Below are positions 1 through 64,000 of a DNA stretch of 64,000 bases, in pieces (the stretch's first letter is position 1; every line of letters begins with the position of its first letter). Position numbers and translations under genes: made by a program. Source of the DNA: Rhodococcus jostii NBRC 16295 (GTDB lineage Bacteria; Actinomycetota; Actinomycetes; Mycobacteriales; Mycobacteriaceae). The stretch lies in the NCBI RefSeq assembly GCF_001894825.1, contig NZ_BCWY01000013.1, forward strand, positions 62,001-126,000, read 5' to 3'. Under the pieces are notes generated by a model that was not told where the DNA came from, did not search any database, and saw only the letters and a program-made list of their open reading frames with translations.

Positions 1-1
1 G

Positions 2-1111
2 TTGGCGGCCGTGAAACCCCGCTCCGAACCGCTCGCCACCGCGATGGCACGCGAATTGTCCCGGCTCGGTGCCTGCCGCATCGATCCCAAGGACTTCGAT
101 GCGACCGCCCTCCCCGACCACCTGCGGATGACGTTCGCCGCCGTGGACGAGAAGGGCGCCGTCCTCGGCCGGGACAAGGACCTCGCGGCGCTGCGGAAGT
201 CGCTGGCTCCCCGCGTTCAGGTGGAAGTGGCGAAGGCGGCCTCGAATTCGGAACGGCCGCCCGCACTCACCTGGACTCCCGCCACCCTCGGCTCACTCGA
301 GGCCACCGTGACGCGCGAACTCGGCGGCCAGAAGGTCACCGGGTATCCCGCCCTCGTTCCGGAGGGCGACGGCGTCGCCGTCCGCGTCCTCAGCACCGCG
401 GCAGCGCAACGTGCCGCGATGCGAGCCGGAACCCGCCGGCTGCTCCTCGCCGCCGTTCCCACACAAGCCAAGACAGTGACGTCCGGTCTGAGCAACGCAC
501 AACGATTGGCACTCGGGCAGAATCCCGACGGCAGCCTCGACGCCCTGATCGACGACTGTCGCAACGCCGCCGCCAACCAGTTGATCGCCGCGCACGGCAC
601 CCCGGTGCGCACACCGCAGGAATTCGATGCCCTCGTGGCGACGGCGCGTGCCGAGATGGCCCGCAACGTGGCGGTCCTCCTGCGACTGGTGTCGCCGGTG
701 CTGGAAGCAGACCACCGGCTCGCAGTCGTCCTCGAACGCGCCACCGGCGAGGCCGCCGACGACGTGCGAGAACAACGCCAGTCGCTCCTGTTCCCCCGAT
801 TCGTCGCCGACGTCGGAGTCACCCGGCTCCGCGAACTGCCCCGCTACCTCGCCGCCGCCGTCGCCCGTCTCGAAGCGCTTCCCGGGAGCGCACCCCGCGA
901 CCAGAAGGGGATGGACGTCCTCGACCGCGTCTACGCCGGCTACGAACGGATGCTCGCGGCACTACCGGAAGAACGACACCACTCCCCCGAAGTCGACGCC
1001 GTTCACTGGATGATCGAAGAACTCCGGGTCAGCCTGTTCGCGCAGACACTGGGCACACCCGTCCCCGTCTCGGAGAAGCGTGTTCTGACGGCGATGCAGA
1101 AGGTGCGCTGA
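2..1111 (+). CDS. hrpA: ATP-dependent RNA helicase HrpA, C-terminal part (cut by left edge)
   Basis: The frame is already open at the left edge, so only the last 369 codons are visible and the true start lies outside. The segment around residues 28-65 (DFD...LP.HLRMTF...DE.G..LG.DKDL) and what follows match the long C-terminal DUF3418 region of HrpA-type DEAH helicases, which unwind RNA. The helicase motor motifs (Walker A, DEAH) would lie upstream and cannot be checked. The gene ends TGA at 1109-1111, nine bases before the convergent nrdR stop, with no obvious terminator hairpin between them. Confidence 0.8.
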   Translation: MAAVKPRSEPLATAMARELSRLGACRIDPKDFDATALPDHLRMTFAAVDEKGAVLGRDKDLAALRKSLAPRVQVEVAKAASNSERPPALTWTPATLGSLEATVTRELGGQKVTGYPALVPEGDGVAVRVLSTAAAQRAAMRAGTRRLLLAAVPTQAKTVTSGLSNAQRLALGQNPDGSLDALIDDCRNAAANQLIAAHGTPVRTPQEFDALVATARAEMARNVAVLLRLVSPVLEADHRLAVVLERATGEAADDVREQRQSLLFPRFVADVGVTRLRELPRYLAAAVARLEALPGSAPRDQKGMDVLDRVYAGYERMLAALPEERHHSPEVDAVHWMIEELRVSLFAQTLGTPVPVSEKRVLTAMQKVR

Positions 1112-1120
1112 CGCGCAGGC

Positions 1121-1585
1121 TCAGGCGTCGTCCCGGGATTCACGGTGTGCGCGGAGCTCTTTGATCTCGCGGGCAAAGTCTTCCGCCGAGCTGAACGACC
1201 GGTACACGGACGCGAAACGCAGGTACGCCACCTCGTCCAGATCACGAAGCGGACCGAGGATGGCGAGGCCGACCTCGTTGCTCGGGATCTCCGCCGACCC
1301 CGATGCCCGGACCGCGTCTTCGACCTGCTGGGCAAGGAGATTCAGCGCGTCGTTGTCGACCTGGCGGCCCTGGCAGGCGCGGCGCACACCCCGCACCACC
1401 TTTTCCCGGCTGAACGGTTCGGTGACACCACTGCGCTTGACCACCGACAGCACCGCGGTCTCCACGGTGGTGAATCGGCGACCACACTCGGGGCACGAAC
1501 GGCGGCGGCGGATGGCCTGTCCTTCGTCGGCTTCTCGCGAATCGACCACACGTGAATCGGGGTGCCGGCAGAACGGGCAGTGCAT
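1121..1585 (-). CDS. nrdR: Transcriptional repressor NrdR
   Basis: A 154-residue protein of normal NrdR length. It begins MHCPFC and carries a four-cysteine zinc ribbon (C3, C6, C31, C34) followed by the ATP-cone domain (from about residue 45). NrdR senses ATP/dATP and represses ribonucleotide reductase genes. The ATG at 1585 is preferred over an upstream in-frame extension because the zinc ribbon starts directly at this Met and an AAGGAA ribosome site precedes it. It lies beside chiZ and lexA as in M. tuberculosis (Rv2718c-Rv2719c-Rv2720), linking nucleotide supply with DNA-damage genes. Confidence 0.95.
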
Positions 1586-1765
1586 GGCGATTCCTTCGTC
1601 GTAGCCGTCGTGGCCGCAACTGTTCGCCTCCCCCGATGGCGAACCGACGAAAACGGATTCACGCAGCGGATGCACGATCTCGACGCGACCACACGAAGTG
1701 GTGGGACTGACAGCATCCGAGACTACTCGTCCGCCCGATGGGACAGTCATGCAGAGCCACCCCCG

Positions 1766-2263
1766 TCACCGGGTCGGGGACGACGGGACGATCAGCGTCT
1801 GCCCCGGGTGCAGCGCCGAATTGGACATGGCGTTCAGCTCCATGATCCGCTCGACGACCTGCGCCGCCGGGAGATCCGGTGCGATACGTCCGGCGAGCAC
1901 TGCCAGGCTCTCCCCCTGCTGTACCTGCACGACCTCCGTGGCTGCCGCGTCGCCCACACCGTCGGTGGTGGCCAGCTGGGCCACCCCGACGAGACCGCAC
2001 AACACACCCGCGGTGATCACGACACTCGCGAGCACCATCCGCCAGCCGACGTCGGTGGCCCCGCGCTCATGATCGGCACGGGAGACACCGACACGGGCGG
2101 ACCGGTACGCGACGGCACCGGACGACGGACGACGCAGGTCGTAGCCCGAACCACGCCGACGCGGCTCGGTTCGGTACGCCCGCGCGCCCCCGGACCGGAC
2201 GGCACCCCGTTCGAGTGCCTGCCGGTTCAGCACTGCCTGCCGATGGAGAACTGCGTTGCTCAT
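1766..2263 (-). CDS. chiZ: LysM cell-wall protein ChiZ/DivS-like, SOS-linked division inhibitor
   Basis: 165 residues: a basic cytoplasmic N-terminus (about 1-75), one transmembrane helix (about 76-100, VLASVVITAGVLCGLVGVAQ), and a C-terminal LysM peptidoglycan-binding domain (VVQVQQGESLAVLAGRI ... LHPGQTLIVPS). The order matches M. tuberculosis Rv2719c (ChiZ) and C. glutamicum DivS, which are SOS-induced and hold back division; the role here is inferred from that. The ATG at 2263 has a strong GGAGGT site five bases upstream, preferred over an open upstream extension. It is divergent from lexA, and the shared intergenic region carries LexA boxes. Confidence 0.85.
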   Translation of the reverse strand: MSNAVLHRQAVLNRQALERGAVRSGGARAYRTEPRRRGSGYDLRRPSSGAVAYRSARVGVSRADHERGATDVGWRMVLASVVITAGVLCGLVGVAQLATTDGVGDAAATEVVQVQQGESLAVLAGRIAPDLPAAQVVERIMELNAMSNSALHPGQTLIVPSSPTR

Positions 2264-2330
2264 CGGTACCTCCGCTGCTCGTGTCCGTTTGTCCAAGCCG
2301 TTTGTCAAAGCCGATGGCGACCCTGCGGCC

Positions 2331-2394
2331 GTCCGATCCGACCTGTGCTCGATCCGACCCTGTGCTCGATCCGACCCTGTGCTCGATCCGATCG
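2331..2394. repeat. 17-bp tandem repeat in the chiZ-lexA promoter region
   Basis: Three head-to-tail copies of a 17-base unit TGTGCTCGATCCGACCC start at 2344, 2361 and 2378 (the last two bases of the third copy differ). A partial fourth copy lies at 2331-2343. The array sits in the chiZ 5' leader, between its start codon and the LexA boxes. Each unit carries the palindromic core CGATC/GATCG in part. No function is known to me. Confidence 0.85.
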
Positions 2395-2417
2395 GGTGTT
2401 CGATCACGCGTTCGAAA

Positions 2418-2429
2418 GAACACATGTTC
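2418..2429. promoter_or_regulatory. LexA box 1 (chiZ-proximal)
   Basis: GAACACATGTTC, a perfect GAAC-N4-GTTC palindrome core of the actinobacterial SOS box. It lies in the divergent chiZ-lexA intergenic region, on the chiZ side. Confidence 0.85.
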
Positions 2430-2478
2430 GATTTCTACCACGACACTCCGACAAAGTCTCTACTTCTCGCGACACGTG

Positions 2479-2494
2479 TCGAACAGATGTTTGA
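2479..2494. promoter_or_regulatory. LexA box 2 (lexA-proximal)
   Basis: TCGAACAGATGTTTGA, a near-consensus mycobacterial-type SOS box with one arm changed (GTTT for GTTC). It lies 112 bp upstream of the lexA start, consistent with LexA autoregulation. Confidence 0.8.
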
Positions 2495-2606
2495 AACTCC
2501 GAGGAAAGCGGGATAGATTCGAGTCACGCGGCACAGCAGTCACATGCGACCCATACCGAGTAGATCCACATACGGAAGATCCACAGACAGACGGAGGCAC
2601 CTCGCC

Positions 2607-3338
2607 ATGAAGGACGACAGCTCGACCGACGGTTCGACTCCACGTGTGAGCGGTGGCTCCGCCGCCGGGTTGACCGACCGGCAGCGCCGTGTCCTCGAGG
2701 TGATCCGCACGTCCGTGAACGAGCGCGGCTACCCGCCCAGCATCCGTGAGATCGGCGATGCCGTGGGGCTCACCTCCACGTCCTCCGTCGCCCATCAGTT
2801 GCGCACGCTCGAGCGGAAGGGCTTCCTCCGCCGCGATGCCAACCGTCCGCGCGCCGTCGACGTGCGCGGCCTCGACGAGGTGGCGGCAGGCGCCGCGGCG
2901 AACGCCTCCGGCGCCGTCGGGTTGGCTGCGGTCAAGTCCGGCGCCGACGGCGCACCCCTGCCGGAGCCGACGTTCGTCCCGGTCCTGGGCCGGATTGCCG
3001 CGGGTGGCCCGATCCTCGCCGAGGAAGCCGTCGAGGACGTCTTTCCGCTCCCCCGTGAACTCGTGGGCCAGGGCTCGCTGTTCCTGCTCAAGGTCGTGGG
3101 CGAATCGATGATCGACGCCGCGATCTGCGACGGTGACTGGGTGGTGGTCCGTCAGCAGAACGTGGCGGAGAACGGAGACATCGTGGCGGCGATGATCGAC
3201 GGCGAAGCCACCGTGAAGACGTTCAAGCGCACCGACAACGAGGTGTGGCTGATGCCGCACAACCCCCTGTTCGATCCGATCCCCGGCAACGACGCAGTCA
3301 TCCTGGGCAAGGTCGTCACGGTCATGCGCAAGATCTAG
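2607..3338 (+). CDS. lexA: SOS repressor LexA
   Basis: 243 residues. An N-terminal winged-helix DNA-binding domain ([11 protein letters not shown] ... [13 protein letters not shown]) is followed by the S24 peptidase-like self-cleavage domain. The scissile Ala132-Gly133 bond and the catalytic Ser167 (GESM) and Lys204 (ATVKTF) are all present, so autoproteolysis should work. The linker (about 90-120) is long and alanine/glycine rich, as usual in Actinobacteria. The ATG at 2607 has GGAGG ten bases upstream, preferred over the upstream in-frame ATG at 2544. It represses itself, chiZ and recA, judging from the boxes. Confidence 0.97.
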
Positions 3339-3350
3339 CTTCCGCCGGCA

Positions 3351-3396
3351 GATACGAGTAGGGCCCACGGCAATTGCCGTGGGCCCTACTCGTATC
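3351..3396. terminator. Perfect 46-bp palindrome, bidirectional terminator-like
   Basis: Two 23-base arms, uninterrupted by any loop (centre between 3373 and 3374; arm GATACGAGTAGGGCCCACGG+CAA). It lies 12 bases after the lexA stop and 27 bases before the convergent acyl-CoA dehydrogenase stop, so it can fold in both transcripts. It has no clear poly-T tract, as is common in high-GC actinobacteria. Confidence 0.8.
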
Positions 3397-3423
3397 CACC
3401 CCGGATACGCGGGTCGTGCCTCG

Positions 3424-4566
3424 TCAGAGATCGAGGCCGCGACCGATGATTTCCTTCATGATCTCGGTGGTTCCGCCGTAGATGGTCTGGACACGAGAAT
3501 CCATGTACGCCTTGGCGATCGGGTACTCCTTCATGTACCCGTAGCCGCCGTGCAGTTGCAGGCACCGGTCGATCAGCCGGACCTGCGCCTCGGTGGTCCA
3601 CCACTTGGCCATGGCCGCTTCCTGCACCGTCAACTTTTCGTCGTTGAGCATCTCGATGAACCTGTCGACGAGGACGCGGACCGCCGTTGTCTCGGTGGCG
3701 AGTTCGGCGAGCACGAAGCGCGTGTTCTGGAAGCTGCCGATCGACTTGCCGAACGCTTTCCGGTCGCGGCAGTACTGGATCGTCATGTCCAGCGCCGACT
3801 CCATTGCGGCGGCGGCCACCACGGCGATCGACAGCCGCTCCTGGGGAAGGTTCTTCATCAGGTAGAGGAAGCCCATTCCCTCCTCGCCGAGGAGGTTCGC
3901 GGCGGGCACGCGGACGTCGGTGAAGCTGAGTTCGGCGGTGTCCTGCGCCTTCATCCCGATCTTGTCGAGGTTGCGGCCTCGCTCGAAGCCCGGCATGTCC
4001 CGTTCGACGACCAGCAGGCTGAACCCCTGCGCTCCCTTGTCGGGATCGGTACACGCCACCACGATCACGAGGTCGGCGTTGATGCCGTTGGTGATGAAGG
4101 TCTTGGAACCGTTGAGGACCCAGTCGTCGCCGTCGCGCACGGCGCGCGTCTTGATGCCCTGCAGGTCGCTGCCGGTCCCCGGTTCGGTCATCGCGATGGC
4201 GGTGATCAGCTCACCCGACGCGAAACCGGGCAGCCAGCGCTGCTTCTGCTCCTCGTTGCTCAACTCGAGCAGGTAGGGCGCGACGACGTCGTTGTGCAGG
4301 GTGAAGCCGATTCCGCTGTACCCACCGCGGGTGGTCTCCTCGGTGATGATCGCGTTGTAGCGGAAGTCGCGCACGCCGCCGCCGCCGAACTCCTCCGGCA
4401 CCGCCATACCGAGGAAACCCTGCTTGCCGGCTTCGACCCACAGGCTGCGGTCGACGATGTTCTGCTCTTCCCACTTGGCGTGGTTCGGCTCGGCGTGCTG
4501 TGCGAGAAACTTGCGGTACGACTCCCGGAACAGTTCGTGCTCCGGTTCGAACAGGGTGCGCTCCAC
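3424..4566 (-). CDS. Long-chain-type acyl-CoA dehydrogenase
   Basis: 380 residues, the full length of the flavin acyl-CoA dehydrogenase family. Signatures: AMTEPGTGSDL (about 125-135, FAD/substrate), LPQERLSIA (about 240-248) and the C-terminal YGGTTEIMKEIIGR. The usual catalytic Glu of the medium-chain C-terminal motif is Gly here (YGGT). A Glu lies instead at E243 in LPQER, the arrangement of long-chain and isovaleryl-type enzymes, so the enzyme is expected to be active. It catalyses the first alpha-beta oxidation step, using an electron-transfer flavoprotein. It is monocistronic, with the lexA palindrome behind it. Exact substrate unknown. Confidence 0.9.
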   Translation of the reverse strand: MERTLFEPEHELFRESYRKFLAQHAEPNHAKWEEQNIVDRSLWVEAGKQGFLGMAVPEEFGGGGVRDFRYNAIITEETTRGGYSGIGFTLHNDVVAPYLLELSNEEQKQRWLPGFASGELITAIAMTEPGTGSDLQGIKTRAVRDGDDWVLNGSKTFITNGINADLVIVVACTDPDKGAQGFSLLVVERDMPGFERGRNLDKIGMKAQDTAELSFTDVRVPAANLLGEEGMGFLYLMKNLPQERLSIAVVAAAAMESALDMTIQYCRDRKAFGKSIGSFQNTRFVLAELATETTAVRVLVDRFIEMLNDEKLTVQEAAMAKWWTTEAQVRLIDRCLQLHGGYGYMKEYPIAKAYMDSRVQTIYGGTTEIMKEIIGRGLDL

Positions 4567-4680
4567 GCCAGACTCCTCGTATCAACTTCTCTGGGTACGT
4601 CTCGTTCGACGGTAGAGGCGAGGAACTACGGGGTGAATGACCCAGGTGATCGGGATTCGTGACCCATCCGGTCACCGGTG

Positions 4681-5997
4681 TCAGGGCTTGCGGAACCGCG
4701 CGAGCGAACGCATCACCGGGTAGGCGACGAGGATGCCCACCGAACCCCACGCAATGCCACCGAGTTCCACCGATCCGATCGTCAGCGTGAGGTCGCCGAT
4801 GCCGGCGACGAGCGCGGCGGCGACCACGGTGAGGTTCACCGGGTCGGTGAAGTCCACCTTGGCGTCCATCCAGATGCGCACGCCGAGGACGCCGATCAGT
4901 CCGTACAGCACCAGGGTCGCTCCGCCGATGACGCCGTTCGGCACGGTGAACACGAGGGCGCCGAACTTCGGTGAGAACGCGAGAACTACGGCGGTGGCGG
5001 CCGCCACCCAGTAGGCGGCGGTGGAGTAGACGCGCGTCGCGGCCATCACTCCGATGTTCTCCGCGTACGTGGTGGTCCCGGAGCCGCCGCCGAACCCGGC
5101 CAGGGTGGTGGCCAGCCCGTCGGCGACGAGGGCATCACCGGCGACGTCGTCGAGGGAACGCCCCGTCATGGCCGACACCGCCTTGACGTGACCGACGTTC
5201 TCGGCGATCAGGACGACGACCACCGGCAGGGTCAGCGCGATCACGGACCACTCGAACGTCGGTCCCCTCAGCTCGGGCACACCGAACCAGGCCGCGTCCC
5301 GCAGCGCCGTCACCCGCTCGTCGGCGAGCCCGCCGGTGACGGCGGCGAACACCCAGCCGACGACCACACCGACCAGGATGCCGAGGCGCCCCAGCAACCC
5401 CGGACCGAGGACCGTCACGAGCAGGATCGCCAGCAGCGTCACCCCGGCGATCAACGGCTGCGATTCGAACGAATCCACCGCGGTGGGTGCGAGATTGAGT
5501 CCGATCAGGGCCACCACGGCACCGGTGACGACGGGCGGCATGACCGCGTCGATGACCCGCGAGCCGGCGAGCTTCACCGCGATACCCACCAGGAGCAGGA
5601 GCAGACCCGCGGCGGCCACGCCGCCGAGTTGCGCGGCGGCACCGGAACTCTGCGACGCCGTCAGCGGCGCGATGAACGCGAACGACGAACCGAGGTAGCT
5701 GGGAATGCGGCCCCGCGTGATCAGCAGGAACAGCGCCGTCCCGATTCCGGAGAACAGCAGCGTCGTCGTGACTGGGAACCCGGTGATGGTCGGCACCAGG
5801 AGGGTGGCGCCGAACATCGCGATGACGTGCTGCATCCCGATTCCGACGGTCCGCGGCCAGGTGAGACGCTCCCCGGGAGCGACCACCTCGCCCTCGCCGA
5901 TCCGCCGGCCGTCACCGTGCAGCGTCCACCCGAAGGCCTTCGTCGGAGCGGACGGGCCGGCGGAGCCGCCGGGGGCGTCGGTTTCTTCTTTCGTCAC
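4681..5997 (-). CDS. Uracil permease of the NCS2 family
   Basis: 438 residues from the GTG at 5997, with about 12-14 hydrophobic helices. The NCS2 signature (TTTYAENIGVMAATRVYS, about 305-320) is of the UraA/PyrP type rather than the xanthine type, indicating proton-coupled uracil uptake at the membrane. The start is placed at GTG 5997 because longer in-frame extensions run into ptsI. The ribosome site is weak. It follows ptsI on the same strand by 40 bp but is functionally separate; no PyrR attenuator is visible. Confidence 0.85.
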   Translation of the reverse strand: MTKEETDAPGGSAGPSAPTKAFGWTLHGDGRRIGEGEVVAPGERLTWPRTVGIGMQHVIAMFGATLLVPTITGFPVTTTLLFSGIGTALFLLITRGRIPSYLGSSFAFIAPLTASQSSGAAAQLGGVAAAGLLLLLVGIAVKLAGSRVIDAVMPPVVTGAVVALIGLNLAPTAVDSFESQPLIAGVTLLAILLVTVLGPGLLGRLGILVGVVVGWVFAAVTGGLADERVTALRDAAWFGVPELRGPTFEWSVIALTLPVVVVLIAENVGHVKAVSAMTGRSLDDVAGDALVADGLATTLAGFGGGSGTTTYAENIGVMAATRVYSTAAYWVAAATAVVLAFSPKFGALVFTVPNGVIGGATLVLYGLIGVLGVRIWMDAKVDFTDPVNLTVVAAALVAGIGDLTLTIGSVELGGIAWGSVGILVAYPVMRSLARFRKP

Positions 5998-6037
5998 AGT
6001 TGGCCAATAGTAGGGACCATCCGGGAGTTTCGCGGGA

Positions 6038-7708
6038 CTACGCGCCCAGCACGCGGACCGCTGCGGCCCGCGCCTCCGCGGGATCGCTCGTGGCGAGCAC
6101 GTCCTCGGCGGCACGACGGCAGTCGTCCAGCGACACCGATCCGACCTTCGCGCCCACACCCGACACCGCGGCGCCGGCACAGGACAGCGACGTGACGCCG
6201 AGCCCGATCAGCACGCAGGCGAGTAGCGGGTCGGCCGCCGCCTCACCACACACACCGACCGGCTTGCCCGCCGCGATGCCCGCCTCGGCCGTGCGAGCGA
6301 CGAGCGCGAGGACGGCCGGCTGCCAGGGGTCGGTGAGCGACGCCAGGTCGGAGGACATCCGATCGGCGGCCATCGTGTACTGCGCCAGATCGTTGGTGCC
6401 GATCGACAGGAAGTCGACGTGGCGCAGCAACCGGTCGGCCAGCAGGGCGGCGGCGGGAACCTCGACCATCACACCGGGGACGAGGCCGCGGGCGCGGACC
6501 TCGGCGCCGAACGATTCCGCCTCGGCGGGAGTCGAGATCATCGGTGCCATCACCCACGGCTGCGACTGCGTCTGCTTCGCGGCGGCCGCGATGGCGTCGA
6601 GTTGCCGGCTGAGGATGCCCGGGTTTTCTTCGGCGATCCGGATTCCGCGGACCCCGAGCGCCGGATTGGCCTCCTCGGCGTGGTTGGCGAAGCGCAGCGG
6701 CTTGTCCGATCCCGCGTCGAGGGTTCGGATCACCACCTTCTTTCCGGCGAATGCGTCCAGCACCTCACCGTAGATTTCGGCCTGCTCGTCGACGCCGGGT
6801 TCGGAATCGCGGTCCAGGAAGCACAGCTCGGTGCGGAACAGTCCCACGCCTTCGGCGGCCGTCGCGCTCGCCGACCGCGCGCCGGCCCCGTCCTGCACGT
6901 TGGCCAGGATCGACACGGAGTGCCCGTCGCTGGTGCGGCCCGGTCCTTCCCACGACTGGATGCGGAGTCGTTCCGCGCGGCCGTGTTCCACGGCGGCGCG
7001 GGCCTCGACGGGGTCGGGCTCCAGCACCAGTTCGCCTGCGGCGCCGTCGAGGAGAACGGGGGTGCCCGCGGCCACCGACTCGAGATCGCGCACCGCGACG
7101 ACGCACGGGATTCCCAGTTGCCGCGAAATGATCGCGGTGTGGCTCGTCGGGCCGCCGAGGACGGTGACGAGGCCTACGATCAGTTCGGGATCGAGACCGG
7201 CGGTGTCGGCAGGAGCGAGGTCCTGCGCGCAGAGGATCGACGGGGTCGTCGGGACGGGGATGCCGGGTTCGGGCAGACCCATGAGCTCCGACACGACCCG
7301 GTCGCGGATGTCGCGCAGGTCGGTGACTCGTTCCGCCATCAGCCCACCCATCTTGGTGAACAGGGTGGCGAACTGTTCGGTGGCGCCGGCGGCCGCTTCG
7401 TCGGCCGGGGCTCCCCCGGCGATCAGCTTCTGCGCCGCACCGAGCCAGCCGCGGTCGGCGGCCATCGCCGCGTTCGCCTGCAGGACCTCTGCCGCGGCGC
7501 CGGAGACGGTGGACGCGCGGTCGCGAAGCCGCTGCGAGACCACGGCGGTGGCTTCCTCGAAGCGGACCTTCTCGGCGTCGCGCGATGCTTCGTCGATCCG
7601 GGCCGACCCGGGCGCGACCTCGGGCCGCGGAGCCGGCCAGATCACCGGTGCATACGCAATGCCCGGTACCACCGGCGTACCTCGCACGATTTCACGGTCT
7701 TCGGTCAT
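6038..7708 (-). CDS. ptsI: Phosphoenolpyruvate-protein phosphotransferase, PTS enzyme I
   Basis: 556 residues. The phospho-histidine domain carries LGGPTSHTAIISR with active-site H190. A TIM-barrel PEP-binding domain follows, with FRTELCFLDRD, a Mg-binding MVEVPAAALLAD and the C-terminal VCGEAAADPLL. It takes phosphate from PEP to HPr, and from there to FruABC. The ATG at 7708 has GGAGG seven bases upstream. It is divergent from fruR-fruK-fruA-ptsH, so this locus encodes every component needed for a fructose PTS. Some GAF-region features of longer EI paralogues are absent. Confidence 0.95.
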   Translation of the reverse strand: MTEDREIVRGTPVVPGIAYAPVIWPAPRPEVAPGSARIDEASRDAEKVRFEEATAVVSQRLRDRASTVSGAAAEVLQANAAMAADRGWLGAAQKLIAGGAPADEAAAGATEQFATLFTKMGGLMAERVTDLRDIRDRVVSELMGLPEPGIPVPTTPSILCAQDLAPADTAGLDPELIVGLVTVLGGPTSHTAIISRQLGIPCVVAVRDLESVAAGTPVLLDGAAGELVLEPDPVEARAAVEHGRAERLRIQSWEGPGRTSDGHSVSILANVQDGAGARSASATAAEGVGLFRTELCFLDRDSEPGVDEQAEIYGEVLDAFAGKKVVIRTLDAGSDKPLRFANHAEEANPALGVRGIRIAEENPGILSRQLDAIAAAAKQTQSQPWVMAPMISTPAEAESFGAEVRARGLVPGVMVEVPAAALLADRLLRHVDFLSIGTNDLAQYTMAADRMSSDLASLTDPWQPAVLALVARTAEAGIAAGKPVGVCGEAAADPLLACVLIGLGVTSLSCAGAAVSGVGAKVGSVSLDDCRRAAEDVLATSDPAEARAAAVRVLGA

Positions 7709-7788
7709 CAGGTCCTCCTGGCCGGATCGTTCTGTCTTCACTCAGTCGGAAATGCACTCGACTATGTGACGGAGATTACTCTCAACTC

Positions 7789-7818
7789 TTGACATGTCAA
7801 CACACTCGGGCGTAAAAC
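7789..7818 (+). promoter_or_regulatory. Candidate fruR-operon promoter with overlapping palindrome
   Basis: TTGACATGTCAA (7789-7800) is a perfect 12-bp palindrome that also contains a consensus -35 TTGACA. A weak -10, TAAAAC, follows at 7813-7818 with an 18-base spacer. Its position between divergent ptsI and fruR makes it a candidate FruR operator. The binding assignment is inference. Confidence 0.5.
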
Positions 7819-7904
7819 AACATGACACAACATTTCGTGTGATGCAGACCATAACGGATCACGTCACCGAACACTTCATCGACGAGAACAGGAACGGGGA
7901 CACG

Positions 7905-8672
7905 GTGTATCCGGAAGAACGCCAGCAAGCGGTCACCACGCTGATCTCGCAGCGGGGGCGCATGTCGGTCGCAGACCTGTCCGACACCTTCGGAGTCACC
8001 ACCGAGACCGTGCGCCGCGACCTCGCTCTCCTCGAACGTCTCGGCCACGTCCGCCGAGTGCACGGCGGCGCGGTGCCGGCCGGTTCCCTCACCGTCACCG
8101 AGCCCGGCATGACGGAGCGCGACCACACCCGCGCCGAACAGAAGGACCGGATCGCGAAGCGCGCCGCCGCCTACCTTCCGCCGTCCGGCGGCAGCGTGTT
8201 GTTCGACGCGGGAACCACCACGGGGCGCATCATCCCCGAACTCCCGTCCGACCTGGATCTCACCGTGATCACCAACTCCGTTCCGATCGCGGCACGGCTC
8301 GCGGGGCTCAACTCGGTGACGCTCCACATGCTGGGCGGCCGGGTGCGCGGTATCACGCAGGCCGCCGTCGGCGAGGAGGCGTTGCGCATCCTCGACGTCC
8401 TCCGCGTCGACGTCGCGTTCATCGGTACCAATGCGCTCAGCGTCGGCCACGGCCTGTCCACGCCGGACACCGAGGAGGCCGCCGTGAAGCGCGCGATGGT
8501 GCGCTGCGCCAACCACGTCGTCGTGGTCGCCGACTCGTCGAAGGTGGGCCGCGAGCACCTCGTGAGCTTCGCACCCATCCACAGCGTCGACATCCTCGTC
8601 ACCGACGCCGACATCAGTTCCGCAGACCGAGCCCATTTCCACGACCAGGGAATCGAGGTGGTGATCGCATGA
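7905..8672 (+). CDS. fruR: DeoR-family regulator of the fructose PTS, FruR
   Basis: 255 residues from GTG 7905 (VYPEERQQ). An N-terminal DeoR helix-turn-helix (RMSVADLSDTFGVTTETVRRDLALLERLGHVRRVHGG) precedes the DeoR C-terminal sugar-phosphate sensor (FDAGTTTGRI, TNSVPIA, ADSSKVG). It probably binds fructose-1-phosphate and controls this cluster. Open reading extends upstream to 7794, but DeoR proteins normally begin with this YPEERQ segment, and a GGAACGGGGA purine stretch precedes the GTG. It overlaps fruK by ATGA. Confidence 0.88.
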   Translation: MYPEERQQAVTTLISQRGRMSVADLSDTFGVTTETVRRDLALLERLGHVRRVHGGAVPAGSLTVTEPGMTERDHTRAEQKDRIAKRAAAYLPPSGGSVLFDAGTTTGRIIPELPSDLDLTVITNSVPIAARLAGLNSVTLHMLGGRVRGITQAAVGEEALRILDVLRVDVAFIGTNALSVGHGLSTPDTEEAAVKRAMVRCANHVVVVADSSKVGREHLVSFAPIHSVDILVTDADISSADRAHFHDQGIEVVIA

Positions 8673-9649
8673 TCGTCACGCTGACCGCCAATCCGAGCAT
8701 CGACCGCACAGTCAACCTGGTCGGACGACTCGAACGAGGCACCGTCCTGCGCGCAGCCGCAACCCACAGCGACCCCGGAGGCAAAGGAGTCAACGTCGCC
8801 CGCGCACTCACGTCGGCCGGTGTCGCCGCCATCGCGGTACTGCCGGGCAACGACGGCGATCCGCTGCTCACCGCACTGTCCGAGCACAGGATCGAGCACG
8901 TCACCGTGGCGATGTCCGGTGCCGCACGCACCAACATCACCATCACCGAGCCCGACGGCACGACCACCAAGATCAACGAGCCCGGTGTCTCGATGTCCGC
9001 AGAATCGCTCGCCGCGCTGCAGTCGGAGATCATCGAACGCGGATCCCGCGCCGAATGGGTGGTGCTGTCCGGTTCACTTCCCCCCGGCATCCCCACCGAC
9101 TGGTACGCCACCCTCGTCGAGGCACTGCGCGCGTCCTCCTGCCGGGTCGCCGTCGACACTTCGGACGCCCCACTGCTCGCGCTGGCGGACCGATTCCCCG
9201 CGGCGGCACCCGACCTCGTCAAACCCAACAGCGAGGAACTCGCGCAACTCACCGGCGCCGACGGGCAGTTGCTCGAGGAGTCGGCGCTCCGCGGCGACCC
9301 GACGGCCACCGCGCACGCAGGAAGGCAACTCGTGGACCGCGGGGTCGAAGCCGTCCTCGCCACCCTCGGCGCCGCGGGTGCGGTGCTCGTGACGGAGGCG
9401 GGCGCCTGGTGGGCCACGCCACCACCGATCGTCGCCCGCAGCACCGTCGGCGCCGGTGACTCGTCACTGGCGGGCTACCTGACGGCGCACATCTCCGGTG
9501 CACCGCCCGCGGACTGCCTCCGATCCGCCGTCGCCTACGGCAGTGCGGCGGCAGCCCTACCCGGAACCACCCTCCCGACTCCCGAACACGTCGACCTCGA
9601 CGCCGTCACCGTCACCGCCCTCAGCTCCCCCGCCCCCGATCCGGCCTGA
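8669..9649 (+). CDS. fruK: 1-phosphofructokinase
   Basis: 326 residues, PfkB-family sugar kinase. N-terminal motif TANPSIDRTV, then DPGGKGVNVARAL (about 37-49). The C-terminal ATP/anion-hole signature STVGAGDSSLAGYL (about 258-271) carries the catalytic Asp. It converts the fructose-1-phosphate made by FruABC into fructose-1,6-bisphosphate. The start ATG overlaps the fruR stop (ATGA), indicating translational coupling. fruA follows after 16 bp. Confidence 0.95.
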   Translation: MIVTLTANPSIDRTVNLVGRLERGTVLRAAATHSDPGGKGVNVARALTSAGVAAIAVLPGNDGDPLLTALSEHRIEHVTVAMSGAARTNITITEPDGTTTKINEPGVSMSAESLAALQSEIIERGSRAEWVVLSGSLPPGIPTDWYATLVEALRASSCRVAVDTSDAPLLALADRFPAAAPDLVKPNSEELAQLTGADGQLLEESALRGDPTATAHAGRQLVDRGVEAVLATLGAAGAVLVTEAGAWWATPPPIVARSTVGAGDSSLAGYLTAHISGAPPADCLRSAVAYGSAAAALPGTTLPTPEHVDLDAVTVTALSSPAPDPA

Positions 9650-9665
9650 ACCAGAAGGAAACACC

Positions 9666-11753
9666 ATGTCTCACTCGACACCCGACCGCGATTCTGGGCC
9701 GCAGATCATCAGCGAAGATCTGATCTCCCTGGACACCAACCTCGGAGCGACCAAGGAGGACGTGATCTCCGCGCTCGCCCAGCGTCTGGCCGACTCCGGT
9801 CGTGCCACGGACGCGGACGCTCTCCGCGACGCCGCGCTGGCACGTGAATCACAATCGGCGACAGGCCTTCCCGGCGGAATCGCCATCCCCCACTGCCGTT
9901 CGGAAGCCGTCGTGGCGGCGTCCCTCGGATTCGCCCGGCTCGACCCCAAGGTCGACTTCGGCGCCCCGGACGGCCCCGCCGACCTGGTGTTCCTCATCGC
10001 AGCCCCCGAGGGTGCGGGCGCGGAGCACATGAAACTGCTCTCCTCGCTCGCACGGGCACTGGTGCGCCCCGCGTTCGTCGGTGCGCTGCGTGACGCGAAG
10101 ACCCCCGCCGAGATCGTCACTCTGGTCAACGACGTCCTGGCCCCCGCACCTGCCGCCAAGCCGGCGGCCGCGGCTGCGACCGCTGCTGCTCCTGCTGTGG
10201 CAACCCCGGCGCCCGCCGCCCAGCCCGTGACCACCGCGAAGGAGCCCGAGCCCGAAGAGGCACCGAAGCACATCGTCGCGGTCACGGCCTGCCCGACCGG
10301 CATCGCCCACACCTACATGGCCGCCGACTCCCTCGTCGCCGCCGGCGAGCGCGCGGGCATCGTCGTCCACGTGGAGACACAGGGTTCCAGCGGAAGCACC
10401 CCGCTGGCGGCCAGCATCATCGCCGGCGCGTCCGCCGTCATCTTCGCCACCGACGTCGGCGTGAAGGGCAAGGAACGCTTCGCTGGCAAACCAGTGGTGG
10501 CGTCGGGCGTCAAACGCGCGATCAACGAACCGGACACGATGATCACCGAGGCACTGCGTGCGGGCATGAACCCGTCCGCGGCGACGGTGGACGCCGGCAG
10601 CGCGGGCAGCGCCGCGGACGAGCCGGCCGGGTCGGTCGGCTGGGGCACGCACCTGCGTCAGGTGCTGCTCACCGGTGTCAGCTACATGATCCCGTTCGTC
10701 GCCGCCGGCGGTCTGCTGATCGCCCTCGGATTCCTGCTCGGCGGATACGAGATATCCGGCCCGGCCGAGGACATCGTCCTCAGCAACTCCCTCGGCCAAC
10801 TCCCCGACGGTGGCCTGGCGACGTACCTGGGTGCGGTGCTGTTCCAGCTGGGGTCGCTGGCGTTCAGCTTCCTCGTCCCCGCGCTCGCCGGTTACATCGC
10901 CTTCGCGATCGCCGACCGGCCCGGTCTGGCTCCGGGCTTCACCGCGGGTGCCGTGGCGGTTTTCGTCGGCGCCGGATTCATCGGAGGCCTGGTCGGTGGT
11001 CTGATCGCCGGTATTGTCGCCCTGTGGATCAGCCGGATCCCGGTTCCACAGTGGTTGCGCGGCCTGATGCCGGTGGTGATCATTCCGCTGTTCGCGACCC
11101 TGATCGTCGGCGCGCTCATGTTCCTGGTCCTGGGCCGTCCGCTCGCCTCGATCACGTCGGGCCTGACGAACTGGCTCAACGGTCTGTCCGGCAGCTCCGT
11201 CATCTTCCTCGGCATCATCCTCGGCCTGATGATGTGCTTCGACCTGGGTGGCCCGGTCAACAAGGCCGCATACGCGTTCGCGGTCGCCGGCCTCAACGTC
11301 AACGATCCCGCCTCGCTGCGCATCATGGCGGCCGTGATGGCGGCGGGCATGGTCCCGCCGCTGGCCATGGCGCTCGCGTCGACCGTCCTGCGCCCCAGCC
11401 TGTTCAGTGAGGCGGAACGGGAGAACGGCAAGGCGGCTTGGCTGCTCGGCTCGGCGTTCATCTCCGAGGGTGCCATCCCGTTCGCCGCCGCCGATCCGCT
11501 GCGCGTCATTCCCTCGATGATGGCCGGGGGCGCCGTCACCGGCGCCCTGATCATGGCGTTCGACGTCACCCTCAGCGCACCGCACGGCGGAATCTTCGTC
11601 TTCTTCGCCATCGGCAACCTGCTGTGGTTCCTGGTGGCACTCGCTGCCGGTGTCGTCGTCGCCGCGCTCTGCGTCGTCGGCGCCAAAGAATTCATCAAGC
11701 CCGGCGCGTCCGACGCCGAACTCGACCCCGACGTTGCGACGGTCGCAGCGTAA
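9666..11753 (+). CDS. fruA: Fructose-specific PTS enzyme IIABC
   Basis: 695 residues. IIA domain: GGIAIPHCRSE with phospho-His76. An alanine/proline linker spans about 158-200. IIB domain: VAVTACPTGIAHTYMAADS with phospho-Cys209. IIC membrane domain: about 335-690, with nine or so helices and GGLLIALGFLLGG, FDLGGPVNKAAY and ISEGAIPFAAADP. It imports fructose across the membrane as fructose-1-phosphate. AGAAGGAAA precedes the ATG. It lies within fruR-fruK-fruA-ptsH. Confidence 0.96.
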   Translation: MSHSTPDRDSGPQIISEDLISLDTNLGATKEDVISALAQRLADSGRATDADALRDAALARESQSATGLPGGIAIPHCRSEAVVAASLGFARLDPKVDFGAPDGPADLVFLIAAPEGAGAEHMKLLSSLARALVRPAFVGALRDAKTPAEIVTLVNDVLAPAPAAKPAAAAATAAAPAVATPAPAAQPVTTAKEPEPEEAPKHIVAVTACPTGIAHTYMAADSLVAAGERAGIVVHVETQGSSGSTPLAASIIAGASAVIFATDVGVKGKERFAGKPVVASGVKRAINEPDTMITEALRAGMNPSAATVDAGSAGSAADEPAGSVGWGTHLRQVLLTGVSYMIPFVAAGGLLIALGFLLGGYEISGPAEDIVLSNSLGQLPDGGLATYLGAVLFQLGSLAFSFLVPALAGYIAFAIADRPGLAPGFTAGAVAVFVGAGFIGGLVGGLIAGIVALWISRIPVPQWLRGLMPVVIIPLFATLIVGALMFLVLGRPLASITSGLTNWLNGLSGSSVIFLGIILGLMMCFDLGGPVNKAAYAFAVAGLNVNDPASLRIMAAVMAAGMVPPLAMALASTVLRPSLFSEAERENGKAAWLLGSAFISEGAIPFAAADPLRVIPSMMAGGAVTGALIMAFDVTLSAPHGGIFVFFAIGNLLWFLVALAAGVVVAALCVVGAKEFIKPGASDAELDPDVATVAA

Positions 11754-11810
11754 GAGAAACAGATCGACCCGCTCGACCCACATCACCCCCACCGACAGAG
11801 GAGAGAATCC

Positions 11811-12068
11811 ATGCCCAGCACAACAGTCGCCGTCGGTTCGTCCATCGGCCTCCACGCCCGTCCCGCCGCCGTCATCGCCGAAGCGGTTGCCGCCGCCGGT
11901 GTGCCCGTCACGCTTGCCGTGGCCGACAGCGAACCGGTGGACGCCGGCTCCGCACTGCTCATCATGACCCTCGGCGCCACCAAAGGCACCGAGGTGACGG
12001 TCACCAGTGACGACGCCGACGCCGTCGAGAAGGTGGCCCAGTTGGTGGCGGCGGACCTCGACGCCTGA
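11811..12068 (+). CDS. ptsH: Phosphocarrier protein HPr
   Basis: 85 residues, standard HPr size. The active-site motif GLHARPA places the phosphorylated His at residue 15. A serine at residue 47 (DAGSALLIMTLG) is in the region of the Firmicutes regulatory Ser46, but regulation through it is not established in Actinobacteria. GGAGAG precedes the ATG. It is the last gene of the fructose operon, passing phosphate from PtsI to FruA. Confidence 0.95.
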   Translation: MPSTTVAVGSSIGLHARPAAVIAEAVAAAGVPVTLAVADSEPVDAGSALLIMTLGATKGTEVTVTSDDADAVEKVAQLVAADLDA

Positions 12069-12082
12069 CCGGTACCCGGCCG

Positions 12083-13404
12083 TCAGCTGGTGAGACCCAG
12101 CCGGCGGCCGGTCCAGTCGATCTCCCGTTCGAGCGCAGCACTCCAGGTGGCGCCCTCGTGGCCACCGGGGAGCTCGTAGTAACGCACGTTCAGACCGGCC
12201 GCCCGCGCGGCAGCGAACATCCGCTGCTGCTGCGGGCGGTATTCGTCGTCGGTGGCCCCGGCGACGAACACCCCCGTCAGCTCCGGGAACTGCCGGGTCT
12301 TCAGCACGTCGATCGGATTGACCGCCGCGAATGCGCGTTCGTCGCCGGCGAACGTCGCCGCGACCGTCCCCGCATGATCGCCCAGCGAGGGCTCGTCCTG
12401 GCCGAGGAAGTCGAGAAACGTCGGGTAGATCCGCGGATAGTTCACCGCCAGTTGGATCGAAACGTCCCCCCGTAGGAGAATCCGCCGATCGCCCACTGCG
12501 CCGGGTCGTGCGACACCTGCAGGTTCTGCTCGATCCACGCCGGGACGTCGCGAGCCACGTACGTGGCAGCGTGTCCCAGCGCCGAATCCAGGCAGAGCGG
12601 GTTCGCGTCCTGCGATCCCAGTGCATCGACCACCACGACGACCGGCGCGAGTCCGTCGTGCCGCGCTGCATACGCGTCCACCGTCGACCCCAGCCGGCCG
12701 CTGCTGAACCAGTCCTGGGGCCGCCCCGGCTGTCCGGCGATCATCACCATGACGGGGAGCACCGCCCGAGGTGACGTCAGGTACGCCGGTGGCAGGTACA
12801 GCACGGCCGGCCTGGCCGGAAATCCGGATTCGGTGCCGGGAATCTCCACTTCCGTCACCACCCCGGACCGGGGTGTGCGCACCGGGCGCGTCCAGTCGGA
12901 GTCCACCGGAACTCCGGACTGCACCGTCGGCTGGAACCCGGGGACGTCACCGAACGCGACGGGCACGACGACCGCCGGCGGGCGGTGTCCGACCACCGAC
13001 CCGGCGGTCGGGAAGACGCCGACCTGTGCGTTCACCTGCCCGGCTGCGGCGGCAGCAACCACGACGGATGCAACGGCGATCACCACCCCACGCCGGGCTC
13101 CAGATTGACGGAGCCGAAGCGCGCCGAGCACGAGGACGGCCACAGCGAGCCAGATCCACGCGTATCCCGCCGGTGGCAGCTGATTGGGAAGCGGCCGGTA
13201 CGTTGCCCACACGGCACCCGCGATCACGGCCGTCACCAGGACCGCGACAGCCGCGGCGCCGAGGATCAGCCGCCGCGCGGAACGGGAGGACGCGGCGAGC
13301 ACCATGCCGATGCCTGCCAGCGCGGCCACCATCAACGCAAACCGGGCGCGACCGTGCTCGAGCGACAGGTGGGAGATACGCGACAACAACTCGTGGGCCT
13401 GCAC
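12083..13404 (-). pseudogene. Membrane-anchored esterase (PF00756 type), frameshifted at a homopolymer
   Basis: The 5' part (GTG 13404) encodes four hydrophobic helices (about 20-120) and an alpha/beta-hydrolase domain up to the nucleophile motif GGFSYGG, then runs into out-of-frame FRSNWR and a stop. A second frame directly continues the fold (VSIQLAVNYPRIYPTFLDFLGQ) to 12083, with the likely acid (GATDDEY) and histidine (GGHEGATW). The break falls at six Cs (plus strand 12465-12470); a seventh would restore one 440-residue protein reading GGFSYGGDVSIQLAV. Either a real indel or a sequencing error. The family includes esterase D and antigen 85-like mycolyltransferases; substrate unknown. Confidence 0.8.
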
Positions 13405-13472
13405 CGGCCCAGTATCCACACCGCCGAACGCGTCGAAAGAATCAGGCTTGCACCATTTCTCGCAAATCAGAC

Positions 13473-14585
13473 CTATCGGGCACGACGGCGGACGGCGAAG
13501 CCGAGGATCGTCGCCAGCACGACCACGGCGGCGATGCCGATCCCCCACAGCGTTCCCGGCGACTGCGCCGACACTTCGTCGGCGACCGTCTGCGCGCGGG
13601 CATGCTCCTGCACCCGGGACACGGCCCCCGGCAGCACCTGGATCGGCGGGACCGGACCCTCCCGCGCCTCGGAGGCGATCAACAGGTCGCCGTTCTCGGT
13701 GAACGCGACCGACTCCCCCTGCGGCTGCTCCGGCACGTGCGCGCGCACGACGGGACCCGCGGCGAACGCTGCGGCCAGGTCGCCATCCGGGGCGGAGAAC
13801 AGGAACACGTCGGAGTAGCTGCGCACGGCGGCTACGGTGCCGTCGGCGGATACCGCTCCGCCGGTGAACATCGTCGAATGCAGGGCCGGGGCCGTGGTGC
13901 CGCTGCCGGTGGTCGCGTCGTCGGCACCGTTCGTCTCCGAGACGTCCAGTGTTCCCACCTTCTCCAGCGGGGTCGGTCCGGGGCTCGCGAGGTCGCCCAC
14001 TGCGACACCACCGACGGGCCGGTACACGTTGCCCGCCCCGAACACTTCCTTCGTGACGATCAGCGGGGTGCCGTCACGCTGGACGAGAACGGTCTCGGCG
14101 TCGTGGGGACCGTCCGGATACGTCAGCCGATGCAGTTCTCCCGCGCCCGTGTCGCGGTCCATCGCGATCAGCGCGACCGTGTCACGTCTGCGCCCGTTGT
14201 CGCCGGTGTCGGCCAGCCACAGCCGCCCGTCGGGACCGGACGCCACGTCCTCCACGTCGTAGGGGTCCGCCGGCAGCGGAAGCCACCGCTGCACGGCGCA
14301 GTTCCCGTCCATCACCGCGACCGCACGATCGGAGCCGCTGTCACCGACCGCGTAGAGGAGTCCCCCCACGGACACGAGCCCCGACAACTCTTCCAGAGAG
14401 GCCTCGTCCGGCGTGCCGGCCGCGGAATCGTCGGGTGTGCAGAGCGGACCGAACTCCGACGCGTCGACGGCGGTCTGATCTCGGAAGAACGGCTCGGCGG
14501 ATCCGACGCCCGCCGCGGCGAGTGGACTGCACGCTGCAAGGACCGTGACCGCAACTCGGGCCGTCCACCTCGAGCGGTCAGGCAC
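13473..14585 (-). CDS. Exported, membrane-tethered beta-propeller-like protein
   Basis: 370 residues from GTG 14585. A signal peptide (about 1-26, ending AAGVGSA), a large extracytoplasmic domain with repeated VGGLLYAVGDSGSD / DVASGPDGRLWLADTGDN / GGAVSADGTVAAVRSYS segments suggestive of beta-propeller blades, then a C-terminal helix (about 345-363, LWGIGIAAVVVLATILGFAV) and RRRAR tail. This looks like a type I membrane protein. The start overlaps the hflX stop by eight bases, so it is probably co-transcribed with hflX. No catalytic motif recognised and no specific family assigned. Confidence 0.75.
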   Translation of the reverse strand: MPDRSRWTARVAVTVLAACSPLAAAGVGSAEPFFRDQTAVDASEFGPLCTPDDSAAGTPDEASLEELSGLVSVGGLLYAVGDSGSDRAVAVMDGNCAVQRWLPLPADPYDVEDVASGPDGRLWLADTGDNGRRRDTVALIAMDRDTGAGELHRLTYPDGPHDAETVLVQRDGTPLIVTKEVFGAGNVYRPVGGVAVGDLASPGPTPLEKVGTLDVSETNGADDATTGSGTTAPALHSTMFTGGAVSADGTVAAVRSYSDVFLFSAPDGDLAAAFAAGPVVRAHVPEQPQGESVAFTENGDLLIASEAREGPVPPIQVLPGAVSRVQEHARAQTVADEVSAQSPGTLWGIGIAAVVVLATILGFAVRRRAR

Positions 14586-16032
14586 TGCCGCTGTACTGAA
14601 CCAGTGCCGACGCCAACGCTTCGGGCACCCGCGCATGGACGCGCGTGCCGTCTTCCTCGTGGGACGAGTCGAGGATCTGGCCGTCCGAGTGGATCCTGGC
14701 CATCAGGTCTCCCCGGTTGTACGGGAGGAGGATGCTGACCTCGATCTCGGGACGGACCAGGACGTCGCTGAGATGCGCTCGCAACTCGGCGATGCCTTCA
14801 CCCGTGCGGGCAGAGACGAACGACGCACCGGGCAGGAGGCCCCGCAGCTGCGTCAACGTGACCGGGTCGGCCGCGTCGATCTTGTTCACCACGATCAGTT
14901 CCGGCGGCGCCGCGGCGTCGTTCTCACGGATCACCTCGGTGATCACCTCGTGGACGGCCCTGATCTGATCCGTGGGCAGCGGGTCGGAACCGTCGACGAC
15001 ATGGAGCAGCAGATCCGCGTCCGTCACTTCCTCGAGCGTCGAGCGGAACGCCTCGATCAGCTGCGTCGGCAGGTGCCGCACGAACCCGACCGTGTCGGTC
15101 AATACGTACTCACGGCCGTCGTCCAGTGCCGCCCGCCGAGTGGTGGGATCGAGGGTGGCGAACAGCGCGTTCTGCACCAGCACCCCGGACCCGGTCAGCG
15201 CGTTGAGCAGGCTCGACTTGCCGGCGTTGGTGTAGCCGACGATCGCGATCGACGGTGTCTCGCTGCGCAGGCGCCGGGTGCGTTTGGTGTCGCGGGCGGC
15301 CTTCATGCCCTTGATCTCGCGACGCAGCTTCGCCATCCGCTCACGAATACGGCGGCGGTCCGTCTCGATCTTCGTCTCACCGGGACCGCGCAGACCCACG
15401 CCGCCGTTGCTGCCGGCGCGACCGCCCGCCTGCCGGGACATCGATTCACCCCAGCCGCGCAGTCGGGGCAGCATGTATTCCATCTGGGCCAGCGCCACCT
15501 GCGCCTTGCCTTCCCTGGACGTCGCGTGCTGGGCGAAGATGTCGAGGATCAGGGCCGTCCGGTCGATGACCTTGACCTTGACGACCTTCTCCAGCGCCGT
15601 CAGCTGCGCGGGAGTGAGTTCACCGTCGCAGATGACGGTGTCGGCGCCCGTGGACAGGACGACCTCGCGGAGTTCCTCGGCCTTGCCGGAACCGATATAC
15701 GTGGCCGCGTCGGGTTTGTCGCGCCGCTGGACCAGGCCTTCGAGGACCTCGGAGCCGGCGGTCTCGGCCAGAGCTGCAAGCTCGGCCATGCTGGATTCGG
15801 CCTGCGCCGCGGTGCCCTGCGTCCAGACCCCGACGAGGACCACGCGTTCGAGGCGCAGCTGCCGGTATTCGACCTCGGTGACGTCGGTGAGCTCGGTGGA
15901 GAGCCCGGCAACTCGGCGCAGCGCGCTGCGATCCTCGAGTTGCATCTCGCCGACCGATGGGCGCCCGTCGTCGTAGGCGAACTCGGTGGAGTCGGAGATC
16001 GGCGATTCTTCTGTGCTATGTGATTTCGTCAT
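14578..16032 (-). CDS. hflX: Ribosome-associated GTPase HflX
   Basis: 484 residues. The N-terminal HflX domain (TYIGSGKAEEL, about 107-118) is followed by a coiled helical linker and the TrmE/Era-type G domain: G1 GYTNAGKSS (about 264-272), G3 DTVGFV and G4 NKID. HflX splits stalled or hibernating ribosomes after stress; in mycobacteria it is linked to hypoxia and macrolide tolerance. The synteny hflX-dapF-miaA matches M. tuberculosis Rv2725c-Rv2727c. The N-terminal 40 residues are acidic and poorly conserved. Start ATG at 16032. Confidence 0.95.
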   Translation of the reverse strand: MTKSHSTEESPISDSTEFAYDDGRPSVGEMQLEDRSALRRVAGLSTELTDVTEVEYRQLRLERVVLVGVWTQGTAAQAESSMAELAALAETAGSEVLEGLVQRRDKPDAATYIGSGKAEELREVVLSTGADTVICDGELTPAQLTALEKVVKVKVIDRTALILDIFAQHATSREGKAQVALAQMEYMLPRLRGWGESMSRQAGGRAGSNGGVGLRGPGETKIETDRRRIRERMAKLRREIKGMKAARDTKRTRRLRSETPSIAIVGYTNAGKSSLLNALTGSGVLVQNALFATLDPTTRRAALDDGREYVLTDTVGFVRHLPTQLIEAFRSTLEEVTDADLLLHVVDGSDPLPTDQIRAVHEVITEVIRENDAAAPPELIVVNKIDAADPVTLTQLRGLLPGASFVSARTGEGIAELRAHLSDVLVRPEIEVSILLPYNRGDLMARIHSDGQILDSSHEEDGTRVHARVPEALASALVQYSGSA

Positions 16033-16090
16033 ACACCCTCATGATCCCACGGAATGTCGAGGTCATGCACGTGCATTTCGCGCAGGGCGA

Positions 16091-16960
16091 TCAGCCGAGG
16101 CTGTTCCACCAGCCGTCGTCGAGGTTCCCGGACGCCACCAGAACGGACGGTCCGCGCAACGTCGCCCGGCCGCCGGACAGCGCCACGGTCACCTGACCAC
16201 CGGGAATGCGGACAATCACCTCACCCGAGTCGGCGCCCTCGAACCGCAGCGCAGCGGTGGCCGCGGCGACCGTGCCGGTGCCGCACGACCGGGTTTCGCC
16301 GACTCCGCGCTCGTGCACCCGCATGTCCACGGCCCCGGATTCGATGCGGGTGAGGATCTCGACGTTGACACCGTGCGGGAAGAAACCGGGGTCGAACCCG
16401 GGCGCGGCCGTCAGGTCGAGGGCCGACAGGGAGGCCGCCGTCAGATGTGCATCGACACAGGCGAGGTGCGGGTTCCCGACGTCGATGCCGATCCCGTTGA
16501 ACACCTTGCCGTCGAGGGTCGCGGCGCTGGTTCCCAGATCGCGGACCACACCCATGTCGACGGTGACCTCACCGAAGGAGCCGTCGGCCGAATGCACGAT
16601 CACCGGCTTGCCACCGGCGCGGCTGCCGACGACGAACTCGTCGCGCGTCTCGAGGCCGGTCGACCGGAGGTAGTGCGCGAAGACGCGGACGCCGTTGCCG
16701 CACATTTCCGCGATCGATCCGTCGGCGTTGCGGTAGTCCATGAACCAGTCGTCCTCGGACGTGCCGTCGGGGAGTTCGATGAGGACACCGGCAGTGGCCA
16801 GCGCACCGGCCTTCGCAACGCGCAGGATTCCGTCGGCGCCGAGTCCGCGCCTGCGGTCGCACAGCGCCGACACGCGGGGGGCGGACAGATCGATGCGGAC
16901 GTCGGGATCCGGGAGGACCACGAAGTCGTTCTCGGTGCCGTGTCCCTTGCTGAAATCCAT
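16091..16960 (-). CDS. dapF: Diaminopimelate epimerase
   Basis: 289 residues, normal length. The two catalytic cysteines are in place: C87 ([10 protein letters not shown]) and C226 (ETRSCGTGT). It interconverts LL- and meso-diaminopimelate for lysine and peptidoglycan, completing a dap set with dapA and dapB in this window. The ATG at 16960 starts [12 protein letters not shown], the usual N-terminus; an upstream ATG six codons earlier is less likely. A 24-bp tandem repeat lies just upstream. Confidence 0.96.
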
Positions 16961-16980
16961 GCGCACCACTCTATCCAACG

Positions 16981-17081
16981 GCTGCCGCGGTGCGGCTGAT
17001 CGACGCTGCCGCGGTGCGGGATCGACGCTGCCGCGGTGCGGCTCACCGACGCTGCCGCGGTGCGGCTCATCGACGCTGCCG
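16981..17081. repeat. 24-bp tandem repeat between dapF and the methyltransferase gene
   Basis: Four copies of GCTGCCGCGGTGCGGCTCAT+CGAC start at 16981, 17005 (22 bp), 17027 and 17051, followed by the first bases of a fifth at 17075. The last copy overlaps the stop codon (17067-17069) and final codons of the methyltransferase gene, so the array appears to have grown by duplication of that gene's 3' end. It separates the gene from dapF. Confidence 0.9.
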
Positions 17082-17915
17082 GGCGATTTCGTAGAGGGCG
17101 ACGGCTCCGGCAGAGGGGGCGCCGAGGGAACTCGCGGCCCCGCCGATCGGGATGTTGACCACCGTGTCGCAGGCCTCTCGCCACGCGGCGCTCATGCCGC
17201 GGGTCTCGTTGCCGATCACGAGGACGGTGCCGCCACCGAAGTCGTGGGAGTCGATGGTGACGGAACCGGTCTCGTCCGTCCCGACGATGTGCAGGTCGGT
17301 TCCGGACGTCCGCCGGGCGTCGCGGAAGGCGAGGATGTCGTCGACGGACGACACGGTGACGACGGGCATCGCGAACAGTGATCCGGTGGAGGCGCGGACA
17401 CTCTGCGGGTCGAACGGGTCGGCACCGTGGCCGACCACCACGACGGCGTCGGCTCCGAATGCGTTGGCCGAGCGGACGAGTGTTCCCAGGTTTCCGGGTG
17501 AGGTGGGCCGGTCGAACACGACGATCAGGGGTGCGGACTGCAGTCGCAGATCTTTCAATCGCGGCGCACGCGTCTTCGCGACGGCGATCAGTTCCGGCGC
17601 CGTGGTGGTCTTCTCGCCCAGCTCGGCCATCAGTTCGGCGCTGACACCGACCTGTTCGACGGAGCGGGAGGCGAGCAGGTCGCGCGCCCAGTCGGACAGC
17701 GGCGGTCCGTCGATGCGATGCAGCAGCGATTCGATCGGCCAGTCGTGTTCCATGGCCAGGTTGAGCGGACGCACGCCCTGGATCAGGAAGCGTCCCGCCT
17801 TCGTCCGTTTCGCGCGGTTGGTGAGATACGACTGCCATTGCTGGAATCGCGCGTTGCGGGTCGTGACCAGCAGGGACGAGACGGGACGGTGCCGTCCGGA
17901 CGGTGTTCGGCTCAT
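17067..17915 (-). CDS. TrmH/SpoU-family RNA 2'-O-methyltransferase
   Basis: 282 residues. An N-terminal substrate-binding region (about 15-105, [20 protein letters not shown]) precedes a SPOUT knot with the three SpoU motifs: [35 protein letters not shown] and [22 protein letters not shown]. It methylates a ribose in rRNA or tRNA using S-adenosylmethionine; target not determinable from sequence. The ATG (17915) overlaps the miaA stop (ATGA) with a GGGAG ribosome site, so it is coupled to miaA. M. tuberculosis lacks a gene at this exact position, as far as I recall. Confidence 0.88.
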
Positions 17916-18850
17916 CGTTCTCCCAGTGTTCGGGTCTCGTCGAGGGTGCGGAGGGTGGTGTCCGCGAGGTCGGGGTCGCTTCCGTCGACCCAGTGGATGC
18001 GGGTGTCGCGGCGGAACCAGGACCGTTGCCGGCGGACGTAGCGCCGGGTGCCGATGAAGGTGCGTTCCTGCGCCTCGTCCAGGTCGTATTCGCCGTCGAG
18101 CCAGGCGAGGACCTGTGCGTATCCGATGGCCCGGGGGGCGGTGACGCCCTCGCGCAGTCCCACGTCGATCAGCCCCCGGACCTCGTCGACCAGTCCTCGG
18201 TCGAACATCAGCCGGGTGCGGAGCCGGATCCGGTCGTCGAGGTGGGCTGTGTCGCGGTCGACACCGATGATGTGTGTGCCCCATCGTGGTTCGCCGATGC
18301 GCGGGGCCGACGCCGCGAACGGCCTGCCGGTGATCTCCACGACCTCGAGTGCTCGGACGAGGCGCCTGCCGTCGGTGGGCAGGATCGAGGCCGCAGCGTC
18401 GGGGTCCACCCGGCTCAGCTCGGCGTGGACGGCGGCGACTCCCTCGTCGGCGAGAACGGCTTCCCACCGCGCCCGCACCGACGCATCAGTGGCGGGGAAA
18501 CTCCACTCGTCGAGCAGCGACTGCACGTACATCATCGATCCGCCGACGATGACCGGCACGGCGCCTCGCGCGGCGATCGCCTCGACGTCGCGGACCGCCG
18601 CCTGCTGATAGTTCGCGACGGTCGCAGTCTGCGTCACGTCGAGGACGTCGAGCTGGTGGTGCGGGATTCCGCGGCGCTCGGCCGGCGCGAGTTTCGCGGT
18701 GCCGATGTCCATGCCCCGGTACAGCTGCATCGCGTCGATGTTGACGATCTCGCCACCGAGGCGTTCGGCCAAGTCCAGCGCGAGATCCGATTTGCCGGTG
18801 GCGGTCGGTCCGACGACGGCGATCGGGGTGGGTGACGTCACGGACGCCAC
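17912..18850 (-). CDS. miaA: tRNA dimethylallyltransferase
   Basis: 312 residues. P-loop [18 protein letters not shown] (about 14-31), the substrate-binding [15 protein letters not shown] (about 39-53), and the C-terminal [13 protein letters not shown] tRNA-contact region. It adds dimethylallyl to A37 of UNN-reading tRNAs; MiaB, also in this window, methylthiolates the product. GTG at 18850 is taken as the start, though GTG 18841 is equally possible. It overlaps the upstream gene by 13 bases and couples to the downstream SpoU gene. Confidence 0.95.
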
Positions 18851-19563
18851 TCACCCACGTGATAGCCGACGCCGTACGGCGCCGCGCTGTACAGCGTCCG
18901 GCAGGACGTGGGCGGTCTGTCGAAGACGCCGGCGAGCACCTGCCACGGGACGCGTCCGCCGATGCCGAGCGTTGCGCACTCCGCAGGTTCCAGGGCCAGC
19001 AGCGCTTCGCGGTCGCCGGTGTCGAGGGCCGCGTCGACCCTGGTCTGCACACCCTCCGCCCGAGGGTCGAACGCGCCCGGAGCCTTTGCCGTGAGTGTGT
19101 TCGCCCCGTCCGCGACGATGAGCAGCCCGCGCGGTTCCGGATCCCGGTCGAGGAAGGCGCGCAGTTCCGCGCCGTACTCGGCGCACCGTTCGGGGGCCAG
19201 GTCCGCGGCGAGAATCCGGGCGTCGACGACGGCGTCCGGCGCGCAGGTCCCCCGGATCCATCCGGCGGTCAGCGCCGCGAGGGGCAGGTCCGGGTCGGGA
19301 TCGCCGGCCGGGCCGGGCCGCAACGTGACCCGCACGTCGACGCCGTAGCCGCGATAGGTGCCCTGGGCGTCGGGCGGGACGTCGGCGGCGGCGGGTGCCG
19401 CTCCGACCGCCACCCACTCGGTGGCGAGCGCCGACAACGCCTTCGCGGCCGTCTGCACCGCGTCCCGCAGCGGCGCCGTTTCCGCGGCCGCCGACCCGGT
19501 CAGTTCGGGCACCAGGAGCGGGGGTGACGGCACGAGGATGGCGGCGATGAACACACGCGTCAC
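18838..19563 (-). CDS. Class III extradiol dioxygenase-fold protein (Rv2728c-like)
   Basis: About 241 residues. The start [20 protein letters not shown] is typical of the LigB-like class III extradiol dioxygenase superfamily, and the C-terminus keeps the [11 protein letters not shown] segment. The neighbours (miaA downstream, DUF349 upstream) match M. tuberculosis Rv2728c, annotated as a dioxygenase subunit B-like protein of unknown role. The iron-ligand histidines usual at the N-terminus are not evident, so catalysis is doubtful. The start is uncertain between GTG 19563, GTG 19554 and ATG 19593; no ribosome site is visible, suggesting a leaderless transcript. Confidence 0.75.
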
Positions 19564-19667
19564 GCTAGTCGACCGTCGGCGAGGACCCGACATCCGATTC
19601 GGGCGCTGCCGTCAATCGGTACCAACGCGGACCGTCCGACCTGATTCAATAGTCCACAGGGCCCGTA

Positions 19668-19713
19668 CCGGGTTGAATGGAGCCAGCACCCGCCCCGGGT
19701 CGTATGGAGCCAG
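19668..19713. repeat. Direct repeat upstream of the DUF349 gene
   Basis: Two 19-base copies (CCGGGTTGAATGGAGCCAG at 19668 and CCGGGTCGTATGGAGCCAG at 19695) with a 27-base period, two mismatches. They sit in the divergent promoter region between the dioxygenase-fold gene and the DUF349 gene, ending 45 bp before the latter's start. Possible regulator sites; no factor known. Confidence 0.6.
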
Positions 19714-19758
19714 TATCGCGTTCAGGCAGCCGTGACGCGCGGCAGAGATGAGGAACCG

Positions 19759-21144
19759 ATGACCGACAGCAGCGACGCGAAGCCCGCCGTGGAGCCTGCC
19801 GCTCAGCAGCACGACACGCCGAAGCCCAGCGTCCCGAAGCCCGGTGCCGCCGCGAAGCCGGGTGCACCCAAGCCCCACCCCACACCGACACACGCCCTCT
19901 CCGCCCCCGCCGTCGCCGCACCCGCCCAGAGTGATCCGAGCAAGTTCGGTCGCGTCGACGACGACGGCACCGCCTGGGTCAAGACCGCGGACGGCGAACG
20001 GCAGATCGGCTCGTGGCAGGCCGGAGACGCAGCGGAGGGTCTGGCGCACTTCGGTCGGCGCTTCGACGATCTGGCGACGGAGGTGGCACTCCTCGAAGCC
20101 CGGCTCAATTCCGGCGCCGGTGACGCAAAGAAGACAAAAGCGGCCGCGATCGCGCTCGCCGAATCTCTCCCGACCGCCGCGGTGATCGGTGACATCGATT
20201 CGCTCTCGGTCCGTCTCGACGTCATCATCGCCGGATCCGACGAGGCCGCCGCCCACGCCAAGCACGAGAAGGAACTGTCGCGGCAGGCTCACACCGAGCG
20301 CAAGGAAGAACTGGCCGCCGAGGCCGAGCACATCGGCGCCGAATCCACACAGTGGAAGGCCGCCGGCGACCGTTTGCGCGAGATCCTGGACGAGTGGAAG
20401 ACGATCCGCGGGATCGACCGGAAGGTCGACGACGCCCTGTGGAAGCGGTACTCCAAGGCGCGGGAGGCGTTCAACCGGCGCCGCGGTGCCCACTTCGCCG
20501 AACTCGATCGCGAACGCGCCGCCGCGAAGACGAAGAAGGAAGAACTCGTCGCACGGGCCGAGGCGCTGTCCGACTCCACCGACTGGGGTCCCACCGCCGG
20601 CGCGTTCCGGGATCTTCTCGCCGACTGGAAGGCCGCCGGGCGTGCGCCGCGTGAAGCCGACGACAACCTCTGGAAGCGATTCAAGGGCGCCCAGGACGTG
20701 TTCTTCGCAGCCCGCAACGCCGCGTCCTCCGAACGCGACGCCGAGTTCGAGGAGAACGCGGTCGCCAAGGAGGAGTTGCTGAAGAACGCGGGCCACATCG
20801 ATCCGAACAAGGACATCGACGCCGCGCGGGCCGCGCTCCGCGACCTGCAGGAGAAGTGGGACGCCGTCGGCAAGGTGCCCCGCGAGCGGATGCACGACCT
20901 CGAGGGCAAGCTCCGGGCCATCGAGAAGCGGGTCCGCGACGCCGCCGACGAGGAATGGCGTCGCACCGACCCGGAGGCGCTCGCCCGGGCCGCGCAGTTC
21001 CGTGAACGGGTCACCCAGTTCGAGGAGCAGGCGGCCAAGGCCACCGCCGCGGGCAAGACGAAGGATGCCGAGAGCGCCCTCGCGCAGGCCAAGCAGTGGC
21101 GCGAATGGGCCGAGGCGGCCGAGGGAGCCGTCAGCGGCCAGTAG
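19759..21144 (+). CDS. DUF349 helical-repeat protein (Rv2731-like)
   Basis: 461 residues. An N-terminal proline/alanine/lysine-rich tail (about 1-60) precedes a rod of DUF349 repeats, each marked by a Trp-rich unit such as [51 protein letters not shown] and [19 protein letters not shown]. Charged coiled-coil helices run through the rest. No enzyme motif. DUF349 proteins have been linked to RNA-silencing-like or starvation functions in other bacteria, without a firm role. The ATG at 19759 has GAGGAA upstream; GTG 19732 is an alternative. It matches M. tuberculosis Rv2731 in position. Confidence 0.85.
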
Positions 21145-21150
21145 ACACGA

Positions 21151-21774
21151 TCAGCCGACGTTCCAGTCGCCGCGTCGCTCCGCTTCGGCGGCAGCGGCGC
21201 GGCGTTCCTCTTCTGCGGCCAGCTGCAGCGCGGTCCGGCTCCAGACCACCTTCAGCCAGTGGAACGTGAGCACGATGACCGTGAGCCAGCCGATGATCAG
21301 CCCGATACCCGGTCCGGCCGCTTCGATCCCCGGCGCCGGCGTCTGCCGCGACCAGATGGCGAGCATCCCGAACACGACGGACACGGCAGTGCCGGCCAGG
21401 GCCACCCAGGCGAGGGCCCAGCGGCGGGTGACGAGTGCCAGCATCGACACCACGACGCCGAACACCACCTCGAACCACACGAACAGCCGCGACGGCAGCG
21501 CGATCGTCTCCGCCTGGGCGTCGTCCCCGTACACGAGCACCTCCCAGCCGTTGGCGACACCGGAGTGCGGCAAGGTCAGCGAGCCGAGGAGCACCACGAC
21601 CGCGATCGCGACGACGAGTGCACGCGCACCGGGGTCGATCTCGCCGGCCACCTTCTTCTCGGCGTCGTCGAAATCCTTCAGGTAGCTCTCGATCGGCTCG
21701 TTCTCGCCACTCGAACCGTTGTCGCCGCTCCGGCTTCCGCCATCGTGCCGCTTGTCGTCGGGCGAGGAGGTCAT
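21151..21774 (-). CDS. Four-helix membrane protein (Rv2732c-like)
   Basis: 207 residues. A charged N-terminus (about 1-50, rich in D/E/G/S), four membrane helices (about 53-70, 97-115, 121-140, 155-175) and a basic, alanine-rich cytoplasmic tail ([16 protein letters not shown]). No known motif. The ATG at 21774 overlaps the miaB stop (ATGA), which favours it over the ATG three codons upstream, and implies translation coupled to miaB. The same neighbour relation exists for M. tuberculosis Rv2732c and Rv2733c (miaB). Function unknown. Confidence 0.85.
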
Positions 21775-23288
21775 GCGTTGCATCCCATCTGAGCGGGTAG
21801 TGGTGCGGGCGCACCGATCTGCGGTAGTCCGAGTCCGACGCCGATCGGCGGGGTCTTCGGGGTGACGCCCTTCTCGAAGGAGTCACCCGCGCGGGTCCGG
21901 CGGTGGGTCAGGACCGGGGTGTCGGCGACGAGGTGGTGCGGGGCGGCGGCGCTGACGACGATGGTGACGACGTCGCCGGGCCGGATGTTCCCGTCGAGGT
22001 TTCCCTCCGGCCGGAAGTGGACGAGCCGGCCGTCGCGGGCGCGTCCGCTCATCCGGGCGGTCTCCGCGTTCTTGCGACCCTCTCCGGCGGCGACGAGCAG
22101 CTCCACTTCGGCGCCGACGAGTTTCCGGTTCTCCTCGAGGGTGATTTCTTCCTGCAACGCAATGAGACGTTCGTACCGTTCCTGGACGACCGCCTTGGGT
22201 AGCTGGTCGTCCATCTCCGCGGCCGGAGTGCCGGGCCGCTTCGAGTACTGGAACGTGAACGCGCTGGTGAACCGCGCCTGCCGAACCACGTCGAGCGTGT
22301 CCTGGAAATCTTCCTCGGTCTCACCCGGGAATCCGACGATGATGTCGGTGGTGATCGCCGCGTGCGGCATCGCCGTGCGGACTTTCTCGATGATCCCGAG
22401 GAACCGCGTCTTCCGATAGGAGCGGCGCATCGCCTTGAGCACGCGGTCCGAACCGGACTGCAGCGGCATGTGCAACTGCGGGCACACATTCGGGGTCTCG
22501 GCCATCGCCTCGATGACGTCGTCGGTGAACTCGGCCGGGTGCGGTGACGTGAACCGGACCCGCTCCAGGCCGTCGATCTCGCCGCAGGCACGCAGCAGCG
22601 CGGCGAATGCCCCGCGGTCGCGGGGCTGGTCGGGGTCGGCGAAGGACACGCCGTACGCGTTGACGTTCTGCCCGAGCAGCGTGACCTCGACGACGCCTTC
22701 GTTCACCAGCGCCTGCACCTCGGCGAGGATGTCACCCGGGCGGCGGCCGACCTCCTTGCCCCGCAGCGCGGGCACGATGCAGAACGTGCACGTGTTGTTG
22801 CAGCCCACCGAGATCGACACCCAGCCGGCGTACGCGGACTCCCGCTTGGCGGGCAGCGTCGACGGGAACGCCTCCAACGCGTCGAGGATCTCGACCTCGG
22901 CCCGCTGATTGTGGCGGGCCCGGTCCAGCAGGGCGGGGAGCGAACCGATGTTGTGGGTACCGAACACGACGTCGACCCACGGCGCCTTCTTCACGACGAT
23001 GTCGCGGTCCTTCTGCGCCAGGCACCCTCCGACCGCGATCTGCATGTCGGGGTTCTGCTCCTTGGCCGGGGCCAGATGACTCAGATTGCCGTACAACTTG
23101 TTGTCGGCGTTCTCCCGCACCGCGCAGGTGTTGAAGACGACGAGGTCGGGCGCCTGCCCGGCGGCCGCCTTCGTGTAGCCCGCGTCCTCGAGCAGACCCG
23201 ACAGCCGCTCGGAGTCGTGCACGTTCATCTGGCAGCCGTACGTGCGCACCTCGTAGCTGCGGTGAGGGTTCTGGTCGATCGTGTCCAC
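21771..23288 (-). CDS. miaB: tRNA-2-methylthio-N6-dimethylallyladenosine synthase
   Basis: 505 residues. The N-terminal UPF0004 domain holds three cysteines for the auxiliary cluster ([22 protein letters not shown]). A radical-SAM domain has [12 protein letters not shown], and a C-terminal TRAM RNA-binding domain follows. It methylthiolates i6A37 made by MiaA. The GTG at 23288 ([20 protein letters not shown]) is chosen because longer frames enter the gluA promoter region. No ribosome site is visible and TACCCT lies just upstream, suggesting leaderless translation. Confidence 0.95.
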
Positions 23289-23430
23289 GTATGCCAGGGT
23301 ACGGGCCGCGCCAAATCGCCTCGTCGCGGCCGGTGTGCGCCAAGACACACAACCGAAGCCGGACAGTAAAGTTTCCGTGACATCCCGAGGATTCTCGGAG
23401 CAAATGGCGGGTGCGCCCGCCCCCAGCACA

Positions 23431-23443
23431 TAGGGTCTCGACT
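23431..23443 (+). promoter_or_regulatory. Candidate -10 for gluA (leaderless start)
   Basis: TAGGGT at 23431-23436 lies seven bases before the gluA ATG (23444), which lacks any ribosome site. Together these suggest transcription starting at or near the ATG. A short inverted repeat, CCGAG-GATT-CTCGG, lies upstream around 23387-23400. Confidence 0.45.
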
Positions 23444-24226
23444 ATGACGCAAGCCGACGACGCGACGCCGCCACCCTCCACGGGCGCGGCCCCGTCCATG
23501 ATCTCGATGAAATCGGTGAACAAGCACTTCGGCGCCCTCCACGTCCTGCAGGAGATAGACCTCGAAGTCCCTCGCGGACAGGTCGTGATCGTCCTCGGAC
23601 CGTCCGGCTCGGGTAAGTCGACGCTGTGCCGGACCATCAACCGGCTCGAGCCGATCGACTCCGGCGAGATCGCCGTCGACGGCAAGGTGCTGCCCGCCGA
23701 GGGCAAGGCGTTGGCGGCGCTGCGCGCCGACGTGGGCATGGTGTTCCAGTCGTTCAACCTGTTCGCCCACAAGACGATCCTCGAGAACGTGATGCTCGCG
23801 CCGGTCAAGGTGCGGAAGAAGAGCAGCGCCGACGCGAAGACCAAGGCCTACGAGCTTCTCGAGCGGGTCGGCATCGCCAACCAGGCGGACAAGTACCCGG
23901 CGCAGTTGTCCGGCGGCCAGCAGCAGCGCGTCGCGATCGCGCGCGCACTCGCCATGAACCCCAAGGTCATGCTGTTCGACGAGCCGACGTCCGCACTCGA
24001 CCCGGAGATGGTCAACGAGGTCCTGGATGTCATGACCTCGCTCGCCAAGGAGGGCATGACCATGCTGGTGGTGACCCACGAGATGGGCTTCGCCCGCAAG
24101 GTCGGCCACCGTGTTCTCTTCATGGCCGACGGTCAGATCGTCGAGGACTCCGAGCCCGCCACTTTCTTCACTGCTCCCAAATCGGAGCGCGCGAAGGATT
24201 TTCTCGGCAAGATTCTCAGCCACTGA
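23444..24226 (+). CDS. gluA: Glutamate ABC transporter ATP-binding protein
   Basis: 260 residues. Walker [10 protein letters not shown] (about 50-58), Q-loop [13 protein letters not shown], signature [15 protein letters not shown] and Walker [15 protein letters not shown], with the switch His in VVTHEM. This is the polar amino-acid ABC ATPase type. Followed by the binding lipoprotein and two permeases, it matches C. glutamicum gluABCD, a high-affinity glutamate uptake system. An 18-residue low-complexity N-terminus precedes the domain. The downstream gap of 75 bp to gluB has its own GGAGGAA site. Confidence 0.93.
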
Positions 24227-24301
24227 CCCGGAAGAGCCGGTGCTCTGTCGGTCGACCCTGCTCCACAGGCAACATTCATCATTTTCAATTGGAGGAACTC
24301 G

Positions 24302-25135
24302 ATGAGGATCAATCGCTCGATTCGCGTGGGAATCGGCGTCATGGCGCTCGCCGTCGTCGCATCGGCTTGTGGCGGGGGTGAAGAGAAGAGCGCGTCCCAG
24401 AGTGCGTCGGAGGGCAAGCTGACGGTCGGAATCAAGTACGACCAGCCCGGCCTCGGGTTGCGCAACCCCGACGGATCCTTCAGCGGTTTCGACGTCGAGG
24501 TCGCCGAGTACGTGGCCGGCAAGCTGGGTGTCGCCCCGGAGAACATCGAGTTCAAGGAGTCCCCGTCGGCTCAGCGCGAGACACTGATCCAGAACGGTGA
24601 GGTCGACTACATCGTCGCCACCTACTCGATCACCGACGCCCGCAAGGAGAAGGTCGACTTCGCCGGACCGTACTTCATCGCCGGACAGTCGCTGCTGGTG
24701 AAGTCCGACAACACCGACATCACCGGCCCCGATTCGCTCAACGGCGGCAAGAAGCTGTGCTCGGTCACCGGGTCCACCCCCGCGCAGAAGGTCAAGGACA
24801 CGTACGCGCAGGACGTGCAGTTGCAGGAGTTCGACACGTACTCCGCCTGCGTCGAGGCGCTGCGGAACGGTGCCGTCGACGCCGTCACCACCGACGACAT
24901 CATCCTCGCCGGCTACGCCGCGCAGTACCCGGGCGAACTGAAGGTGGTCGGCGCGCCGTTCACCGAGGAGCGCTACGGCGTCGGCCTGGCCAAGGGCGAC
25001 GACGAGACCCGCGCCAAGATCAACGACGCAATCGAGGCGATGATCGCGGACGGCTCGTGGGAGCGCGCGTTCAACGAGACCGTCGGTGCGTCGGGCTACC
25101 CGATTCCCGCGCCGCCGACCGTCGATCGGTACTGA
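24302..25135 (+). CDS. gluB: Glutamate-binding lipoprotein
   Basis: 277 residues. Lipoprotein signal peptide MRINRSIRVGIGVMALAV with lipobox VASAC (Cys23), followed by a family 3 solute-binding fold (KLTVGIKYDQPGLGLRNPDGSFSGFDVEVAEYVA). Acts outside the membrane, delivering glutamate to GluCD. Binding-protein residues such as the FAGPYF and SITDARKEKVDF motifs are intact. GGAGGAA precedes the ATG. A stable hairpin follows before gluC, possibly raising gluB expression over the permease genes. Confidence 0.93.
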   Translation: MRINRSIRVGIGVMALAVVASACGGGEEKSASQSASEGKLTVGIKYDQPGLGLRNPDGSFSGFDVEVAEYVAGKLGVAPENIEFKESPSAQRETLIQNGEVDYIVATYSITDARKEKVDFAGPYFIAGQSLLVKSDNTDITGPDSLNGGKKLCSVTGSTPAQKVKDTYAQDVQLQEFDTYSACVEALRNGAVDAVTTDDIILAGYAAQYPGELKVVGAPFTEERYGVGLAKGDDETRAKINDAIEAMIADGSWERAFNETVGASGYPIPAPPTVDRY

Positions 25136-25154
25136 GCAACTCACTCATCCGGGT

Positions 25155-25184
25155 CGGACGGCTCCGCTTCGGCGGAACCGTCCG
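25155..25184 (+). promoter_or_regulatory. UUCG-capped hairpin between gluB and gluC
   Basis: Arms CGGACGGCTCCGC (25155-25167) and GCGGAACCGTCCG (25172-25184) pair at 12 of 13 positions around a TTCG tetraloop. It lies 20 bases after the gluB stop, 44 bases before gluC, with no T tract. More likely an mRNA-stabilising or partial-termination element than a full terminator. Confidence 0.7.
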
Positions 25185-25227
25185 GCCCGGTTCGACACCA
25201 ACCACCGGTGACCTGGGGAGACGGTAA

Positions 25228-25908
25228 GTGGACCTACTGAGCAAGTACGGCGATCAGCTGATCGACGCATTCTGGACGACGGTGCAGCTCACCGCGTTCT
25301 CGGCTGTCGGTGCTCTGATACTCGGCACGATTCTCGCGGCCATGCGGGTGTCGCCGATTCCGGTCGCGCGCGGCGTCGGCACGGCCTACGTGACGATCTT
25401 CCGCAACACTCCCCTGACGCTCATCATCATCTTCTGCTCGTTCGGCCTCTTCCAGACGATGGGCGTCAAGCTCGCCCCCGAGCAGTCGCCGACGTTCTTC
25501 GAGCAGAACAACTTCCGGCTCGCCGTGCTCGGCCTCAGCATCTACACCGCGGCCTTCGTGTGCGAGTCGCTGCGGTCCGGTATCAACACCGTGCACGTCG
25601 GCCAGGCAGAGGCGGGCCGCTCACTGGGCCTCACGTTCTCCCAGAATCTGCGTCTGATCGTGCTGCCGCAGGCGTTCCGGGCGGTCACCGCCCCGCTCGG
25701 AAGTGTGCTGATCGCCTTGACCAAGAACACGACGATCGCCTCGGTGATCGGCGTCGCGGAGGCATCGCTCCTGATGAAGGAAATGATCGAGAACGAGGCC
25801 GCCATCTTCGTCGTCGGTGGCATCTTCGCACTCGGATTCGTGATCCTGACCCTGCCGATGGGGCTTCTGTTCGGCTACCTGAGCAAGCGATTCGAGGTTG
25901 CACGATGA
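25228..25908 (+). CDS. gluC: Glutamate ABC transporter permease
   Basis: 226 residues, about five membrane helices, HisM/GlnP-type permease with the EAA-loop signature QAEAGRSLGLTFSQNLRLIVLPQAFRAV (about 127-154) that docks on GluA. GTG start at 25228 with GGGGAG seven bases upstream. It overlaps gluD by ATGA, so both permeases are translationally coupled. Confidence 0.92.
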   Translation: MDLLSKYGDQLIDAFWTTVQLTAFSAVGALILGTILAAMRVSPIPVARGVGTAYVTIFRNTPLTLIIIFCSFGLFQTMGVKLAPEQSPTFFEQNNFRLAVLGLSIYTAAFVCESLRSGINTVHVGQAEAGRSLGLTFSQNLRLIVLPQAFRAVTAPLGSVLIALTKNTTIASVIGVAEASLLMKEMIENEAAIFVVGGIFALGFVILTLPMGLLFGYLSKRFEVAR

Positions 25909-26804
25909 GCAATTCCGCCACCGTCCTCTACGACGCTCCGGGACCGAAGGCGAAGAACATCTATCGCCTGATCTCCGTCGCCGTCGCCCTCGTGCTGCTG
26001 GGAATCGGTTACCTCGTCTACGTCGCGCTCGACGACAAAGGTCAGCTGACGTCGGCGAAGTGGGATCCGTTCACCGAGTCGACGTCGTGGACCACCTATC
26101 TGATCCCCGGTATCCGCGGCACACTCGTGGCCGCCGCCGTGTCGATCGTGTTCGCGTTGATCCTCGGCGCAATTCTCGGCATCGGACGCTTGTCGAACCA
26201 CCGGCCGGTGCGCTGGGTCGCCGGCGGGATCGTCGAGTTGTTCCGCGCCATCCCGGTGCTGATCCTGATGATCTTCTCGTACCAGCTGTTCGCCGAGTAC
26301 GAGGTGTTCAAATCGAAATACCTCGCCCTCGCCGCGGTCATCGTGGGCCTCACGCTCTACAACGGCTCCGTGATCGCCGAGATCGTCAGGGCCGGCATCA
26401 ACTCGCTTCCCAAGGGCCAGAGCGAGGCGGCGATGGCGTTGGGGATGCGCAAGGGCCAGGTCATGCGCACCATCCTGCTTCCGCAGGCCGTCACGGCGAT
26501 GCTCCCTGCGATCATCTCGCAGATGGTGGTGGCGCTGAAGGACTCCGCGCTCGGTTACCTGATCGGGTACGTCGAAGTGGTGCGGTCGGGCCAGCAACTC
26601 GGTGCGTTCTACGGCAACTACCTCCCCGCCCTGATCGTCGTGGCGATCATCATGATCATCCTCAACTACACGCTCACCGTGGTCGCGACCAAGGTGGAGA
26701 AGCGCCTTCGGGCCAGCCGGAAGGGCGGAGGCCCCAAGGGAGCCGTTCCCGAACTCCCGGCGGTGTCGGTTCCGGGGATGGACATCACCGACAAACGGTT
26801 GTGA
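25905..26804 (+). CDS. gluD: Glutamate ABC transporter permease
   Basis: 299 residues. Longer than GluC, with an extra N-terminal helix (ISVAVALVLLGIGYLVYVAL) and a periplasmic stretch before the core helices. EAA loop: KGQSEAAMALGMRKGQVMRTILLPQAV. The C-terminal cytoplasmic tail is basic and proline-rich. It forms the heterodimeric channel with GluC. Start ATG overlaps the gluC stop. A strong hairpin terminator follows. Confidence 0.92.
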   Translation: MSNSATVLYDAPGPKAKNIYRLISVAVALVLLGIGYLVYVALDDKGQLTSAKWDPFTESTSWTTYLIPGIRGTLVAAAVSIVFALILGAILGIGRLSNHRPVRWVAGGIVELFRAIPVLILMIFSYQLFAEYEVFKSKYLALAAVIVGLTLYNGSVIAEIVRAGINSLPKGQSEAAMALGMRKGQVMRTILLPQAVTAMLPAIISQMVVALKDSALGYLIGYVEVVRSGQQLGAFYGNYLPALIVVAIIMIILNYTLTVVATKVEKRLRASRKGGGPKGAVPELPAVSVPGMDITDKRL

Positions 26805-26824
26805 CGTGACACGGTTCCGACATG

Positions 26825-26868
26825 ACACTGCGGTCGGACGGGTCACTGTCCCGGTCCGACCGCAGTGT
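26825..26868. terminator. Terminator between gluD and recX
   Basis: Perfect 15-bp stem: ACACTGCGGTCGGAC (26825-26839) pairs with GTCCGACCGCAGTGT (26854-26868) around a 14-base loop, followed by TGTCGGTTCT. It lies between convergent gluD and recX, so it can serve both. Confidence 0.85.
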
Positions 26869-26877
26869 TGTCGGTTC

Positions 26878-27393
26878 TCAGGTCTCGTCGAACAAGTCGT
26901 CGGTCTCGGTCCCGGCCCGATCGAGTTGCTGCTTGACCACCTCGAAGGCCATGCCCTGTGGGAAGCCGCGGCGCGCCAGCATCGACACCAGCCGTCGCAC
27001 CGCCCGGTCGCGCTCGCCCGCGGACACGGTGCGCAGTTTCTTCACCACCAGTTCCGTGGCCCGCGCTCGTTCGTCTTCGCTGTCGATCTGGGCGAGCGCC
27101 TCGGTGGCGTCCTCCTGACCGATGCCCTTGCGGCGCAGTTCCATTGCGAGCGCACGCTTCCCCTTGCCGGAGTACGTGTGCCGCGAATGCACCCACTGCT
27201 GGGCGAAGTCCGCATCGTCGACGAGTCCGACTTCGGTGAGGCGATCGAGCACACGCTCGGTGATGTCGGCCGAGTAGCCCTTCTTGGCCAGGCGCTCGGA
27301 CAACTCCGCTCGACTCCGGGCACGGTCCGTCAGGAGACGCAGGCACAAATCCTTGGCCTGCGTCTCCGTTCCACCTTCGCCCGTAGGACGCAC
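26878..27393 (-). CDS. recX: RecA-regulating protein RecX
   Basis: 171 residues, three tandem helical RecX repeats (AELSERLAKKGYSADITERVLDRL; ADFAQQWVHSRH..GKRALAMELRRKGI; DRAVRRLVSMLARRGFPQGMAFEVV). It inhibits RecA filament growth. GTG start nine bases after the recA stop, so recA and recX form one SOS-inducible transcript. It ends in an acidic tail TETDDLFDET. Confidence 0.93.
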   Translation of the reverse strand: MRPTGEGGTETQAKDLCLRLLTDRARSRAELSERLAKKGYSADITERVLDRLTEVGLVDDADFAQQWVHSRHTYSGKGKRALAMELRRKGIGQEDATEALAQIDSEDERARATELVVKKLRTVSAGERDRAVRRLVSMLARRGFPQGMAFEVVKQQLDRAGTETDDLFDET

Positions 27394-27402
27394 GGCGGCG
27401 CC

Positions 27403-28446
27403 TTAGAATTCGACCGGGGCGACGTCATCCGTGGCAGCGGTGACGTCGGCGCCGATTCCGAGCTTTTCCTTGATCTTCTTCTCGATCTCGTCCCGGACGT
27501 CGGTGTTCTCCAACAGGAACTTGCGGGCGTTCTCCTTGCCCTGCCCCAGCTGGTCGCCTTCGTAGGTGTACCAGGAGCCCGACTTGCGGATGAACCCGTG
27601 TTCGACACCCATGTCGATCAGCGAGCCTTCCTTGCTGATTCCCTGTCCGTAGAGAATGTCGAACTCGGCCTGCTTGAACGGCGGGGCGACCTTGTTCTTG
27701 ACCACTTTGACGCGGGTACGGTTGCCCACCGCGTCGGTGCCGTCCTTGAGGGTCTCGATACGCCGAACGTCGAGGCGCACAGACGAGTAGAACTTCAACG
27801 CCTTACCACCGGTGGTGGTTTCGGGGGAACCGAACATAACGCCGATCTTCTCGCGCAGCTGGTTGATGAAGATCGCGGTGGTGCCGGAGTTACTGAGCGC
27901 ACCGGTCATCTTGCGCAGCGCCTGGCTCATCAGACGCGCCTGCAGACCGACGTGGCTGTCGCCCATCTCACCCTCGATCTCGGCGCGGGGGACGAGAGCG
28001 GCCACGGAGTCGATCACGAGGATGTCGAGGGCGCCGGAGCGGATCAGCATGTCTGCGATCTCGAGCGCCTGCTCACCGGTGTCGGGCTGCGACACCAGCA
28101 GCGCGTCGGTGTCGACGCCGAGCTTCTGGGCGTAGTCGGGGTCGAGTGCGTGCTCGGCGTCGATGAAGGCCGCGATGCCACCGGCCGCCTGGGCGTTGGC
28201 GACCGCGTGCAGAGCCACCGTGGTCTTACCCGAGGATTCCGGGCCGTAGATCTCGACGACACGGCCGCGGGGCAGCCCGCCGATACCGAGGGCGACGTCC
28301 AGCGCGATGGAGCCGGTCGGGATGACGGCGATGGGCTGACGGACACCTTCGCCCAGGCGCATCACCGAGCCCTTGCCGAAGTTCTTGTCGATCTGCGCCA
28401 GCGCCAGGTCGAGCGCCTTGTCTCGATCGTGTGCCTGTGGTGCCAT
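27403..28446 (-). CDS. recA: Recombinase RecA
   Basis: 347 residues with no intein. Walker [10 protein letters not shown], Walker [12 protein letters not shown] and L2 loop region ([21 protein letters not shown]). It forms filaments on single-stranded DNA, catalyses strand exchange and triggers LexA cleavage. The ATG at 28446 ([10 protein letters not shown]) is the family start with GGGGAC upstream; an ATG four codons earlier exists. A LexA box lies about 100 bp upstream. Confidence 0.98.
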
Positions 28447-28534
28447 CGTCGTCCCCATTCCTCGAGTCTCATCAGTGATCTGCGGTCAGGTTAGATCCAG
28501 GTACCGACAAGAACCGTGACCACCGAACGTCTCC

Positions 28535-28555
28535 AGCATAGGGGAACGTGTGTTC
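28535..28555 (-). promoter_or_regulatory. LexA box and -10 of the recA promoter
   Basis: GAACGTGTGTTC at 28544-28555 fits the GAAC-N4-GTTC SOS core. On the recA strand a TATGCT -10 (28540-28535) follows four bases later, so LexA bound here would cover the promoter. Confidence 0.85.
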
Positions 28556-28591
28556 GATATGTGCGGTCGGTCCGTTCGACACGCCGGATTT

Positions 28592-28786
28592 CTACCGGCG
28601 CTGCGGTGGGACGTCGAACTCGACGCACAGTTCCCGCCACACCTCGCGGGGTTCCCGGCCGTCCTCGATCGCTTCGGCGGCGGTCTTGCCGCCGAGATTG
28701 AGCAGCACGTGGTCGACGAGCAGTGCATCACCGCGCATCTGCCCGAACTCTTCGCGGACGAGTTGGTGAAATTCGGTCAATCGCAC
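28592..28786 (-). CDS. DUF3046 protein (Rv2738c-like)
   Basis: 64 residues matching the whole DUF3046 family: MRLTEFHQLVREEFG, a central GGKTAAEAIEDGREPREVWRELC and basic C-terminus. Same position upstream of recA as M. tuberculosis Rv2738c. A DUF3046 domain is also known at the front of the phage-shock protein PspN, but no link is shown here. Function unknown. Confidence 0.85.
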   Translation of the reverse strand: MRLTEFHQLVREEFGQMRGDALLVDHVLLNLGGKTAAEAIEDGREPREVWRELCVEFDVPPQRR

Positions 28787-28819
28787 ACGACCACGCTAGC
28801 CGAACCGCGAGCCGGGTTC

Positions 28820-29974
28820 TCACCGCAGCGCGTCGCGGCACACCTCCACCGGATCGGCGACCTCCGCGATGCTCCGCGCGGCTCGCTGTGCGGCGTCGGC
28901 GTGGGCACCGTTCGAGAGCACCTGCCCGACCGCCGCGCGGAGCACTTCCGCGCTCGGCGGCCGCACCACGACGGCGCTCCCCTGCCGCGCGGCACGATTC
29001 GCGAGTTCCCACTGATCTCCGCCGCCGGGAACCACCACCGCCGGGACACCCGCCAGCAGCGCCTTCGCGAGCATGCCGTGCCCACCGCCGCAGACGACGA
29101 CCGAGGCCTCGCGCAGCATCGCGTCCTGCCGGCCGAGTCCGGCTCGTGCCCAGGACGGAACGGTGTGCGGCGACCCCTCCAGAATCGACGCGATCACCCG
29201 GACGCCGGCCCCGTCGAGCCCGGCGAGCGTGGTCTCGAGCATCCCCTCGGCGCCGGTGAACGCGGTCGAGGGCGCGACCATGACCAGCGGATCGGTGCCG
29301 TCCGGCACACCCAGCACCTCGTTCGTGGGTTCCCACAGCAGCGGCCCCACCACTTGCGCCTCGGCGGGCCAGTCCGGTCTCGGCACCTCGAGCGCGGGGA
29401 GCGTCGCGATCAATCGGCGCACCGGCCCCGGGTCCGTTGCCGGCAGTCCGACGCCGACGCGGGCCTCGGAACGTTGCCGCTCACCCTGCCGGATCGACCG
29501 GCCCGTCGCGGCGCGCATGAGCGTGTCGCGGAGCCTGCCCCGGACACCTTCTCCCGGCGCCAATCCGCTTCCGATCGGCGGCAAACCCCGCGACGGCGCG
29601 TACAGCGGGTGCGGCGACAGTTCGACCCACGGGATCCCCAGCCGCTCGGCGGCCATGCCGCCGCCGGCGGTGAGGATGTCGGAGACCACGAGGTCCGGCC
29701 CCATCGCCCGCAGGTCGGGCAGCAACTCGGTGGAGATGTGCGCGGCCCGGGCGTGGATACGTGCGCCCGCGTCGAGGTCGTCGTCCGTGGGCCGGGGCGC
29801 GAGACCTTTCAGCAGCTCGGCCGGCACCCCGGCCGCCCGCGCGGGCTCGACCCACCGTATGCCGGTGAACAGGACCGGTTCGTCCCCGGCCTCGAGGAAG
29901 GCAAGGCACAACGCAAGGGCGGGAAAGGCATGTCCGGGATCCGGCCCGGCGACCACGGCGACTCGCACGACCAC
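28820..29974 (-). CDS. GT-B fold glycosyltransferase (Rv2739c-like)
   Basis: 384 residues, two Rossmann halves. N-terminal VAVVAGPDPGHAFPALALCLAF resembles the MurG/UGT acceptor domain; the C-terminal nucleotide-sugar site CGGGHGMLAKALLAGVPAVVVPGGGDQWELANR (about 295-327) resembles the UGT signature (family 1/28). Transfers a sugar to an unknown acceptor. M. tuberculosis Rv2739c occupies the same place. GTG start at 29974 (or two codons later). Confidence 0.82.
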   Translation of the reverse strand: MVVRVAVVAGPDPGHAFPALALCLAFLEAGDEPVLFTGIRWVEPARAAGVPAELLKGLAPRPTDDDLDAGARIHARAAHISTELLPDLRAMGPDLVVSDILTAGGGMAAERLGIPWVELSPHPLYAPSRGLPPIGSGLAPGEGVRGRLRDTLMRAATGRSIRQGERQRSEARVGVGLPATDPGPVRRLIATLPALEVPRPDWPAEAQVVGPLLWEPTNEVLGVPDGTDPLVMVAPSTAFTGAEGMLETTLAGLDGAGVRVIASILEGSPHTVPSWARAGLGRQDAMLREASVVVCGGGHGMLAKALLAGVPAVVVPGGGDQWELANRAARQGSAVVVRPPSAEVLRAAVGQVLSNGAHADAAQRAARSIAEVADPVEVCRDALR

Positions 29975-29994
29975 AGGGTGTCACACGGTCGGCG

Positions 29995-31539
29995 TCACCG
30001 TTTCTCGAACACGGCTTCGGCGGCGCCGAGGGACCGCGCGCGGTCGGCGGGCACGAGCCCGATCCGGGTGCGCCGGTCGAGCAGGTCGTCGACGTCGAGC
30101 GCACCCTCGTGCGTCACTGCGAACTCGAGTTCGGCGCGGCTCACGTCCACACCCTCGGCGATCGGTGCCAGCAGTTCGGGGCCGGCGGCGGCGATCAGCG
30201 CCGCTTCCGTTCCGAAGCGAGCCAGCAGTGTCGGCGGCGCCGAAACATTCCGCAGCGCTTCGGGTGTCGCGGCACCGACGAGCGGGAGGGCACGCGTCCG
30301 GCACGGACCCGCATCCAGCCCCGACACCTCCACGGCGGCGTCGACGGCGTCCTCCGCCATCTTGCGGTAGGTGGTCAGCTTGCCGCCGACCACACTGACA
30401 AGACCCGTACCCGATCGCAGGATGGCGTGGTTGCGGGACAGGTCGGCGGTCGACCCGTCGCCGGTGTCGAGCAGCGGTCGCAGCCCCGCGTAGGTCCCGA
30501 GGACGTCCGAGCGGCGCAGCGGAACCTCGAGCGCGGTGTTGACCGTGTCGAGAAGGAAGTCGATCTCCTGCTCCGACGCGACGGGGACGTCCGGAACGGG
30601 TCCCGGCGCGGCCTCGTCGGTCAAGCCGAGGTACACGCGGCCGAGCTGCGCGGGCAGCGCGAAGACGAAGCGATTGGTCTCACCGGGGATCGGGACCGTG
30701 AGCGCTGCGGTCGGGTTGCCGAGCCGCTCGGCGGGGAGCACCAGATGTGTGCCGCGGCTGGGCCGCAACGTGATCCCTGGATCGATCTCACCCGACCACA
30801 CACCGGCGGCGTTGACCACCGCGCGTGCCCGGATCGGCAGTTCCGAGCCGGTCAGCTCGTCGCGCAGCGTCGCGGATGTTCCGGTCACGTCGTACGCGCC
30901 CGTCCGGGTGAGCACCTTCGCACCGTGGAGCGCGGCGGTGCGGGCGATGGCGACCACGAGCCGGGCGTCGTCGATCAGTTGTCCGTCGAACGCCATCAAA
31001 CCGCCCCGCAGGCCCTCCCGCCGCACGGCGGGGGCGAGTTCGACCACCCAGTCGGCCCCGACCGTGCGCGATCGCGGCAGGACCGCCGACGGCGTGCACG
31101 CGCCGGCGCGCAACAGGTCGCCGGCCAGGAATCCCGTACGGACCAGGGATTTGGCGAACAGGGTCGTGGAATCGAGAACGGGGACGAGCTGGGGCAGCGC
31201 GCGGACGAGATGAGGGGCGGTGCGCGTCATGAGGATTCCACGTTCGACCGCGCTCTCCCGGGCGATCCCGACGTTGCCCGACGCCAGGTACCGCAGGCCG
31301 CCGTGGGCGAGCTTGGAACTCCACCGGCTGGTTCCGAAGGCGAGGTCCCGCTTCTCGACGAGTACGACGCGGAGACCGCGCGACGCCGCGTCCAGCGCGA
31401 CGCCGGCACCGGTCACTCCCCCACCGATCACCAGCACGTCGACGGGTGCGCCTTCGGACAGCTCGTCGAGCTCGCGTGCCCGTCGTACGGCATTCAGCGC
31501 CGACGAGCGTCTCGTCGGCGGCGTGTTCGGGTGATTCAC
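29995..31539 (-). CDS. glpD: Glycerol-3-phosphate dehydrogenase, FAD-dependent
   Basis: 514 residues. FAD-binding GGGVTGAGVALDAASRGLRVVLVEKRD (about 40-66), DLAFGTSRWSSKLAHGGLRYL, and the GlpD C-terminal domain. Oxidises glycerol-3-phosphate to dihydroxyacetone phosphate with electrons to quinone at the membrane. The GTG at 31539 overlaps the stop of the TetR gene (GTGA), so enzyme and regulator are translationally coupled. It is 20 bp upstream of the glycosyltransferase gene. Confidence 0.93.
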   Translation of the reverse strand: MNHPNTPPTRRSSALNAVRRARELDELSEGAPVDVLVIGGGVTGAGVALDAASRGLRVVLVEKRDLAFGTSRWSSKLAHGGLRYLASGNVGIARESAVERGILMTRTAPHLVRALPQLVPVLDSTTLFAKSLVRTGFLAGDLLRAGACTPSAVLPRSRTVGADWVVELAPAVRREGLRGGLMAFDGQLIDDARLVVAIARTAALHGAKVLTRTGAYDVTGTSATLRDELTGSELPIRARAVVNAAGVWSGEIDPGITLRPSRGTHLVLPAERLGNPTAALTVPIPGETNRFVFALPAQLGRVYLGLTDEAAPGPVPDVPVASEQEIDFLLDTVNTALEVPLRRSDVLGTYAGLRPLLDTGDGSTADLSRNHAILRSGTGLVSVVGGKLTTYRKMAEDAVDAAVEVSGLDAGPCRTRALPLVGAATPEALRNVSAPPTLLARFGTEAALIAAAGPELLAPIAEGVDVSRAELEFAVTHEGALDVDDLLDRRTRIGLVPADRARSLGAAEAVFEKR

Positions 31540-32168
31540 CGGTCTCCTCGGGTTGTGGGGTGGTCGTCGGCGGCGTCCGGCGCCAGGTAGGCGCCGACGG
31601 CGTACCGGAGTTGCCGCGTCAAGGCGTCGCCCGGAAGTTCCTCGGCCACCATCACGGCCGACTGGACCGCGGACTGCGCGATGAGCAGCACCATGGTGGC
31701 GATGTGACGGCTCTCCCCCGCGCGAATGGAGCCCTGTTCCTGACCCGCGGAGACCGCGAATGCGACCTGGTCGATGATCGCCCGCTGGCTCGTGCCGAGC
31801 CGCTCCAGAATGTATGTGGTGAACAGCTCCTGATCCGAACGCAGGATCTTCACGAACAGCGGATGGTCGCGCACCTCGGTGGACACGCGCACCACGGCGT
31901 CGACCAGTTGGCGGTGGACCGACTCCTCGGCGGAGAATTCGGGCATGACGGCTGCGATCTCGCGGGTCATGAGATCGGCGACCACTGCCCTGGTGTCTGC
32001 CCAGCGCCGGTACACGGTCGGCCTGCTGACGCCGGCGCGCCGGGCGACCTCCGCCAGCGTGGTGCGGCGAAGTCCGAAATCGAGGATGCACGAGCGTGCG
32101 GCGTCGAGGATGGAGTCCTCGACGCTCGCGGGACTGTCGTCATGCGCTGGAGAATTACGAATAGACAT
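31536..32168 (-). CDS. TetR-family regulator coupled to glpD
   Basis: 210 residues. N-terminal helix-turn-helix TLAEVARRAGVSRPTVYRRWADTRAVV (about 37-63); the remaining all-helical part is the ligand/dimer domain. ATG at 32168. The operon TetR-glpD suggests control of glycerol or lipid-glycerol use, but ligand unknown. A small palindrome GTGT-A-ACAC (32172-32180) sits immediately upstream of the start and may be its operator. Confidence 0.88.
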   Translation of the reverse strand: MSIRNSPAHDDSPASVEDSILDAARSCILDFGLRRTTLAEVARRAGVSRPTVYRRWADTRAVVADLMTREIAAVMPEFSAEESVHRQLVDAVVRVSTEVRDHPLFVKILRSDQELFTTYILERLGTSQRAIIDQVAFAVSAGQEQGSIRAGESRHIATMVLLIAQSAVQSAVMVAEELPGDALTRQLRYAVGAYLAPDAADDHPTTRGDR

Positions 32169-32449
32169 TGTGTGTAACACCGTAACGCATGGATCCCCCA
32201 CCGGCACCCCACCGACACCCGAATCACATCGCCCGGGCCGGATCCCGTGCGCACCGGCCCCCGATCGTCGGGGATTCGGGTGGCGTGAGCACGGCCGACG
32301 GGTGAGATGACAGGACCGGCGCGGGGGTCGGCCGAGATGCTGTCCCGCGACTGCGCGCACACATTCGGCTAACTATGCTGTTCCGTCACGGTCGGATTAT
32401 AGATCGATGCACAGAGGATGCCTATGCGTGATCGTGCTCGCCGCCGACG

Positions 32450-33166
32450 TCAGGCGAAGTAGTAGAGCTCGAAACCCACCGCGCGTTCCGCGTCGAATCC
32501 TGGCTGCGGCCGGGTCACCATCTCGACCTGAGCCCTCGCCTGCTGCCCCACCGGCACGTCGCTGAGCGCTTCGAGGTAGCGGACGTGCTCGGCCAGTGAC
32601 AGCACCGCCCGATCCACCGTCCGGGTGACGTCCACCGCGTGGGTGGGCGTCATCGTGTTGACCGCGACCCAGCGGACACCCCGCCACGGCGGCAGGCCGG
32701 ACTCCCCCAGCTCGGGGAAGATCCATTCGTTCGCGGCGTCGGCGGTGGCGTCGAGTACGGAACGCCCGAGAGCGCGGTGATCAGCGCTGTTCAGCTGACC
32801 CGGACCCCAGGTGTCCGAGAAGTTCGCGGTCACCACGAGGTCGGGCCGGTGGCGACGGATTGCCGTGGCGAGATCGCGGCGTAACGCGAGGCTCTCGACG
32901 AGAGTGCCGTCCGGGTAACCGAGGAACTCGACGTCGGTTACGCCCACGACTGCGGCGGAGCGGCGCTCCTCCGCCTCCCGTACCGGACCCGATTCCGTGG
33001 GATGCAACCCTGCGATCCCTGCCTCGCCGCTGGTGGCGAGCACGTAGCGGATGTCCTTGCCCTGCTCGGTCCAGCGCGCCACAGCTGCCGCTGCGCCGTA
33101 TTCGATGTCGTCGGGGTGAGCGACGACGACGAGCCCACGATGCCAGTCCTCGGGTACCGGTTCCAT
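32450..33166 (-). CDS. PIG-L/LmbE-family N-acetylglucosaminyl deacetylase-like protein
   Basis: 238 residues. Zinc-site motif AHPDD (about 16-20, LVVVAHPDDIEYG), the second ligand region NSADHRALG with a His, and the family's SGEAGI segment. Members include MshB and Mca (mycothiol) and GlcNAc-PI deacetylases; this one is shorter than MshB and the substrate cannot be named. The 281 bp upstream of the TetR gene's start and downstream of this stop hold only the short palindrome noted there. Confidence 0.85.
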   Translation of the reverse strand: MEPVPEDWHRGLVVVAHPDDIEYGAAAAVARWTEQGKDIRYVLATSGEAGIAGLHPTESGPVREAEERRSAAVVGVTDVEFLGYPDGTLVESLALRRDLATAIRRHRPDLVVTANFSDTWGPGQLNSADHRALGRSVLDATADAANEWIFPELGESGLPPWRGVRWVAVNTMTPTHAVDVTRTVDRAVLSLAEHVRYLEALSDVPVGQQARAQVEMVTRPQPGFDAERAVGFELYYFA

Positions 33167-33182
33167 GGGTAGAGCATGCCTG

Positions 33183-33359
33183 TCAGTGTCGCGTGATGTC
33201 CGATTTCTCGCCGGATCCGGACATCGCCTTGATCAACAGGTAGACACCGAACACCACGGCACTCACGACGAGAATCCAGAACAGACCCTTGACGAGTGCA
33301 CCGACCACTGCGAGCGCGATCCAGATCACCGCAACCGCCAGAACAATCTTCCAGAACAT
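33183..33359 (-). CDS. Small two-helix membrane protein
   Basis: 58 residues, almost entirely two hydrophobic helices (FWKIVLAVAVIWIALAVVGAL and FWILVVSAVVFGVYLLIKA) with a short basic/polar C-terminus. The start ATG at 33359 has GGAGG seven bases upstream, favouring it over an ATG four codons earlier. It follows pspM on the same strand after about 190 bp, in the place where mycobacteria carry pspN. Function unknown; a link to the envelope-stress module is only positional. Confidence 0.75.
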   Translation of the reverse strand: MFWKIVLAVAVIWIALAVVGALVKGLFWILVVSAVVFGVYLLIKAMSGSGEKSDITRH

Positions 33360-33548
33360 GATTTCCTCCACTCACGTCTCCCCGATCGATTTCTGCGCCC
33401 GACATCTGGTCGACCCCATTTATCGGGTACGCACACCAGCCTGACACGGCGGAGGAGGTAAATCACCAGGTCAACGTAAAGATCAGGGAAAGATCAGGGT
33501 TCTCCCCCACTCCGCGGCCGAGCGGTGACACCGTGGCGGGCAACGAAT

Positions 33549-34379
33549 TCAGCGGTAGCGACGGACGATGTCGTCGATCTCGCCGAGGGCGGCCGCGAGG
33601 CCGGCGAGTTTCTCGGTAGCCGACACCAGTTCGGCACGTTCGTAGGCCAGTTCGCCGACGGCGCTCGTCGTTCCGGGGACGGCCACTTCGGCGGCCGCGG
33701 CCACCAGTTGCTCGAACTGTTCGACGCCGTCGTCGAGTTGCGCGGCGGCCGAGGTTATCGCGCGGTGGAGCGGTTCGGCGGCTGCCCGGCTCCCCCGGGC
33801 AGCGTCCTCCATGGAGGTGATGTCGAACGCCACCGCCTGCAGTGCCGCGGCGGCGGAACGGGCCGTGGTGTGGGTGTCCTCGATGTCCTCGCCACTGATA
33901 GTTCCGGAGCGCGACAGCACACCGAGGATGCCGTGCAGTGCCCGCTCGCTGTGCACGAGTCGCTCCATCGATTCCCTGGCGGCCGAGGACGGCGGCGGAA
34001 GCACCCGGCGCACAGGAAGGCCCGGCGGCAGGGTCACGGCGTCGAGCTTCCGATAGCGGCTGACGGCCAGCACCGCCGGAACCGCGAACACGACGGCGCC
34101 GCCCCCGGCCATCAACATCGACCATTCCGGCGCAGCCATCAGGGCCAGCCCTGCGGCACCGGTGGCCGACGAGCCGGACACGATGCCGTAGCGCTTCGCG
34201 CGGCGCCTGGCCCGTCTCTTCTTCCGCAGCAGACGTTCCCGCGGATCGCGCCACTTCTGCGCCGCGTCCGCGACGGACTCGCCGGCCTGCTGCAGTGCCC
34301 CCTGGATCCCGGCGAGACCGGACACGACGGTGGCCGACCGGACTGCGCGTCCAGGTCGGCCACGTCGGGTGGAACTCAT
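33549..34379 (-). CDS. pspM: Phage-shock envelope stress protein PspM (Rv2743c-like)
   Basis: 276 residues. A basic N-terminus (RKKRRARRRAKRYG at about 51-64), then two closely spaced helices (about 69-105), then a long alpha-helical cytoplasmic domain (about 130-276). In M. tuberculosis the integral membrane protein Rv2743c (PspM) works with PspA and ClgR; position and topology agree here. Fifteen bp after pspA on the same strand, so in one operon. Confidence 0.85.
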   Translation of the reverse strand: MSSTRRGRPGRAVRSATVVSGLAGIQGALQQAGESVADAAQKWRDPRERLLRKKRRARRRAKRYGIVSGSSATGAAGLALMAAPEWSMLMAGGGAVVFAVPAVLAVSRYRKLDAVTLPPGLPVRRVLPPPSSAARESMERLVHSERALHGILGVLSRSGTISGEDIEDTHTTARSAAAALQAVAFDITSMEDAARGSRAAAEPLHRAITSAAAQLDDGVEQFEQLVAAAAEVAVPGTTSAVGELAYERAELVSATEKLAGLAAALGEIDDIVRRYR

Positions 34380-34394
34380 GCGAATTCTGTTCGG

Positions 34395-35225
34395 CTACTG
34401 CGCAGTGCCGGTCTGGCCGGCTGCCGGCGGCTGCTTGTCGAGGTTCGGGTTGGCGGCGGGGGTTGCCGGTGCGTTCGCGGCACCGCCGGACGGCAGGGCG
34501 TCGCCCTTCATCGAGGCCCGGATCTGCTCGAGCCTGCTGTGCCCGGCCATCTGGATGCTCGCCTGCTGGACCTCCATCATCCGGCCCGACACCGAGTTCT
34601 GGGCGAGCTCCGCGGAACCGAGGGCATCGGCGTAGCGGCGCTCGATCTTGTCGCGCACGGCATCGAGGCTGGGCGTGTTGCCGGGGGCCGACAGCGTGCT
34701 GTCCATCGAGCGCAGCGACTCGCTGACCCGTTCCTGCATCTTGGCCTGCTCGAGCTGGCTGAGCAGCTTGGTGCGTTCCGCGACCTTGGCCTGCAGGGCC
34801 ATCGCGTTCTGCTCGACGGCCTTCTTCGCCTGCGCGGCAGCCTGCAGCGACTGGTCGTGGAGCGCCTTGAGGTCTTCGACACCCTGCTCGGCGGTGACGA
34901 GCTGCGCGGCGAACGCCTCGGCGGCGTTGGTGTACTGGATGGCCTTCTCGGTGTCGCCCGCGACCTGAGCCTGGTCTGCGAGGTTGACGGCCTGACGCGC
35001 GTTGGCGTTGAGCTTTTCCACCTCGTCGAGCTGGCGGCTGAGCTTCATCTCGAGCTGGCGCTGGTTGCCGATGACAGACGCGGCCTGCTGCGACAGGGCC
35101 TGGTGCTGACGCTGCGCATCCTCGATCGCCTGCTGAATCTGAACCTTGGGGTCAGCCTTCTCATCGATCTTGGAATTGAAGAGCGCCATCAGGTACTTCC
35201 ATCCCTTGACGAAAGGATTAGCCAT
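34395..35225 (-). CDS. pspA: Phage-shock protein A, PspA/IM30 family
   Basis: 276 residues. Helical rod [45 protein letters not shown] ..., the ESCRT-III-like PspA fold that coats damaged membrane and binds ClgR and PspM. An alanine/proline/glycine-rich tail (from about 240) is typical of mycobacterial PspA (the 35-kDa antigen). ATG at 35225 starts the conserved [11 protein letters not shown]; an open upstream extension of 35 codons is disregarded. Confidence 0.95.
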
Positions 35226-35382
35226 GGGTTTGATCCTGCCTCCATCTGTTGCGCCGCGCGATGCGCGACCCGATGCGCGACCGTCACGCACCGGAACAAG
35301 GGCTGCGCCCCGACTGTCTGTCTGACCCACCGCGAACGAGATCGGCAGTTACGAGAAATCTATCGGTTCGGCACGGGTGTTG

Positions 35383-35769
35383 CTATGCGGCAGCCAGGGC
35401 CTGCGCGGGTGCGGGGATGACGACCCGCGTGTCGCGGGCGATGGTCGTCGAACCCGGTCGTGCGCTCGCGGCAGGAGCGTCGGCGGGCGCGGATTCGGCC
35501 GCGTGCCGCTCGCTGTCTCCGCGCTTGGCCGAAGTGCCGTCGGACAGCGATTCGCTGACGTCGACGAGCACATCGGAGAGTGGAACCTCCAGTGCATCGC
35601 AAATCGCCGCCAGGAGCTCACTCGAGGCTTCCTTGCGCCCTCGTTCGACCTCGGACAAGTACCCGAGGCTCACACGAGCACTGTTGGAGACCTCACGCAG
35701 GGTCCGGCTCTGCGAAACGCGCGTACGCCGAAGACTGTCACCGATTGCCTCACGCAATAGCAGCGCCAT
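35383..35769 (-). CDS. clgR: Transcriptional activator ClgR
   Basis: 128 residues. Cro/CI-type helix-turn-helix ([39 protein letters not shown], about 22-60), the ClgR family that activates clp protease genes and pspA. The C-terminus ends ...QALAAA; an Ala-rich tail is a Clp degron in related ClgR proteins, fitting its known rapid turnover. A SigE-like promoter lies upstream. Confidence 0.93.
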
Positions 35770-35806
35770 CTCGCTCCTCCTTCATCCGTCACCTGTCTCG
35801 CCTATC

Positions 35807-35836
35807 TCAACGCGCGAACAGGACCGATTGGTTCCC
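35807..35836 (-). promoter_or_regulatory. SigE-type promoter of clgR-pspA-pspM
   Basis: On the clgR strand, -35 GGGAACC (35836-35830) and -10 GCGTTGA (35813-35807) are separated by 16 bases, close to the SigE/ECF consensus GGAACC-N15-17-GTTG. The -10 ends 38 bp before the clgR ATG. SigE drives the same operon in M. tuberculosis. Confidence 0.75.
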
Positions 35837-35840
35837 GACC

Positions 35841-36341
35841 TTAGCCTGCGGATGTTTCCTGCACACGATCGAGGAGTCCCGACACGGCGGCGGAAACCGC
35901 CGATTTGCGGATCTGCCACCGGTCCCCGGCCAATCCGAGCTCGTGGACCGACGTTCCGGAGGCCCCGGAAATGCTCAGGAACACGGTTCCCACGGGGTGT
36001 CCGTCCTGGGTGTCGGGGCCCGCGACGCCGGTCAGTCCGACGCCCCAGTCGGCGCCGCAACGGGTGCGGGCGCCGTCCGCGAGGGCGTGTGCCGTGGACG
36101 CGGCCACGGGTCCGTCCGCGGCCAGCCGAGTGGGATCGACACCGGCGAGGGTGGCCTTGAGGTCGGTGGCGTAGACGATGAGCCCTCCCCGGAGCACGTT
36201 GCTGGCACCCGGCACTCCCGCGATGGTCGCGGTGAGCAGACCCGCGGTGAGCGATTCGGCGGTGGCCACCGTCTCGCCGCGGGCGGTCAGCACGGCCACC
36301 AGTTCGCCGGCCCGCGTACCGTCGACCAGCGGGTCGGTCAC
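35841..36341 (-). CDS. CinA-family nicotinamide-nucleotide amidohydrolase (PncC-like)
   Basis: 166 residues. Single CinA C-terminal domain: TVATAESLTAGLLTATIAGVPGASNVLRGGLIVYATDLKA... and VGLTGVAGPDTQDGHPVGTVF. Hydrolyses NMN to nicotinic acid mononucleotide and ammonia in characterised family members. The GTG at 36341 overlaps the pgsA stop (GTGA), so the two are coupled; the order clgR-cinA-pgsA differs little from mycobacteria. Confidence 0.88.
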   Translation of the reverse strand: MTDPLVDGTRAGELVAVLTARGETVATAESLTAGLLTATIAGVPGASNVLRGGLIVYATDLKATLAGVDPTRLAADGPVAASTAHALADGARTRCGADWGVGLTGVAGPDTQDGHPVGTVFLSISGASGTSVHELGLAGDRWQIRKSAVSAAVSGLLDRVQETSAG

Positions 36342-37000
36342 GCGCCGGTGCTCGCGTTCGACTCGACCTTGTGGACCCCGGCCCGCAGCCGCACGGCCTG
36401 CACGACGTAGTCCAGCCCGGTCACCACGGTGAGCAGAACGGCAGCACCCATGAGGACCCATCCGACGATCTCGAACCCGTCCGGCAGCGGCAACAGGTAG
36501 AAGCCGATGGCAACGGTCTGCACGAGCGTCTTGAGCTTGCCGCCCCTGCCTGCCGGGATGACGGCGTGTCGCAGGACCGCGAACCGAAGCAGGGTGATAC
36601 CCAGTTCGCGGACCGCGATCACCGCCGTCACCCACCACGGGAGGTCGCCGAGAATCGACAGACCCACGAGGGCCGCACCGATCAGCGCCTTGTCCGCGAT
36701 GGGATCGGCGAGCTTGCCGAAGTCGGTGACAAGCCCGTACTTGCGTGCGAGTTGCCCGTCGATCCGGTCGGTGATCGCGGCAACCGCGAACACGCCGGTG
36801 GCGATCAGGCGCCACGTCGTGGAGTGACCGTCGCCGACGAACAGCACGACCAGGAAGACCGGGACCAGCAGGATCCGGAGAATCGTCAGGATGTTCGCGA
36901 TGTTCAGAAGCGGTACGGCCGTCTCACTCGCAGGCTCCACCGACGGGTCCGGGGCCGCCGGTTGGTCGGCGGCCGTCCAATCCTCGCGCTGCGTGCTCAT
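36338..37000 (-). CDS. pgsA: CDP-alcohol phosphatidyltransferase (PgsA)
   Basis: 220 residues. CDP-alcohol phosphotransferase motif D-x2-DG-x2-AR-x8-G-x3-D-x3-D, seen here as DRIDGQLARKYGLVTDFGKLADPIAD (split over about 78-103), with about five membrane helices. Transfers a phosphatidyl group from CDP-diacylglycerol to glycerol-3-phosphate or a related acceptor (pgsA3, Rv2746c in M. tuberculosis). N-terminal 30 residues are polar. Divergent from argA with a 117-bp intergenic region. Confidence 0.9.
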   Translation of the reverse strand: MSTQREDWTAADQPAAPDPSVEPASETAVPLLNIANILTILRILLVPVFLVVLFVGDGHSTTWRLIATGVFAVAAITDRIDGQLARKYGLVTDFGKLADPIADKALIGAALVGLSILGDLPWWVTAVIAVRELGITLLRFAVLRHAVIPAGRGGKLKTLVQTVAIGFYLLPLPDGFEIVGWVLMGAAVLLTVVTGLDYVVQAVRLRAGVHKVESNASTGA

Positions 37001-37117
37001 CGGAGCACCACAGCGTCGAACTGCACCCCTGGACGCGTCGGGGAGTGGGGAGGATTCGTAGGTCGTACCGGCACGTGCCTAAGAATATCGGTACGGCCGT
37101 TGGCTAATGTTCACGAC

Positions 37118-37642
37118 ATGACTTCTCGGACGCCGGACATCGCCGACAATCAGCTGATCGTGCGGCGAGCACGAACCTCCGACATTCCCGAGATCAAGCG
37201 TCTGATCGACATCTACTCCGGCAAGATCCTGCTCGAGAAGAACCTCGTCACCCTGTACGAGTCCGTCCAGGAGTTCTGGGTGGCCGAACGCGGCGACAAC
37301 GTGATCGGTTGTGGCGCAATGCACGTGCTGTGGGCCGATCTCGGCGAGGTGCGCACGATCGCGGTCGATCCGTCAGCCAAGGGCCAGGGTGCCGGCCACC
37401 ACGTGGTCGCCAAGTTGATCGAGGTCGCGCGGGAGCTCGAACTCGAGCGCCTCTTCGTTCTCACGTTCGAGGTCGACTTCTTCGGCAAGCACGGATTCGT
37501 CGAGATCGACGGAACACCCGTGACAGCGGAGGTCTACGCCGAGATGTGCCGCTCATACGACACCGGTGTCGCCGAATTCCTCGATCTGAGCTATGTCAAG
37601 CCCAACACCCTCGGCAACACCCGGATGCTTCTCACCCTGTGA
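37118..37642 (+). CDS. argA: N-acetylglutamate synthase, GNAT type
   Basis: 174 residues. GNAT fold with acetyl-CoA motif VRTIAVDPSAKGQGAGHHVVAKLI (about 87-110). The residue pattern FVEIDGTPV... and position next to pgsA3 match M. tuberculosis Rv2747 (short, single-domain ArgA), which makes N-acetylglutamate for arginine synthesis. ATG 37118 has no good ribosome site; CTAAT lies seven bases upstream, so it may be leaderless. Confidence 0.88.
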   Translation: MTSRTPDIADNQLIVRRARTSDIPEIKRLIDIYSGKILLEKNLVTLYESVQEFWVAERGDNVIGCGAMHVLWADLGEVRTIAVDPSAKGQGAGHHVVAKLIEVARELELERLFVLTFEVDFFGKHGFVEIDGTPVTAEVYAEMCRSYDTGVAEFLDLSYVKPNTLGNTRMLLTL

Positions 37643-37714
37643 AATCTCATTGGGTGAGACAGATGTGCTCTGTTCCCCCGCCAGTTCGACAACCCGTCAC
37701 CAGAGAGCGAGAAC

Positions 37715-37999
37715 ATGTCCCTGTTCGTAGTGGAGTACACGTATTCGGCCGAGACCGTCGCGGGACGCGACGAGCATCGCCCCGCCCACCGGGAATGGCT
37801 CGGTGAGCTCGCCGAGAAGAAGACCGTCGTGTCGTCCGGCCCCTTCGCCGACGGCAGCGGCGCCTTCATCATCGTCGACGCCGCCGACGTCGAGACCGTC
37901 GAACTGCTCTTCACGCACGACCCGTTCGCCCGGCACGGTCTGGTCGCGGCCTCGCGGATCGTCGAATGGGTACCGGTTCTCGGCGAATTCAGTTCCTGA
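37715..37999 (+). CDS. YCII-like domain protein (Rv2749-like)
   Basis: 94 residues, whole-length YCII ferredoxin-like fold (MSLFVVEYTYSAETVAGRDEHRPAHREWL ... GSGAFIIVDAADVETVELLFTHDPFARHGLVAASRIVEWVPVLG). The conserved His (REWL preceding H at about 25) and Asp (HDPF) of the family active-site pair are present. No assigned reaction. GAGAGCGAGAAC upstream of the ATG. Convergent with terC. Confidence 0.85.
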   Translation: MSLFVVEYTYSAETVAGRDEHRPAHREWLGELAEKKTVVSSGPFADGSGAFIIVDAADVETVELLFTHDPFARHGLVAASRIVEWVPVLGEFSS

Positions 38000-38043
38000 A
38001 CCGCCGAGAATCCCAGCACCCCTCGAGCACGACGCGCGGCGGA

Positions 38044-39027
38044 CTACTTCGCCGGCGTCGTGTTCCGCGTCTTGAGAAGGCTGGCGACGGTGGTCACGGC
38101 CAGCACACCGATGATGACGGCGAGCGAGAACACCGTCGACACCTCCGGCACCGCCACGTGCTCGCCGCCGTTGACGAAGCCGAGCGTGTTCTCGTGCAGG
38201 GCGTGCAGGACGAGCTTCACGCCGATGAACGCGAGGATGATCGACAGACCGTACGCCAGGTAGACCAGGCGGTCCAGCAGGCCGCCGATCAGGAAGTACA
38301 GCTGACGCAGACCCATCAGCGCGAAGGCGTTGGCCGTGAAGACGAGGTACGGCTCCTGGGTGAGCCCGTAGATGGCGGGAATCGAGTCGAGCGCGAACAG
38401 CACGTCGGTGAAGCCGATGGCGACGAGCGCGAGCAGCAGCGGAGTCACGACGCGCTTGCCGTTGATCCGCGTGACCAGCTTGTCGCCGTCGTACGTGTCC
38501 GTGGTGGGCAGGAACTTCTTCGCGATGGCGACGATCTTGCTGTCGCGTTCCTCCTCGACCTCTTTCTCGTTTCCGTGATCACGCAGCAGCGTGTAGGCGG
38601 TGTAGATGAGGAAGGCGCCGAACAGGTAGAACACCCAGCTGTAGGTGTTGATCGCCGCGGCACCGACCGCGATGAAGATTCCACGCATCACCAGCGCCAT
38701 CACGATGCCGATCAGCAGCACCTTCTGCTGGTATTCCCGCGGTACCGCGAACGTTCCCATGATGATCACGAACACGAAGAGGTTGTCGACCGACAACGCC
38801 TTCTCGGTGACGTACCCGGCGAAATACTCGCCGCCGTACTGACTTCCCCACAGCCACATCACGATCAGGCCGAAGAGGATCGCGACGCCGATGTAGACCG
38901 ACGACCAGAACGCCGATTCCCGGAACGTGGGGGCGTGCGGGGTGCGCACGTGCGCGAAGAAGTCGAAGACGAACAGTCCGAGAATCACCACACACGTGAT
39001 GACCCAGACCAGTGGTGAAACATGCAT
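38044..39027 (-). CDS. TerC-family membrane protein, likely manganese exporter
   Basis: 327 residues, about eight to nine membrane helices with the family's acidic signatures SVDNLFVFVIIMG (about 79-91) and DVLFALDSIPAIYG (about 207-220). The loop ERDSKIVAIAKKFLPTTDTYDGDKL separates the halves. TerC relatives (MeeF, MeeY, Alx) move Mn2+ across the membrane and load exported enzymes. The yybP-ykoY aptamer directly upstream strongly supports a manganese role. Confidence 0.9.
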   Translation of the reverse strand: MHVSPLVWVITCVVILGLFVFDFFAHVRTPHAPTFRESAFWSSVYIGVAILFGLIVMWLWGSQYGGEYFAGYVTEKALSVDNLFVFVIIMGTFAVPREYQQKVLLIGIVMALVMRGIFIAVGAAAINTYSWVFYLFGAFLIYTAYTLLRDHGNEKEVEEERDSKIVAIAKKFLPTTDTYDGDKLVTRINGKRVVTPLLLALVAIGFTDVLFALDSIPAIYGLTQEPYLVFTANAFALMGLRQLYFLIGGLLDRLVYLAYGLSIILAFIGVKLVLHALHENTLGFVNGGEHVAVPEVSTVFSLAVIIGVLAVTTVASLLKTRNTTPAK

Positions 39028-39033
39028 GAAAAT

Positions 39034-39068
39034 AGACCTCCGGTATACCTAGTCGGTACCGGAGGTCT
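39034..39068 (-). promoter_or_regulatory. Ribosome-site-masking hairpin upstream of terC
   Basis: AGACCTCCGGTA (minus strand, 39068-39057) can pair in full with TACCGGAGGTCT (39045-39034), an 11-base loop between them. The second arm contains the terC ribosome site GGAGG, nine bases before the ATG. The first arm is the 3' strand of the riboswitch P1 helix, so the two folds exclude each other. Confidence 0.8.
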
Positions 39069-39176
39069 CTCCCGCCGCGCCGGATCCATTGTCCGAACGA
39101 CTGACGGCACCGGACCGGCAATGGTGCCGATCGTGTTGACGATGCCGTCACAGAGGTGGGGATACTCCCCTCCAAT
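39061..39176 (-). ncRNA. yybP-ykoY manganese riboswitch
   Basis: On the terC strand: P1 5' strand ATTGGAGG leads into loop L1 GGGGAGTA; a stem GACGGCA/TGCCGTC holds the inner ATCGTCAACACGAT hairpin; the 3' side carries GGGAGAGACCT (L3) closing P1 as CCTCC. The conserved pair GGGGAGUA...GACCU defines RF00080 in other bacteria. Mn2+ is known to bridge L1 and L3. Predicted switch-on by Mn2+, since P1 formation frees the ribosome site masked by the neighbouring hairpin. Confidence 0.85.
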
Positions 39177-39236
39177 TCGCTGCCCATTCAACCACACTGC
39201 GCGCGAACCGCACATTTCGGACACGCGCGGCGCGCC

Positions 39237-41855
39237 TTAGTCCTGGTCGGGCGGCGTCTCGTTCGGGTCGCCGCCGCGGATCGACCAGAGCAGACCGTCG
39301 AGTTCGTCCGGCTTGATGAGCACCTCGCGGGCCTTCGAGCCCTCGCTGGGGCCCACCACTCCCCTGGTCTCCATCAGGTCCATCAGGCGGCCGGCCTTCG
39401 CGAATCCGACGCGCAGTTTCCGCTGCAGCATCGACGTGGAACCGAACTGGCTGGAGACGACGAGTTCCACCGCCTGCAGCAGCACGTCCATGTCGTCGCC
39501 GATGTCGGGATCGACGTCCTTCTTCTCGCCCACCTTGGCCGCGGTGACACCGTCGGTGTACTCCGGCTCCGCCTGGTTCTTGGTGAAATCGACGACCGCC
39601 GAGATCTCTTCGTCGGTGATGAACGCACCCTGCAGACGTGTCGGCTTGCCGGCGCCCATCGGGAGGAACAGCCCGTCGCCCATACCGATGAGCTTCTCGG
39701 CGCCGGGCTGGTCCAGGATGACCCGCGAGTCGGTGAGCGAGGACGTCGCGAACGCGAGCCGCGACGGCACGTTCGTCTTGATCAGACCGGTCACGACGTC
39801 CACCGACGGCCGCTGTGTGGCCAGCACGAGGTGGATACCGGCCGCGCGCGCCTTCTGGGTGATGCGCACGATCGCGTCCTCGACGTCACGCGGCGCGGTC
39901 ATCATGAGGTCCGCGAGCTCGTCGACGATGGCGAGAATGTATGGATACGGCCGGTAGACGCGTTCGCTGCCGAGCGGAGCGGTAATCTCCCCTGACTTCA
40001 CCTTCGAGTTGAAGTCGTCGATGTGGCGCACCCGGTTGGCCTGCATGTCCTGGTAGCGCTGTTCCATCTCCTCGACCAGCCACGCCAGCGCGGCCGCGGC
40101 CTTCTTCGGCTGGGTGATGATGGGGGTGATGAGGTGCGGAATGCCCTCGTACGGTGTCAGCTCCACCATCTTCGGGTCGATGAGGATCATCCGCACTTCG
40201 TCGGGGGTCGCACGGGACAGCAGCGACACCAGCATCGAGTTGACGAAGCTCGACTTACCGGAACCGGTGGAACCGGCCACGAGCAGGTGCGGCATCTTCG
40301 CGAGGTTGGCGCAGACGAAATCGCCTTCGATGTCCTTGCCGAGACCGATCACCAACGGGTGGTGGTCCTTGCGGGTGCTCGGCGCGGTGAGGACGTCGGC
40401 GAGACGCACCATCTCGCGGTCGGAGTTGGGCACCTCGATACCGACCGCGGACTTGCCGGGGATCGGCGCCAGCAGGCGCACGTTGTCCGTTGCGACGGCG
40501 TACGCGATGTTGCGGGCGAGCGCCGTGATCTTCTCGACCTTGACGCCCGGGCCGAGCTCCACCTCGTAGCGGGTGACGGTCGGACCGCGGGTGAAACCGG
40601 TGACCGCGGCGTCGATCTTGAACTGCTCGAGGACCTCCGTGATGGCCTCGATCATCGCGTCGTTGGCGGAACTGCGCTTCTTCGGCGGATCGCCCTCGAT
40701 GAGCAGCGACGTGGGCGGCAACGTGTAGTCGCCCTCGACCACCCGGTCGGTCACGAACTTGTCGACGTCGGGCAGCGGTTCCGGTTCGGGTTCCGGCTTC
40801 GGTGCGACCACCGGTTTGGCCTTGGCACGCGCCGGTTTCGACGCCGGTGCGGGAGCCGGCACGGGTGTCGTGGCGGGCTCGGCGTCCCACAGCCCGAGCA
40901 CCTCCGTCTTCGCGGTGTCGCTGACGTCGTACTCGTCGGTGGGGTAATTGTCGGCCGCCGCACCCCGGCCACCGGACTTGTAGTCGTCGACGGGGTAGCC
41001 GTCGGCGTCGAACAGGGTGGGGTCATACTCGCCGTCTTCGTAGTACTCACTGTCGTAGTCGGCGTAATGGTCGCGGCCGAACGACGTTCCGAAGTACGAC
41101 TGCAGCTTGCCCGGCACCTCGCGGACCGTGGTTCCGGTCAGCAACAGCACACCGAACAGAGCCGCCAGCAGCAGCAGCGGCGCCGCGAGCCACACGGTCA
41201 GGCCGTCGGTCAGGGGACCGCCCGCCGCGTAACCGACGAATCCGGCGCCGCGGGCCCGGCCGTCCGCATCGGTGGGCGAACCGGTCGCGATGTGCCAGAG
41301 ACCGAGGGCCGGCAGGCCGACCAGCAGCGACCCCAGGACGAGTCGTGGCCGGATCTCGGGTTTCGGTTCGGTCCTCATCAGGATGACCGCGACGGCGACG
41401 CCGATCAGCGGCAGGATGCCGGACACCCCACCGAAGACGGCACGGACCCCGGTCTCGACCCACTCGCCGACGGGTCCGCCGGCGGAGAACCAGATTCCGC
41501 CCGCGACCACGACGCTGATCGCGATGAGCCCGAGGGCGATGCCGTCGCGCCGATGACCCTGTTCGATCTCGGCGGCCTTGCCGACGGTGCGGGTGGTGGC
41601 GCCGACCCCCTTCGTCATCAGTGACCAGCCGGCGCCGATTCCCCGGCCCACCGACTTCAGGGGACCGGACGTGGACGTCTTCTTCGCGGCGGGCCTCCGA
41701 GCCCCGCCGCCCCGGGGCGACGTGGACTTCCGCGGCGTGCTGACTGTCCGGGTCGTGCGGGACTTGGGCTTGGACGTCGTCGAGCCGCCTCGCACGCCCG
41801 TCCTCGTCGTGGACGTCGTCGTGCTCGAACCGCGTGCGCTCGCCTTACCTGCCAT
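39237..41855 (-). CDS. ftsK: DNA translocase FtsK/SpoIIIE
   Basis: 872 residues. N-terminal low-complexity basic tail (1-90), four membrane helices (about 110-235), an acidic/proline linker, the RecA-like motor with Walker A AGSTGSGKSS (near residue 528) and Walker B LILAIVDELADLMM, then a C-terminal gamma winged helix (SQFGSTSMLQRKLRVGFAKAGRLMDLMETRGVVG) that reads KOPS sites. Moves and resolves chromosome ends at the division septum. Stop TAA 39237. The terC riboswitch transcript starts close behind. Confidence 0.95.
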   Translation of the reverse strand: MAGKASARGSSTTTSTTRTGVRGGSTTSKPKSRTTRTVSTPRKSTSPRGGGARRPAAKKTSTSGPLKSVGRGIGAGWSLMTKGVGATTRTVGKAAEIEQGHRRDGIALGLIAISVVVAGGIWFSAGGPVGEWVETGVRAVFGGVSGILPLIGVAVAVILMRTEPKPEIRPRLVLGSLLVGLPALGLWHIATGSPTDADGRARGAGFVGYAAGGPLTDGLTVWLAAPLLLLAALFGVLLLTGTTVREVPGKLQSYFGTSFGRDHYADYDSEYYEDGEYDPTLFDADGYPVDDYKSGGRGAAADNYPTDEYDVSDTAKTEVLGLWDAEPATTPVPAPAPASKPARAKAKPVVAPKPEPEPEPLPDVDKFVTDRVVEGDYTLPPTSLLIEGDPPKKRSSANDAMIEAITEVLEQFKIDAAVTGFTRGPTVTRYEVELGPGVKVEKITALARNIAYAVATDNVRLLAPIPGKSAVGIEVPNSDREMVRLADVLTAPSTRKDHHPLVIGLGKDIEGDFVCANLAKMPHLLVAGSTGSGKSSFVNSMLVSLLSRATPDEVRMILIDPKMVELTPYEGIPHLITPIITQPKKAAAALAWLVEEMEQRYQDMQANRVRHIDDFNSKVKSGEITAPLGSERVYRPYPYILAIVDELADLMMTAPRDVEDAIVRITQKARAAGIHLVLATQRPSVDVVTGLIKTNVPSRLAFATSSLTDSRVILDQPGAEKLIGMGDGLFLPMGAGKPTRLQGAFITDEEISAVVDFTKNQAEPEYTDGVTAAKVGEKKDVDPDIGDDMDVLLQAVELVVSSQFGSTSMLQRKLRVGFAKAGRLMDLMETRGVVGPSEGSKAREVLIKPDELDGLLWSIRGGDPNETPPDQD

Positions 41856-41935
41856 GGCTCTCAGATTAGTCGCTACGGCACCTTCCGGACCATCCGCAAC
41901 ACCCGTAACACGGGGAGACCTGCGGCGAAATGCCC

Positions 41936-42559
41936 TCAGAACCCCCGGTCGAGGGAGGTCACGGCCTCGACGTCGGCAGCGTCACCCTCGGTCTCGATCC
42001 GCACCTGATCCCGTCCGAACGCGTGCAGGGCGAGTTCCGACGGTTCACCGCGCAGAATCACCCGACCGGAACCGGCCGTGCGGACGGTGGCCTGCTCACC
42101 GGACGGCCGCTCGAGCACCACCGATACCGGTGAGTGGCGGTAGCCGAGCTTGCCGACCTTCTTTGCGAGCCCCCACAGCGCGTCCTGACGCGTTTCGGGC
42201 AGGACCCGCGGCTCCCACCCCTCGTGGGCACGCCGGACGTCCTCGTGGTGCACGAACATCTCCCCCAGGTTGACCTGTGCGTCCACCCAGTACATCGGCG
42301 ACCACATCGGCGGACCCGACCGGACCTCGTCTAGCAGACGACTCCACGGACGAGTGGCGGTCTCGTTCTGAACCTTCTCGGTGTAGCCGGCGAGACGACC
42401 CACGACGATGCCGGGAGCAGCGTCGAGGCGTCGTTCACGCACGATCAGGTGGGCGGCCAGATCCCGGTTGGTCCACGTCCCGCAGAGGGTCGGGGCGTCG
42501 GGACCGAATTCGGCCATCGAATCGACGAGGGCGAGGCGTTCATCTCGGGCGAAGGTCAC
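41936..42559 (-). CDS. TIGR03085-family DinB/MDMPI-fold protein
   Basis: 207 residues. The N-terminal four-helix DinB-like fold typical of mycothiol-dependent maleylpyruvate isomerase proteins: RLALVDSMAEFGPDAPTLCGTWTNRDLAAHLIVRERR with a putative metal ligand His in AAHL, and later VHHEDVRRAH. C-terminal alpha/beta part includes PSGEQATVRTAGSGRVILRGEPSELALHAFGR. Likely mycothiol-linked, but reaction unknown. Lies between rnj and ftsK on the same strand. Confidence 0.85.
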   Translation of the reverse strand: MTFARDERLALVDSMAEFGPDAPTLCGTWTNRDLAAHLIVRERRLDAAPGIVVGRLAGYTEKVQNETATRPWSRLLDEVRSGPPMWSPMYWVDAQVNLGEMFVHHEDVRRAHEGWEPRVLPETRQDALWGLAKKVGKLGYRHSPVSVVLERPSGEQATVRTAGSGRVILRGEPSELALHAFGRDQVRIETEGDAADVEAVTSLDRGF

Positions 42560-42584
42560 CCGACCGAATCTACCTGTCGGAGAA

Positions 42585-46316
<3,732 letters not shown>

Positions 46317-46336
46317 TGCGCTGTTCCTCCTACCGA

Positions 46337-46353
46337 ACTCCCTGGTCGGGAGT
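46337..46353 (-). promoter_or_regulatory. Small leader hairpin of thyX
   Basis: ACTCCC and GGGAGT (stem 6 bp, loop GACCA) lie just upstream of the AGGAGG ribosome site of thyX. It could affect ribosome access, but is short; function not shown. Confidence 0.35.
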
Positions 46354-46463
46354 CCCTCCTCAAAGCATCGACCCTAGTCGCAGCCCTGATCGGGTACGCG
46401 GCGCGCCCCGGCCCGACACGGGCCGGTTCCCGCACGTTCACCGGTTCGTGTCACTCTTCGTCA

Positions 46464-46483
46464 CGCCCACACCTTCGTGGGCG
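46464..46483. promoter_or_regulatory. Hairpin upstream of the tyrosine phosphatase gene
   Basis: CGCCCAC (46464-46470) pairs with GTGGGCG (46477-46483), loop ACCTTC. It lies 26 bp before the GTG start, in the leader or as a terminator for an unseen transcript. Confidence 0.4.
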
Positions 46484-46508
46484 AGACCATCCGCGAGGGA
46501 GACCCACC

Positions 46509-47312
46509 GTGCAGTACCGGAACGGCCGCGCACGCCGCGGCGTCGTGATCGCAGTCCTCGGGGCAGCAGTTCTCGGGGCCGCTCCCCCGGCGTTCGCCGA
46601 CCCGGCCCCGGCCGGCCCGCCTGCTGTCGAGAGCCCGGCACAGGCGAACCGGTCCCTCGGCCTCGAAGGCGCCCGCAACGCCCGCGACATCGGTGGATAC
46701 CCGACCGCCGACGGGGCGGTCGTCCGCTCGGGGCTGGTGTTCCGCACCGACGCACTGGACACGCTGACCCCGCGCGACCTGGCACAACTCGAGGCCTCGA
46801 ACGTGACGGTCGTGGACGACCTGCGCACCACGTACGAGCGGGCTCTCGCGCCGGACCGCCTTCCGGCCGGAGCCACCGGACACTGGTACGACGTGCTCGG
46901 GCAGTCCCCGATCACGACACTCGTCGACATGCCGGCCGCCTACCGGGCCTTCGTGACCGGGCCGGGCGCGAACGAGGCGTTCTCGGCGGTACTGCACGAC
47001 ATCGCGGAGTCCGACGGAGCGGTGATCTACCACTGCAGCGCCGGCAAGGACCGCACGGGGTGGACGACGGCCGTGCTGCTCACCATCCTCGGGGTGCCGC
47101 GCGACACGGTGAACGCGGACTACCTGCTCAGCGACACGTACCGTGGCGCCGATTCGGAGCATCCCGGACTGGACGGAGTCGACCAGGCGTGGCTCGACAC
47201 GGCCTTCGACACCGCCGTCGACACCTACGGCAGTTTCGACAATTACGTGTCCGAGGGACTGAAGCTGTCCGAGAGCGACGTCGCCCTCCTGAAGACAAGA
47301 CTCCTTGACTGA
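46509..47312 (+). CDS. Secreted tyrosine phosphatase family 3 protein
   Basis: 267 residues from GTG 46509 with GAGGGAGAC upstream. Signal peptide (about 1-30, ending AFA-D). Phosphatase P-loop HCSAGKDRTGW (about 175-185) with catalytic Cys176 and a preceding NARDIGGYPTADG and RSGLVFRTDAL segment, the PF13350 pattern. Resembles secreted PtpB-type or phosphoinositide phosphatases. Divergent from thyX. Substrate unknown. Confidence 0.85.
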   Translation: MQYRNGRARRGVVIAVLGAAVLGAAPPAFADPAPAGPPAVESPAQANRSLGLEGARNARDIGGYPTADGAVVRSGLVFRTDALDTLTPRDLAQLEASNVTVVDDLRTTYERALAPDRLPAGATGHWYDVLGQSPITTLVDMPAAYRAFVTGPGANEAFSAVLHDIAESDGAVIYHCSAGKDRTGWTTAVLLTILGVPRDTVNADYLLSDTYRGADSEHPGLDGVDQAWLDTAFDTAVDTYGSFDNYVSEGLKLSESDVALLKTRLLD

Positions 47313-47340
47313 CGCCATCGATGACGTCATGCTGGCGTCA
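47310..47340 (+). promoter_or_regulatory. Nested palindromic operator over the start codon of the HicB-like gene
   Basis: TGACGCCA (47310-47317) and TGGCGTCA (47333-47340) are inverted copies flanking the perfect ATGACGTCAT palindrome (47321-47330). The last base of the array is the A of the ATG (47340). Well placed for tight autoregulation by a ribbon-helix-helix dimer. Confidence 0.7.
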
Positions 47341-47816
47341 TGGACCTCGGCATCTACGTCTCCCGGCTGCGAGACGACCTGAACGCGGCAGCCGCACTCG
47401 GCGACGAGCAGACGCGGGCGACCGCAGCGGCGCTCGCCGCCGCGGTCGAACCCGCCGCCCGCCTGCTCCTCCTCTCGGCGCTCACCGATTTTGCCGGCGA
47501 GGTGTCGTCCGAACTGGGCAATCGCACCGTCGGTGTACGCCTGGACGGCAGCGAGGTAGCCGTCGACGTGCACCGCACACCCACCGCTCCCGGACCGGAG
47601 GGCGAATGGAGCGCGACAGCCGAAGATCTCGGCGCCGCCTTCGATGACGTCACCGGTGACATCAGTCGCGTCACGCTGCGTCTGATGGATCAGATCAAGT
47701 CGAAGGCCGAGGAGGCCGCCTCCCAGAACGGCGTGTCACTCAATTCGTGGGTGTCGCAGGCGGTCCAGGGCGCGCTCAAGGACCAGATGCGCCGCAACGG
47801 GCGAGACAATTTCTGA
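47340..47816 (+). CDS. HicB-like protein with C-terminal ribbon-helix-helix
   Basis: 158 residues. N-terminal helical part, a beta-rich middle (TVGVRLDGSEVAVDVHR), and a C-terminal ribbon-helix-helix-type segment NGVSLNSWVSQAVQGALKDQM like that of HicB antitoxins and Arc/CopG proteins. No HicA toxin gene is adjacent on either side. No ribosome site: the transcript probably starts at the ATG. The palindrome directly before it suggests autorepression. Confidence 0.75.
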   Translation: MDLGIYVSRLRDDLNAAAALGDEQTRATAAALAAAVEPAARLLLLSALTDFAGEVSSELGNRTVGVRLDGSEVAVDVHRTPTAPGPEGEWSATAEDLGAAFDDVTGDISRVTLRLMDQIKSKAEEAASQNGVSLNSWVSQAVQGALKDQMRRNGRDNF

Positions 47817-47918
47817 CCACCACAGTACTCACTCCACGCTCTCCTCGGCGGCGGTGATGTAATTACGTCGCATCAGCCACACGGTGAGAGTCGCCAGAGG
47901 CTCGAAGGAGCGAAGAAC

Positions 47919-48353
47919 ATGGCCGTTTCCGGCGTCAAGGAATTCGAGATCAAGGCCGATCCGGCCACGGTGATGGCCGCGATCGCTGCGGTGGATCGCC
48001 TGCCCGAGTGGTCTTCGGCCCACAAGTCGGTCACCATCGAGAGCACACACGACGACGGCCGCCCCCACCGCGTTCGGATGAACGTCTCGATCCTCGGCAT
48101 CAGCGACGAGCAGGTGGTCGATTACACCTTCGAGGGCGACGACACCGTGTCGTGGCACCTCGTCGAGAGCGGCCAGCAGAACGCACAGGACGGCTCGTAC
48201 GTCCTCACCGAGTCGGGCGCCGGCACCAAGGTGACGTTCGAGTTGACCGTCGACCCGAAGATTCCGCTGCCGGGGTTCCTCGTGAAGAAGGCCCAGAAGA
48301 CCGCCCTCGAGACCGCGAGCAAGGGCCTGACGAAGTTCGTCGAGAGCCTGTAG
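47919..48353 (+). CDS. SRPBCC-family (START-like) protein
   Basis: 144 residues. Whole-length SRPBCC helix-grip fold: FEIKADPATVMAAIAAVDRLPEWSSAHKSVTIE ... YTFEGDDTVSWHLVESGQQNAQDGSYVL ... GTKVTFELTVDPKIPLPGFLVKKAQK. Binds an unknown hydrophobic ligand. GAAGGAG upstream of the ATG. A near-perfect 14-bp palindrome GATGTAATTACGTC (47856-47869) lies 50 bp upstream. Confidence 0.8.
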   Translation: MAVSGVKEFEIKADPATVMAAIAAVDRLPEWSSAHKSVTIESTHDDGRPHRVRMNVSILGISDEQVVDYTFEGDDTVSWHLVESGQQNAQDGSYVLTESGAGTKVTFELTVDPKIPLPGFLVKKAQKTALETASKGLTKFVESL

Positions 48354-48357
48354 TACC

Positions 48358-49587
48358 TCATCCTCCTCGCGGCCGCGCCGCGGCCGCGAGGAGGACACCG
48401 AGGTTGCCGCGATCGTCCACCCGGACGTCGTCCAGCCCCAGCCACGTTGCCATTCTTCGCAGTTCGGGGAGCAACGCCTCCACCACCCGGCCCGGCGACC
48501 GGTCGGGTTCCACGAACGCGGATCGCACTTCGAGCGTTCCCGACGCTCGGTCGGCCTTGAGATCGACCCTCGCGACCAGTTCACCGTTCAGCAGGAACGG
48601 GAAGACGTAGTACCCGTGGACGCGTTTGTGCGCGGGTGTGTAGATCTCGAGGCGGTAGCGGAAGTCGAACATCCGCTCGGTGCGGGGCCGGTAGAACACC
48701 AGCGGATCGAACGGGCACAGCAACGCCGCCCCCTCCACCTTCCGGGGAACCCGGACGTCGCGGTGGACGAAGGCCGGTGTGTCCCAGCCCCGGACCGCCA
48801 CCTGTTCGAGCTCCCCGTCCTCGACGAGTTCCGCGATGGCCGCCGTGGTCTGTGCGGGCGACAGTCGGTAGTAGTCCCGCAGGTCGGGTTCGGTGGCCAC
48901 CCCGAGGGCCCGCGCGGACCTCTGCACGAGGCCGCGGACGGCGTCCGGCTCCGAGACCTGCTCGGAAAGAATCGCTTTCGGCAGCACACGTTCCGTGAGG
49001 TCGTAGTGGCGGGTGAACGCGACCCGTTTGTCCACCGCGAGCGCACCGGACGCGAACAGTTGCTCGCACACCACCTTGGTGTCGCTGCGATCCCACCACG
49101 GACCCTTTCGGTCGGGACGGTCGACCTCGAGGTGTTTCTCCACGTCACCGGCGCTGCACGCGCCGACGGCGCCGATCACGTCGAGCACGTCGGCGGCGAG
49201 GGTGGGGTTGCGGTCGAGGACGCGGGACTCGCCGGACCAGCGACCGTGCCGGTACCGGTGCATCCGCCAGCGCAGCAGCGGCCAGTCCTCGACGGGGATG
49301 AATGCCGCCTCGTGCGCCCAGTACTCGGCCAGCATGCGGGGTGCGCGGGCGGAGTGCGACCAGGCCGCCGAATCGACCAGCCCGCGGTCGTACACGCCGA
49401 GTCGGCTGAACAGCGGGACATAGTGGGCGCGCACGGCCACGGAGACCGAGTCGATCTGGAGCAGCCGCACCCGGTCGAGAACCGAACGGACGTGTCGGCG
49501 CGTCGGCGGGCCCGCCGGTTTCCTGTCGGCGAACCCCTGCGCCCACAGCGCCGATCTCCGGGCCGCGGCAGCGGTCATCTCACGCAT
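48358..49587 (-). CDS. YcaQ/AlkX-type winged-helix DNA glycosylase
   Basis: 409 residues. HTH_42 (PF06224) protein with the diagnostic LLQIDSVSVAVRAHYVPLFSRLGVYD (QID at 44-46, catalytic motif) and later AEYWAHEAAFIP and FDPLVFYRPRTERMFDFRYRLEIYTPAHKRVHGYYVFPFLL. Family members unhook interstrand crosslinks or remove alkylated bases. Not in an operon with a drug biosynthesis gene. Convergent with the SRPBCC gene with no gap. Confidence 0.85.
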   Translation of the reverse strand: MREMTAAAARRSALWAQGFADRKPAGPPTRRHVRSVLDRVRLLQIDSVSVAVRAHYVPLFSRLGVYDRGLVDSAAWSHSARAPRMLAEYWAHEAAFIPVEDWPLLRWRMHRYRHGRWSGESRVLDRNPTLAADVLDVIGAVGACSAGDVEKHLEVDRPDRKGPWWDRSDTKVVCEQLFASGALAVDKRVAFTRHYDLTERVLPKAILSEQVSEPDAVRGLVQRSARALGVATEPDLRDYYRLSPAQTTAAIAELVEDGELEQVAVRGWDTPAFVHRDVRVPRKVEGAALLCPFDPLVFYRPRTERMFDFRYRLEIYTPAHKRVHGYYVFPFLLNGELVARVDLKADRASGTLEVRSAFVEPDRSPGRVVEALLPELRRMATWLGLDDVRVDDRGNLGVLLAAAARPRGG

Positions 49588-49635
49588 ACCCGCAGCCTGC
49601 CATCAGCCACCGACACGGTCGCCGCCGCGCGGCCA

Positions 49636-50091
49636 TCAGGACTCGGCCAGCATGACCGCCACCGTCGCACCGAGTTCGTAACACCGCTCCCGCGCGTTCG
49701 CGTCGAGTGACCCGGTCAATTCGAGGATCTCGGCCACCTGGGTGAGGGCGAGACCCGTCACGATCTTCTGCACCGACTTCACCGCGCCGGCGGTGTCGTT
49801 GTTGCCGTGCACCCACAGTCCATACGGGCGTCCCGCGACCGCGTCGAGGCACGGGTAGTAGACCGTGTCGAAGAAGTGCTTGAGAGCGCCCGACATGTAG
49901 CCGAAGTTGGCCGAGGTGCCGAAGAGGTATCCGTCGGCTTCGAGAACGTCGGGCACGGTCGCGCCCAGTGCCGGAATCGACTTGACCTCGACCCCGTCGA
50001 TGTCGGGATCCCGCGCGCCCTTCAGCACCGCTTCGAGGCACTCACGGGTCACCGGCGACGGCGTGTGGTGGACGACGAGTAGTGACTTCAC
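49636..50091 (-). CDS. Flavodoxin-fold FMN protein (Rv2771c-like)
   Basis: 151 residues. FMN phosphate loop VVHHTPSPVTRECLEAV and flavin-ring loop GTSANFGYMSGALKHFFDTVYYPC. Flavodoxin/NADPH-FMN reductase type. Position near dapB fits M. tuberculosis Rv2771c. Separated from the upstream Rv2772c-like gene by 28 bp on the same strand. Partner unknown. Confidence 0.82.
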   Translation of the reverse strand: MKSLLVVHHTPSPVTRECLEAVLKGARDPDIDGVEVKSIPALGATVPDVLEADGYLFGTSANFGYMSGALKHFFDTVYYPCLDAVAGRPYGLWVHGNNDTAGAVKSVQKIVTGLALTQVAEILELTGSLDANARERCYELGATVAVMLAES

Positions 50092-50119
50092 AGTCGTCAG
50101 CGTACGACCGGGTCGCCCC

Positions 50120-51408
<1,289 letters not shown>

Positions 51409-51439
51409 TCATACTATCTGCCACTCGTGTAGCAGACTG

Positions 51440-51700
51440 TAGAGGTGTATGTGTGGCACGGCTACCGGTATCACCGTGCGGTGGTGTGGGTTTGACCGTG
51501 TCCCACACCGACGCTTGTGGTGCAGGAACATGCTGTTTCGGATTCACCCCCAACCACGGTGTCGCGGTGGGCAGGCTGCGGCGGACCGGCGATGCCGTGG
51601 TCTGCCCGGGGTGGGACCGATCTTGTCCCGGCACCGGCGCACCGGCGCGTGTTCGGTGACACGGACCGCGGGTGACTGCCCCCGCCGCCGGGTGGCCTTG
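51440..51700 (-). ncRNA. Candidate structured 3' RNA (omega-RNA-like) of the TnpB locus
   Basis: Downstream of and overlapping the last codons of the TnpB-like gene, on the same strand, are two clear hairpins: GGTGTGGG/CCCACACC (51483-51509) and GCACGG/CCGTGC (51456-51479), with further GC-rich inverted repeats inside the gene's end. In IS605/IS607 elements the guide-scaffold RNA is encoded at this place. Boundaries and the guide are not determinable. Confidence 0.35.
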
Positions 51701-53214
51701 CTTCTGCCGAGCAGTGCGCGTTTGGCCAGGTTCACCCCCGCGATGTGATCGCGGTTACCACCGACCCGGCAGCGAGGACACCACGCGTCGTGATAGCCGC
51801 CGGGGCGGGCGAGTGGTTCGTCGCAGCCCGGACACTGTGCGGAGGATCCCCGGGCGGGCACCGAGACCACCGTGATGCCGGCACCGGCGGCGGTGTGGGC
51901 GAGCGCTGCAACGGCTTGGCGGCGGGCGGACTGCGCGGCCCGGTTGTTGTTGACGTGTCCGTGTCCGCGGGTCTCGAGGGTGGTCAGATCTTCCACCGCG
52001 ATCATCTGCGCGCCGGCGGCGGCGGCGTAGTCGGTGACCTGGCGGGCGAAGTGGAACGCCAGTTCCCGGTTGATCTTCCCTCTCTTGATACCCACCGCGG
52101 TGCGGTGGGTGTCGAGGACGGCGATCGTCTCCTCCAGCTCGGCGCGAACCTCGGGCGGGGCGGTGGCGGCCAGCCGCGTCAACCGGGCCGCCTTGCCGTG
52201 CAGCAGCTGCCCCTCGGCTTGCAGGCGCGCGAGTTTGATTCCGAGGCCGCGGTCGTCGTAGGTCCAACCCCGGTAATCGGAGGACAACCCGCCGGAACCC
52301 TCTGCTGCGATGGCGGCGGCACCCAGAGTGGTCGGGGACCAATCGACCCCCACCGCGACCGCGGCCGAGTCCAGATCGCCTGCCGGGACGAGCTCGGTCA
52401 CGGCGCACCGCCAGAGCAGTCCCCGGCGGTCGAGGACCAGGGTCGGCAGGTGCCAGGCGGTGATCGCCCGGTCGTGCAGGTGCTCGGGGATGATCGCGGT
52501 CAGCCGGACATTGCGCCACTGCGCCCGCCCCGCCGGGGCGGGGCAGGTCGGCAGCTTCACCGTCAACACCAACTCGTCACCGGTGACGGCAAGCTGCGCG
52601 AGCTGCCGATCGGCGGCCGAGAGCCGTGCCATCGCGCTCGTCTGTGGCGGTCCCTGGACGTCGGTGATCCGCAACCGGCCGGCCGGTGCCCCGCCGCCGC
52701 GGCGGGCGCGGGCAATCAGCTGGCGCCGAACGCCCCGCGCGAAACCCGCCGGCACATAGTCGCCCGACCCGGTGGGTGCGGTCAGACGACCGGTGGCCGG
52801 GTCGAATCGCTGAGAGAGCGCTGCGATCGCGGTGTCCCGGTACGCCAGGGTCCGCAAAGTGGCCATCACCTGCGCCGTCACCACCCGCGTCACCCGCGAG
52901 GGCACGTAGATTCCGTCCGGATAGATGGGGTTCCAGCCGAGGCGGGCCGCGGCGACATGGCCCTGTGCGGGCAGCCTGCGGTCCTGGCGGTCATGGCCGG
53001 CGGCGAGCACATCGAACGTCGCCGGCTGCCACAGCCGCGACACCAACTCGGCGCCGGCCGCGGTGATCAGGTCGAGCAGCCACCCCACCCGGATGTCGAC
53101 GTCGTCGAGGCCGATCTGCTCGCCGGTCGCGTCGTCGACCGCCACATGGGCGCGGGTGGTCACCGAAAACTGCCGCGCCGCAACCGCAGTCCGACGATCC
53201 TCGCTGGTACTCAT
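51544..53214 (-). CDS. tnpB: TnpB-like RuvC nuclease (IS605/IS607 accessory protein)
   Basis: 556 residues, longer than the roughly 400 of standard TnpB because of an extended N-terminus and a basic C-terminal tail (about 505-556). RuvC-I Asp in GVDWSPTTLG (D291), RuvC-II Glu in MIAVEDLTTL (E408), a zinc ribbon CPGC...CPRC (C461, C464, C479, C482) and RuvC-III Asp in NRDHIAGVNLA (D489): all catalytic residues intact. Such proteins are RNA-guided DNA nucleases. No TnpA or CRISPR nearby. The start is ATG 53214 with only a G-rich leader. Confidence 0.85.
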   Translation of the reverse strand: MSTSEDRRTAVAARQFSVTTRAHVAVDDATGEQIGLDDVDIRVGWLLDLITAAGAELVSRLWQPATFDVLAAGHDRQDRRLPAQGHVAAARLGWNPIYPDGIYVPSRVTRVVTAQVMATLRTLAYRDTAIAALSQRFDPATGRLTAPTGSGDYVPAGFARGVRRQLIARARRGGGAPAGRLRITDVQGPPQTSAMARLSAADRQLAQLAVTGDELVLTVKLPTCPAPAGRAQWRNVRLTAIIPEHLHDRAITAWHLPTLVLDRRGLLWRCAVTELVPAGDLDSAAVAVGVDWSPTTLGAAAIAAEGSGGLSSDYRGWTYDDRGLGIKLARLQAEGQLLHGKAARLTRLAATAPPEVRAELEETIAVLDTHRTAVGIKRGKINRELAFHFARQVTDYAAAAGAQMIAVEDLTTLETRGHGHVNNNRAAQSARRQAVAALAHTAAGAGITVVSVPARGSSAQCPGCDEPLARPGGYHDAWCPRCRVGGNRDHIAGVNLAKRALLGRSKATRRRGQSPAVRVTEHAPVRRCRDKIGPTPGRPRHRRSAAACPPRHRGWG

Positions 53215-53525
53215 CGGTTACCCCGCCCCCCACCGAGCTGAGGCATCGCCCCGCCGCCTGCGCCGATTCCGCTGCGAGAGCAGCCGGCGGCACCGCAGGG
53301 AAGCGACACCAACAACACCCATGCAGTCATCCACCAGCTCCTCTACCAGCGACTCATCGCCCCGATCGCGCCCAACCCGGACAGTAACCCCCACCTATGA
53401 CAAGTAACGCTCGATCCACGCCACCGACAAACCCAGCCAACCGGTCTCGCCGCACGACCCGCACCGCCGTGCACCGGCCCTCGGCTGCGTCCTCGAGCAT
53501 CCCGCCGCGCCCCACCCGCTGCCCC
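53215..53525. other. Intergenic DNA upstream of tnpB
   Basis: About 310 bases without a convincing gene. One short frame (53218-53394, minus strand, GTG start, 58 residues, ending two bases before the tnpB ATG) has no recognisable homology and could be a leader ORF or chance. No inverted repeats marking an element end were identified. Confidence 0.4.
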
Positions 53526-53867
53526 CTAGCCGCGGTCCTCGGAGACCGGGTGCACCACACCACCGGCACTATCCCGCAGCATCTTCTCCCGGTTCTCCAG
53601 CGATGCCTCTTGCTCGGTGGAGACAGGAACCCGGTAACACTGCGCCTCCACCCGGCCGGCGCCACCGCCCACCGAACCCGACGCGGGCGTGCCCAGGTAG
53701 ACGTCCGGATCCGCGCGATCAAATATCCGGTGTCCCGCACCGGTACGCCGAAAACCGCAACCGACCCTCCGACGCCACCGAACGCACCCCGCCACCGACA
53801 AGCCGATTACTCCGCGGCCTCCCCAATCCGCCGCCGCAGAAAGTAGTAGATACCACGAGATAGTCAT
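53526..53867 (-). CDS. Hypothetical protein, 113 residues
   Basis: Frame from ATG 53867 (MTISWYLLLSAAADWGGRG) to TAG 53526. A short hydrophobic N-terminus, then a basic, glycine-rich body and an acidic end (ENREKMLRDSAGG...SEDRG). No family recognised. No strong ribosome site. It may be a real small gene or a chance frame in the accessory DNA next to tnpB. Confidence 0.3.
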   Translation of the reverse strand: MTISWYLLLSAAADWGGRGVIGLSVAGCVRWRRRVGCGFRRTGAGHRIFDRADPDVYLGTPASGSVGGGAGRVEAQCYRVPVSTEQEASLENREKMLRDSAGGVVHPVSEDRG

Positions 53868-53944
53868 GGAATTTCGATCAACAGCGGGAAGCCTACGCAA
53901 TCGACCGGCGCGGAGGGGCCGAGTGGGAGACCTGCGTCTCGTCG

Positions 53945-54571
53945 TCAGACCCGGCCGAGTGCGGTCTCGGGGCGCCACTGCGGTGACCGGCCGAGCAGAG
54001 ACAGCACCGCGCCGAAATCTGCGGAGTCGTCGTCGGCCGGCAGGCCGGGCGCGAACGCGGCGCCCTCGCGGAGCCTGTCCGCCCCGTCCGGAACGAGACG
54101 AGCGATGGGGAGAACCGCTGCCACCATGTCGGATTCGGGCTCGAAGTTGAGCCCGAGCGACCGCGCGACGTCCCAGGAGTGGACCACGTAGTCGAGGAAG
54201 TGGAACCCGACGGCCGTGGCAGCGGGGAACGGGAACTCGGTGCTGATCTCCGGCAGCCAGAACGCACCGTCCGGGGCGCGGCGCCGGGCGAATGCCTCGA
54301 CGACGGCGTCGGCCGCCGAAACGTACGCGGAAACGGGATCCGCGGCCTGTCGGGGTTGCCAGTGCGCGAGGTCCGGACCGCTGCCGGCGGCCGCCGCCGC
54401 GAACCCCCGGTGCTGCACCGTCATGTGAGCCAGCAGTTGCCCGAGATTCCACTGTGCACAGGGCGTGGCGCGCTGCAGGTCACCGCGCGTCACGCGCGAC
54501 ACGACATCCTTACTCGCCTCGACGGCGCGGGCATCCCAGCGCCGGATCTCGTCCACATCCATCGTCGACAC
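53945..54571 (-). CDS. TIGR03086-family DinB/MDMPI-fold protein
   Basis: 208 residues. WNLGQLLAHMTVQHRGFAAAA carries the metal ligand His (HM) of the DinB-like four-helix bundle; further AVGFHFLDYVVHSWDVARSLG with HSWD as a typical second metal motif. Likely mycothiol-linked, reaction unknown. Divergent from a MarR gene with a shared palindrome, so probably its target. Start ATG 54571 or 54562. Confidence 0.85.
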   Translation of the reverse strand: MSTMDVDEIRRWDARAVEASKDVVSRVTRGDLQRATPCAQWNLGQLLAHMTVQHRGFAAAAAGSGPDLAHWQPRQAADPVSAYVSAADAVVEAFARRRAPDGAFWLPEISTEFPFPAATAVGFHFLDYVVHSWDVARSLGLNFEPESDMVAAVLPIARLVPDGADRLREGAAFAPGLPADDDSADFGAVLSLLGRSPQWRPETALGRV

Positions 54572-54621
54572 CTCGTCACTCGAATCGAAGTCACTCGAAG
54601 CGGTTTAATACGCGCATGCTT

Positions 54622-54643
54622 ATCATCTACCTCGGTAGATGAT
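54622..54643. promoter_or_regulatory. Perfect palindromic operator between TIGR03086 gene and marR
   Basis: ATCATCTACC (54622-54631) and GGTAGATGAT (54634-54643) are perfect inverted 10-base arms with a 2-base TC spacer. AT-rich against the GC-rich surroundings. It lies 24 bp before the MarR ATG and about 50 bp before the divergent start, the usual MarR operator place. Confidence 0.85.
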
Positions 54644-54667
54644 CGGTCAAGGTGTATTTTCTGCGAT

Positions 54668-55153
54668 ATGCCGAGCCTCGACGCGAAAAACGATCAGCCC
54701 GAGCGAGCCCGCCGGGACCTGGCCGCGATGACGACCGCCCTGGGGCGCTCCCTGGTGGCGGCGGAACTTCCCGTGCTCGCGGAGCACGACCTGACGATGT
54801 GGGGATACATCGTGCTCCTCGCACTCGACGAGCACCCCCTGCGCACGCAGGCTGCCCTCGCGGAGGCGATCGGCGCGGACAAGACCCGGATCATCGGTGT
54901 GCTCGACGCACTGCAGGACCGTGGCCTGATCGATCGCCAGCGAGATCCCGCGGACCGGCGGGCGCGCCTGCTGTCGCTCACCGCGGCGGGGCACGACGTA
55001 CGCGATTCGGCGCAGTCGGCGATCCGGCGGGGTGAGGAACTACTGCTGGACAGGTTGCCGGAGCGGGATCGTGAGGCGTTCGTGTCCGGCCTCGTCCGGC
55101 TGTCCTCGTTGCCGGTCGACGACGTCACCGGCCGCCCGGCCGACCCCGCCTGA
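54668..55153 (+). CDS. MarR-family transcriptional regulator
   Basis: 161 residues. Winged helix ALAEAIGADKTRIIGVLDALQDRGLIDRQRDPADRRARLLSLTAAGHD (about 62-108) with the MarR wing DPADRRA. A cysteine-free, ligand-responsive rather than redox-sensing type. ATG 54668, no clear ribosome site, probably leaderless. Likely represses itself and the divergent TIGR03086 gene through the palindrome between them. Confidence 0.88.
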   Translation: MPSLDAKNDQPERARRDLAAMTTALGRSLVAAELPVLAEHDLTMWGYIVLLALDEHPLRTQAALAEAIGADKTRIIGVLDALQDRGLIDRQRDPADRRARLLSLTAAGHDVRDSAQSAIRRGEELLLDRLPERDREAFVSGLVRLSSLPVDDVTGRPADPA

Positions 55154-55175
55154 CGATGTTCCGCGACCGGTCGGG

Positions 55176-55616
55176 TCAGCCCTGCCGGAGCGCGTCCACG
55201 GCCTTGCCGATTCGGCGCTGCCGGGTCTCGTCCGTCTTCGCACCCTCGATCGAGAGCACGTGTCTGCGCTGATTGCTGTACGAGAGCGCGTCGAACGCCT
55301 TCCTCGCGTCCGGCTGCCGATCCAGGGCAGCGGCGAAGTCGGCCGGAACCGTGACGACTCGGGGTTCGGTGTCGAGTTCGACGTCGACGTCCACCTCGTC
55401 GCCCGCCGCGACCCCGGCGCCGGTCCTGTTCTCGGCGCTGAGCGGAATCATGAACACTCCACCCATCGGCGCGACGGTGGTGCGGTAGGTGTGGCTGCCG
55501 ATCGTGACCCGGACCGCGGGCCGCTTGCCCGATCCCAGTTCCTCGACGACGGCGTCGGGGATCCGGAAACCGGTCGCGGTCTTGCCGCCCAACTCGATGG
55601 TGGTGCGAAACCTCAT
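55176..55616 (-). CDS. DUF1905/YdeI-domain protein
   Basis: 146 residues. N-terminal DUF1905 beta fold (MRFRTTIELGGKTATGFRIPDAVVEELGSGKRPAVRVTI), a C-terminal YdeI/OmpD-associated helix pair (FAAALDRQPDARKAFDALSYSNQRRHVLSIEGAKTDETRQRRI). Related proteins help survival under bacteriocin or host-defence stress, by name only; mechanism unknown. Convergent with marR. Confidence 0.82.
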   Translation of the reverse strand: MRFRTTIELGGKTATGFRIPDAVVEELGSGKRPAVRVTIGSHTYRTTVAPMGGVFMIPLSAENRTGAGVAAGDEVDVDVELDTEPRVVTVPADFAAALDRQPDARKAFDALSYSNQRRHVLSIEGAKTDETRQRRIGKAVDALRQG

Positions 55617-55649
55617 GGGCAGGATTCTGCCCGCGACCGGCCCGCCGGG

Positions 55650-56756
55650 TCAGTCGAACACGATGATCTGACGGATCGCCTTGCCGTCGGCGAGTTCGTC
55701 CATGCCGCGGTTGATGTCGTCCAGCGTGATGCGGGAGGAGATGAGCTTCTCCACGGGCAGCTTTCCGGAACGCCAGAGGCCCTCGTAGATCGGGATGTCC
55801 CGGGACGGAACTGCGGACCCGAGGTAGCTGCCGATGATGGTGCGGGCCTCGGCCACCAGGGTGAGCGGCGAGATCGACGACCGTGCGTCGGGTGACGGCA
55901 ATCCGACGGTGATCGTCTTCCCGCCGGGAGCGGTTGCGCGAACGGCGGATTCGAATGCACGCGCGTTCCCGGCGGCCTCGATGACGATGGGCGCCCGCAC
56001 ACCGGCGTCCTCGAGTTCGGCCGGGGTGTAGACCGCCGTCGCGCCGAGTTCACGCGCGGTCTGCAGTTTCTCGGGAACGGCGTCGACGCCGATCACCTCG
56101 CCGGCGCCCCGGGAGACCGCGGTCAGGATCGCCGCCATGCCCACCCCGCCGAGCCCGACGACCATGACCGCCTGGCCGGGCCGTGGATCGCCGGCGTTGA
56201 GGACGGCGCCGCCGCCGGTGAGGACGGCGCATCCCAGCACCGCCGCCACGTCGGCGGGCACGTCGTCGCCGACGGGGACGACGGAGCGGCGGTTGACGAC
56301 GGCGTGCGTCGCGAACCCGGACACTCCGAGGTGGTGGTGCACGGTGTCGGCGCCGCGGTGCAGTCGTGCTCCCCCGTCGAGCAGGGTTCCGTCGTTGTTG
56401 GCACTGGTGCCGGGCCCGCATGGCATGCGGCCGTCGGTGGCGCATCCCTCACACTCTCCGCAGCGAGGGAGGAAGGTCATGACGACGCGCTGGCCGACGG
56501 TGACGTCGTCGACTCCGGACCCGAGTTGCGTGATCCGCCCGGCGGCCTCGTGCCCGAGGAGCATCGGCACCGGGCGTACCCGGTTGCCGTCGACGACGGA
56601 CAGGTCGGAGTGGCACAGGCCCGCAGCCTCGATCCGAACGAGGATCTCGCCCTCGCCGGGCTCGTCGAGGTCGAGTTCGGCGATCGAGATGGGAGTCGAC
56701 TCGGCGAACGGGCGCGCTCGGCCGATCTCTTCGAGTACCGCTCCACGGATCTTCAT
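55650..56756 (-). CDS. Zinc-dependent alcohol dehydrogenase, MDR class III-like
   Basis: 368 residues. Catalytic zinc site GLCHSD and GHEAAG, structural zinc cysteines CGECEGCATDGRMPC, Rossmann GLGGVG. Close in plan to the mycobacterial NAD-dependent alcohol/aldehyde dehydrogenases (AdhD/MDR). ATG 56756 with GGAGGAG upstream. Upstream pepR is 35 bp away on the same strand. Substrate unknown. Confidence 0.9.
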   Translation of the reverse strand: MKIRGAVLEEIGRARPFAESTPISIAELDLDEPGEGEILVRIEAAGLCHSDLSVVDGNRVRPVPMLLGHEAAGRITQLGSGVDDVTVGQRVVMTFLPRCGECEGCATDGRMPCGPGTSANNDGTLLDGGARLHRGADTVHHHLGVSGFATHAVVNRRSVVPVGDDVPADVAAVLGCAVLTGGGAVLNAGDPRPGQAVMVVGLGGVGMAAILTAVSRGAGEVIGVDAVPEKLQTARELGATAVYTPAELEDAGVRAPIVIEAAGNARAFESAVRATAPGGKTITVGLPSPDARSSISPLTLVAEARTIIGSYLGSAVPSRDIPIYEGLWRSGKLPVEKLISSRITLDDINRGMDELADGKAIRQIIVFD

Positions 56757-56790
56757 CTCGGGCTTCTCCTCCTGGTTCGGCGATTCCTCG

Positions 56791-58137
56791 TTACCGGACG
56801 ATGCCGCGCACCGAGGCCGGCAGGTCGCGCTTGCGACGATACGGTCCGACGACGGAGGCCCCGAACGGGCGTTGCAGCAGCACCCTGGCGACGTCGCGCA
56901 CCTCGTCGGTGGTGACGGCGTCGATCTTGGCGAGGGTTTCGGTGATGCTCCGGTGATTGCCGTAGTTGAGTTCGCTGCGACCGATGCGGTGCATCCGGGA
57001 ACCCGAATCCTCCAGTCCCAGAACCAGTCCACCCCGCAGGGACCCCTTGGCGCGGGCGCATTCGGCGTCGGTGATGCCCTCGGCCGCCACGTTCGAGAGC
57101 ACCTCGCGGATCACGGTGGTGACCTCTCCGAGGTTCTCGGGCTGGCAGCCGGCGTAGATCGAGAACGCACCCGTGTCGGAGAACGTGTCGATGCCCGAAT
57201 ACACGGAGTACGCCAGGCCGCGGATCTCCCGCACCTCCTGGAAGAGCCGGGAACTGAGCCCGCCACCGACGGCGGCGTTGAGCACCGACAACGCCCAGCG
57301 GTGCGGCTCGTGCCGCCCGAACGCGCGGACCCCGAGCGAGAGGTGGACCTGTTCGCTGTCCCTGTTGGTGAGGCTGAGCGTCGGTTCCGTGCGCAGTCGC
57401 AGGGTCCCGGCGCGGCGCGCCGCCGGTTCGGACGCCGATTCGAGGTGCCCGGCGAACGCGCGGCGCACCAGTTCGACCGTGGCGTCGTGGTCCACGTTGC
57501 CCGCGACGGCCACCACCATCCGCTGCGGCGTGTAGCGCCGCACGTGGAAGGAATGGAGTTGGGTGCGGGTCATCGATTCGATGGATTCGACGCTGCCGAT
57601 CACGGGACGTCCCACGGGGTGATCGCCGTAGAGCGCGGTGAGGAACGCGTCGCCGAGGAGATCTTCCGGGTCGTCGTCGCGCATCGCGATCTCTTCGAGC
57701 ACCACCTGGCGTTCCACGTCGACGTCCGCGGACCGGCAGCGGCCTCGCAGCACGACGTCGCTGACCAGGTCGACGGCGAGGGGCAGGTCCTCGTCGAGCA
57801 CGTGCGCGTAGAAGCAGGTGTGTTCCTTGGACGTGAAGGCATTGAGCTCGCCGCCGACGCCGTCCATCACCTGCGCGATGTCGAGGGCGCTGCGCGAGGG
57901 TGTGGCCTTGAACAGGAGGTGCTCGAGAAAGTGCGCCGCCCCCGCGACGGTGGGCTGCTCGTCGCGTGATCCGACACCCACCCAGACGCCCACCGACGCG
58001 GATCGGACGCCGGGAACGTATTCGGTCACCACCCGGAGCCCGCCGGGGAGCACGGTGCGCCGGACGCCGGTATCCGGCTCGTGCAGGGTCGGCGCTTGGG
58101 TCAGTGCTGCAGTGCGGCTGCGATCGATCTTGGCCAT
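56791..58137 (-). CDS. pepR: M16-family zinc peptidase PepR
   Basis: 448 residues. Zinc motif HFLEHLLF (HxxEH, about 69-76) with the third ligand Glu in ELNAFTSKEHT, and the M16 C-terminal half with the RxxxxR pocket. Processing protease of M. tuberculosis Rv2782c type. There it follows gpsI (PNPase); here no pnp lies upstream, so the order is broken at this point. A TAAAGTTTG -10-like element lies within 60 bp upstream. Confidence 0.92.
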   Translation of the reverse strand: MAKIDRSRTAALTQAPTLHEPDTGVRRTVLPGGLRVVTEYVPGVRSASVGVWVGVGSRDEQPTVAGAAHFLEHLLFKATPSRSALDIAQVMDGVGGELNAFTSKEHTCFYAHVLDEDLPLAVDLVSDVVLRGRCRSADVDVERQVVLEEIAMRDDDPEDLLGDAFLTALYGDHPVGRPVIGSVESIESMTRTQLHSFHVRRYTPQRMVVAVAGNVDHDATVELVRRAFAGHLESASEPAARRAGTLRLRTEPTLSLTNRDSEQVHLSLGVRAFGRHEPHRWALSVLNAAVGGGLSSRLFQEVREIRGLAYSVYSGIDTFSDTGAFSIYAGCQPENLGEVTTVIREVLSNVAAEGITDAECARAKGSLRGGLVLGLEDSGSRMHRIGRSELNYGNHRSITETLAKIDAVTTDEVRDVARVLLQRPFGASVVGPYRRKRDLPASVRGIVR

Positions 58138-58242
58138 GTAGTGGTTCAGCAGTCCTCGGAGGCTGGGCGTCGTCGAACGGCAAACTTTACACGCGGCACG
58201 CGACCGGCATTCAACAGCCTCGACGATGCGGTTCCGGGCCGA

Positions 58243-58920
58243 TCAGAGCCGTCCGCGGGCAGTGTCGGACCGCAGATCGGTTGCCGCCAGCACCGCGATG
58301 CGCTCGGTGCGCTGCCCCGGCCGGATCATGTCCCGGTCTTCCAGCATCCGCGTGCGGGACGAGAGCGCGGGACCGAACGGCACGCTCTCCGTCGCGACCA
58401 CGTCCACCCGCAGCCCCCGTTCCTCGAGCATCGTCCTCGTCTTGTCCACCCCGTTGAGCGTCGACTGGACGAGCAGCAGGGTGCCGCCGGGAGCGAGGAG
58501 GTCGGGGGTCTCGCCGCAGATCCGGTCGAGCACTGCGCGCCCGTCCACGCCGGCGTCCCACGCCCGGGCGAGAACCCGGCCGGGTCGGCCGTCGTCCGTC
58601 GCCGGTGTGTAGGGCGGGTTCGCCACGATCACGTCGAAGCGGAGAGTCCGGACGGAATCCACGAGGTCGCCCCGGACGACCCGGATCGTCCGGCGGTTCA
58701 GTTTGGCGTTGAGCCAGGTGCTGAGCGCGGCCCGGCGCGACACGTCGACCGCGGTGACCCAGCCGGCTCCGGCCGCACACGCCTGCACGCTCAACGCCCC
58801 TGTACCGCAACACAGATCGAGCACGCGGGTGCCCGGCCCCAGATCACGGGCGGCCAGCACCTCGGCGAGCAGCCAGGTGTCACGTTGGGGGCGATACACC
58901 CCCGGTAGACGGAAAAGCAT
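58243..58920 (-). CDS. HemK-type SAM methyltransferase
   Basis: 225 residues from ATG 58920 (MLFRLPGVYRPQRDTWLLAEVL) with GGGAGG upstream. SAM-binding LDLCCGTGALSVQAC (about 35-49) and catalytic NPPYTP (about 100), the NPPY pattern of glutamine or N6-adenine methylases. Family HemK2/MTQ2-like, so a release-factor or protein N5-glutamine methylase is possible. Confidence 0.85.
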   Translation of the reverse strand: MLFRLPGVYRPQRDTWLLAEVLAARDLGPGTRVLDLCCGTGALSVQACAAGAGWVTAVDVSRRAALSTWLNAKLNRRTIRVVRGDLVDSVRTLRFDVIVANPPYTPATDDGRPGRVLARAWDAGVDGRAVLDRICGETPDLLAPGGTLLLVQSTLNGVDKTRTMLEERGLRVDVVATESVPFGPALSSRTRMLEDRDMIRPGQRTERIAVLAATDLRSDTARGRL

Positions 58921-59059
58921 GATCGGCTCCCTCCCCCGCCGTTCCCTCCAAGCGTGGCCAGTACCCCGAGTTACATGCAACTCGACACGGGCCAATTCAC
59001 GCGCTGTTCACCTCGGAGCACGTCCGAACCGCGCCTGCGCCGGAAGCGGGAATTCTTCC

Positions 59060-60313
59060 CTACCGGACAGGCATCGGCGGTGCGTCGTCAGGCGCGAGTT
59101 GAGCACCGATCTTCCGGAACAGCGCGTCGGCCGCATTCTTGTATGCGCCCGTGTCGTCGAAGGCCGCCGGATCGTAGGTGACGGCCACCGCGATGGCGAT
59201 CTTCCGGGACGGCAGGTAGGCCTCGGCGGCCGCGTAACCGCTGAACAGTGGGTTCTGCATCAACCAGTCACCGACGACGGGCTGTCCGAGTCCGTAACTG
59301 TAGTCGTCCGACTGCGGAAAACAGGTGGTGCAGCCGGGCAGGGCGGTTGTCTTGCCGCGCAGATCCGTCGTCACCATGGTGTCGTACGACTCGGGCGACA
59401 GGAGTTCGCCGGTGCCGATCGCTATCGCGGTGTCGTGGAGGTCGTAGATGTTCGTGGTCTGGATCGCGCCGTGCGTGATGGTCCAGGACGGGTTCCAGAA
59501 CGTGGACTCCTCGTAGAACGGTGTGGCAGGTGGAATCTGCAGTGCCTCGCGCCGTTCGGACGAGAATGCGTGCAGGGCGGGTTCGGTGATCGCCGGCGTC
59601 CCCGGATCCGTGGTGTTGTCGAGACCGAGAGGGCCGAGCACCTTCTCCTGCAGGAGCGCCGTCATCGGCTGACCGGTGATCTTCTCGAGAGCCAACCCCA
59701 GGATCACGTAGTTGGTGTGGGCGTAGTTCCAGTTGGTTCCGGGCTCGTAGAGGAGCGGCTTGGACGTGCTGTACGCGAGGAGTTCCTCGGGCGTCCAGGT
59801 GTGGAACGGGTCTGCGTAGAGCGCGGAATCGAATTCGGTGTTTCCGATGACGTAGTCGACGTACCCCGAAGTCATCTGGGCGAGCTGACGGAGCGTCACA
59901 CGGTCGGCATGCGGGAGGTCGGGCAGCCACGTCGACACCGTGTCGTCGAGACTCACCTTCTTCTCGTCGACGAGTTGCAGTAGGAGCGTCGAGACGTAGG
60001 AGATCGCGACGGCTCCGTTGCGGAAGTGCATGTCGGTGGTCGCGGGCACGCCGGCCATCGACTCGCCGAGCGCCTCGGTGACGATCTCCTTGCCGTCCAC
60101 CGTGACTCGCACGATCACCGCCTTCAGGTGATCCTCCGCCATGGCGTCGCGCACGATCTTCATCACCGCGTCGGCCTGCGCGGGATCAGCCGACGGCGCC
60201 GACGAGCCGTTGCCCGAACCCGAAGACGAACCGGAGGGCGAAGTGTTCGACGTGCACGCGGCCAGGAGGGCGAGAACGCACGCCACCAGGAGGATCCGCC
60301 GCTTCGGTGCCAT
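59060..60313 (-). CDS. Beta-lactamase-fold lipoprotein lacking the catalytic motifs
   Basis: 417 residues. Lipoprotein signal peptide with lipobox LLAAC (Cys20) and an SG-rich linker. The rest fits serine beta-lactamase-family fold (class C/DD-peptidase-like): DMHFRNGAVAISYVSTLLLQL and PGTNWNYAHTNYVILGLALE. Where S-x-x-K should be, A101-V-A-I104 is found; YxN is Y197-A-H199; the third HxG motif is absent. Predicted non-hydrolytic, surface-anchored binding protein. Divergent neighbours uninformative. Confidence 0.88.
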   Translation of the reverse strand: MAPKRRILLVACVLALLAACTSNTSPSGSSSGSGNGSSAPSADPAQADAVMKIVRDAMAEDHLKAVIVRVTVDGKEIVTEALGESMAGVPATTDMHFRNGAVAISYVSTLLLQLVDEKKVSLDDTVSTWLPDLPHADRVTLRQLAQMTSGYVDYVIGNTEFDSALYADPFHTWTPEELLAYSTSKPLLYEPGTNWNYAHTNYVILGLALEKITGQPMTALLQEKVLGPLGLDNTTDPGTPAITEPALHAFSSERREALQIPPATPFYEESTFWNPSWTITHGAIQTTNIYDLHDTAIAIGTGELLSPESYDTMVTTDLRGKTTALPGCTTCFPQSDDYSYGLGQPVVGDWLMQNPLFSGYAAAEAYLPSRKIAIAVAVTYDPAAFDDTGAYKNAADALFRKIGAQLAPDDAPPMPVR

Positions 60314-60355
60314 ACCCGAGCTTGGCAGATCCGCGCTGTCCGCGGGAGGAAACCG

Positions 60356-60374
60356 CCTGACGGCTCCCGTCAGG
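60356..60374 (-). terminator. Hairpin overlapping the DinB gene stop codon
   Basis: CCTGACGG (60356-60363) pairs perfectly with CCGTCAGG (60367-60374), loop CTC. The DinB stop (60370-60372) lies inside the stem. Compact, GC-rich, likely a terminator on the minus strand. Confidence 0.6.
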
Positions 60375-60927
60375 ACTTCTGCTGTCGCAGATAGAGATCG
60401 CGGAGCAGTGCCACCTCGGCGCCGTGATGGATGACCTCGCGATTGATGTGCAACACCAGCGTCGCCATCGGGCGATCTGCGTATTGCCCCTCACTGGGCC
60501 CGCACGGCCGGGCGAGGCCGTCGGTTCCCAGGCTCAGCACGCCGTCACACCAGGCGTCGTACTGCTCGTCGAGTTGGGCGAGCGCCTGCGCTGCGGTGCC
60601 GGCGTACTCGAACGACTGATAGTCGACGGGCGGCCCGCCGAAATGACTGCCGATCCGCGCGCCGAACACGCCGACGATGATGTGCCCCAGCCGCCAGGCG
60701 ATGGTCGTGATCGGGGGCGGGTCCGGCTCGGGGAAGGCGAAATCGATGGTGAAGTCGCCGCTGCCGGCCTGAACCGGGGCCTGCGACCGCCCCCTCGGAC
60801 GCACACTCCAGCTGTCCGGTGCGGGCTCCCAGAAATACTCGTCGTCGGTCAGCCCGTCCATCCGGGGACGCAGCTGGTGCTCCCAGTGCCACCTCAGCTG
60901 ATCGGTGAGTTCCTGTGGCCAGTCCAT
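60370..60927 (-). CDS. DinB-family protein
   Basis: 185 residues. DinB four-helix bundle: LTDQLRWHWEHQLRPRMDGLTDDEYFWEPAPDSWSVR, metal ligands in AWRLGHIIVGVFG and VLHINREVIHHGAEVALLRDLY. Likely mycothiol-linked or metal-binding stress protein. ATG 60927 with GGGGAG upstream. It follows ydeI-like and VOC genes on the same strand, a likely operon controlled by the WYL regulator. Confidence 0.85.
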   Translation of the reverse strand: MDWPQELTDQLRWHWEHQLRPRMDGLTDDEYFWEPAPDSWSVRPRGRSQAPVQAGSGDFTIDFAFPEPDPPPITTIAWRLGHIIVGVFGARIGSHFGGPPVDYQSFEYAGTAAQALAQLDEQYDAWCDGVLSLGTDGLARPCGPSEGQYADRPMATLVLHINREVIHHGAEVALLRDLYLRQQKS

Positions 60928-60982
60928 GTCGTGTCTCCCCTCTTCCCGGCGCGCCGACGAGGACGCGGACCTCTCGCCTCGG

Positions 60983-61573
60983 CTACCGCACCCCGTCGCG
61001 GACCCGGGCACCCGGATGATTGGCCCGGATGTTCATCGCCGCCAGCGTGACCGTCCGGTCGATCCGCCGGAGCCTCGTTTCCGGCTTCTTCGCCGACGCT
61101 ATCCATTCGAGGATCAATCGTGTCGAAGACGGCGGAAACTTCTCGAAGTTCGTGCGTGCAGACTCGTTTCGGTCGAACGCGGCCTGCAGATCGTCGGGGA
61201 CGACCGCGCTGTCTCCGTTCGCCGTGTTCTCCCAGGTCCCCTTGGCCTTGGCCAACTCGATGGCGGCGAACCCGTGTTCCGTCATCAATCCCTGCTCGAT
61301 CATGCTCGCCGCACGCTGCCGGTTCACCGTGCTCCAGGAACTCCGCACGACGCGGGGCGTGAAGCGCAGTTGCGAGCTGTCGGCATCACGTGAGCGATGC
61401 ACGCCGTCGATCCATCCGAAGCACAGTGCCTGTTCGATCGCCTCGTGATAGCGCACGCTCGGCGTACCGCTGTTCTTGTGGTGGATGACCAGCCAGATCT
61501 CGTTCTCGGATCGGCAATTCTCCGCCAGCCATGCACGCCACTCCGCGCTCGTGCGAGCCACGACGGTGTTCAT
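60983..61573 (-). CDS. YdeI-family (OmpD-associated) protein
   Basis: 196 residues. N-terminal ARTSAEWRAWLAENCRSENEIWLVIHHKNSGTPSVRYHEAIEQALCFGWIDGV is the classical YdeI/OmpD-associated signature, with the C-terminal helices FEKFPPSSTRLILEWIASAKKPETRLRRI. Homologues are tied to bacteriocin or antimicrobial-peptide protection, mechanism unknown. Start ATG 61573, one base after the VOC stop, so co-transcribed. Confidence 0.87.
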   Translation of the reverse strand: MNTVVARTSAEWRAWLAENCRSENEIWLVIHHKNSGTPSVRYHEAIEQALCFGWIDGVHRSRDADSSQLRFTPRVVRSSWSTVNRQRAASMIEQGLMTEHGFAAIELAKAKGTWENTANGDSAVVPDDLQAAFDRNESARTNFEKFPPSSTRLILEWIASAKKPETRLRRIDRTVTLAAMNIRANHPGARVRDGVR

Positions 61574-61574
61574 C

Positions 61575-61991
61575 TCACGCCCCCGACTTCGACGCGACGA
61601 TGTCCAGGTAGTGCTGGTTGAACATCACTCCGAGGATGTTGCCGAACGGGTCGGCCACCGCTGCCGTGACGAACCCCGCACCGCGCTCGACCGGCTTCGC
61701 GTGGAGGGTGGCACCCAGGGACAGCAGCCGCTCGACGCTCGCACCGAGATCGTCGACGTGCCAATAGGTCATCGTGTTCTCGGCGTCGCGCGACCGACCC
61801 GGAGCGGCGAATCGGCTGTCGATGATGCCCAGCTCGTGCTGGTAGTCGCCGATCCGGAACTCGATGTACGCCGGCGTTCCGTCGACCGAGCGCACGAAAT
61901 ACGGCTCGAGGCCGAGCAGTTCCGTGTACCAGGCCTGGGCGGCGATGAGGTCGTCTGCGTAAAAGGTGACGGTGGTGAGTCCTCGCAACAT
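61575..61991 (-). CDS. VOC-family (glyoxalase-like) protein
   Basis: 138 residues. Two beta-alpha-beta-beta-beta modules: MLRGLTTVTFYADDLIAAQAWYTELLGLEPYF... and AENTMTYWHVDDLGASVERLLSLGA...ADPFGNILGVMFNQHY. Metal ligands His/Glu are partly kept. Substrate unknown. ATG 61991 with GAGGAGAGG upstream. First gene of the VOC-YdeI-DinB group, divergent from the WYL regulator. Confidence 0.87.
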   Translation of the reverse strand: MLRGLTTVTFYADDLIAAQAWYTELLGLEPYFVRSVDGTPAYIEFRIGDYQHELGIIDSRFAAPGRSRDAENTMTYWHVDDLGASVERLLSLGATLHAKPVERGAGFVTAAVADPFGNILGVMFNQHYLDIVASKSGA

Positions 61992-62037
61992 GGGGTGTTC
62001 CTCTCCTCGGTCGGTGACAACACTCATCTTCCGACTC

Positions 62038-62062
62038 AAAGCGCTCACCAAGTGAGCACTTT
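62038..62062. promoter_or_regulatory. Palindromic operator between VOC gene and WYL regulator
   Basis: AAAGCGCTCAC (62038-62048) and GTGAGCACTTT (62052-62062) are inverted copies with one mismatch, 3-base spacer CAA. The site is 19 bp before the WYL gene and 47 bp before the VOC gene, suited to control both. Confidence 0.8.
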
Positions 62063-62080
62063 CCGAGGGAAACTGAAATC

Positions 62081-63034
62081 ATGCGCGCAGACCGACTCGT
62101 CGCCACCCTCCTGCTGATGCAGTCCCGCGGTCGGGTGACCGCCGCCGAATTGGCGTACGAGCTCGCGGTGTCGGTCGCCACCGCGCGCCGCGACCTGGAG
62201 GCGCTGTCGGCAGCGGGCATCCCCGTCTACCCGCAATCGGGACGCGGCGGCGGGTGGTCGCTCGTCGGGGGCGCTCGCACCGACCTCAGCGGCCTGTCGG
62301 CGACCGAGGCGCAGGCCCTGTTTCTTCTCGTCGGCCCGGCAGCCGCGGTCTCGGGCGAGGCGAAAGCGGCGCTGCGCAAGCTCGTGCGGGCACTGCCGCA
62401 GACGTTCCGCGCCGACGCCGAGGCAGCCGCCGGCGCCACGATGATCGATTCCACCCGGTGGGGCGAACGCGACCGTCCACGGCCCCACATGGTCGAACTT
62501 CTACAAGCCGCCGTGGTCCGGCGCCGCAAAGTCCGCCTGACGTACACCAACAGCGCGAGGGAGCGTTCCGAGCGACTGGTCGACCCTTGGGGCCTCGTCG
62601 ACAAGGACGACATCTGGTATCTGCTCGCCGGGACCGAACGTGGGCAGCGAACCTTCCGAGTCGACCGAATCGTCGGCGCCGAGCCGACGGAACTGCCCGC
62701 CGAGCGCCCGGACGACTTCACCCTCGCCGCGGCGTGGGAAGAGGTGGTCGATCAGATGGAGCAGCGGCGTGGGGCGACCCGGGCGACCGTGCTCATCGAG
62801 AGCAGGTTCGTACCGATCCTGCGGGACCACTTCGGGCGCCACTGCCACGCGGACGGTGAGGAACACGACGGCCGCACCCGGGTCCGCCTCGCGGCACCGA
62901 CCGCGTTGGACATCGCCCGGAACCTCGCCGGCTGGGGTGCCCTGGTCGAGGTGCTCGAACCGCGGTCGGTCCGCGCCGAACTCGCCCGGATCGGATCCGA
63001 ACTCGCCGGCCGCTACGGCGAACCGGGTCGGTGA
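62081..63034 (+). CDS. WYL-domain HTH transcriptional regulator
   Basis: 317 residues. N-terminal HTH_11 winged helix (RADRLVATLLLMQSRGRVTAAELAYELAVSVATARRDLEALSAAGIPVYPQ), a WYL domain (VVRRRKVRLTYTNSARERSERLVDPWGLVDKDDIWYLLAGTERGQRTFRVDRIVG) and WCX C-terminal part. WYL proteins sense nucleic-acid ends or small ligands. GAGGGA upstream of the ATG. Divergent from the VOC-YdeI-DinB genes with a shared operator. Confidence 0.88.
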   Translation: MRADRLVATLLLMQSRGRVTAAELAYELAVSVATARRDLEALSAAGIPVYPQSGRGGGWSLVGGARTDLSGLSATEAQALFLLVGPAAAVSGEAKAALRKLVRALPQTFRADAEAAAGATMIDSTRWGERDRPRPHMVELLQAAVVRRRKVRLTYTNSARERSERLVDPWGLVDKDDIWYLLAGTERGQRTFRVDRIVGAEPTELPAERPDDFTLAAAWEEVVDQMEQRRGATRATVLIESRFVPILRDHFGRHCHADGEEHDGRTRVRLAAPTALDIARNLAGWGALVEVLEPRSVRAELARIGSELAGRYGEPGR

Positions 63035-63058
63035 ACGCCGCCGGTTCGCGACGCACCC

Positions 63059-63355
63059 TCAGTCGGTCAGATAACGCTCGACCGTCTCGACCTTCGCGTG
63101 CAACTGATCGGTGCGACCCGGCCGGATATCTGCCTTGAGTACCAGGCTGACCCTCGGAAACTGTTCCAGCAGAACGTCGGTGGCACGCTTCACGACGGCC
63201 ATCACCTCGTCCCAGTCACCCTCGACAGTCGTGAACATCGACGTGGTCTCGTTGGGCAATCCGGATTCGCGCACCACGCGGACGGCCGCGGCGACGGCGC
63301 CACCGACGCTGTCGGAGTCACCACCCATCGGGCTGACACTGAATGCCACCAGCAT
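63059..63355 (-). CDS. MTH1187/YkoF-like thiamine-binding family protein
   Basis: 98 residues, full MTH1187 (DUF77) fold: MLVAFSVSPMGGDSDSVGGAVAAAVRVVRESGLPNETTSMFTTVEGDWDEVMAVVKRATDVLLEQFPRVSLVLKADIRPGRTDQL. Family members bind thiamine or its precursors; binding not shown here. ATG 63355 with AAGGAGTG upstream. Downstream of an FAD monooxygenase on the same strand. Confidence 0.88.
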   Translation of the reverse strand: MLVAFSVSPMGGDSDSVGGAVAAAVRVVRESGLPNETTSMFTTVEGDWDEVMAVVKRATDVLLEQFPRVSLVLKADIRPGRTDQLHAKVETVERYLTD

Positions 63356-63421
63356 GTTCACTCCTTCCTCATGGGTGCACGAGAACAATCCAGTCCACCC
63401 GTCTCCGAGGATTCGAGCATG

Positions 63422-64000
63422 TCATGCCCGGCGGGACCGTCGCGATCGAGTCGCGGTCGGGTGTGGATCCGATGGGGTGAAGGCCGGTAATTCAGTGTGC
63501 AGGGCAGCAAGGGATCGGCCGGCCCGCATGACGGTGCGGTCGGGTCGCACGATCGCCGCGGCGGCGTGCCCGCCGGCGAGCCAGCACCCGAGGTCGGAGC
63601 CGGGCGGTGCGGACACGACGACGGCGCCTCGACGCTCGATCTCGTACCGCTGGCCGGCGGAGGGCTCACGCGTGGTCACGAACAAGAACCGCGCGGGCAC
63701 GGTGTCGTCGAGCCGGCGGCTGTCGCCGTCCGGAACCGGATTCGGACACAGGGTGCCGGCCAGGCCCCGTGCCACCGGGTTCCGGTGAACGAAAGCCGAC
63801 GGATGCAGCGCCGGCGTGGCGCTGTCGGTGACCTTCGCGCTCAACCCCGGTATCCCCCCGGCAAGCGGAGCGAGGTGCCGTCGCACCACGTTGCCGACGC
63901 GACCGCCCTCGGTCATCGCCCAGCCGATCGTGGTCGCGAGTCGGATCATGTGGCGAGCGTGCGGTTTCCGTTCCTGCTCGTAGGTGTCGAGGGAGGTGTC
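63422..64000 (-). CDS. FAD-dependent aromatic monooxygenase, C-terminal part (cut by right edge)
   Basis: The gene continues beyond the right edge; 192 codons are visible. It reads LDTYEQERKPHARHMIRLATTIG, the helix typical of PHBH/MhpA-type flavin hydroxylases (LLDTYE.ERRPHA), followed by the thioredoxin-like C-terminal domain. The FAD-binding N-terminus is missing from the window. Aromatic-ring hydroxylation is the family reaction; substrate unknown. Ends at 63422. Confidence 0.8.
   Translation of the reverse strand, partial: DTSLDTYEQERKPHARHMIRLATTIGWAMTEGGRVGNVVRRHLAPLAGGIPGLSAKVTDSATPALHPSAFVHRNPVARGLAGTLCPNPVPDGDSRRLDDTVPARFLFVTTREPSAGQRYEIERRGAVVVSAPPGSDLGCWLAGGHAAAAIVRPDRTVMRAGRSLAALHTELPAFTPSDPHPTATRSRRSRRA

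Follow-up and report, generated by a model that had tools for sequence, protein, structure and literature searches.

The terC leader of Rhodococcus jostii as a probable compact yybP-ykoY Mn2+ riboswitch with one strand common to its switch helix and its ribosome-site mask

The leader of terC in Rhodococcus jostii NBRC 16295 is very probably a compact Mn2+ riboswitch of the yybP-ykoY class that lacks the P2 arm, turns translation on, and takes its decision co-transcriptionally. Positions are those of the window, the whole 64-kb stretch of DNA that was analyzed from a genome of 9.7 Mb; the riboswitch-like leader lies there on the minus strand, between terC and an open reading frame at 39237-41855 that we take to be ftsK. 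Its structure is conserved, it is homologous to the leader of Escherichia coli alx, its gene context is that of Mn2+ handling, and it contains two mutually exclusive pairings for which energies can be predicted. The features are collected in Table 1.

Table 1. Features of the terC leader and its gene in the window; A1 is the alignment of 51 leaders described in the text.
Feature	Position	Strand	Description
terC	38044..39027	-	ORF of 327 aa; TerC/Alx family membrane protein; regulated gene
terC Shine-Dalgarno GGAGG	39037..39041	-	9 nt 5' of ATG 39027; from sequence
Putative -10 element TTGAAT, after TGTGG	39186..39191	-	would imply an RNA start at about 39179
P1.1 5' strand GGAGG	39169..39173	-	pairs with 39065-39061; five pairs form in 51/51 leaders
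P1.1 3' strand CCUCC, switching strand	39061..39065	-	common to P1.1 and masking hairpin
L1 GGAGUA	39163..39168	-	invariant in A1 (51 leaders), in part a selection effect because A1 leaders were chosen by GGGGAGTA
GAGA, L1 internal loop, 3' side	39066..39069	-	between P1.2 and P1.1 3' strands, by the R1 alignment
P1.2 5' strand UCCC	39159..39162	-	pairs with GGGA 39073-39070
P3 lower stem 5' strand GACGGCA	39143..39149	-	pairs with UGCCGUC 39109-39103
L3 UCGUCAACAC	39133..39142	-	inside the P3 stem; CGUCA invariant in 51/51 (A1)
P3 upper hairpin GAUCGGC...GCCGGUC	39113..39132	-	covariation, helices 4 and 5
CGG	39110..39112	-	opposite side of L3, after the upper P3 hairpin
P4 arm	39074..39101	-	closing pairs 39101-39097 / 39078-39074
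Masking hairpin AGACCUCCGGUA / UACCGGAGGUCU	39034..39068	-	perfect 12 bp; arms 39068-39057 / 39045-39034

The terC product scores 179.5 bits against the Pfam TerC model and 382.6 bits against NCBIfam TIGR03718, R_switched_Alx (cut-off 246.4), so that a Mn2+ homeostasis gene stands 3' of the element; the closest named relatives, from Rhodococcus koreensis, R. opacus and R. wratislaviensis, are 97-98% identical. Upstream of P1.1, the string TGTG(G/A)TT(G/C)AAT was counted by eye in 23 of 51 leaders, and a sigma-70 consensus scan of the terC leader region returned no promoter. The TGTGG-TTGAAT box may be taken as a weak promoter lead.

A first-pass annotation, made from the letters of the window, had proposed a yybP-ykoY-type Mn2+ riboswitch 5' of terC, and the comparative evidence below supports that proposal. 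The strings it named occur on the minus strand, GGGGAGUA at 39170-39163 and GAGAGACCU at 39071-39063; the GACGGCA/UGCCGUC stem and the GGAGG ribosome site are likewise present, and the 12-bp hairpin between the CCUCC arm and that site is exact (Table 1). Its placement of L3 was mistaken: the string so labelled, GAGAGACC, contains the bases on the 3' side of L1, and L3 itself, CGUCAACAC, sits within the GACGGCA stem. With this correction, P1.1 and P1.2 flank the L1 internal loop GGAGUA, the P3 arm bears an L3 with the invariant adenosine (UCA/ACA), and covariation supports the helices P1.1, P1.2, P3 and P4. By analogy, Mn2+ would be expected to bind A39137, the counterpart of A41 in Lactococcus lactis, where the loop UCA41AUUC holds a Mn2+-binding adenosine (PMC6754395).

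The masking hairpin is more than a chance occurrence. The 64-kb window has five places with a perfect 12-bp hairpin whose loop is 3-20 nt long, against an expected 0.15, the mean over 20 copies generated from the window by a first-order Markov model. Four other perfect hairpins of at least 12 bp, at 3352-3395, 26825-26868, 27333-27367 and 48361-48395, are possibly terminators. The 167-nt stretch 39176-39010 as a whole has a folding z of -4.14, and none of 200 shuffles folds as well.

A P2 arm, and with it a four-way junction, is absent from the window, where P1.2 and P3 leave no room for it; the Rfam model shows a P2 stem, and in the crystal structures P2 is part of the four-way junction (PMC6754395). 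Of the 144 elements parsed from related genomes and the window, 137 have 12-22 nt from P1.2 to L3, P3 strand included, and the values of 0-4 in the other 7 were taken as early matches of a loose pattern. We did not count P2 as required because E. coli alx also appears by sequence to be P2-less, and its loss would then be a variation already present in a studied member of the class. A literature search covering part of the relevant sources returned no paper on a yybP-ykoY element with a three-way junction.

Comparison of leaders carries most of the structural argument. A simple pattern, GGAGTA plus AGACC within 200 nt 5' of the start, occurs in 28 of 80 named terC relatives and not in 52, so the element, as seen by this pattern, does not stand before every terC; of another set of 30 loci, the window's own genome among them, 24 have GGGGAGTA at the matching place. 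After removal of one duplicate, 51 leaders were aligned as A1. They share the structure P1.1-L1(GGAGUA)-P1.2-P3 with L3-P4, the core of the L3 loop being UCGUCA. In A1, 94.2% of the cells are paired and 20 of 29 pairs show two-sided changes, a level reached in 0 of 500 shuffles; controls in which the partners were slid by 1-3 columns are 35-51% paired.

The Rfam model RF00080 was dropped as a detector, having yielded, in a permissive search of 18 relatives, a single weak match that was correctly placed (L011, 16 bits, E 3.1), and a model, R1, was built instead from actinobacterial leaders only, without proteobacteria. R1 matches 188 of 296 class genomes at E<=1e-3. From the matches listed, the best-scoring gave 148 loci (L125-L173 and L176-L274), with those listed in two genomes (G074 and G136) omitted as already in A1. 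Ninety-nine of these loci, class-wide and none at a place used to build R1, make up alignment A3 (L176-L274), in which 94.3% of the cells are paired and 25 of 29 pairs show two-sided changes, figures for the best-scoring loci among the matches listed and for an alignment fitted to R1, which favors agreement. Two-sided changes affect all 8 pairs of the P3 lower stem in both A1 and A3, and 4 of 5 pairs of P4 in A1 against 5 of 5 in A3. The parsed set of 144 elements consists of the 148 loci and the window, less four that could not be parsed (L214, L243, L262 and L270) and one duplicate; three of the 144 (L126, L139 and L149) also went into R1. Within this set P1.2 covaries, its strands being chiefly UCCC/GGGA (47 elements), UUCC/GGAA (41), CUCC/GGAG (13) and GCCC/GGGC (6), and 34 of the 144 have three of its four pairs.

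Built without any proteobacterial sequence, R1 nevertheless gives the E. coli alx leader a score of 47.3 bits (E 1.3e-11) and aligns it from P1.1 through P4, and this match establishes homology to an experimentally supported member of the class. GGAGUA, the invariant L1 of A1, is also found where R1 aligns alx. That the terC leader might be a mere Shine-Dalgarno hairpin with a chance likeness to yybP-ykoY, as its RF00080 score under the cut-off could suggest, is scarcely credible beside the covariation, the class-wide recurrence and the R1 match on alx.

RF00080 itself performs poorly on these sequences. A search of the whole window with Rfam at the gathering threshold gave no match, and in a permissive search the leader scores 14.6 bits (E 0.044; cut-off 45). 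The first-pass annotation had expected an RF00080 match, which in this sense failed to appear, and had named the lack of one, together with the lack of any Mn2+-dependent change, as a reason to give up the assignment; the silence of RF00080 is weak evidence against membership because two known E. coli members fail as well, mntP scoring 41.6 bits, under the same cut-off, and the alx leader being missed at E<=1. A gathering score is, moreover, a curated threshold and no structural feature. Among the 296 class genomes, RF00080 reaches its cut-off in none and gives a match at E<=0.01 in 11. For at least 7 of these 11 genomes (matches L112-L122), namely G242, G247, G248, G262, G358, G398 and G406, the RF00080 match lies elsewhere than the R1 match, and could reflect a second branch or chance.

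The element follows Mn2+ handling genes. Downstream of the 144 elements, which derive from the best-scoring among the matches listed, are 132 genes for TerC, 6 for GDT1 (UPF0016), 2 large open reading frames and 4 others; two of the downstream products (P0002 and P0004) match Pfam GDT1. The element is also found 5' of a very large open reading frame at L166, L167 and L289, possibly a Mn2+ pump. The frame at L289, 1538 aa long, is a P-type ATPase by Pfam, an identity that rests on this longer frame, since a 686-aa piece of large ORF had no Pfam match; L167 is counted as a large ORF. As for other downstream genes, those at L162 and L171 are frames with no Pfam match, L156 has no clear frame, and the one at L247 encodes a GreA/GreB C-terminal domain protein (Pfam, 61.9 bits).

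We also queried 13 genomes whose terC leader has no element, from Nocardia, Mycobacterium/Mycolicibacterium, Antrihabitans and a group like R. qingshengii/R. globerulus. Ten have R1 matches at E<=0.01, and all ten have one such match 5' of GDT1, two of them carrying a match before another terC copy as well. The terC genes of R. qingshengii/R. globerulus type (L037, L038, L039, L041, L042 and L043) have no element and start close after the apparent end of ftsK; three of these six genomes have an R1 match before GDT1, and the other three have none at E<=0.01. In the Vibrio parahaemolyticus system, the UPF0016-type mneA and terC are both Mn-induced and both lie behind yybP-ykoY elements, as stated in PMC13274385. 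The window's own genome holds a second element 5' of GDT1 (contig C106, L288, 1281-1453; R1 40.6 bits), with CGACAUACUGG as its L3. The whole-genome R1 search of this genome listed only the terC element and a 15-bit match, missing the GDT1 copy, so R1 copy counts are lower bounds. A second terC-like gene in the same genome (G000:C58:1774-2727) is 63% identical to the window's TerC, and that search listed no R1 match at it.

The strand that links aptamer and ribosome site is CCUCC, which the first-pass annotation had correctly seen as common to P1 (here P1.1) and the ribosome-site hairpin, so that the two pairings exclude each other. CCUCC is the P1.1 3' strand in 114 of the 144 elements. Where that strand is CCUUC (13 elements), the best downstream 7-nt complement contains GAAGG in 5, GGAGG in 7 and another string in 1; where it is CUUUC (5 elements), the best complement contains GAAAG in 4; and in the 144-element set neither CGAAGG nor CGAAAG occurs in any CCUCC row. 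This joint change of three strands supports an exclusive pairing, but it may stem from few lineages. Other comparisons are less telling. The best downstream 7-nt complement pairs at 6.55 of 7 positions, which modestly exceeds the 5.72 obtained with shuffled sequence, and the consensus P1.1 5' strand pairs with the deviant 3' strands at 4.7 of 5 positions against 4.9 for their own partners (G-U allowed), a neutral result. Over the 51 leaders, the mask core CCUCCGG/CCGGAGG is paired in 48-51 at each position, and the masking helix taken alone has no covariation beyond shuffles, 72 of 500 of which reach its paired percentage; constraint on both arms is the presumed reason.

Folding predictions place the two pairings far apart. 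For the full leader, the predicted minimum free energy structure is the masked fold, with an unpaired probability of 0.0 for the Shine-Dalgarno sequence, and a fold constrained to have P1.1, P1.2 and an open L1 is less stable by 15.7 kcal/mol at 37 C and by 16.7 at 30 C. Across the 51 leaders this gap has a median of 12.2 and a range of 3.3-18.7 kcal/mol, and the mask core has a probability above 0.9 in 44. Partial transcripts behave otherwise: the probability of P1.1 (first pair) is 0.07 for a transcript ending at 39061, 0.65 at 39057, 0.48 at 39052 and 0.45 at 39046, then falls to 0.07 at 39041 and to zero at 39036. With P1.1 substantially populated only in partial transcripts and a gap of about 16 kcal/mol in the finished one, a kinetic, co-transcriptional decision is the more likely. 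A gap of this size is no argument against function because the predicted gap for the alx leader, 16.3 kcal/mol, is similar.

From these observations we infer Mn2+ as the ligand, the ON direction, the translational level and the kinetic decision. The leader would fold as P1.1-L1-P1.2 beside P3-L3 and P4, and docking of L1 and L3 around Mn2+ would hold P1.1 together. About 20 nt after CCUCC, the polymerase would produce the ribosome site GGAGG, the rival partner of that strand. If Mn2+ has locked P1.1 by then, the ribosome site would remain accessible and TerC, which presumably handles or exports Mn2+, would be made; otherwise CCUCC would pair with the ribosome site in the highly stable 12-bp hairpin, and translation would be off. 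The chances are about even that the element stands, in addition, for a large actinomycete branch of the class with a three-way junction, in which the P1.1 strand doubles as the anti-ribosome-site strand, Mn2+ acts only as a kinetic gate over some 20 nt, an mRNA that has turned OFF has practically no way back, and scores fall below the present Rfam cut-off.

The ON-by-Mn model of the first-pass annotation keeps its expected logic, by analogy to mntP and alx, and loses its simple equilibrium picture: the computed folds do exclude each other as it had it, but the masked one is favored by about 16 kcal/mol. A riboswitch at thermodynamic equilibrium, in which Mn2+ would re-open a formed mask in the finished mRNA, is accordingly unlikely, if worth serious consideration. 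The nearest-neighbor energies leave out Mn2+ and tertiary contacts such as docking, and the predicted gap is just 3.3-7.0 kcal/mol in 8 of the 51 relatives; in the window, however, it is 15.7-17 kcal/mol, and a gap of that order, or of the median found across the leaders, is likely above what a ligand with micromolar to millimolar affinity can pay.

It is improbable that the mask serves instead as an intrinsic terminator, like the hairpin of L. lactis, with transcription attenuation as the outcome. Some yybP-ykoY members are transcriptional, according to PMC6754395 and PMC11087558, the masking hairpin is strong and G+C-rich, and in the window U occupies 6 of the 8 positions that follow the GGAGG arm (UCUAUUUU), with AUUUUC following the full 12-bp arm. 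Yet at least 5 U occur in those 8 nt in 7 of 51 leaders, the window included, and fewer in 44, the 3' arm of the hairpin is the Shine-Dalgarno sequence itself, and a terminator scan of 38950-39300, which allows loops of 3-8 only, gave no match. Attenuation is kept as a rival because the window is among the 7 U-rich leaders and because of this limit on loops in the scan.

It seems quite improbable that the leader is a conserved RNA responding chiefly to something else, such as pH or another metal. In E. coli, alkaline pH is a second cue for alx besides Mn (PMC9603457), but alx is itself Mn-responsive, the L1/L3 core is invariant, and the association is with TerC and GDT1, both Mn-linked families. 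The translational Mn2+ switch with a co-transcriptional decision therefore remains the preferred reading of the terC leader.

Elements of the class in actinobacteria are already in print, and the Rhodococcus terC element therefore belongs to a known class. Two yybP-ykoY elements are reported for Corynebacterium glutamicum in PMC4046766, and a survey that includes Corynebacteriaceae and Mycobacteriaceae gives yybP-ykoY in more than 75% of groups, the accessible passages being silent on those two families (PMC3766115). A literature search, partial for subscription journals, returned no report of a Rhodococcus terC riboswitch. What is added here is the anatomy, the use of one strand by both the switch helix and the ribosome-site mask, the distribution over the class, and the finding that the current Rfam model scores below its cut-off here. 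The analysis offers a concrete and testable Mn2+ switch for Rhodococcus terC; elements of the same kind, in 188 of 296 sampled genomes and located 5' of terC, of GDT1 and of certain genes for P-type ATPases, would change the annotation of Mn2+ homeostasis in actinomycetes; and the overlap of switch helix and anti-ribosome-site strand makes kinetic versus equilibrium control of a riboswitch a testable matter.

One of the known systems close to it is the terC leader of C. glutamicum (cg2157), for which Table 2 of PMC3890552 prints an RF00080 score of 49.13 bits and a 5' UTR from RNA-seq in agreement with it. The likeness is that of one actinobacterial terC leader to another and is drawn from the printed score of an older Rfam release; in the class-genome search, C. 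glutamicum did not appear above the present RF00080 cut-off. With the aptamers of L. lactis yybP and Xanthomonas oryzae, the window element shares L1, an L3 with its adenosine (UCA/ACA) and P1.1 as the switch helix, and the L1 of those two holds an A-minor adenosine (PMC6754395). They have a four-way junction and act on transcription, whereas the window element has a three-way junction and probably acts on translation.

Both E. coli members, alx and mntP, are Mn2+-responsive in vivo according to PMC9603457. In mntP, the same source describes Mn2+-dependent activation of translation initiation for a Mn2+ exporter gene, the mode proposed here for terC; unlike the window element, mntP has a P2 stem and comes within a few bits of the RF00080 cut-off, and R1 does not list its leader at E<=10. 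The other member, alx, is a TerC-family gene. The R1 alignment of its leader runs P1.1-L1-P1.2-P3-L3-P4, both leaders are without P2, the predicted fold of alx has a hairpin just 3' of the aptamer that would take up the P1.1 3' strand, the predicted fold gaps are similar, and the window's TerC falls within the family TIGR03718, R_switched_Alx. The two differ in that alx has a documented pH response and a start codon about 80 nt past the aptamer, whereas in the window the 3' arm of the hairpin is the ribosome site of terC.
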